Origin: Candidatus Methanomethylophilaceae archaeon
Lineage (GTDB): Archaea > Thermoplasmatota > Thermoplasmata > Methanomassiliicoccales > Methanomethylophilaceae
Assembly: GCA_944322255.1 (NCBI GenBank)
Contig: CALUOK010000022.1
Coordinates: forward strand, 1 to 32,221
Length of the DNA stretch: 32,221 nt
Direction: 5' to 3'
Shown here: positions 1-32,221 of the stretch, piece by piece
Layout of the letters: each line of letters begins with the position of its first letter
How positions within the stretch are numbered: the first letter of the stretch is position 1
The notes under the pieces: model-generated
Told to the model about the DNA's origin: nothing
What the model saw: only the letters and a program-made list of their open reading frames with translations
Database searches by the model: none
Made by a program: the position numbers and the translations under genes

Positions 1-17
1 TCCTCTTCAGAACACAT
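1..17 (-). CDS. 5' end of an unidentified gene leaving the window
   Basis: Only five codons (Met-Cys-Ser-Glu-Glu) lie inside the window, so the product cannot be named. The start is supported by a strong ribosome-binding sequence, GGAGGTGA, six bases upstream of the ATG on the minus strand, and by a TATA-like stretch (TTATTATATC) around 69-78. The gene would point away from the window, in the same direction as valS. It could also be a chance ATG, since no coding sequence is visible to test it. Confidence 0.4.
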
Positions 18-198
18 CTCTCTCACCTCCAGGCTTAGAAGCCCAGGATATGGGATGGGTCTGCTGATATAATAACTGTGATTTGTTATCTCTGTCATGT
101 CTGTAATTCAGACTGTGATATGAAACGGCGACCTGCAACGGCCTGTGAGCCCGCCCGAACATTGCCGACGGAATGCCTCGGTTGGCTGTCGCCTGATG

Positions 199-226
199 AA
201 AAAGAGATGCCGGCCGTGGGGCCGGC
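199..226 (-). terminator. valS terminator hairpin
   Basis: On the minus strand a perfect 7-bp GC stem (GCCGGCC / GGCCGGC, arms at 220-226 and 209-215, four-base loop) lies 12 bases after the valS stop. It is followed by a T-rich run ending in TTTTT. This is a typical intrinsic-terminator shape. Confidence 0.65.
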
Positions 227-238
227 TTTATGGTTTGA

Positions 239-2848
239 TCAGAGCTCGATCAGGATCAGCACGTTTCCGACCTGGATGGTCTCGACCGCCTTACCGTCCA
301 GCATGAGGCGCTTGTCCAGCTCGAAGAACTCGGCTCCGACGGAGACCTTCTCCCCGTCGATGTCGATCTCGACCGCACCGCCGGCCAGAGCCGCGGCGGC
401 CTCCGCGGGTGCCATGGCGGCGACGGCGGACACGATGGCCTTGGCCTGGGCCTTGAACGCGGGTCCGAGCTTGGCATGGACTGGCTTGACTCCGACGACC
501 TCCTCGGTCAGCTGTGCCTCGGGGGCGATGACGACCTCCCTGGCCTTCGTGGTCTCGGCGATGTCGTCCTTGGTGGACCCCAGCATCTCAGCGTCGGCTC
601 CGACCAGCTCGATCATCGCCATCTCGGCGTTGAGCGGGACCTTCTTCTCGGACTTCCAGGCGCGGACGGCGGCGAGTACGTCGGACAGGAGCTCCCCTGC
701 CCTCTCGGCCTCGTCGTCCTCGAGGATGGGCTCCGGCCAGGATGTCAGGTGGATGCTCCTGCATCCGTCGATGGCCCTGAACCTGTCCTGGTAGACGTCC
801 TCTGTCACGTGGGGCATGAAGGGCGCCAGCATCTTCAGGCTGCCCAGCAGCACGTTGTACAGGGTCCACCTGACGGCGTCGTCGGACCTGCTCTTGATCA
901 TCTCGATGTAGTTGTCGGCGAGCTCGTGCCAGATGAAGCCCTCGACCTCCTTCATGGCCTTGTCGAACTGGTAGACCTCGAAGTAGTCGGTGACGACCTT
1001 CACGGTCTTGGAGAACTTGGACAGGATCCACCTGTCGGAGGTCCTCAGCTGGGGCATCTCCCTGGGGACGTCCTCCAGGAACCTGCCGGCGAACTGGCCG
1101 ATGTTGAAGACCTTGTTGCACAGCTTCCTCCCGCGGACCACGTCCTTCTCCCTGAACGCGTGGTCGATTCCCAGGGAGCAGGTGGCGGCGTAGTACCTGA
1201 GAGCGTCGGCGCCGTAGTTCTCCAGGATCGGTATGGGGTCGATGACGTTTCCGATGGACGAATGCATCGGGGTGCCGTCGGGAGCCATGATGAACCCGTG
1301 GATCATGATGTTCTCCCAGGGGATGGACTCCTCGATCTGCTCCGCCCTGAGGATGGAGTAGAACGCCCAGGTCCTGATGATGTCGTGGGACTGGGGCCTC
1401 AGGGACATGGGGAACAGCTTCTTGTGGAGCTCGGGGTCCCTCTCCCAGAAGGTGTTGTACAGGGACGAACCGGACGAGTCCATCCAGGTGTCGAAGACGT
1501 CGGTGCATCCGATGAGCTTCCCTCCGCACTCGGGGCACTTGTCCACCGGCGGGGCGTCCAGGGTGGGGTCGCAGTAGCACATCTCCCTGGTGGCGCAGAC
1601 GGCGTGTCCGCACTTCTCGCACTCCCACACCGGGATCGGGGTGGCGAAGATCCTCTGCCTGCTCAGGACCCAGTCCCACTCCAGGGAGTTGGCCCAGTCC
1701 TGCAGCCTGACCTTCATGAACTCGGGGTACCAGTTGATCTGGTCGGCCCTCTCCAGAATCTTCTCCCTGAAGTCGATGGTCTTGAGGAACCACTGGGGCA
1801 CCTGGAGGTACTCGATGGGGCTGTGGCACCTCCAGCAGATGGAGACCTGCTGGGGGTTGTCCTCCTGTTTGACCAGGATGCCCTGCTCCCTCAGGTCCTC
1901 GATGGCGGCCTCCCTGGCCTCGAGCACGGTCATCCCGGCGTACTTGCCGGCGAGCTCGGTCATCCTGCCGGACTCGTCGATTCCCTTCTCCAGCTCGAAG
2001 TGGTACTTCATGACCCACTCGAGGTCGTCCTTGTCGCCGATGGTGCATATCATCACGGTTCCGGTACCGTAGTCCATCTGGACCTTGGGGTCGGAGATGA
2101 CCGGGACCTTCTTGCCGAACAGCGGGGCGACCAGGGTCTTGCCGATGAGGTGCTCCTTCTCCTTGTCGTCGGGGTGGACGGCGACGGCCTTGCATGTGCA
2201 GAGCAGCTCGGGCCTGGTGGTGGCGATGAGGACGTACCCGTCCTCGCCGTCGATCTGGAACTTGATGTAGTTGAGCTTGTTGACGTTGTCCCTGTACTCG
2301 ACCTCGGCGTCGGCCAGGGCGGTCATGCAGCTGGGGCACCAGTTGACCGGGAAGTTGGCCTTGTAGACCAGTCCCCTGTTGAACAGGTCCACGAAGGACA
2401 GCTGGGTGATCCTCCTGTAGTAGGGGGCGTCCGTCTGATAGTAGATGCTGGGGTCCATGCTCTCCCCCAGGATCTCGAAGTGGTGGGTCATCTCCTCGAT
2501 GAACCCGTTGGCGTACTCCTCGCACTTGGCCCTGTACTCCTGCCTGGGGGTGTTGAGCTTGTTGATGCCGTACTTCTTCTCGACCTTGACCTCGATCGGA
2601 GTCCCGTTCACGTCGAAGCAGAGGGGGAAGAAGACGTTGTAGCCGCGCATCCTCTTGTAGCGGGCGGCGAAGTCGATAAGGGAGTATCCCGTGGCGTGGC
2701 CCAGGTGCAGGGGGCCGGAGGTGTACCTCGGGGGGTTGTCGATGCTGAAGACGGGCTTGTCGGACTTCGGGTCGAAGCGGTAGACGGCCTTGTCCTTCCA
2801 CATCGCCTCCCAGCGTTTCTCTATGGATGATGAGTCGTACTGTGCCAT
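239..2848 (-). CDS. valS: Valyl-tRNA synthetase
   Basis: Class Ia aminoacyl-tRNA synthetase that charges tRNA-Val in the cytoplasm; 869 residues, a normal length. The HIGH motif is HLGH at residues 48-51. An editing domain follows (ATTRPE motif), then Cys-rich zinc knuckles (CEKCG, CPECGG) and a C-terminal anticodon-binding helical domain. The KMSKS loop reads PMHSS at 527-531, a divergent form lacking both lysines of the bacterial consensus; archaeal ValRS loops are known to deviate here. I chose the ATG at 2848 (MAQYDSSS) because a longer in-frame start only adds an arginine-rich stretch across the promoter. A TATA-rich stretch sits about 28-40 bases upstream, so the leader should be short. 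The gene stands alone and is divergent from the Sel1-like gene. Confidence 0.97.
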   Translation of the reverse strand: MAQYDSSSIEKRWEAMWKDKAVYRFDPKSDKPVFSIDNPPRYTSGPLHLGHATGYSLIDFAARYKRMRGYNVFFPLCFDVNGTPIEVKVEKKYGINKLNTPRQEYRAKCEEYANGFIEEMTHHFEILGESMDPSIYYQTDAPYYRRITQLSFVDLFNRGLVYKANFPVNWCPSCMTALADAEVEYRDNVNKLNYIKFQIDGEDGYVLIATTRPELLCTCKAVAVHPDDKEKEHLIGKTLVAPLFGKKVPVISDPKVQMDYGTGTVMICTIGDKDDLEWVMKYHFELEKGIDESGRMTELAGKYAGMTVLEAREAAIEDLREQGILVKQEDNPQQVSICWRCHSPIEYLQVPQWFLKTIDFREKILERADQINWYPEFMKVRLQDWANSLEWDWVLSRQRIFATPIPVWECEKCGHAVCATREMCYCDPTLDAPPVDKCPECGGKLIGCTDVFDTWMDSSGSSLYNTFWERDPELHKKLFPMSLRPQSHDIIRTWAFYSILRAEQIEESIPWENIMIHGFIMAPDGTPMHSSIGNVIDPIPILENYGADALRYYAATCSLGIDHAFREKDVVRGRKLCNKVFNIGQFAGRFLEDVPREMPQLRTSDRWILSKFSKTVKVVTDYFEVYQFDKAMKEVEGFIWHELADNYIEMIKSRSDDAVRWTLYNVLLGSLKMLAPFMPHVTEDVYQDRFRAIDGCRSIHLTSWPEPILEDDEAERAGELLSDVLAAVRAWKSEKKVPLNAEMAMIELVGADAEMLGSTKDDIAETTKAREVVIAPEAQLTEEVVGVKPVHAKLGPAFKAQAKAIVSAVAAMAPAEAAAALAGGAVEIDIDGEKVSVGAEFFELDKRLMLDGKAVETIQVGNVLILIEL

Positions 2849-2868
2849 GGCTAACGTGTGAGCGTAGT

Positions 2869-2890
2869 CGCGACTTGTATAAAAATAATT
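2869..2890 (-). promoter_or_regulatory. valS promoter (TATA/BRE)
   Basis: On the minus strand the stretch AATAATTATTTTTATACAAG resembles an archaeal BRE plus TATA box. It ends about 25 bases upstream of the valS ATG, the usual archaeal spacing for a near-leaderless transcript. Confidence 0.55.
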
Positions 2891-3020
2891 ATTAAGCAGG
2901 GGAAGGGCAGGAGATGTCGCGATACGGACTCCACACACCGTCCGGCGATGTGCGGGAGTCACGGACCGTCCCCGTGCAAAGTTCATATTATTCGCACGCA
3001 TCGGGTCGTCCGAGGATAGC

Positions 3021-3854
3021 ATGGCAGTCTCACTCCGCATCATCAAGCTGACGATGGCCATAGACAACGGCGACCACCGCGCCTACGAGCAGCTGAAGGC
3101 CCTGGCCCGCACCGATGAGGAGGCCAGACGCGTGCTGAGGACTGTGAAGGAACCGCCGAAGCCGACCTCGAAGCCCCCGGTGAAGGTCGCCCCGCCGCCC
3201 AAGCAGGACACCCCGGAGCAGACCGCGGAGAAGGCTAGGTCCGGCGACGCCGCAGCGCTGGCACAGCTGAGGAAGAGGGCTGAGTACGAGGATGTCAAGG
3301 CGCAGAGCGCGCTGGGTCTGGCACTCCTGCAGACGAACCCCGACGAGGCTAGGAAGTGGCTGATCAGGTCCGCGAAACTCCCGGAGTCGCTGGAGGCCCT
3401 CAGGCGCATGGCCGCCAAGGGAGACGGGGAGGCGAAGAAGTGGCTGGACGCCCAGTCGAAACCCGCCCAGAAACCCGGTCAGAAGAGCATGAGCCAGCAG
3501 TACCAGCAGCCGGTCAGGGACGAGCTCGGGTACTTCAAGCCCCCGACCAAGCACAGCAAGCCCAGGATCGGTGACGTGTTCAGGCTGAACGACGCCGTGC
3601 TGAACACCGGCGAGAAGAACAGTATGGTGCTGATCAAGGAGATGAGGGGCGACTACGTCACCGCCTGGACGGTCACACGCGAGCCCGGCAGACACAAGGG
3701 GGTGCTGCTCATCGACCCGTCGCTGGCCGGATTCGCAAGCCCGAAGGTCTACGTCCTCACTGACACCGACAGGACACTCAGGAAGGACGCCCTGGCGGAG
3801 TACCGCGGCAGCCTGGGGCCAAGGGACATAGCGCAGTTCAGACTGTCGCACTGA
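3021..3854 (+). CDS. Sel1-like repeat protein with unknown C-terminal domain
   Basis: Soluble 277-residue protein with no signal peptide or membrane segment. The first part holds short helical repeats of Sel1/TPR character: AYEQLKALA near 25, AALAQLRKRAEYEDVKAQSALGLALL near 80-105, and ARKWLIRSAK. These are broken by a Pro/Lys-rich linker (about 45-65) and a second one (about 150-175). The last 90 residues (IGDVFRLNDAVL onward) look like a compact beta-rich domain and recall the SH3-like fold of PemK/MazF proteins, but I cannot identify it. A TATA-like element at 2984-2991 would put transcription about 10 bases before the ATG. Role unknown; Sel1 repeats usually mediate protein contacts. Confidence 0.8.
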   Translation: MAVSLRIIKLTMAIDNGDHRAYEQLKALARTDEEARRVLRTVKEPPKPTSKPPVKVAPPPKQDTPEQTAEKARSGDAAALAQLRKRAEYEDVKAQSALGLALLQTNPDEARKWLIRSAKLPESLEALRRMAAKGDGEAKKWLDAQSKPAQKPGQKSMSQQYQQPVRDELGYFKPPTKHSKPRIGDVFRLNDAVLNTGEKNSMVLIKEMRGDYVTAWTVTREPGRHKGVLLIDPSLAGFASPKVYVLTDTDRTLRKDALAEYRGSLGPRDIAQFRLSH

Positions 3855-3869
3855 GGGCTAACGCCTTCA

Positions 3870-3891
3870 CAAGGTCCCGTAGGGACCTTAC
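3870..3891 (+). terminator. Hairpin after the Sel1-like gene
   Basis: A perfect 8-bp inverted repeat (AAGGTCCC, GTA, GGGACCTT) lies about 20 bases after the stop of the Sel1-like gene. There is no strong T-run directly after it, so termination is likely but not certain. Confidence 0.45.
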
Positions 3892-3927
3892 CGGATGCAC
3901 CGGTTCCGATGCAGCTCTTTGTTGTAT

Positions 3928-3940
3928 TATATTTATACAG
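3928..3940 (+). promoter_or_regulatory. TATA box of the RND exporter gene
   Basis: The TATA-like ATTTATAC at 3931-3938 is centred about 25 bases upstream of the ATG at 3959. The transcript should therefore be leaderless, and no Shine-Dalgarno sequence is present. Confidence 0.6.
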
Positions 3941-3958
3941 CGTGTTGTTCATCATCTC

Positions 3959-6643
3959 ATGGCATATGACAGACTAGCAGATGCCATCATCAAACATGCC
4001 AAGTTCATCATGGCAGCATGGATCGTGATCCTGCTCGTGGCCGCGGTTCCGGCCATCAACGCCTTCCAGAACATGAGCTACGACATGAACGAGATGGGCA
4101 TCGAGAGTTCCGAATCCATGGAGGGATTCGAGATCATCGGGACCTACTTCCCCTCGTCGGACGCTGACGCGTCCGCGCTGCCGATGCTGGTCATCGGCTA
4201 CGACAACGAGGAGGAGCATCTCCAGGCCCTCGAGGTCGCGAGCATCCTCCAACAGGCGCCGGAGGAAGGCGCTTTCACATATGAGCTGGAAGACGGCACG
4301 CTGGCCGAGAAGATCCAGTCCGTGTCCATCATGATGGACACATCCCTGACGAACCCGAGCGAGGACGGCTCCGGGATCATCGTCCTCTCGTTCTCCTACA
4401 GCACTACATGGGACGGCGACCCCATAGCCGACACCCCCGAGCTCAGGGAGCAGATCGACGCCGTCATCGCCAACGCCGAGGCCGAGATGGGAACCACCTT
4501 CGACGTCCCCGTCTACCTCACCGGCAACCCCGCCGTCGCCTACGACATGGAGAACGGCGCCATGGAGGACATCTCCCACATCGATGTGTTCACCGTCCTG
4601 ATGATCCTCGTCCTGGTGGGACTGTTCTTCAGGTCCTTTATCACGTCGGCGATGCCGCCCGTGACCATGGGAGTGGCCTTCGCGGTGACCATGGGGCTGA
4701 TCTACGGCCTGATGTACTTCATGGACATCTTCTTCATCACCGAGATCATGCTGCTGGTGTCCATGATGGGCGCCGGATGCGACTACTGCATCTTCATCCT
4801 CGCCCGCTACAGGGAGGAGAGGCGCGACGGCAAGGACCACCACGACGCCCTGCACAGCGCAATCAAATGGGCCGGCGAGTCCATCACCATCTCCGGAGCA
4901 TCCGTCATCATCGGATTCGGAGCCATGTCGATCTGCTCGTTCAGCATGATCTCCACCATGGGAATCTGCTTGGCCCTGGGAATCGTCGTCGCCCTGCTGG
5001 CGGCGCTCACCTTCATCCCCGCCCTGCTCGAGGTCGTCGGGGACAGGATCTTCTGGCCCACCAAGATGGATGCGTACAGGGAGGGCGGCAAGGCCACAAG
5101 AGGCTGGTTCGCCTGGTGCTCCAAGGTGGGACACAGGTACTTCGACGTGTCCTCCAGGTTCACCCTCAAGCACGCCAAGGCCATCGTTGTCGTGGCGGTT
5201 CTCGTCACAATCCCCGCTCTGTACGTCACCGCGGAGTCGGACACGTCCTACGACATGACAAGCTCCCTCATGACCGGCGACTCCGAGGCCGGCATGGACC
5301 TGCTCGGCGAGTACGCCGACCAGGGTATGATTTACCCCAACTACGTCATCCTGCAGTACGACGAGCCCGTCGCCACCGTCAACATAGCCCTGGACCCCCT
5401 GACCGGGGAACAGGCAGGGTACGTCCTGAACTGGAAGCTGAGCACCGAGCAGACCCTCGCCCTCAACCAGATGATGACGAGCGTGACCGATCCAGAGACG
5501 GGAGACCAGAACATCTCGTCGATGAACGGCCCGTACATGTGGAGCAGCTACGTCACATCCGCACTGCTGAACGCCGGGATCACCGATCCGACCGATCAGA
5601 CACAGCTCATGCAGCTCGTCGTCCTGGCGCCCCAGATCCTTGAGGAGATCGTTCAGAACGCTCCCGCCACCGAGAAGCTCGTTCTCGAGCAGGCCATGCC
5701 CCAGCTCCAGCAGCAGTACCTCTACTACCTGCAGAACGGCGCGTTCGACGAGCTTCTCAGGGGTGTGACCATCCCCGCCGGCATGGAGGGCAACGTCGTG
5801 GACGCCATCCTCCTCATCGGAGGGGCGGGAACCATCGACTACATCGTCAACGACAGCCTCGGACTCATCGGAGGGTCCTTCGTGTCCTCCGCGGACGGAA
5901 CCGGCGACGTCAACTACATCAAGCTGTCCGCGTCCACCCACGACGCGGCGATGTCGCCCACGTCCATGAACTCCATCGCGTTCATCCAGAGCACGATCAG
6001 CCAGTTCGTGGCCGAGAACCCCGACATCACCGCCTCATGGGTCACCGGGACCGCCGTCGTGATGTACGACATCTCGGAGATCATCTCGGACGAGTTCACC
6101 CACATCGAGATCCTGGTGGTCATACTGATCATCATCCTGCTGTTCTTCGTGATGAAGTCCTACACCATCCCATTCAGGTCCGTCGCGACCATCCTGATGA
6201 GCATATGCTGGACCCTGGCCGCCACGCACCTGCTGTTCGGCGACGAGGTCACCTGGCTGATCCCGCTCATCCTGCTGGTCATCTGCCTCGGACTGGGAAT
6301 GGACTACGACATCCTGCTCACCACGAGGATCAAGGAGAACGTCAGGTTCCACGGCATGAGCAACGACGACGCCATCCACCACGCCGTCGTCCACTCCGGA
6401 TCGGTCATCACCATATGCGGACTGATCATGGGCGGCGCCTTCGGAACCCTGATGCTGTCCTCCATGGGCATGCTCCAGCAGTTCGGGTTCGCCCTGTGCT
6501 TCGCCATCCTCTGCGACGCGCTGATCGTCAGGACCTACATCGTCCCGGCCGTCATGCACCTGCTCGGGGACTGGAACTGGAAGGGACCCAGGTTCCTGAT
6601 GTCCAAGGCGGAGAAGGCCGACCTCGACCAGAAGTCCGAGTGA
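3959..6643 (+). CDS. RND/MMPL family exporter
   Basis: Inner-membrane secondary transporter of 894 residues with the duplicated RND layout. Each half has one N-terminal helix (about 17-35, and one after FTLKHAK), a large extracytoplasmic domain, and a block of five helices. The two MMPL signatures are visible: MGAGCDYCIFILARYREER in the first half and GLGMDYDILLTTRIKENV in the second. The Asp in each GxDY is the probable proton-relay residue. Archaeal members of this hydrophobe/amphiphile efflux group are usually exporters of lipids or drugs driven by the ion gradient; the substrate here is unknown. No membrane-fusion partner is nearby, as expected for a one-membrane cell. The downstream winged-helix gene may control it (inference from position). 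Confidence 0.92.
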   Translation: MAYDRLADAIIKHAKFIMAAWIVILLVAAVPAINAFQNMSYDMNEMGIESSESMEGFEIIGTYFPSSDADASALPMLVIGYDNEEEHLQALEVASILQQAPEEGAFTYELEDGTLAEKIQSVSIMMDTSLTNPSEDGSGIIVLSFSYSTTWDGDPIADTPELREQIDAVIANAEAEMGTTFDVPVYLTGNPAVAYDMENGAMEDISHIDVFTVLMILVLVGLFFRSFITSAMPPVTMGVAFAVTMGLIYGLMYFMDIFFITEIMLLVSMMGAGCDYCIFILARYREERRDGKDHHDALHSAIKWAGESITISGASVIIGFGAMSICSFSMISTMGICLALGIVVALLAALTFIPALLEVVGDRIFWPTKMDAYREGGKATRGWFAWCSKVGHRYFDVSSRFTLKHAKAIVVVAVLVTIPALYVTAESDTSYDMTSSLMTGDSEAGMDLLGEYADQGMIYPNYVILQYDEPVATVNIALDPLTGEQAGYVLNWKLSTEQTLALNQMMTSVTDPETGDQNISSMNGPYMWSSYVTSALLNAGITDPTDQTQLMQLVVLAPQILEEIVQNAPATEKLVLEQAMPQLQQQYLYYLQNGAFDELLRGVTIPAGMEGNVVDAILLIGGAGTIDYIVNDSLGLIGGSFVSSADGTGDVNYIKLSASTHDAAMSPTSMNSIAFIQSTISQFVAENPDITASWVTGTAVVMYDISEIISDEFTHIEILVVILIIILLFFVMKSYTIPFRSVATILMSICWTLAATHLLFGDEVTWLIPLILLVICLGLGMDYDILLTTRIKENVRFHGMSNDDAIHHAVVHSGSVITICGLIMGGAFGTLMLSSMGMLQQFGFALCFAILCDALIVRTYIVPAVMHLLGDWNWKGPRFLMSKAEKADLDQKSE

Positions 6644-6659
6644 CGATAACCTTCCAAAC

Positions 6660-6690
6660 GGGGCGTAAGCCCCCAACTTCCCTTCCTTCT
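6660..6690 (+). terminator. Terminator of the RND exporter gene
   Basis: The stem GGGGC-GTAA-GCCCC (6660-6673) starts 16 bases after the stop and is followed by a pyrimidine-rich tract with several T pairs (CTTCCCTTCCTTCTTC). Confidence 0.55.
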
Positions 6691-6746
6691 TCAGATGTCC
6701 GCCCATCTCATCGTTACACCGATGAGAACAGTACCCATCATGGAAT

Positions 6747-6763
6747 GTTATCATGATGATAAC
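6747..6763. promoter_or_regulatory. Palindromic operator of regulator 1
   Basis: GTTATCATGATGATAAC is a perfect palindrome with 8-bp arms around a central G. It directly abuts the TATA box GTTATATACC (6764-6773), so a bound dimer would cover the BRE position. This suits autorepression by the winged-helix protein encoded immediately downstream, or control by another factor. Confidence 0.6.
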
Positions 6764-6794
6764 GTTATATACCGGAGAACATTATCACCCTGAC

Positions 6795-7352
6795 ATGGCG
6801 ATGGAGCTGGAGCCGGTGATGGAATGCCTCGGCAACCCCCTCAAGGCGAGGGTCATGATCATGATCAAGGAACATGGTCCCCTGACCGCCAAGCAGATGC
6901 TGTCGTACGACTCCAAGATCCCCCAGGCATCGCTCTACCGTGCCCTGAAGAGCATGGAGGAGCACAGCATCCTGGTGACGGTCGCCGAGACGAAGGTCAG
7001 AGCGGTCGTCGAGAAGAGCTACGCGCTCAACGACGACCTCAGAGGCCGCGTCGACCAGATGGTCAGGAACAACGACGGGGAAGTCTACTTCAAGCTGTTC
7101 ATGGGGTTCGCGTTCAACCTCATGAGGACCTTCGAGAACTACTCGAAGCGGGAGGGAGTGGACCTGAAGAACGACGGTTCGGGGTTCTTCGCGGTGCCCG
7201 TGTACGCGACGAAGGAGGAGCTCGAGGACATGTACAACCGCATACTGGAGATCATCCGCCCCGCCCAGACCCGCACCTCGGCCGACCAGGAGCTCCACAC
7301 ACTGGCCTTCGTGGCCACACCGCCGGAGAAGAACGCAAACAAGGAGGAGTAA
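6795..7352 (+). CDS. Winged-helix transcriptional regulator (paralogue 1)
   Basis: Probable DNA-binding repressor of 185 residues. Residues about 5-75 form an ArsR/PadR-like winged helix: NPLKARVMIMIKEHGPLTAKQM, recognition helix ASLYRALKSMEE, then the wing. A helical C-terminal half follows, probably for dimerization or ligand sensing. I chose ATG 6795 (MAMELEPV) over the upstream ATG at 6753. It matches the start of the paralogue at 7687 and lies about 25 bases after the TATA box, whereas the longer start would place the operator and TATA box inside the gene. It precedes a 75-residue gene by three bases, forming a two-gene unit. Ligand and targets are unknown; the RND exporter upstream is a candidate. 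Confidence 0.85.
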   Translation: MAMELEPVMECLGNPLKARVMIMIKEHGPLTAKQMLSYDSKIPQASLYRALKSMEEHSILVTVAETKVRAVVEKSYALNDDLRGRVDQMVRNNDGEVYFKLFMGFAFNLMRTFENYSKREGVDLKNDGSGFFAVPVYATKEELEDMYNRILEIIRPAQTRTSADQELHTLAFVATPPEKNANKEE

Positions 7353-7355
7353 CAA

Positions 7356-7583
7356 ATGCCCAGATTCACCAACTTCCACATCATCAGACTCAGACGCAAG
7401 GACCTCGAGAAGCTCAGGGACTCGGGAGAGACCAGGGACCTGGAGGTCGTCGGGATGGTCTACGCCGACGACGACGTCGACCCGGAGCTCGTCAGGGCCA
7501 CCATATCCAGCACCAAGATCTACGGCTCCATCCTCGGAAGGGCCGACACCAAAGCCGCGCTGCTGAACGTCAGCGCCATATGA
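7356..7583 (+). CDS. Small conserved-looking protein of unknown function
   Basis: A 75-residue charged, soluble protein, unrecognised. It starts three bases after the stop of regulator 1 and so is translationally linked to it. Visible features are a basic N-terminus (RLRRKDLEKLR), an acidic turn (YADDDVDPELV) and a hydrophobic C-terminus. Codon use is strongly GC-rich at third positions, like the neighbours, which supports real coding. A terminator-like hairpin follows. It may modulate the regulator, but nothing in the sequence proves this. Confidence 0.7.
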   Translation: MPRFTNFHIIRLRRKDLEKLRDSGETRDLEVVGMVYADDDVDPELVRATISSTKIYGSILGRADTKAALLNVSAI

Positions 7584-7617
7584 GGGCGGGGGGCGACCCC
7601 TCCTCATTTCCTTTTTT
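7582..7617 (+). terminator. Terminator of the regulator 1 unit
   Basis: A GC stem (GAGG..GGGG / CCCC.CCTC) spans the stop codon of the 75-residue gene and is followed by TTTCCTTTTTT. The shape is strong for intrinsic termination and separates the unit from regulator 2. Confidence 0.6.
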
Positions 7618-7668
7618 GAAACATTTCCACGAAAGAAATGTTTCCAATCTGGAAACATTGATATACCC
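7618..7668. promoter_or_regulatory. Operator cluster and TATA box of regulator 2 / ABC operon
   Basis: Three alternating copies of a GAAACATT-type half-site occur here. GAAACATTTC (7618-7627) and GAAATGTTTC (7635-7644) form a 10-bp inverted repeat. AATGTTTCC (7637-7645) and GGAAACATT (7651-7659) form a 9-bp perfect inverted repeat with a 5-base spacer. The last half-site runs into the TATA box (TTGATATACC, 7659-7668), so occupancy would block TBP/TFB. This fits repression of the downstream regulator-exporter operon. Confidence 0.65.
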
Positions 7669-7686
7669 AGCGACCGTCGTTCACCC

Positions 7687-8286
7687 ATGACATTGGAAAT
7701 GGCGGACGTCCACGAATGTGTGGAGAACCCGCTGAAACTCAGGATCATCATGCTCATGGCCAGGAAGGGGCCGATGACGGCGAAGATGATCCAGCAGGCG
7801 CTGGATGTCCCGCAGACCTCGCTGTACAGGGCGGTGAACTCCCTGCAGGAGGCCGGGGTCCTGAAGGTGGTTTCGGAGACGAAGGTGCGCGCCATGGTGG
7901 AGCGCACGTACGACGTGTCGGACCACTTCAGGCACTTCGACGTCGAGATGGTGAGGAGGAACGACCTGGAGGGTTACTGCAACCTGTTCAACAGCTTCAT
8001 GCTGGGGCTGATGAGGGACTTCAGGGACTACGCGGAGGATCCGGATTCGGACCTCCGCCGCGACATCACCGGGTTCGCGTCCACAGGGGTGTACCTGACC
8101 GACGAGCAGGCGAAGGAGCTGTCATGGGCGATGGTCAGCCTGGTGGAGCCCTACCTGGCCCGCAGGAGCGACGACCAGAAGCTGCACACGCTGGGATTCG
8201 TGCTGACCCCTCCGCAGAAGAGGGACAGCGTCCCCGAGAGGAGAATCGGCACCATACCGGAGAGACCTGGGGAGGCCGAGGAATGA
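7687..8286 (+). CDS. Winged-helix transcriptional regulator (paralogue 2) of the ABC exporter operon
   Basis: Winged-helix regulator of 199 residues, paralogous to the product of 6795-7352 along its whole length. Shared blocks include GPMTAK, the recognition helix TSLYRAVNSLQE, ETKVRAMVE, and the C-terminal DQKLHTLGFVLTPPQK. It has a longer Arg/Glu-rich tail. It is the first gene of an operon: its stop TGA overlaps the ATG of the first ABC subunit in an ATGA. Its promoter carries three half-sites next to the TATA box. The arrangement suggests a local repressor released by a substrate of the exporter (inference). Confidence 0.87.
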   Translation: MTLEMADVHECVENPLKLRIIMLMARKGPMTAKMIQQALDVPQTSLYRAVNSLQEAGVLKVVSETKVRAMVERTYDVSDHFRHFDVEMVRRNDLEGYCNLFNSFMLGLMRDFRDYAEDPDSDLRRDITGFASTGVYLTDEQAKELSWAMVSLVEPYLARRSDDQKLHTLGFVLTPPQKRDSVPERRIGTIPERPGEAEE

Positions 8287-10027
8287 TACTGAAGTACCTG
8301 CGCGCCCGCGAATGGGCTGCGATAGCCGTGTGCGTGGTGCTGATCGCGTGCATGGTGTACCTCGAGCTGGAGATCCCGGGATACATGTCCAGCATCACCA
8401 CCGAGATAGTGAGTCCGGACACCGACATGGACGTCGTGTACGGCGACGGCGGCATGATGCTTCTGTGCGCCTTCGGCAGCCTGGTGGTGTCCATCGTCGT
8501 CGGGGGGCTGGCGGCCTGGATAGCCACGTCGTTCTCCAAGCGCCTCAGGGAGCTGGAGTACGCGAGGGTCCAGTCGTTCTCGCTGGAGGAGATGAACAGG
8601 TTCTCCACCTCCAGCCTCATAACCCGCTCGACCAACGACATCACCCAGATCCAGATGACCACCGCCATGGGGCTCATGATCATGATCAGGGCACCAATCA
8701 TGGCCGTCTGGGCCATAATGAAGATCCTGGACAAGAACTGGGAGTGGACCGCGGCCACGGCTGTGGCAGTCGTCGTGATCGTCACGGTGATATCCGTCAT
8801 CATGATCTACGCCATCCCCCGCTTCAAGAAGATCCAGGGACTCACCGACAACGTCAACAGGGTCACCAGGGAGAACCTGGCCGGAATCCGCGTGGTCCGC
8901 GCGTACAACGCCGAATCCTACCAGGAGGAGAAGTCCGAGGTGGCCAACAGGGAGCTGACGGACACCAACCTGTCCGCCAACCGCGCGCTGGCGGTCATGT
9001 TCCCGACCATGATGCTGGTGATGAACGGTCTCGCCTTATCGATCTACTGGATCGGAGCGATACTGATCGACGCCACCGCCATGCCGATGGACAGGATGGT
9101 CCTGTTCTCTGACATGGTGGTGTTCTCGTCGTACGCCATGCAGATCGTGATGTCCTTCATCATGCTGGTCATGATCTTCATGATCCTGCCCCGTGCGATG
9201 GTGGCGTCCAAGCGCATACAGGAGGTCATCAACACCGAGCCCTCCGTCAGGGACGGGCCCGGCACCGACGCTCCCCGCCAGGGCACCGTGGAGTTCAGGA
9301 ACGTCTCATTCCGCTACCCCGGGACCTCCGGGGACGTGCTTCACAACATCAGCTTCACCGCCTCGAAGGGGGAGACCGTGGCGTTCATCGGGTCCACCGG
9401 GAGCGGGAAGACCTCTATCGTCGACCTCGTCCCCAGGTTCTACGACGCCACCGAAGGCCAGGTCCTGGTCGACGGGGTGGACGTGAGGGAGTACAGGCTC
9501 CAGGACCTGAGGGACAGGATCGGCTACGTGCCCCAGAAGGCCTTCATGTTCAAGGGGACGATAGACTCCAACGTCAGGTACGGCGACGTCTCCGCCGAGG
9601 CCACGGAGGAACAGGTCGTCAGGGCGGTGCGCATCGCCCAGGCAACCGAGTTCGTGGAGAGGAAGGAGGGGCAGTACCAGTCCGAGGTCGCCCATGGAGG
9701 GACCAACCTCTCCGGGGGCCAGAAGCAGAGGCTGTCCATCGCCAGGGCGGTGTGCCGCGACCCGGAGATCTACATCTTCGACGATTCCTTCTCGGCACTG
9801 GACTACAGGACCGACAGGGTCCTGAGGGAGACCCTCAGGAGAGAGATATCCGACGCGACGACGCTGATAGTCGCCCAGAGGATAGGGACGATAATGGACG
9901 CCGACAGGATCGTCGTCATCGACGACGGCGAGGTGGTCGGCATCGGCAGACACGAGGAGCTGCTCCGCACCTGCCCGGTGTACCTGGACATCGCCAGGTC
10001 GCAGTTCTCCGAGGAGGAGTTGGGACT

Positions 10028-10031
<4 letters not shown>
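8283..10031 (+). CDS. ABC exporter subunit A (degenerate-site half-transporter)
   Basis: Half-transporter of 582 residues: six-helix type-1 exporter membrane domain (about 1-320) fused to an ATPase domain. Walker A is GSTGSGKT (370-377), the signature is LSGGQKQ, and Walker B is IFDDS with Asp501 where the catalytic Glu normally stands. The H-loop has Gln532 (AQR) in place of His. Both changes mark the non-hydrolysing site of heterodimeric exporters such as TM287/288-type pumps (family knowledge). It starts inside the stop of regulator 2 and ends in an ATGA overlap with subunit B, so the three proteins are made together. The substrate is unknown; drugs or lipids are usual. Confidence 0.93.
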
Positions 10032-11839
<1,808 letters not shown>

Positions 11840-11896
11840 GCTGAAACCCTTTCCACAAACCCCTTAACGCCGTTGCCCCCAGTTGGATGTAACAGT

Positions 11897-11907
11897 CAAC
11901 GTTATAA
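11897..11907 (+). promoter_or_regulatory. TATA box of the putP-like gene
   Basis: The TATA-like CGTTATAAG is centred about 42 bases upstream of the chosen ATG at 11943, giving a leader of roughly 15-20 bases. Confidence 0.45.
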
Positions 11908-11942
11908 GTCCAGTACGGCGTCACATCCATCCGGTATTAAGA

Positions 11943-13481
11943 ATGGACGCAATGACAATACTGGCGTTCGTCATCTACTTCGTTGCCCTGATCATCATCG
12001 GAGTCCACTTCTGGAAGGTGAAGGACAGGGACAGCATGGAGGACTACATCCTCGGAGGTAGATCGTTCGGACCTTACGTGAGCGCCATGTCGGCGCAGGC
12101 CTCCGACATGAGCGGCTGGCTCCTGATGGGTCTCCCGGGATCCATCGTCCTCGCCGGTCTGGGACAGGCGTGGATCGGGATCGGACTGCTCATCGGATCC
12201 TACTCGTCCTGGCTCTTCGTCGCGAAGAGGCTCAGGAAACACTCAGTCGTTTCTAAAAACTCCCTTACGATGCCCGAGTTCTTCTCCAACCGCTTCGCAG
12301 ACCACAAGGGTTACCTGAGGATCGTCTGCGCCGTGGTCATCCTGTTCTTCTTCACGATCTACGTGGGATCCGGATTCAAGAGCTGCGGAATCGTCATGGA
12401 GATGCTGCTGGACGACATAGGAATGCAGATCGGAATCATCGTCGGCGGTGCCGTCATCATCCTGTACACCTTCCTCGGAGGCTACAAGGCCCTCTGCTGG
12501 ACCGACTTCTTCCAGGCCATCCTGATGGTCGTGGTCATCGTCGCCGTCCCCCTGGTCATCATCGGGGACTTCGGATGGGACAACATCACGGCCGGCTGGG
12601 ACGACATCATGACCAGAGAGGTCGACGGCATCGCGGGATACACCAGCCTGTTCTACAACGCCGGTGTGCCGATCACGCTGACCGTCGTGATATCTGGACT
12701 GGTGTGGGGTCTCGGCTACTACGGTATGCCCCACATCGTGGTCAGGTACATGTCCATCAGGAAGGTCTCCGAGATCAAGGTCGCCCGCAGGGTGTCCCTC
12801 ATCTGGGGAATCCTGGCGCTCTCGTTCATCTGCCTGATCGGAATCATGGCCGGAGTCTACCTGCCCGCCAACGGCATAGACATCCTGAACTACTCCAGCT
12901 CCGACGCTGAGTTCGTGTTCATGGAGACCGCGAAGGTCCTGTTCGAGCACTCCGCCCCGTTCATCCTCGGAGTGGTGTTCGCCGCCATCCTCGCCGCCAT
13001 CATGTCCACCGCATCCTCCCAGCTGCTGGTGTCCGCATCGTCGATCACCAACGACGTTCTGGCCAAGAGCGACAGGTTCCACATCTCCGAGAGGAATCTC
13101 CTGTGGCTGGCCAGGGGAATTGTCGTGGTCATCTCCATCATCGGAATGTGCCTGGCGCTGTTCGGAAGCGACAACATCATGGGTCTGGTTTCCTACGCCT
13201 GGTCCGGATTCGGATCCGCGTTCTCGCCTGTCATGATCCTCGCCCTGTTCTGGAAGCGCATGAACTGGCAGGGGGCCATGGCCGCCATGATCACCGGATT
13301 CGTGGTCGTCGTGTTCTGGGAGACCTTCATGGACTTCACCGGAATGTACTCCCTGTTCCCCGGATTCATCCTGGCGTTCATCGTGGCGGTCGTCGTCGCG
13401 AAGCTCACGCCGCCTCCCTCCCAGGAGGTCCTGGACGAGTTCGAGGCCGCGCAGAACTACGTGGACCCCGAAGAGGCATAA
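11943..13481 (+). CDS. Sodium/solute symporter, PutP (proline) type
   Basis: Membrane symporter of 512 residues in the sodium:solute symporter family, with about 13 hydrophobic segments and the LeuT-like core. The segment DMSGWLLMGLPG with a following AWIGIGLLIGSY is close to the Na+/proline carrier PutP of bacteria. The stretch STASSQLLVSASSITND near residue 360 is the family's sodium-site helix. It imports proline or a related compatible solute with Na+; exact specificity cannot be read from the sequence. I chose ATG 11943 (MDAMTILAF) because the longer start adds 20 polar residues before the first helix and overlaps the TATA box. It is a single gene with its own promoter and terminator. 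Confidence 0.9.
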   Translation: MDAMTILAFVIYFVALIIIGVHFWKVKDRDSMEDYILGGRSFGPYVSAMSAQASDMSGWLLMGLPGSIVLAGLGQAWIGIGLLIGSYSSWLFVAKRLRKHSVVSKNSLTMPEFFSNRFADHKGYLRIVCAVVILFFFTIYVGSGFKSCGIVMEMLLDDIGMQIGIIVGGAVIILYTFLGGYKALCWTDFFQAILMVVVIVAVPLVIIGDFGWDNITAGWDDIMTREVDGIAGYTSLFYNAGVPITLTVVISGLVWGLGYYGMPHIVVRYMSIRKVSEIKVARRVSLIWGILALSFICLIGIMAGVYLPANGIDILNYSSSDAEFVFMETAKVLFEHSAPFILGVVFAAILAAIMSTASSQLLVSASSITNDVLAKSDRFHISERNLLWLARGIVVVISIIGMCLALFGSDNIMGLVSYAWSGFGSAFSPVMILALFWKRMNWQGAMAAMITGFVVVVFWETFMDFTGMYSLFPGFILAFIVAVVVAKLTPPPSQEVLDEFEAAQNYVDPEEA

Positions 13482-13494
13482 ACCCTACAATCAA

Positions 13495-13518
13495 GGCCCC
13501 GCAAGGGGCCCACCTTTC
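13495..13518 (+). terminator. Terminator of the putP-like gene
   Basis: A perfect stem GGCCCC-GCAA-GGGGCC (13495-13510) begins 13 bases after the stop and is followed by CACCTTTC. A stronger T-run (GGTTTTTT) occurs 20 bases further on. Confidence 0.6.
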
Positions 13519-13554
13519 AACACATTCTCTGGTTTTTTCCTGCGTCGACGGACA

Positions 13555-13814
13555 TCACTCCACCCCGTCTTCACTCCCCATCGCCCAGATGCCAGCCATG
13601 TCGAGATAGCTCGTAAACGGTATCCCGCGGAACACACCTCCAGTGTATCTGATGCGGTTGTTGTTCCCGCTGACGGTCCTCTCAATGTTAGGTATGCAGT
13701 GGATGCTCTTGTCCGCGAACGAGTCCAGAACAACGATGAAGCTGTTGTACGGATCTGAATCCTCAAGCAACCCGGGGTGCTGGGTCGTCATGATGAACTG
13801 GCCGCTCTTCTCCT
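13555..13814 (-). pseudogene. C-terminal remnant of an AAA-type ATPase, cut by the IS630 element
   Basis: The minus-strand frame contains SGQFIMTTQHPGLLED followed by the C-terminal motif NNNRIRYTGGVFRGIP. Both are typical of the end of AAA15/AAA21-type ABC-like ATPases (the switch/His region and the YxxGxFxGIP tail). No start, Walker A or Walker B is present. The frame ends at a TAG exactly where the IS630 element begins. Beyond the element, in the direction where the N-terminal part should continue (14970-15060), the DNA is AT-rich and non-coding, so the rest of the gene has been lost. Such ATPases often belong to phage-defence or overcoming-lysogeny-like systems. An internal ATG could still express 78 residues, but function is unlikely. 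Confidence 0.55.
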
Positions 13815-13815
13815 A

Positions 13816-14967
13816 GTGAATTACTTTACTTTTTAACTAACTATAAATTCATCAACGGCATCCATTAATCATGGCAAGGCCGATTAGCAAGACGGTTTCC
13901 ATGGATGTGACGGATGAGGAGATCGAAGGAATGATGAAGGACCTCAGGTCCTCGATTTCGGACAAGAAGGCGCTCAAGGCCATCGAACGTCTGTACTTCA
14001 TCAAGATGAGACGTGCCGGTGTCGAGATGTCCAAGGCGATGGAGATCTCGGACATCTCCAAACCGACCGCATACGAGTGGCTGGATGACTGGAACCAGCA
14101 CGGTCTCGAATCCGTCATCCCCAACTATGCCGGCGGGGCACCCCGCCGGCTGAATGACGAGCAGCTCGAGGCCGTCAAGGACGAGCTGAGGAAGCATGAC
14201 ATGACCACCGAGGAGATACAGGCCTTCATCTCCGATAGGTTCGGGGTCGAATACACCAAGAAGCAGGTGGCGGTGAGGATGCGCGGTCTGGGGCTTCACT
14301 TCGCGAAGCCCTACGATCACGATTACCGTGCCCCCGACGATGCCGAGTCTAGTTTAAAAAAAACGTCCGCTGGGCGCTGGCATCTCTGAGTCGGAAGGAG
14401 CGCAGGCATGCCGTCATAGGCTTCCTGGATGAGTCCAACAAGGAGATCAACGCCAGTTCCGTCCGTCTTTGGTCCGAATCCAGGCCGACCCGTATGATAA
14501 ACTACTCCCTGGACGTCGTCAAGGTGAGCGGCTTCTATGCCCTGAACGGGCAGTCCGTCATCCGGCGTCTCGACGACGCGACGGCGCCCAGCATCTGCAA
14601 GATGCTGGAAGCCGTCCGCGAGGCCAATCCCGGACGCCCGATTGTGATGATTCTCGACAACGCATCCAACCATCATTCGAGACTGGTGACTGGAAAGGCC
14701 TCGGAACTGGAGATAAAACTGGCTTTCATGCCGCCTTATTCGCCACAGTACAATCCCATCGAGCAGATCTGGAAGTGCGTGAAGCGCGAGATCTCCAAGA
14801 ACTTCATCATCGACAAGGACGAGCTGTTCTGGCTGATTGAATCGGTGTTCATGGAGAAGTCTGCTTCAAAAGGCTACGCCAAGTCATGGATGAGGAAGTT
14901 CCTGCCGAAGAAGATGAGGAACAAGATCCTTTCATCGAGAGTTAGTTAATTATGTTAGGTTATTAAC
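13816..14967 (+). mobile_element. Complete IS630-family insertion sequence
   Basis: A 1152-bp element flanked by TA dinucleotides (13814-13815 and 14968-14969), as expected for the TA target duplication of IS630 elements. The ends are imperfect inverted repeats of about 30 bp. The left end begins GTGAATTAC and the right end, read inward, GTTAATAAC. Both share a perfect inner block, TTAACTAACT (13833-13842) and its complement (14940-14949). Inside is one transposase in two frames. The element is more AT-rich at its ends than the surrounding genome. Confidence 0.85.
13871..14949 (+). CDS. IS630-family DDE transposase made by -1 frameshifting
   Basis: The N-terminal part (13871-14389 if not shifted) holds a helix-turn-helix region (SKAMEISDISKPTAYEWLDDW) and a second HTH-like domain. 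The catalytic part is in the -1 frame. It begins near 14359 and carries the DDE residues: GFLDESNKE, ILDNASNHH and YSPQYNPIEQIWK. The frames meet at 14353-14363, T TTA AAA AAA AC, a perfect X XXY YYZ slippery heptamer, giving a 359-residue fusion. The catalytic frame has an ATG only at 14494, after the first Asp, so a separately started product would be inactive. Without the shift, ribosomes stop at the TGA ending at 14389. Frameshifting is known in this family; here it is read from sequence only. Confidence 0.87.
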
Positions 14968-14969
14968 TA

Positions 14970-15159
14970 TTATCACCAATTTTCACTGCCTATTAACGAA
15001 TATTGAATTTTTACAAAAACATTAAATATAATAATCGAAAAAGTCACTGAAATAGAATCTCTTGACAGGAATTCTTTTTGCGTCTCATTTTCATCTGCAC
15101 GTTTTCAGACCCTCTCCGAGTGCCCAAACCTTCAACAACCTCCCCTCCTTCCGGCCCTC
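14970..15159. other. AT-rich stretch without a recognisable gene
   Basis: Between the IS630 right end and the yigZ-like gene I see no reading frame of note. About 14990-15060 is very AT-rich and may hold the promoter of the yigZ-like gene, but no single TATA box stands out at the usual distance. Confidence 0.4.
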
Positions 15160-15786
15160 ATGGACCGCATCTCCGACTACGACACCGTGACCGGCGTCTG
15201 CGAGGACGAGCTCACCCTGAAGGGCTCCCGCTTCATCGGCATCATCATGCCATGCCCGGACGAGTCGTGCATCCAGGCAAACATAGCGAAGGTCATGGAG
15301 AGGTACAGGGACGCCACCCACTACTGCTACGCCGCCATCTACAACGGCTCGGAGAAGAAGGAGAGGTCCAGCGACAACGGCGAACCCTCGGGCACCGCCG
15401 GGAAGCCCATCCTATTCACGCTCAAGGGAACCGGGCTCTCAGACGTCATGTCCGTGGTGGTCAGGTACTTCGGAGGCACACTCCTCGGTACCGGCGGCCT
15501 GGTGCACGCCTACACGGAGACGTCCAAGCTCGCGCTGCAGAAGGTCCAGAGGACAAGCAGGCGCGCCTGCGCGGTGTACAGGTTCACCCTCGACTACGGC
15601 TACTACAGCCAGTTCGAGAACAAGATGCGCGACATCATGGCCAGGAGGCCGGAGTGCGAGTACTCGGACAAGGTCGATGTCAGGGCATGGATCCCCATGG
15701 GCAGGGACGAGGAGTTCGAGCGCAGGATCACCGACCTGACCGAGAGGCACGTCAGGCTGTGGAAGATGGACGACGAGTACATCTGA
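15160..15786 (+). CDS. YigZ/IMPACT family protein (UPF0029)
   Basis: Cytoplasmic protein of 208 residues, the usual length for YigZ. The N-terminal domain (about 1-130) has the diagnostic motifs SDNGEPSGTAGKPI and VVRYFGGTLLGTGGLVHAY. The C-terminal 70 residues form the ferredoxin-like domain resembling EF-G domain IV. Family members are linked to translation control (eukaryotic IMPACT) or to peptidase associations, but the bacterial and archaeal role is not settled. The start follows from the conserved N-terminus; no clear ribosome-binding site is seen. It is followed by a separate ABC-F unit rather than an operon partner. Confidence 0.9.
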   Translation: MDRISDYDTVTGVCEDELTLKGSRFIGIIMPCPDESCIQANIAKVMERYRDATHYCYAAIYNGSEKKERSSDNGEPSGTAGKPILFTLKGTGLSDVMSVVVRYFGGTLLGTGGLVHAYTETSKLALQKVQRTSRRACAVYRFTLDYGYYSQFENKMRDIMARRPECEYSDKVDVRAWIPMGRDEEFERRITDLTERHVRLWKMDDEYI

Positions 15787-16009
15787 TCCGCACATCTTCA
15801 ATTTTGATTTCAATAGAATTTTTATTCAATTTGAACTTAAATTGAGCGTCTGTTCAAGTGAATCGGAACCGTCTCCTGAGACCATCAAGCCTCCAAAGGA
15901 CTGCCGGGGATCTTGTAACGAGAATCGCATGGTCGAAAGTCGCGGAATCCGACGAGGCCCGATTGGAGGGACCGAATCCGATATCAAACATGACTTGTTA
16001 ATCCAGGCC
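15787..16009 (+). other. Leader region of the ABC-F gene
   Basis: Non-coding by inspection. The first 50 bases are AT-rich (TTGATTTCAATAGAATTT) and may carry a promoter. From 15860 on it is GC-rich with a small GTCTC-CT-GAGAC hairpin at 15871-15882. A TATA-like GATATCAAAC (about 15980) sits about 25 bases before the ATG, so either a leaderless or a long-leader transcript is possible. Long leaders often control antibiotic-protecting ABC-F genes in bacteria, but nothing here proves that. Confidence 0.35.
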
Positions 16010-17824
16010 ATGCTCATCAAAGCCCAGTCCATCACCAAGGCCTTCGGACCACACAAGGTCCTCAAGGACGTCAGCCTCCAGATCAACGAAGGCGACAGCA
16101 TCGGCCTGATAGGTGTGAACGGGGCGGGCAAGACGACATTCCTGAAGATCATGCTGGGCGAGATGAAGCCGGACACCGGCGAGCTCACCCGCAACACCGA
16201 GAGGATTGGCTACCTCGAGCAGTTCGCCGAGGACTCACCGGACGTCACCGTCCGCGACGTGCTTGGAAGACCCTACGGCCACATTGAGAACATCAGGCGC
16301 AGGCTCAGGGAGATCGAGGAGCAGATGGTCACCGGCGGCGACATCGACTGGAACGCCCTGGCCGAGGAGAACGCGGCGCTGGAGTCCCAGCTCGCCAAGT
16401 CCGACATGGACGACGAGGGGAACAAGATGGCCGCCCTGGAGAGGGTGGGGCTGTCGAAGGACCTCATGGACCGCCCTATGTCCACCCTCTCCGGAGGGGA
16501 GAGGACCAAGGTCATGCTCTCCAGAATCGTGGTCCAGGCCAACGACTGCGACATCCTCGTCATGGACGAGCCCACCTCCCACCTGGACATCACCACGGTG
16601 GAGTGGCTGGAGGACTATCTGATCGATTCTCACTGCTCGGTCCTGGTCATCAGCCATGACAGGTACTTCCTCGACAAGATCGCCACCAGGATGCTGGAGA
16701 TCGACCACGGGAAGTCGCGCGAGTACAAGGGCAACTACTCCGACTTCATAATGAAGAAGATGATCGACCTGGACCGCATGGAGAAGGAGTACAGGAAATA
16801 CGCCACCCAGAAGAAGAAGCAGGAGGAGATCGCCAGGCAGCTCCACGCCGACCAGTGGTACATGACCACCCACAAGACCAGGGAGAAGCTCATCGCCAAG
16901 ATGGAGGAGAAGGAGAAGCCCGAGAAGAACAGGGAGATCACCGTCAGGATCCAGGCGGCCCACAAGTCCGGGAAGAACGTCATCACCACCAAGAACCTCA
17001 GCGTCGAGTACGACGGCAGGACCGTCCTGTCCGGGGTGGACCTGGACATCCAGAAGGGCGACAAGATCGGCATCTTCGGAGCCAACGGCGAGGGGAAGTC
17101 CACACTGGTGAAGGCGCTGCTGGGGCTGATTCCATCCAAGGGGGACCTGTGGGTCGCGCCCGGGGCCAAGATCGGGTACTACTCCCAGAACCACGAGCGC
17201 CTGGACATGAAGCTCACCGCCGAGGAGCAGCTGCTGCAGGTCACCGGGAAGGAGCGCAGGGGCGAGGTCAGGAAGCTCCTGGCCAGGTTCCTGCTGTTCG
17301 GCGAGGAGGTCGAGAGGCCCATATCCACCCTGTCCGGCGGCCAGAGGGCCAGGGTCGCCCTGTGCCTGATGCTGCTGGACGAGACCAACGTCCTGGTGCT
17401 CGACGAGCCCACCAACTACCTGGACATCCCGGCGAAGCACGCCGTGGAGGAGGCGCTGGTGGAGTACGACGGCACCATCATCACCGTCACCCACGACAGG
17501 TACTTCCTGGACACCGTCTGCACCAGCGTCATCGAGGTGAAGGACGGCACCGCCGTGGAGCACACCGGCACCTACTCCGAGCTCAGGGGAAGGCCCAACG
17601 TCAGGGAGGTGGTCATGGACGCTGACGAGTACCGCGTGCTGGCACCGTTCACCAACTGGGTCACCGGGAGGAAGTACGCCAAGGGCGACAGAGTCCTCAT
17701 CACCCCGGCGGAGCAGAAGAGCTACCAGTGGGCCCTGGACCAGGGCAAGCTCAAGAAAACCGGCGGTCGCCAGAGGAAGAAGGTGGACCTGGACAAGAAC
17801 CCGGATCCGAAGGCGAGGAGATGA
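16010..17824 (+). CDS. ABC-F family ATPase (ribosome-associated)
   Basis: Soluble protein of 604 residues with two ATPase domains and no membrane segment, the hallmark of ABC-F translation or ribosome-protection factors. Domain 1 has Walker A GVNGAGKT (35-42), signature LSGGERTK and DEPTSHLD. Domain 2 has Walker A GANGEGKS, signature LSGGQRAR and DEPTNYLD. The inter-domain linker is Lys/Glu-rich and helical, and would reach toward the ribosomal peptidyl-transfer region. A short basic tail follows. ATG 16010 (MLIKAQSITKAFG) is chosen because domain 1 starts there; the upstream frame (TTG) encodes no ABC-like sequence. Its stop overlaps the next start by ATGA. Such genes are commoner in Firmicutes than in archaea, so transfer is plausible. 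Confidence 0.92.
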   Translation: MLIKAQSITKAFGPHKVLKDVSLQINEGDSIGLIGVNGAGKTTFLKIMLGEMKPDTGELTRNTERIGYLEQFAEDSPDVTVRDVLGRPYGHIENIRRRLREIEEQMVTGGDIDWNALAEENAALESQLAKSDMDDEGNKMAALERVGLSKDLMDRPMSTLSGGERTKVMLSRIVVQANDCDILVMDEPTSHLDITTVEWLEDYLIDSHCSVLVISHDRYFLDKIATRMLEIDHGKSREYKGNYSDFIMKKMIDLDRMEKEYRKYATQKKKQEEIARQLHADQWYMTTHKTREKLIAKMEEKEKPEKNREITVRIQAAHKSGKNVITTKNLSVEYDGRTVLSGVDLDIQKGDKIGIFGANGEGKSTLVKALLGLIPSKGDLWVAPGAKIGYYSQNHERLDMKLTAEEQLLQVTGKERRGEVRKLLARFLLFGEEVERPISTLSGGQRARVALCLMLLDETNVLVLDEPTNYLDIPAKHAVEEALVEYDGTIITVTHDRYFLDTVCTSVIEVKDGTAVEHTGTYSELRGRPNVREVVMDADEYRVLAPFTNWVTGRKYAKGDRVLITPAEQKSYQWALDQGKLKKTGGRQRKKVDLDKNPDPKARR

Positions 17825-18156
17825 ACGACTCCGAACTGATCGCGAAGGTCCGCGGATCCATGCACGGACAGATCCTGTCCAGAGGGTACGCCGCACCCGT
17901 CGACGTGCTGATGGACATCGGCGCGCTGTCCAAGGAGGACTACGAGGCGTGGAGGCGCGGGAAGGTGGACTACCTTGAGAGGGTCTGCAGGATGAACCTG
18001 CACAAGCTGTCCACGATGATGAAGGCGGTCCGCGCCTACGCCCGCGAGAACGGTCTGAAGCCGTCGTTCACGGGATACAACCAGTGGGGCGTGAAGGGGA
18101 GATCGCCCAGACTCAGATTCAGCAAGAGCGACGACCCCGGGATCGAGAGGAACTAA
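17821..18156 (+). CDS. Small conserved hypothetical protein coupled to ABC-F
   Basis: Basic soluble protein of 111 residues that overlaps the ABC-F stop by four bases, so the two are translationally coupled. The segment GYAAPVDVLMDIGALSKEDYEAW, followed by VDYLERVCRMNLHKLSTMMK and a C-terminal LRFSKS, resembles small uncharacterised proteins common in Firmicutes (from memory, not searched). No catalytic motif is visible. The coupling suggests a role with the ABC-F protein or joint acquisition. ATG 17821 is chosen because the longer frame lies entirely inside the ABC-F gene. Confidence 0.8.
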   Translation: MNDSELIAKVRGSMHGQILSRGYAAPVDVLMDIGALSKEDYEAWRRGKVDYLERVCRMNLHKLSTMMKAVRAYARENGLKPSFTGYNQWGVKGRSPRLRFSKSDDPGIERN

Positions 18157-18249
18157 CGCACTACGTGGATCCGGAACGCGTCAAGAAGAAAGATGGTTGT
18201 TAAGATGTTTCATTGACGGCCGGAGCCGTCCGGTGAACCTTTTAAGGCA

Positions 18250-18411
18250 TCACTCGAGAGCGCTGGAGGGGCACTCGTCGATGCAGGCACCGCAGTCGAT
18301 GCACTTGGCGGCGTCGATCACGGCGATGTCGTCGCAGGTGATAGCACCCTCGGGGCAGACATCGACGCAGGCTCCACAGCCGACACACTCGGACTCTTTG
18401 ACTGTTACCAT
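18250..18411 (-). CDS. Small 2[4Fe-4S] ferredoxin
   Basis: A 53-residue bacterial-type ferredoxin. Two clusters are predicted from CVGCGACVDVC-P (Cys 9, 12, 15, 19) and CIDCGACIDEC-P (Cys 37, 40, 43, 47), with the normal CxxCxxCxxxCP spacing. It is a cytoplasmic low-potential electron carrier. It lies 68 bases downstream of pylD on the same strand with its own TATA box, so it can be transcribed alone or with the pyl genes. It could supply electrons to radical-SAM PylB or to the energy metabolism of the methanogen; the sequence does not decide this. Confidence 0.93.
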   Translation of the reverse strand: MVTVKESECVGCGACVDVCPEGAITCDDIAVIDAAKCIDCGACIDECPSSALE

Positions 18412-18443
18412 CTTGATAACCTCGAGAGCGCGGACTGTTCGAC

Positions 18444-18456
18444 CATATAAAAACCC
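18444..18456 (-). promoter_or_regulatory. Ferredoxin TATA box
   Basis: On the minus strand GGGTTTTTATATGG lies about 38 bases upstream of the ferredoxin ATG. This predicts a start of transcription 25 bases later and a leader of roughly 10-15 bases. Confidence 0.6.
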
Positions 18457-18479
18457 TCCGAACGAATGGTAAGGGGAGG

Positions 18480-19364
18480 CTAAACCTCGACCCCTCGATG
18501 TCCCGCGGCCTCCTGGGCGTGAATCGGTGCGAGCGCGGGGATGTTGACCCTCCCCGTCATGCGGACTGTGTCCGAGACCGCGACGGTGAGCATCACCGCG
18601 GCCCCTATCTCCAACGGATCGTGGATTATCGCCTTCGCGCGCCTCCCGGCCTCATCGTCGAAACTGTACGGGACACCGGGGGACGACACTATCGCGCCCT
18701 GTATCATGTCCTGACCGGGGATCGTTCCCGGAGTGGCGTTCAGGATCAGCCTGTGCGTGGATACGGCTTCGCGCACATCCTCGATCCATCCGACACCTTC
18801 GTACACCGCGAGTCTGCGGGCCTTCTCCGCATCTATGTCGGTCACGGACACCATGGCGTGCATGTCCCTGAGGATCCTCACTGCCTCCGACCCTACGAAC
18901 CCGGCGCCCATGACCAGCACCTCCTTCCCGGCCAGTCCGCCCGCAGCGTCGCGCAGCGCGTAGGAGTAGCCGAGGGCGGTGCAGCGGGCGTTGTCCGCCA
19001 CGGTCCCCGTGACCGTGTTGTAGGCCACGAACCTGTCGTCGTCCGCCATCAGGACGATGTCCGCCCCGGATTCGACCGCGGCGGCGAACCCCGAGACGTC
19101 CGGTACATTGGATACATGGCTACGCATGCCCAGATGCCTCGCTATGGCGTCCAGCGACTGCGCGAACCCGCCAATCTCCCCCAGACCCGATGTTATCGGC
19201 ACCGATACGACGGAGAAGGATGAAAGGTCCATCCCTCCGGGAAGGCCGGCAGCCTCCATCGCAAGCTCCCTCACCGTGCGTCTGGTGGCCGCCTCGAGCC
19301 TGGTGTCCAGGCGCGCCCCGTCCCACACGTCCTCTATGTCATCCGACGTCAGTCTGGTCATCAT
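18480..19364 (-). CDS. pylD: Pyrrolysine synthase PylD
   Basis: Catalyses the last step of pyrrolysine synthesis: oxidation of L-lysine-Ne-3-methyl-D-ornithine and ring closure with NAD+, releasing ammonium. The protein has 294 residues. The C-terminal half has a Rossmann fold with the NAD-binding GAGFVG at 153-158; the N-terminal half (SSFSVVSVPITSGLGEIGGF) matches the PylD cap region. It is the last gene of the pyl operon and its ATG overlaps the pylC stop (ATGA). It ends in TAG, the only such stop in this window. Readthrough with pyrrolysine would add Pyl plus 24 residues, up to a TAA at 18405-18407 inside the ferredoxin start. Confidence 0.93.
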   Translation of the reverse strand: MMTRLTSDDIEDVWDGARLDTRLEAATRRTVRELAMEAAGLPGGMDLSSFSVVSVPITSGLGEIGGFAQSLDAIARHLGMRSHVSNVPDVSGFAAAVESGADIVLMADDDRFVAYNTVTGTVADNARCTALGYSYALRDAAGGLAGKEVLVMGAGFVGSEAVRILRDMHAMVSVTDIDAEKARRLAVYEGVGWIEDVREAVSTHRLILNATPGTIPGQDMIQGAIVSSPGVPYSFDDEAGRRAKAIIHDPLEIGAAVMLTVAVSDTVRMTGRVNIPALAPIHAQEAAGHRGVEV

Positions 19365-20515
19365 AACACCTCCGGACCCTCGTCCGTGAAACTATCAAGC
19401 GACATCTCATCCAGCATCCTTCCGGTCACGGCCTCCGACCTGGAATCTGCCTCGTCCGGGGAGTTGCCGGACACGATCAGAGTGGCCCTCCACTCGTCGG
19501 CGTGCGGATCGTAGTCGGTTATGGCGAGATCGGAACCGAACAGCCCCTCCTCGAACCTGGGCGAGTGCACCCTGGCGAACTCCTTCTCACCGCAGCTCCT
19601 CAGGATCCCGTCCGAGAAAACCACATGGCGGTAGACGGAGGAGCCTGTGAACGGTCCGGATCCGCGGAGCTCCCCCTCTGCTGAGCTGATCATCTCCATC
19701 AGAAGGTTCACGCCTGTGGCGGCCAGCACAGCCGCGGGGGTCTGGCTGGGGATGCGCGCATCCACCTCCAGGACCTTCAGGCCGGACCGCGTGGCTATCG
19801 CCTCGACGTCCATTATCCCCCTGAGTGCCAGTGCATCGGCCACCGAGATGCCTATACCGTCCAGAAGCCTCTCCTCGCTTTCATGGAGTATGCCGGGACG
19901 ACAGCGTACCATCTTGCAGTCGTAGTACGGGTCCAGACACACCTCCGTGGTTACGAACGCCTCGGAGCGCAGACCGTCGCCGATGACCTCCACCGACACG
20001 CTCCTCCCGCTGACGAACTCCTGGATGACGGGCCTGTCGCCCAACGCACGGACGTCGCTGATGCCCCCGGATAAGCCACGGATGTTGTGCGCCAACGTGA
20101 CTCCGACGCTCCCGCTGAGCGATGAGGGCTTGACGATCGCCGGGTACCCGCACTCCGGCCATGACAGCGGCATCGGAACATCGAGGGAGGCCATCAGCCT
20201 GTTGGACTTCAGCTTGGAGCTGGTCACGGCATACGCCCTCGGATCGAAGAGCAGCCTCCCATCCTCGACGGTGGAGACCAGGGCGTCCAGCGTACGCCGG
20301 CTCTCGCACGCGGGGATCACGAAGTCGCAGCCATCCGTCAACTCGGAGAAGGATTCCGGATCGGTCACCGGATCCATGACGACGGGCTCGTCGCACAGGG
20401 ACAGCGCCGGAGCGTCGGGACGCCTGTCCACGACGACCGAGGACAGGCCGGCGGCCCTCGCCAGCAGAACGCACTCCATCCCCTGGAGGGCTCCGCCGAC
20501 TATGCACACCCTCAT
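19361..20515 (-). CDS. pylC: Pyrrolysine biosynthesis ligase PylC
   Basis: ATP-grasp ligase of 384 residues that joins (3R)-3-methyl-D-ornithine to the epsilon-amino group of L-lysine. The N-terminus has a nucleotide-fold loop GGALQG. The middle carries ATP-grasp motifs (GYPAIVKPSSLSGSVGV, then VIQEFVSGRSVSVEVIGDG), and the C-terminal LKVLEVDARIPSQTP is the metal/ATP-binding strand with Glu and Asp. ATG 20515 is chosen because it overlaps the pylB stop by ATGA and begins directly with the Rossmann strand; a longer frame runs back through pylB. It lies between pylB and pylD in an operon with overlapping genes. Confidence 0.94.
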   Translation of the reverse strand: MRVCIVGGALQGMECVLLARAAGLSSVVVDRRPDAPALSLCDEPVVMDPVTDPESFSELTDGCDFVIPACESRRTLDALVSTVEDGRLLFDPRAYAVTSSKLKSNRLMASLDVPMPLSWPECGYPAIVKPSSLSGSVGVTLAHNIRGLSGGISDVRALGDRPVIQEFVSGRSVSVEVIGDGLRSEAFVTTEVCLDPYYDCKMVRCRPGILHESEERLLDGIGISVADALALRGIMDVEAIATRSGLKVLEVDARIPSQTPAAVLAATGVNLLMEMISSAEGELRGSGPFTGSSVYRHVVFSDGILRSCGEKEFARVHSPRFEEGLFGSDLAITDYDPHADEWRATLIVSGNSPDEADSRSEAVTGRMLDEMSLDSFTDEGPEVL

Positions 20516-21558
20516 CGCAGCGCCTCCCTGCGGGAATCCATCCACCTGCGGTACTCCCCGGCGTTGGCGGGCTCGAATCCCAGGTCGCCGAGTACGGACA
20601 TCACATGTTCCGCCGAACGGTTGCCGTTGGCGATGTCCAGTTCGTGCTGGGCGACCCCCGCCAGGTCCCCTTCGGAGGGCACGATGGATGTCACCACGTT
20701 GGCTCCCGCGTTCAGCCTGCATGGGAGTCCCGCTATCCCGTCCACGTCGAGGCTCGCAGGTATCAGACGGTCCGGGCAGAGGAGCCTCATGACGGCTATC
20801 GCGCGGATTTCGTCGACCTCCCTCCCGGGATCGCATGCGAACATGGGCGTCCCGGTCTGCGGGACGAACGCCATCGCGCGCATCTGATCGCATCCGGTGA
20901 GCCCCATGTCGACGATCGAACGGGCACGGCCCTCCGTGCTCTCCCCTATGCCGACCATGATCCCGTCCTCGGCCAGGAGTCCTGCGGCATGGGCCCATGT
21001 CTTCTGATCCCTGCGGATGTCGAAATCCTGGGATCCGCGGACTCTCCCGAACAAGGTGCGGTCGTACGTCTCCTGGTAGCAGGCCAGCCAGTCGGCTCCT
21101 GCCTCCCTCAGCGGGACCATGAGCTCCCTCGGGACCGTGCCGGGGGACGCCATTATGCCTATGCCGACGGCATCGCGGACCCGGGAGACCAGGCTCAGGA
21201 AGCGGCCGAACCCATCGTCCCGCATCACGGGGTCCTCCCCCATGGTCATGTCGATCAGGTCCACGCCAGAGTCTTCCAGACTCCCCGCGAGGGCCACGAC
21301 GTCCTCCGGATCCTTGCGGTACCTCTGCACGGAGGTGTTCGACCTGCGGTAGTAGCAGAACGGGCAGTCGTTGCGGCAGTGGGTGGAGAAGTAGGCGAAA
21401 CCGTAGGTGAAGACCCTGTTGCCGAAGCGGCGATCCCTGACCTCCCTGGCGGCGGACAGCAGTTCCTCCAGATCACGGCCCTCGGCTGCGAGCAGCTCGG
21501 CCACGTCCCCCTCGCAGTACACACCGGATGTCACGCATCCGATCGCATCCGTGATCAT
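20512..21558 (-). CDS. pylB: Methylornithine synthase PylB (radical SAM)
   Basis: Radical-SAM mutase of 348 residues that converts L-lysine to (3R)-3-methyl-D-ornithine, the first step of pyrrolysine synthesis. The [4Fe-4S] cluster motif CRNDCPFC (Cys 61, 65, 68) is followed by a TIM-barrel frame with DMTMGEDP and a SAM-binding GIGESTEGR. The family resembles biotin synthase and HydE; PylS, PylC and PylD alongside fix the assignment. It starts four bases after the pylS stop and overlaps pylC by ATGA. It needs an electron donor, for which the ferredoxin downstream is a possible candidate. Confidence 0.95.
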   Translation of the reverse strand: MITDAIGCVTSGVYCEGDVAELLAAEGRDLEELLSAAREVRDRRFGNRVFTYGFAYFSTHCRNDCPFCYYRRSNTSVQRYRKDPEDVVALAGSLEDSGVDLIDMTMGEDPVMRDDGFGRFLSLVSRVRDAVGIGIMASPGTVPRELMVPLREAGADWLACYQETYDRTLFGRVRGSQDFDIRRDQKTWAHAAGLLAEDGIMVGIGESTEGRARSIVDMGLTGCDQMRAMAFVPQTGTPMFACDPGREVDEIRAIAVMRLLCPDRLIPASLDVDGIAGLPCRLNAGANVVTSIVPSEGDLAGVAQHELDIANGNRSAEHVMSVLGDLGFEPANAGEYRRWMDSRREALR

Positions 21559-21562
21559 GGGA

Positions 21563-22384
21563 TCACCCTATCCTGTAACCGTCCAGGTAGCTGAGGCTCC
21601 TGGACGTCTTGCGGATTCCGCTCCGGCCGTCTCTGAGCATGAGCAGACGCTCCAGTCCGAAGCCGACGCCGGCCCAGGGCTCGTGGATGTCATGAGCGGG
21701 GTCGAGAGGATGTGGTCCGACGGCGCCGGACGCCACCTCCACCCCGTCGACCTCCACGTCCAATGTCTCGACGTACACGTCTGACTCCTCGCGGGACAGC
21801 GTGTAATCCAGGCCGACGGCGTCCATGACCGCGGAGATCCAGCTGCGCAGATGCCCTGTCGCGTCCCCGTCGGGACCAAGCTCGACCAGGTTCATCATCG
21901 TGAACTCCTCCAGATGGCGGGAGCTCTTGGACTCCTTCCTGAAGCATGACCCGATCTCGAATATCCTCACGGGCCCGTCCGTGTGGTCCCTGAGCCTCCT
22001 CATGACCACGTAGAGGTTGGGAGCCAGCATCGGCCGGAGGCATCTCCTTTCGTCGATGAGGAACATCTGCCTGTACAGCGGATGTCCCTCGGTGATGCCC
22101 ATCTTCTCCAGTGACGAGAGGGACACGATCGTAGGCGTACGCACCTCGATGAACCCCTCGGCCACCAGGCGGTCGGCTATGGCGCACTCGATGCCGCACA
22201 GGTCGTTCCGCCTGGGATGCGCGATGAGCTCCGAGATACCGTCCTCGTTCCGGGACACGAGCTCGGACACACACCTCGAGAAGACGGAGTCCCTCTCCGC
22301 TGCACTCTCGAATGAATCGCCGGACCTGTCCTCGTCGCCGTACTCCATCAGACGCTGGACCTGAGGCTCCGTGAATCTGATCAT
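21563..22384 (-). CDS. pylS: Pyrrolysyl-tRNA synthetase, short form without N-terminal domain
   Basis: Class II synthetase of 273 residues that charges tRNA-Pyl (anticodon CUA) with pyrrolysine. It corresponds to the catalytic domain only. No separate pylSn gene is in the window, as in the Methanomassiliicoccales group of free-standing catalytic enzymes. Motif 2 (FEIGSCFRKE, about 142-151) and motif 3 (GFGLERLL, 241-248) are clear. The pyrrolysine-pocket residues known from Methanosarcina enzymes are kept: Tyr125 (PNLY), Asn165 (FTMMNL), Tyr204 (ESDVY) and Trp237 (HEPW). It begins 16 bases after the CCA end of pylT, so tRNA and synthetase share a transcript, with a GGTGA ribosome-binding site before the ATG. 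Confidence 0.96.
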   Translation of the reverse strand: MIRFTEPQVQRLMEYGDEDRSGDSFESAAERDSVFSRCVSELVSRNEDGISELIAHPRRNDLCGIECAIADRLVAEGFIEVRTPTIVSLSSLEKMGITEGHPLYRQMFLIDERRCLRPMLAPNLYVVMRRLRDHTDGPVRIFEIGSCFRKESKSSRHLEEFTMMNLVELGPDGDATGHLRSWISAVMDAVGLDYTLSREESDVYVETLDVEVDGVEVASGAVGPHPLDPAHDIHEPWAGVGFGLERLLMLRDGRSGIRKTSRSLSYLDGYRIG

Positions 22385-22400
22385 TGTGAATCACCGCAAA

Positions 22401-22471
22401 TGGCGAAGGACCGGGGGGTCGAACCCCGCTTGCTAGGTTTTAGAGACCCGCTGGTCGCCGGACCGTCCTCC
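22401..22471 (-). tRNA. pylT: tRNA-Pyl, anticodon CUA
   Basis: A 71-base cloverleaf with an encoded CCA. The acceptor stem GGAGGAC pairs with GTCCTTC (one G-U), with discriminator G. The D-stem GGTC/GACC follows the acceptor with no linking base and has a four-base loop. One base separates it from the anticodon stem. The anticodon loop is CTCTAAA, reading CUA. The anticodon stem pairs only if one A on the 3' side is bulged. The variable loop has three bases and the T-stem CGGGG/CCCCG a seven-base loop TTCGACC. Missing linker, tiny D-loop and broken anticodon stem are known traits of Methanomassiliicoccales tRNA-Pyl. It decodes the UAG in mtmB. Confidence 0.96.
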
Positions 22472-22514
22472 ATAATTTGTTGTATATGGCTATGCTATTT
22501 CAATATTACTATAC

Positions 22515-22522
22515 AAATATAA
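22515..22522 (-). promoter_or_regulatory. Putative pylT TATA box
   Basis: TTATATTT on the minus strand lies about 45 bases before the mature 5' end of tRNA-Pyl. Transcription would start about 20-25 bases before the tRNA, leaving a leader for RNase P. A second candidate, TTGTATAGT (22508-22515), overlaps it. Confidence 0.45.
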
Positions 22523-22538
22523 TTTGATTCAATGTTTT

Positions 22539-22556
22539 ATTAGACAAATGTCTAAT
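22539..22556. promoter_or_regulatory. TTAGACA palindrome upstream of pylT (copy 1)
   Basis: ATTAGACAAATGTCTAAT has perfect 8-bp arms around a central AA. It lies about 20 bases upstream of the pylT TATA box. The same 16-base core occurs at 26460-26475 and, on the other strand, at 26669-26684. The location just upstream of the BRE/TATA suits an activator or a repressor of pylTSBCD. Confidence 0.7.
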
Positions 22557-22562
22557 GGTATT

Positions 22563-22615
22563 CCCGCCCCCGTGGTGATATCGGAAATGTGGCTGTGCTG
22601 ACGAGAGGGGGCGGG
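22563..22615. other. GC-rich inverted repeat between mtmB and pylT
   Basis: CCCGCCCCC (22563-22571) and GGGGGCGGG (22607-22615) form a perfect 9-bp stem enclosing 35 bases. It lies downstream of mtmB and upstream of the pyl promoter. It may protect the mtmB mRNA end, terminate transcription or be a small RNA; the loop shows no recognised motif. Confidence 0.45.
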
Positions 22616-22625
22616 TAAGAGGTTT

Positions 22626-22643
22626 AACCCGGGTGCCCGGGCT
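22626..22643 (-). terminator. Hairpin after mtmB
   Basis: On the minus strand CCCGGG-CA-CCCGGG, extended by a G-U and an A-U pair, starts about 11 bases after the mtmB stop. No long T-run follows, so it may stabilise the mRNA end rather than terminate. Confidence 0.4.
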
Positions 22644-22653
22644 CTCAAGGACA

Positions 22654-24036
22654 TCAATGGATGTCCAGACCGAAGTCCCTGAGCGTCTGCGCCGCCCTGT
22701 CGTACACCTCGAGGTACTCCTGGGTCGGCTTCACGGTCCTCACGTCGTAGCACTCCTGGAACGTCTTCCCCTGAGGGGCGTTCTGGAAGTTGCACTCGTA
22801 GGTGGGGATCAGCTTGGCGAGGATCTCGTTCACGTCGGAGACCTTCATGCCCGCTGCAGCGATGGCCGCGTTGCCCATGATCCTAGCCTCCATCCCGGTG
22901 GTCTTGTCCTGGACCACTCCCTTGGCGGCGGCGGAACCGGAGAGCAGCTCCCTTCCGGAGGCGGTGTCCGTGATGGCCTGAGCCGCCGTCTCCAGCAGGC
23001 ACATCTCCGTGCATGGACCGGCCATCGGGTAGTACTGGTTGGCCAGAAGGAGGTCCGTGTGGGCGTCGATGGCCGCGGCCGCATGGGCGGCGACCTGGAG
23101 GGTCTCCTTGGCTGTGGTGACACCCCATCTGATGTGGATGGGACCGTCGAGATGGAAGTTGCCGCTGAACAGCGCGAATGATGCGAGGGTTGTCGCCACG
23201 TCGCAGATGGCGGTCTCCTCGATGCCTCCGCAGTACCCTCCGAAGATCGGCATCTGCTCGATCATGATGGTGTCGCCGACGGTGGTCCACCCGGCCAGCA
23301 TGTTCAGTCCGGTCATATCCATCTTCAGCTCGTTGAGCTGGGAGCACTCGTGGGGATCGGTGATCCTGTGTCCCGCGTTGGGGAGGTCCGCGCAGAGACG
23401 CCCCGCCTCGGAAAGGGGCGTCTCGGGTCCCTAGACACCGAGCCCGGGCCTTCCGGCCCTCACCCTGGCCTCCTTGGTCGCCCTGAGCTCGGCCATGGTG
23501 GCGCGGATCTCGTAGGGGGTCTTGGTCTTCGCGGGATGGCCCTCGATGGTGGTCATCACGCCGTTGACCAGGGTGTCCACGACGCCTTCCTGTGCGTAGG
23601 ACTGCATGACCTGGACGAAGATGTCCTCGGAGATGGGGGATCCTGTGGGTCCTCCCTGGATGATGGGCTTGACGGGGGAGTTCCCGTGCCTGGGGTAGAA
23701 CCTGGCGATGTCCTTGCCCTCGCCGAGGATCAGCTTCGTCGGGGTCTTCTTGATCCCCTCCCAGACCTCCTCCTCGGTGACGTGCATGATCCTTCCCAGG
23801 TCCTGGCAGTAGAACCCTGTGGTGACGAGCATCTCGAGACCGGCGTTGAACAGGTTCTCCTTGACCTCCTTGTCCTCGGGGATGATGTCCTTGCCGAAGG
23901 ACAGGTTGTACTTCTGCTTCAGAGCCGTGAGGTTCTCCGGGATCACCTTGTAGTCCCAGTCCTCGGCCTTCACCTTCTTGCCCTTGACGAACCTGTCGTA
24001 GACGTCGGTGATCGTGAGAGCTCTGGTCGCGGCCAT
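22654..24036 (-). CDS. mtmB: Monomethylamine methyltransferase MtmB with in-frame UAG (pyrrolysine)
   Basis: Transfers the methyl group of monomethylamine to the Co(I) corrinoid of MtmC, releasing ammonium, at the start of methylamine-driven methanogenesis. The reading frame is interrupted once, by TAG at 23431-23433. Read as pyrrolysine, this gives 460 residues, the normal length. The junction AGRPGLGV-Pyl-GPET matches MtmB of Methanosarcina, where Pyl is residue 202. With ATG 24036 (MAATRALT) the UAG is also codon 202, which supports this start over the GTG three codons upstream. Both sides carry conserved blocks: IIQGGPTGSPISED before; QMPIFGGYCGGIEET, HLDGPIHIRWG and AGPCTEMCLLE after. 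It starts just after the mtmC stop, and a strong hairpin follows the UAG. Confidence 0.96.
23395..23424 (-). promoter_or_regulatory. PYLIS-like hairpin downstream of the mtmB UAG
   Basis: On the mRNA strand GAGACGCCCC and GGGGCGTCTC form a perfect 10-bp stem with a 10-base loop, beginning six bases after the UAG. Downstream structures at this place in mtmB have been proposed in Methanosarcina as pyrrolysine insertion elements that aid, but are not strictly required for, UAG decoding. Confidence 0.7.
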
Positions 24037-24037
24037 C

Positions 24038-24679
24038 TCAGGCACCTCTCAGACTGTCGACGAGGCTGACGAGATCGGCCGCGGTCTCGGAGTATCCGTC
24101 GGCGCCGATCTGTTCGCACCAGGCCCTGCTGCACGGGGCGCCGCCGAAGACCGTCTTGTAGGGTGACTCGGTCTCCTTCACGTAGTCGACGACCTCCCTC
24201 TGGGCCTCGAGGGTGGTGGTCATCAGCGCGGATCCTCCGATCACGAACGCGTCGTTGTCGTCGGCCGCGTCCACGAAGTCCTGGGCGGTGACGTCGCATC
24301 CCATGTCGATGACGTTGTATCCGGCGCCGCGGAGCATGGCGCAGCAGACGTTCTTCCCGATCTCGTGGATGTCACCCTCGACGGTGCCCATCACGACGGT
24401 ACCCTTCATCGCGGAGTCCCCGGCGGACATGACCGGTCCGAGGATCTTCAGCGCGGCTTCCATGGTCTTGGAGGCGGCGACCACCTGCGGGAGGAATATC
24501 TCAGCGGCGTCGAACCTCTTGCCGATGTCCTCCATCCCCTTGCCGAGTCCGTCGTTGACGATGTCCTTCGGCTCGATTCCGGCCTCCAGAGCCCTGTTCG
24601 TGGCGTCCACGGCCTTCTGCACATCCCATGTCTCGATGGATGTCTTCAGTTCTTCGAGTATCTCACTCCTGTCTGTCAT
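24038..24679 (-). CDS. mtmC: Monomethylamine corrinoid protein MtmC
   Basis: A 213-residue corrinoid carrier. It accepts the methyl group from MtmB and passes it to a MtbA-type methyltransferase for coenzyme M methylation; mtbA is not in this window. The N-terminal four-helix cap (about 1-88) is followed by a B12-binding Rossmann domain with the lower-ligand motif D103-x-H105-xx-G108 (EGDIHEIGKN) and a GG near the C-terminus (VFGGAPCS). MtmC is favoured over the dimethyl- and trimethylamine homologues because mtmB follows immediately. An AGGAGA ribosome-binding site precedes the ATG. It lies 46 bases after glnK on the same strand with no obvious promoter between, so it is probably part of the amtB-glnK-mtmC-mtmB transcript. 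Confidence 0.93.
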   Translation of the reverse strand: MTDRSEILEELKTSIETWDVQKAVDATNRALEAGIEPKDIVNDGLGKGMEDIGKRFDAAEIFLPQVVAASKTMEAALKILGPVMSAGDSAMKGTVVMGTVEGDIHEIGKNVCCAMLRGAGYNVIDMGCDVTAQDFVDAADDNDAFVIGGSALMTTTLEAQREVVDYVKETESPYKTVFGGAPCSRAWCEQIGADGYSETAADLVSLVDSLRGA

Positions 24680-24725
24680 GATTCGGATTCTCCTGTCATC
24701 TCGAAAGCGTTTGCTAAAACGTTTG

Positions 24726-25061
24726 TCATTGTTCCTCCGGGGCGTCCCCGCCCCTGATCCTGATGGACATCTCCACGGGCAGGACGAAGATCCTCCCGTC
24801 CCCCTCGTGTCCGGTGTCCGAAACCCGCCTTATCGCGGAGATCGCCGTGTCCAACGTTCCGTCGTCCACGACCACCTCTACCTTGACCTTCTCCAGCTCG
24901 TCCACCAGGAACTGCCCGACCCTGTTGGTCAGCAGTATCCCGTTGGACTTCCCGCGTCCGATCACGTGGGTTATCGTCATGCCCCTGACACCGGCGTCGC
25001 GGAGGGAGTTCTTCACGCACTGGAGCCTCTCGGGCCTGATCACTGCGACTATCATCTTCAT
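24726..25061 (-). CDS. glnK: P-II family signal protein GlnK (divergent T-loop)
   Basis: Small trimeric P-II protein of 111 residues that normally senses ATP/ADP and 2-oxoglutarate and plugs the AmtB pore. The fold elements align without gaps to GlnB/GlnK: N-terminal strand, T-loop region 37-55, KVKVEVVV, and the B-loop TGHEGDGRIFV with RIR near the end. The T-loop is unusual. Gln39, which binds Mg-ATP/2-oxoglutarate, is Ser39, and Tyr51, the uridylylation site, is Phe51. Hence no uridylylation and possibly altered 2-oxoglutarate sensing. It is encoded 10 bases after amtB, the classical amtB-glnK pair, but is followed here by methylamine genes. It may be tuned to ammonium released by MtmB (inference). 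Confidence 0.9.
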   Translation of the reverse strand: MKMIVAVIRPERLQCVKNSLRDAGVRGMTITHVIGRGKSNGILLTNRVGQFLVDELEKVKVEVVVDDGTLDTAISAIRRVSDTGHEGDGRIFVLPVEMSIRIRGGDAPEEQ

Positions 25062-25071
25062 CCGGACCGCC

Positions 25072-26406
25072 TCACATCAGGTAGGACTGCTCCCCGTGGT
25101 CCACTATGTCGGAACCGACCAGCTGCTCGGACTCGGACAGCACGGCACCCTTGCCGTTGAACCTCCTCATCACCAGGTCGATGGCCTTCATCAGCACGAA
25201 GGACACTGCGAAGCAGTAGACCAGCGTGATCACGACAGACACGACCTGCCCGGCAAGGAGGTCCACCTGTCCCTCGATAAGTCCACCGCTGCCCTCCCAG
25301 CTGAGGGCTGCCAGGGAGAACAGTCCGACGGAGATGGCTCCCCAGATACCTCCGAGACCGTGGACGCCCATCACGTCGAGCGCGTCGTCCACGTCCTTCC
25401 TATGGCGCATGAATATGATGCCGAAGTAGCACACCACGGAGGCGACCGCTCCGATGACGAGCGCCGCCCAGGGCTCCACGAACCCACATCCGGGGGTGAT
25501 TCCGACGAGTCCCGCGAGGACCCCGGCGCACAACCCGGTGACGCTGATGCGGCCGACGTGGATGTACTGGATGGCGATCCATACCACAGTGGAGGCGCAC
25601 GAGGCGACGAAGGTGTTCTCCATTGCGAGGACGGCGATGTCACTGAAGGAACCGGCTGAACCACAGTTGAAGCCAAACCATCCGACCCAGAGCAGCATGC
25701 AGCCCAGGAACATCAGGGGCACGTTGTGGGTCCTGCCCTTCATGATGTGATCGCTCCTTCTGCCGATCGCCAGGGCCGCCGCGACTCCGGAGATTCCGGA
25801 GCAGATGTGCACCACGGTTCCTCCCGCGAAATCCTGCACGGGCAGACCGAGGTCGGAGAGCCCGGCGCTGAGGAATCCGCCTCCCCAGACCATGTGGGCC
25901 ATGGGCGCGTACACCAGCACGGACCACAGGGCGAGGAACGCCAGGATCGCGGAGTACCTGACCCTCTCGGCAGTGGCGCCGAAGACGATGCATGATGTGA
26001 CGATGGCGAACGTTCCCTGGAAGATCATGAACTCCACCATCGGGATGCTGCCGTTGCCCTCGGTGTAGGAAACACCTCCCCCGAGGGCGTTGTCGAGGCT
26101 TCCGATGAACGCGTTTCCGGAGTCGCCGAAGGCGAGCGTGTAACCGACCGCCCACCAGATGATGCCCACCACGGCCATCACTCCAACGCACTGCGCCATC
26201 ATGGAGGTCATGCTCTGCTTCCTGAGCATGCCGCCGTAGAACAACGCTATGGCGGGTGCCATGATGAACACCAGCATCGAGCAGAGGAACATGAAGACCG
26301 AGGATGACGTTTCCACGGTCTCGGTGTCCAGCGCCGCCGATGCCTCCGGTATCAGGAAAACCGTTACCGAGAGCAGCACGACCACTCCCAGCACGGCCTT
26401 CTTCAA
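25072..26406 (-). CDS. amtB: Ammonium/methylammonium channel AmtB
   Basis: Amt/Rh-family membrane protein of 444 residues with a signal-like first segment (1-25) and eleven further hydrophobic helices. Pore residues are present: twin histidines H200 (GGTVVHICSG) and H349 (VMGVHGLGG), Phe gate FQGTFA (129-134), and W174 (HMVWGG) at the entrance. Amt proteins carry ammonium and also methylammonium. In this operon, first gene before glnK, mtmC and mtmB, methylamine uptake is an attractive role (inference). The start is a TTG at 26406: an in-frame TAG lies two codons upstream, and no ATG precedes the first helix. The TATA box sits about 30 bases upstream, so the leader is very short. Confidence 0.92.
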   Translation of the reverse strand: MKKAVLGVVVLLSVTVFLIPEASAALDTETVETSSSVFMFLCSMLVFIMAPAIALFYGGMLRKQSMTSMMAQCVGVMAVVGIIWWAVGYTLAFGDSGNAFIGSLDNALGGGVSYTEGNGSIPMVEFMIFQGTFAIVTSCIVFGATAERVRYSAILAFLALWSVLVYAPMAHMVWGGGFLSAGLSDLGLPVQDFAGGTVVHICSGISGVAAALAIGRRSDHIMKGRTHNVPLMFLGCMLLWVGWFGFNCGSAGSFSDIAVLAMENTFVASCASTVVWIAIQYIHVGRISVTGLCAGVLAGLVGITPGCGFVEPWAALVIGAVASVVCYFGIIFMRHRKDVDDALDVMGVHGLGGIWGAISVGLFSLAALSWEGSGGLIEGQVDLLAGQVVSVVITLVYCFAVSFVLMKAIDLVMRRFNGKGAVLSESEQLVGSDIVDHGEQSYLM

Positions 26407-26431
26407 ACACTACAACTCAAATCAACTCCTG

Positions 26432-26450
26432 ATTATATATCTCGTATATC
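26432..26450 (-). promoter_or_regulatory. amtB TATA box
   Basis: On the minus strand GATATACGAGATATATAATC contains two TATA-like elements, centred near 26437 and 26446. The proximal one predicts transcription to start about five bases before the TTG start codon. Confidence 0.6.
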
Positions 26451-26459
26451 AGAGACAAT

Positions 26460-26475
26460 TTAGACAAATGTCTAA
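26460..26475. promoter_or_regulatory. TTAGACA palindrome upstream of amtB (copy 2)
   Basis: TTAGACAAATGTCTAA is identical over 16 bases to copy 1 upstream of pylT. It ends about 20 bases upstream of the proximal amtB TATA box, nearly the same offset as at pylT, and differs from the known NrpR operators of methanogens (GGAA-N6-TTCC types). Confidence 0.72.
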
Positions 26476-26667
26476 TTCTATTTGAACATTACTGAAATAC
26501 GCATTTCACATGGGATTCGAGAATTCCCATTCCGAATGTCGCATACCAGGAGAACCATCTCTGAAACGGACCGCAATAAGACCATTTTTTGAAAGATAAT
26601 CGAGTTGCTACCCCATGAATACGCGATAATAGTATTGGTTATTCGGGTAGATCCGCTCCGAAGCACT

Positions 26668-26685
26668 ATTAGACATTTGTCTAAT
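26668..26685. promoter_or_regulatory. TTAGACA palindrome, distal copy (copy 3)
   Basis: ATTAGACATTTGTCTAAT is the same motif with central TT, that is, copy 1 read on the other strand including the flanking A/T. It lies 25 bases beyond the 3' end of the MFS gene and 209 bp (centre to centre) from copy 2, close to a whole number of helical turns. Confidence 0.68.
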
Positions 26686-26709
26686 GAACAAAAGAACACG
26701 CCGACGGCA

Positions 26710-27906
26710 TTATGTTACGGACGTCCCGCGCCCCGCGCCCCTGCAGATGCGACACACGGCGAAGGCCACCGCCGACGCGACGAGTATGCAAGCGCAGCCG
26801 AGATACCCTATCGAGGCCGCCCCCACGGTGTCGTAGACGACGCCGGCCAGCAGCGAGCCTATCGTTATACCTATGTTGAACGAGGTCGGGTTCAGCGACG
26901 AGGCCAGCGTTATGGCCTCGGGATAGTCGCGGTTGGCGACCTCCATCAGGTGCATCTGGACGGAGGCGTTGAACAGGTACATCGTCAGACCCGTGACCAG
27001 CAGCACCGCGAACCCCGTCGCGGAGGATGCCAGCGCGGTCGGGAGGATGAACATCAGCACCGCCTCAACAAGGAGGGTGAGCCTGACCTTCCTCAGACCG
27101 CCCCTGGACGCCAGCCTCCCGGAGTACAGGTTGCCGATGAGCATCGCCACCCCCATGGCCATCAGACCCAGGCTCACTGTGGAATCGGAGAACCCGACCT
27201 CCTCCTCGAGGATCGGCGTGATGTAGGTGTAGATCGTGTACATGCCCATGGCCGCGAACACGGTCACCCCCGCGCCTGCCATTATGCGGGGATCGGACAG
27301 CATCCTGCCGGCACCGCCCTTCGACGAGGGCGACGACTCCGGCAGACCCAGCCTCGGGAGGGTCCTCACAGCCATTAGGACAGCGACCGCACCCATGACC
27401 AGGATGAGCACGAACACGCTCCTCCACCCCAGCACGTGGGACATCGCGGTGCCAAGCGGCACACCCACGACGGACGATATGCTGAATCCGGAGAAGATCC
27501 ACGATACCGCCCTGGCCCTGAACCTGGGCGTCACCAGGTCCATCACGAACGTCATCCCGACGGCCAGCAGCGACCCGGAGGATGCTGCGGTAACGACCCT
27601 GGATATCGCAAGGGACCAGTAGTCCCAGGAGACCAGCGTGAGCACGTCCGAAAGGAGGAACACGAGTGCCAGCAGCATCAGGACGCGGAACCTCCCGAAC
27701 CTCCCCGTGAACCCGGTGATGGTGGGCGTGAACACCGCATAGCTGAGGGCGAACACCGAGACGAGACCGCCGACCATGGTGTAGTCCACGCCGACGCCCT
27801 CCGAGATGTCCGGAAGGATGCCCATTACGATGAACTCGCTGGTGCCCATCACGAAACTCAGGAAGATGAGCGTGACGACCGCCGGCGTGAACAGCCTGTC
27901 CTCCAT
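26710..27906 (-). CDS. MFS exporter, DHA1 (AraJ/YdhP-like) type
   Basis: Membrane protein of 398 residues with twelve predicted helices in two six-helix halves, the normal size for 12-helix drug or sugar-efflux members of the major facilitator superfamily. The start (FLSFVMGTSEFIVMGILPDI) is the characteristic first helix of the AraJ/YdhP/PbuE group. The loop after helix 2 (TGFTGRFGRFRVLM) is the family's conserved charged loop, and helix 5 has SSVVGVPLGTAM, the antiporter motif. It likely exports small molecules with proton exchange; the substrate is unknown. It is a single gene with a TATA-like AAATATC about 25 bases before the ATG. Its 3' end faces the regulatory region of amtB. Confidence 0.9.
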   Translation of the reverse strand: MEDRLFTPAVVTLIFLSFVMGTSEFIVMGILPDISEGVGVDYTMVGGLVSVFALSYAVFTPTITGFTGRFGRFRVLMLLALVFLLSDVLTLVSWDYWSLAISRVVTAASSGSLLAVGMTFVMDLVTPRFRARAVSWIFSGFSISSVVGVPLGTAMSHVLGWRSVFVLILVMGAVAVLMAVRTLPRLGLPESSPSSKGGAGRMLSDPRIMAGAGVTVFAAMGMYTIYTYITPILEEEVGFSDSTVSLGLMAMGVAMLIGNLYSGRLASRGGLRKVRLTLLVEAVLMFILPTALASSATGFAVLLVTGLTMYLFNASVQMHLMEVANRDYPEAITLASSLNPTSFNIGITIGSLLAGVVYDTVGAASIGYLGCACILVASAVAFAVCRICRGAGRGTSVT

Positions 27907-27984
27907 GGTCGGGGGAACTCAAAGCCGATATTTCGATTTTGGCTGTTGTGATCCATCCTGGTGTTCGACGTCTGGCATATGTTC

Positions 27985-28076
27985 ATTTTGAAAATACCCA
28001 CATTTTATTTTTAAAATTACCTACATTTTATTTTTGAAAACACCCACAATTTATTTTTGAAAATACCTACATTTTA
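27985..28076 (+). repeat. Four tandem 23-bp repeats upstream of the DUF4143-type ATPase
   Basis: Four head-to-tail units of exactly 23 bp start at 27985, 28008, 28031 and 28054. Each has the form TTTTTGAAAATACC followed by YACATTTTA, with one to four changes per unit. The array ends 34 bases before the ATPase start codon and supplies nearly all of its promoter region. Regular 23-bp spacing (about two helical turns) suggests cooperative protein binding on one DNA face. There are no spacers, so it is not a CRISPR array. Confidence 0.85.
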
Positions 28077-28110
28077 AAATAGTCAAAACATATTCGAATA
28101 TCGGATTCGT

Positions 28111-29394
28111 ATGACTCTCACCCCCGACGGATACATCCCCAGACTGATTGACCCCCTGATAGAGGAGAGACTCAGAATCGCAGGAGCCGTATGCATAGAG
28201 GGTCCGAAACACTGCGGGAAGACCTGGGCTTCTCTAAATCACGCCAACAGTGCCATGATGATAGGCGACTCTTCAGGCAACTTCCGCAACCGCAGAATCG
28301 TCGGGATGGAGGTCGACAGGGCCTTCGTCGGAGATACGCCGCATCTCATAGACGAATGGCAGGAGATCCCCAGCATATGGGATGCGACGAGGTCCATGGT
28401 GGACTCATCGACGGAGAACGGACGCTTCATACTCACGGGTTCATCCACCCCGAAGACGAAGGGTGTGATGCACAGTGGTGCCGGAAGGATCTCGACGATC
28501 ATGATGCGCACCATGTCACTGTTCGAGTCGGGCGACTCGGACGGGCGGGTCTCGCTAGGCTCGCTGTTCTCTGGGGAGTTCCAGCAGTCCCTGTCGACCG
28601 ATGAGATATCCCTGGAGAAGCTCATCTCGCTGACGGTCCGCGGCGGCTGGCCCAGACAGGCTCTGCTGAAGGATGAGAACGCGTACAAGCTGACCTACGA
28701 CTACCTTGACGCCATCGTGAAGGATGCGGTCAAGGCCGATGGGAAGAGCAGGATCCAGAAGAAGGTCGAGATGGTCATCCGCTCAATGGCCAGGAACGAG
28801 GGCACCCTGGCGTCTGACTCGAAGATGATGGCCGACATGGAGGAATTCGAGGGGTCCCGTATCGATGAGAGGACGTTCTCGGAATACAGGGACGTCCTCG
28901 ACCGCATGTTCATGACAGCGAACCAACCGGCTTTCGACCCGAACTACCGCTCCAACGTACGTGTGGGCAAGAACCCGAAGAGGCATCTCACCGATCCCGC
29001 CCTCGCAGCGGCGGCCCTGGACATGACACCGGAGAAGCTCCTCGACGACCTGGACCTGTTCGGGTTCCTCTTCGAATCCATGTGCGAGAGGGATCTGGAC
29101 GTCTATGCCAGGAGCCTCGGGGGGAAGCTGTTCCACTACCATGACCATCAGAACAACGAGGCGGATGCGGTCATAGAGATGCCTGACGGCCGCTGGGGCG
29201 CCTTCGAGATCAAGCTCGGCATGAACCAGGTGGATTCTGGTGCAGCCAAGCTTCTGGAACTGCGCTCGTACATGGAGAACAAGGGTGTGAAGAGGCTGCC
29301 GTCGGTGCTCGCGGTCATCTGCGGCAAGGAATCCAGCGCGTACCGCCGCGACGACGGCGTGTACGTGCTGCCGATCACATCCCTGCGGAACTGA
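28111..29394 (+). CDS. AAA ATPase with DUF4143-type C-terminal domain
   Basis: Protein of 427 residues of the large AAA_14/DUF4143 group. The P-loop is GPKHCGKT (31-38), a Walker B-like HLIDEWQEIP lies near 77-86, and the sensor strand RFILTGSSTP follows. After a winged-helix-like middle comes the C-terminal domain with a PD-(D/E)xK-like core: NEADAVIE, then WGAFEIKLG. Members are abundant in anaerobic archaea and bacteria, often in many copies, and their function is unknown. It is a single gene whose promoter region is filled by four tandem 23-bp repeats, which may be its own binding sites (inference). Codon use resembles the neighbours but is slightly less GC-biased. Confidence 0.88.
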   Translation: MTLTPDGYIPRLIDPLIEERLRIAGAVCIEGPKHCGKTWASLNHANSAMMIGDSSGNFRNRRIVGMEVDRAFVGDTPHLIDEWQEIPSIWDATRSMVDSSTENGRFILTGSSTPKTKGVMHSGAGRISTIMMRTMSLFESGDSDGRVSLGSLFSGEFQQSLSTDEISLEKLISLTVRGGWPRQALLKDENAYKLTYDYLDAIVKDAVKADGKSRIQKKVEMVIRSMARNEGTLASDSKMMADMEEFEGSRIDERTFSEYRDVLDRMFMTANQPAFDPNYRSNVRVGKNPKRHLTDPALAAAALDMTPEKLLDDLDLFGFLFESMCERDLDVYARSLGGKLFHYHDHQNNEADAVIEMPDGRWGAFEIKLGMNQVDSGAAKLLELRSYMENKGVKRLPSVLAVICGKESSAYRRDDGVYVLPITSLRN

Positions 29395-29420
29395 CCCTGC
29401 ATCCAGATGCGGTCTGCGAC

Positions 29421-29431
29421 CCTATATCTAC
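29421..29431 (+). promoter_or_regulatory. TATA box of the NfeD-SPFH operon
   Basis: CCCTATATCTA is centred about 27 bases upstream of the NfeD ATG at 29453, predicting a leaderless transcript. Confidence 0.55.
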
Positions 29432-29452
29432 CTCGGTGACGATGTCGGAACC

Positions 29453-29896
29453 ATGGACCCGTTCACAGTGGCCATCATCCTGATCATCGTCGGAGCGGTG
29501 CTCCTCATCATCGAGGCCTTCAGCCCCGGTGCGTTCATGGTCATCCCGGGAACCGTCCTGGTCATCCTCGGGCTGATCGGCGCCGCATTCCCCGACATCC
29601 TGTACTCGTGGTGGTCCCCGGTCATCGCGCTCGTCGTCGCGGTGCCGGTGACGCTCCTCACCATCAAGGGCTACCAGCATCTGGCGAGACCGGAGCCGCC
29701 CACGACAACCGTCATGGAGTCGCTGGTCGGCAAGGAGGGCACCGTCACCGTCGCCACCGAGGTCGGCAACATGAAGGGGAAGGTGAGGATCGGGTCCGAC
29801 ACGTGGTCGGCCACCTCCGACGAGCCCATAGCGGCCGGCGAGACGGTGGTCGTGGAGAGCAGCGAGGGCGTGCACGTCCACGTCCGCAGACTCTGA
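29453..29896 (+). CDS. NfeD-like membrane protein
   Basis: Short NfeD protein of 147 residues: hydrophobic helices at about 6-25, 30-50 and 55-75 (the last after a WW), then a soluble C-terminal OB-fold domain (SLVGKEGTVTVATEVGNMKGKVRIGSDTW). NfeD proteins partner with SPFH proteins and are thought to help organise membrane domains. The partner follows 17 bases downstream, an arrangement conserved in bacteria and archaea. There is no serine-protease domain, so this is the short form. Confidence 0.88.
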   Translation: MDPFTVAIILIIVGAVLLIIEAFSPGAFMVIPGTVLVILGLIGAAFPDILYSWWSPVIALVVAVPVTLLTIKGYQHLARPEPPTTTVMESLVGKEGTVTVATEVGNMKGKVRIGSDTWSATSDEPIAAGETVVVESSEGVHVHVRRL

Positions 29897-29913
29897 CCGC
29901 GGAGGTTTCTCAA

Positions 29914-30990
29914 ATGGACAGCACAGTAGTCATGACTCTGGTCATCATCGTCATCGTCGCGGTGATCGTGGTGATCACGAGCGGGGTGAAGATCGTCCAA
30001 CCCTACGAGCAGGCCATCTACATGAGGCTCGGTAAGTTCGTGAGGGTGCTCAACCAGGGACTGAACTTCGTCTGCCCGCTCATCAACCAGGTAGTTAAGC
30101 TGGACCTCCGCACGGAGGTCCTGGACGTCCCCAAGCAGGAGGTCATCACCAAGGACAACTCGCCCGTCGAGGTCGACGCGGTCATATACATCAAGGTCAC
30201 CGACCCCAAGAACGCCTTCTTCGAGGTCACCAACTACAGGTGGGCGACGGTCAACCTGGCCCAGACCACGCTGAGGTCCATCATCGGAGAGATGGAGCTG
30301 GACCAGATCCTGTCCTCCAGGGAGAGGATCAACGTCAGCCTCAGGGACATCCTCGACGAGAACACCGACAAGTGGGGCGTGAAGATCGAGGCCGTCGAGA
30401 TCAGAGAGGTCGACCCCGCCAGGAAGGTCAAGGACTCCATGGAGGAGCAGACCTCCGCCGAGAGGAAGAGGCGCGCGGCCATCCTGGAGGCGGACGGACA
30501 GAAGAGGGCCGCCATCCTGGAGGCCGAGGGTAAGAAGAAGTCGATGATCCTCGAAGCCGAGGGAAAGAGGCAGTCCATGATCCTCGAGGCGGAGGGTCAG
30601 AGGATCGCCACCATCCTACAGGGACAGGGAGAGGCCCAGAAGCTCAGGATAATGTCCGTCGGAGCGGCGTCCATGGACTCCAAGGCCATGTCCGTGCTGT
30701 CCATGCAGACCCTGCAGGAGGTCGGGAAGGGCGAGTCGTCCAAGTTCTTCTTCCCCATGGAGCTCACCAAGCTCGTGGAGGGCGTGTCCGAGTACATAGG
30801 CTCGGCCAACAACGTCCCCGACAGGGAGGTCTCCGACACCGAGAGCATAAGACAGGCCGTGGGCGACCCCGACGACATCCTCGGACCCATCCCCTCCGTG
30901 GAGGAGATCAAGAGGGAGACCGAGAGCGTCAAGGACCTCAGGAAGGAGATCGACGAGGTCGACAAAATCGTCTCCGACAAGCCGAACTGA
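29914..30990 (+). CDS. SPFH/band-7 (stomatin-like) membrane protein
   Basis: Protein of 358 residues with one N-terminal membrane helix (5-23), an SPFH/PHB domain (about 25-190) and a long coiled coil. The domain shows VQPYEQAIYMRLGKF, QEVITKDNSPVEVDAVIYIKV and the stomatin-like EIREVDPARKVKDSM. Residues about 187-241 consist of five tandem 11-residue repeats of the type ILEAEGKR, giving a regular charged coil. A GGAGG ribosome-binding site lies nine bases before ATG 29914. Such proteins form ring-like oligomers in the membrane with NfeD; their precise role in archaea is not known. Confidence 0.92.
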   Translation: MDSTVVMTLVIIVIVAVIVVITSGVKIVQPYEQAIYMRLGKFVRVLNQGLNFVCPLINQVVKLDLRTEVLDVPKQEVITKDNSPVEVDAVIYIKVTDPKNAFFEVTNYRWATVNLAQTTLRSIIGEMELDQILSSRERINVSLRDILDENTDKWGVKIEAVEIREVDPARKVKDSMEEQTSAERKRRAAILEADGQKRAAILEAEGKKKSMILEAEGKRQSMILEAEGQRIATILQGQGEAQKLRIMSVGAASMDSKAMSVLSMQTLQEVGKGESSKFFFPMELTKLVEGVSEYIGSANNVPDREVSDTESIRQAVGDPDDILGPIPSVEEIKRETESVKDLRKEIDEVDKIVSDKPN

Positions 30991-31023
30991 AACCTTTCAC
31001 ATGGGGCGGCCCCGCGCCGTCCC

Positions 31024-31716
31024 TCACTTCTTCCTGAATATCGAACCGCCGCGGGTGTCCTTGTACATGGCGTTGATGTGAGTCGCATCGCAGAACGGCT
31101 TGTTCCTGGATGCGCCGCACCTGCAGAGCAGCACCCTGTTCCTGACCTCGTACACCTCCCCGTCCGCTGATGTGATGGGTATGCCGCCCATCACGTAGAT
31201 GCCGCTGCTGACGTTCCTCTCCGGATCCTGGACGATGTAGATCGCCGGCTCCAGCCTGTCCTCGCGGACGGTCCCGTCCTTGTCCATGACCACAGTCCTC
31301 CCGGCGGGGCACTCGCAGGCGGCGCGGATCAGCTCGTTCCGGGCGTCGGGGTCGTCGGACTGCTTCAGAAGCTCCCATGTGGACTTGCCGTGACGATGGC
31401 AGAACATGGCCTTGCCGCACCTGACGTCATCGAGCATGTCCATTCCCGGGCCTTCGAGCTTCTCCGCCCTCTCCCCGTAGGGGCGCCTGTCGGCGGTCTC
31501 CTTCCCCTTGAACCTCTTGTGGGATGTCCCGTCGCAGAACGGGGCGTTGCCGGACTTGCCGCACCTGCAGAGGGCGTACACCTCGGCCTGGGGGAGCTCG
31601 CGCCCGTCCTCCCAGACGTAGACCCCGTCGCGCTTGACGATCCTCTTCTCGTAGATGGGGACCCCGCCGGTGACTATGTACGGGCCGTCCTCCGTGATCC
31701 TGATGCCCATGTCCAT
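31024..31716 (-). CDS. Double-CDGSH iron-sulfur protein with central mono-cluster domain
   Basis: Soluble protein of 230 residues with two CDGSH-type [2Fe-2S] sites. The first is CRCGKSGNAPFCDGTSH (about 50-66) and the second CRCGASRNKPFCDATH near 200-215. Between them lies a Cys-rich segment (RCGKAMFCHRHG, then CECPAGRTV) resembling the divergent 4Fe-4S mono-cluster domain often fused to CDGSH proteins. The second site has canonical Cys3-His spacing; the first has one extra residue before the His. Function is probably electron transfer or redox sensing; the family is not well defined in archaea. The ATG at 31716 lies about 27 bases after a TATA-like TTTTAAAAC (31741-31749). It converges with the SPFH gene. 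Confidence 0.85.
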   Translation of the reverse strand: MDMGIRITEDGPYIVTGGVPIYEKRIVKRDGVYVWEDGRELPQAEVYALCRCGKSGNAPFCDGTSHKRFKGKETADRRPYGERAEKLEGPGMDMLDDVRCGKAMFCHRHGKSTWELLKQSDDPDARNELIRAACECPAGRTVVMDKDGTVREDRLEPAIYIVQDPERNVSSGIYVMGGIPITSADGEVYEVRNRVLLCRCGASRNKPFCDATHINAMYKDTRGGSIFRKK

Positions 31717-31783
31717 CGTATCGTGAAGGAATCGGCATTCGTTTTAAAATGGAATCCGCTCCACGAGGGGACGGTGAGGGATT

Positions 31784-32077
31784 TCATACGAACCTGACGG
31801 CCGTGCCGTAGGCGAAGACCTCGGTGGCGCCGGCGGCGATGGCGGATGTGCCGTACCTGAGCGCGACGATGGCGTCCGCGCCCATCCTTTCGGCGTCCTC
31901 CACCATCCTCTTGGTGGCGATGGCGCGGGACTCGTTCATCATCTCGGTGTACGTGGCCAGCTCCCCGCCCACCAGGGACTTGAGGCCCTGGCCGATGTCG
32001 CGGCCTACGTTCTTGGTCTGGATCATGCTCCCCTTCGTGAGGCCTATGTTCTAGTAGCTCTTCCCAGGGATGTTCTC
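31784..32077 (-). pseudogene. YbjQ/UPF0145 family gene with damaged 5' end
   Basis: The frame from ATG 32026 encodes 80 residues (MIQTKNVGRDIGQGLKSLVGGEL to FAYGTAVRFV), the C-terminal three quarters of a YbjQ-family small oligomeric protein (usual length about 105). Upstream in the same frame lies ENIPGKSY-TAG-NIGLTKGS. The ENIPG...NIGLTKGS part matches the normal N-terminus of the family, so the gene was once longer. It now lacks a start codon: TAA stands at 32087-32089, a TAG interrupts at 32051-32053, and the right end of an IS200/IS605 element abuts it. A shortened 80-residue protein from ATG 32026 (GGGGAG directly before it) may still be made. Function of the family is unknown. Confidence 0.7.
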
Positions 32078-32085
32078 AGGGGGAT

Positions 32086-32130
32086 GTTAGACCATCGTGT
32101 GTTTCAGATACACAACCGTGATGGCCTAAC
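32086..32130. repeat. Imperfect palindrome at the right end of an IS200/IS605 element
   Basis: Outer arms GTTAGACCATC (32086-32096) and GATGGCCTAAC (32120-32130) pair with one mismatch. Inner arms TGTGT (32098-32102) and ACACA (32110-32114) extend the hairpin. It lies seven bases beyond the tnpB stop, where IS200/IS605 elements carry the subterminal hairpin recognised by their Y1 transposase and where the guide RNA of TnpB ends. Confidence 0.6.
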
Positions 32131-32137
32131 CATGTGA

Positions 32138-32221
32138 TCAGTCCGGCTGACCGTTTACCGCTTCGCGGAGGGACCGCATCCCCGACCCCAGTATGTTGAT
32201 GGCGGCGTTCCTGTCGCGGTC
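32138..32221 (-). CDS. 3' end of an IS200/IS605 tnpB (partial)
   Basis: The last 27 codons and the TGA of a gene entering from beyond the window edge. The visible residues DRDRNAAINILGSGMRSL correspond to the conserved tail of TnpB (OrfB), where D-x-D-x-NAA-x-N-I follows the last cysteines of the zinc ribbon and holds the third catalytic Asp of the RuvC nuclease. TnpB is an RNA-guided nuclease ancestral to Cas12. The rest cannot be judged. Confidence 0.8.
   Translation of the reverse strand, partial: DRDRNAAINILGSGMRSLREAVNGQPD

Follow-up and report, generated by a model that had tools for sequence, protein, structure and literature searches.

The monomethylamine methyltransferase genes mtmC and mtmB (mtmCB) of a Candidatus Methanomethylophilaceae archaeon, a gut-type methanogen, stand behind amtB and glnK, and the putative operon that they form very probably belongs to a nitrogen regulon because its promoter carries a 16-bp palindrome, TTAGACAWWTGTCTAA, that is common to nitrogen-assimilation genes. 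On the same grounds, the pyrrolysine (Pyl) machinery is probably a member as well. As a whole, the locus is reasonably likely to be an operon that uses the monomethylamine pathway for nitrogen scavenging. That nitrogen control is joined here to methylamine demethylation was the core idea of an earlier note on this DNA, and it gains support from the operator of nitrogen-assimilation genes at both the operon promoter and upstream of pylT. Methylamine use in Methanomassiliicoccales has so far appeared in the literature consulted as an energy pathway; the shared operator suggests a role for methylamine as a nitrogen source.

The gene array and its genome

The analysed stretch of 32,221 nucleotides (the window) is contig 22 of a 1.88-Mb draft genome that is 96% complete. 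This genome encodes McrA and a full-length MtaB, and a search of it found neither mtbB nor mttB. From its genes, the organism is predicted to be a methylotrophic methanogen that uses methanol and monomethylamine. One mtmB copy is present (PF05369 search across the order), and judged by gene content MtmB is the genome's sole Pyl-requiring methylamine methyltransferase. Gene identities were assigned by Pfam and NCBIfam profile searches, giving the following array:

25072–26406, minus strand: amtB, TTG start (PF00909, 357 bits; TIGR00836); nearest solved structure, E. coli AmtB
24726–25061, minus strand: glnK, PII regulator of AmtB (PF00543, 86 bits); T-loop compared with solved PII proteins
24038–24679, minus strand: mtmC, monomethylamine corrinoid protein (PF02310, B12-binding, and PF02607; TIGR02370, pyl_corrinoid, slightly below cut-off)
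22654–24036, minus strand: mtmB, monomethylamine methyltransferase (PF05369, 777 bits with the TAG read through)
22563–22615, minus strand: G+C-rich hairpin 3′ of mtmB, probable terminator (stems 22563–22571 and 22607–22615)
22401–22471, minus strand: tRNA-Pyl (pylT), anticodon CUA (ARAGORN)
21563–22384, minus strand: pylS, catalytic-domain-only pyrrolysyl-tRNA synthetase (TIGR02367, 274 bits)
20512–21558, minus strand: pylB (radical SAM domain and location between pylS and pylC)
19361–20503, minus strand: pylC (ATP-grasp and PylC-like N domain, the N-domain match being weak)
18480–19364, minus strand: pylD (PylD_N, 97 bits)

The earlier note had placed amtB, glnK, mtmC and mtmB in that order on one strand with gaps of 10, 46 and 1 bases, which the coordinates and profile matches bear out. 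It had also seen no internal promoter, and indeed the 46-base glnK-mtmC gap contains no TATA-like element, a Shine-Dalgarno-like AGGAG being its sole feature. MtmB is identified by its PF05369 family score together with one in-frame amber codon, the pyrrolysine TAG at 23431–23433 (codon 202). Beyond the mtmB hairpin, whose z-score of −1.6 lends modest support to a terminator, the same-strand array continues with pylT and then pylS-pylB-pylC-pylD (18480–22384). Rfam detected no small RNA in the region, its only match being a weak PYLIS_1. For amtB, starting at a second in-frame TTG, at 26415, would make a TAG codon 2; we rejected pyrrolysine-dependent translation of AmtB, a good start codon being available past that TAG. 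A neighbouring MFS gene is an unlikely methylamine importer, as it resembles drug-efflux MFS proteins (NCBIfam).

AmtB is a canonical Amt protein (TIGR00836, 381 bits against a cut-off of 343) in which all seven pore residues checked (F107, W148, D160, H168, F215, S219 and H318, E. coli numbering) are identical to those of E. coli AmtB. Labelled methylammonium is the standard assay substrate for Amt channels, and GlnK blocks AmtB in E. coli (PMC10433425). Methylammonium entry through the window AmtB is plausible since the pore residues are kept, and the chances that AmtB serves as the methylamine importer appear about even. GlnK is a PII protein (PF00543, 86 bits against 25) whose T-loop keeps the equivalent of R47, the AmtB-plugging arginine, which makes gating of AmtB by GlnK plausible; Y51, the tyrosine uridylylated in E. 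coli, is replaced by Phe. Two PF00909 proteins occur in the genome, both canonical AmtB, the other belonging to a second amtB-glnK pair without mtmCB (contig 5). Rh50 was not found in the genome, and the channel gene beside mtmCB is not of Rh type.

A palindrome at nitrogen, mtm and pyl genes

Exactly six copies of TTAGACAWWTGTCTAA occur in the 1.88-Mb genome and none of a reversed control pattern. Two precede the window amtB, two the second amtB-glnK pair, one glnN-gltB (contig 3) and one pylT, so that known nitrogen-assimilation genes and the amtB-glnK-mtmCB operon have the palindrome in common. The three window copies, which are exact, begin at 22540, 26460 and 26669; among 100 shuffled versions of the window there was no match even with two mismatches allowed. 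They form these predicted sites:

26460–26475, no strand assigned: proximal operator, TTAGACAAATGTCTAA, in the amtB-glnK-mtmCB promoter, directly downstream of the TATA-like TCAAATAGAA (26476–26485)
26669–26684, no strand assigned: distal operator, 209 bp farther upstream of the proximal copy
22540–22555, no strand assigned: pylT operator copy, flanked by the mtmB hairpin on one side and the likely pylT TATA box (22514–22525) on the other

A distal copy likewise accompanies the second amtB-glnK pair. The pylT copy is an exact match that precedes tRNA-Pyl by 69 bp, which would make pylT-pylSBCD members of the putative regulon; this copy lies upstream, not downstream, of the likely TATA box.

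Across the order, the palindrome is present in 48 of 147 genomes, the window genome and most relatives being drafts, and the reversed control again gave none. Among the 75 exact sites listed, 67 precede amtB, glnN, gdhA, glutamate synthase, an Lrp/AsnC gene, mtmC or pylT: 41 lie at most 650 bp upstream of an amtB, and by a reading of the neighbouring genes the others fall at glnN (9), gdhA (5), glutamate synthase (3), the gap between lrp and an AlaX-like gene (7), mtmC (1) and pylT (1). The other eight listed sites are mixed, unexamined or at contig ends, at least one of them (G107) with an amtB start adjoining. A TATA-like TTcAaATAT abuts the upstream side of the operator in 54 aligned promoter rows, a few of which repeat one promoter, so the palindrome occupies the place where an operator between TATA box and transcription start is expected.

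We dropped the idea that operators at mtm genes are unique to the window species, as relatives in another genus, g7, have them at mtmC. In five g7 species the operator stands about 190–212 bp before mtmC, exact in G043, with one mismatch in G034 and two in G039 and G042; the copy in G038, with four mismatches, is at chance level taken alone. No operator was present before mtmC or pylS in the genus g1 relatives examined. Nitrogen control of mtmC thus seems to have at least two origins: putative operator gain in g7 and, in the window species, the joining of mtmC to amtB-glnK.

As to the regulator, NrpR was rejected: PF01995 had no match in the genome, with Methanocaldococcus and Methanosarcina controls positive. 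A TetR protein is disfavoured, standing beside amtB in genus g6 only. The most likely candidate is an Lrp/AsnC protein. In seven genomes from two families the operator lies between the gene for this protein and the divergent AlaX-like gene; the same pair occurs in the window genome (lrp at 8978–9442 of locus L003), about 7 kb from the second amtB-glnK, with only a half-site between them. There is precedent in other archaea: glnA of Halobacterium is activated by Lrp (PMC8229911), and Sa-Lrp has glutamine as its cofactor (PMC3584215). For nitrogen control in a methanogen without NrpR, the palindrome provides a concrete operator and this protein a candidate regulator.

Channel genes beside mtmCB in relatives

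A survey of mtmCB neighbourhoods in Methanomassiliicoccales, which the earlier note had proposed, was run over the order with mtmB located by PF05369. The usual neighbour in relatives is an Rh50-type channel, with bacterial Rh50 as its best PDB match; a canonical amtB-glnK lies near mtmB in only four surveyed genomes (the window genome, G015, G134 and G125). The suggestion that AmtB replaces MtmP-type permeases is not supported, as the mtmCB-adjoining transporter of relatives is Rh50 and AmtB-GlnK has taken its place here. The orders are amtB-glnK-pylC-pylD-mtmC-mtmB in G015 and amtB-glnK-pylSBCD-mtmC-mtmB in G134, and the association recurs in three families with differing gene orders. Elsewhere in the window's genus, mtmCB is linked to Rh50 or to nothing. 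G076, whose AmtB groups as sister to the window AmtB (support 98/94), has a solitary mtmC-like gene after amtB-glnK.

The G015 locus (L040) matches the published mtmBC3-pylC-PII-Amt cluster of Methanomassiliicoccus luminyensis (PMC5688252, PMC4153887); we take the PII-linked mtmBC of that species to be cluster 3, by elimination from PMC5688252. In complex medium, expression of its mtmC3 hardly rose on TMA, and mtmC1 alone reached high expression on MMA (PMC5688252). Nitrogen control could explain why a PII-linked mtmC3 is not induced by methylamines. This expression pattern supports a nitrogen role by analogy only, as no palindrome was found upstream of the M. luminyensis-like G015 locus.

Linkage of Amt/Rh channels to mtm genes is already known from M. 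luminyensis and M. intestinalis, with ammonium export or homeostasis favoured as its meaning (PMC4153887, PMC5209957). Along these lines (Borrel et al., Matassi), the channel adjoining mtmCB would export ammonium set free during the use of methylamine as methane fuel, and the operator would merely have come with the amtB promoter. Although Amt/Rh channels do adjoin mtm genes across the order, we consider this account unlikely for the window. The Rh50 genes of relatives show no such operator linkage, whereas the channel here comes with GlnK and a nitrogen operator, which should close AmtB and reduce its expression when ammonium is plentiful, the opposite of what export requires; moreover, the operator is found before pylT too, and before mtmC itself in genus g7. 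A rearrangement that happened to put mtmCB behind amtB-glnK, leaving a functionally meaningless linkage, would suit the different linkage elsewhere in the genus and the small number of genomes sharing the arrangement. Recurrence in three families makes such an accident rather less probable still, as do the genome's reliance on this linkage for its only mtmB and the independent operator copy at pylT.

The least probable of these alternatives, and one that we regard as improbable indeed, is that the palindrome serves a broader amino-acid regulator of the feast/famine Lrp type, so that mtm and pyl genes respond to amino-acid supply and not to nitrogen status. It draws on the few sites that precede leuA/homocitrate synthase, panD/DUF1846 or a gene for a small TOBE-like protein, and on the status of Lrp as a candidate regulator only. 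It is opposed by the majority of sites, which lie at genes of ammonium uptake and assimilation in many genera and two families. Points that we count against the nitrogen-scavenging reading as a whole are the half-site at the window genome's lrp promoter, the position of the pylT site upstream of its TATA box, and the fact that methylamine, still a methane substrate, may also serve as fuel.

A nitrogen-scavenging model and its relation to known systems

The nitrogen regulon that we favour would work as follows. Expression would be tied to nitrogen status by a regulator that responds to glutamine or nitrogen; the likeliest is the Lrp/AsnC protein whose gene lies near the second amtB. When nitrogen is short, AmtB would be made and admit ammonium and methylammonium, together with GlnK, MtmCB and the Pyl machinery that MtmB requires; with ample nitrogen, GlnK would close the channel. 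Splitting of methylamine would send ammonium to GlnN-GltB and the methyl group to methane, and methanol, used via MtaB, would be the fuel when methylamine is lacking. It is likely on this genomic evidence that methylamine serves as a nitrogen source besides being a methane fuel. Whether pyrrolysine decoding itself is under nitrogen control is evenly balanced in our estimate: with pylT-pylSBCD in one regulon with amtB, glutamine synthetase and mtmCB, the reading of UAG would follow nitrogen status. If so, the Pyl system, and hence amber decoding, would be set by the nitrogen supply.

In the literature searched, which largely excludes subscription papers, we found no report of the palindrome, of mtm or pyl genes with a nitrogen operator, or of methylamine as sole nitrogen source in these methanogens. 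Relative to that literature, the shared operator and its pylT copy are new; the Amt/Rh-mtm linkage itself is already published.

Several known systems resemble the locus in part. The locus shares its gene pair, AmtB pore and GlnK T-loop arginine with the amtB-glnK nitrogen-control systems found in bacteria and archaea; it differs in that mtmC-mtmB extend the pair and Phe replaces the uridylylated tyrosine. The Rh50-mtmCB association of Methanomassiliicoccales (PMC5209957) also sets an ammonium-channel family gene beside mtmCB, but the window channel is a canonical AmtB with GlnK and nitrogen operators. The M. luminyensis cluster, like the window, unites canonical amtB-glnK with pyl genes and mtmC-mtmB on one strand; it differs in gene order, with pylC-pylD between glnK and mtmC, and in a genome that holds three further mtmBC clusters and mtb/mtt genes. 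Halobacterium Lrp and Sa-Lrp (PMC8229911, PMC3584215) are comparable in having an Lrp-family gene with glutamine synthetase as a putative target and putative autoregulation; here, in contrast, the operator is specific to the order and the putative regulon extends to mtm and pyl genes. The NrpR regulon of Methanosarcina and Methanococcus similarly uses a palindromic operator common to amtB, glutamine synthetase and other nitrogen genes, whereas the system described here has no NrpR, a different operator sequence and a predicted reach that takes in methylamine demethylation and pyrrolysine genes.

In-frame TAG codons in amtB

Two sister amtB genes, from two species of one genus of Methanomassiliicoccales (genomes G042 and G043), both stand before mtmC and carry an in-frame TAG at codon 8, within the signal peptide:

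G042, locus L114, 2780-2960: amtB start with TAG, MTCRPSI-TAG-VGIAA
G043, locus L118, 5200-5390: amtB start with TAG, MTCKNSI-TAG-VSIAI

Around this codon, the differences between the two genes are mostly synonymous or conservative, and the nearest relative has lysine at the TAG position. The TAG may encode pyrrolysine in AmtB.

The amtB gene of the window carries TTG TAG TGT TTG in its start region (26406-26415), with a ribosome site well placed ahead of the first TTG. TAG could be codon 2 of this gene, and a start 3′ of the TAG could equally be used. A similarly ambiguous start/TAG arrangement occurs at locus L139 (1761-1790). In G076, which encodes the sister of the window AmtB, an intact mtmC-like gene lies alone, without mtmB, directly 3′ of amtB-glnK (locus L106, 5220-5850).

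Palindromes at other genes

In genome G098, an exact copy of the palindrome, the 16-bp putative nitrogen operator, lies upstream of a gene for a 70-residue TOBE/molbindin-like protein (locus L058, 5999-6290). The MFS gene of the window has its orthologue upstream of this small gene. The site hints at nitrogen-controlled molybdenum handling. Further palindromes were observed ahead of a LeuA/homocitrate-synthase-like gene (L057, 5658), between genes for DUF1846 and aspartate decarboxylase (L067, 4295) and ahead of an unassigned ORF (L055, 2958 and 3143).

Other features of the window

The contig that carries amtB-glnK-mtmCB also contains a symporter gene, listed here with a transposase remnant:

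11883-13481, plus strand: PutP-like sodium/solute symporter, 10 bits below the curated cut-off
13871-14949, plus strand: split transposase remnant, in pieces HTH_32 and DDE_3

Just 3′ of the mtmB amber codon, the window matches the Rfam element PYLIS_1 weakly (23331-23433; 26 bits against a gathering score of 70).
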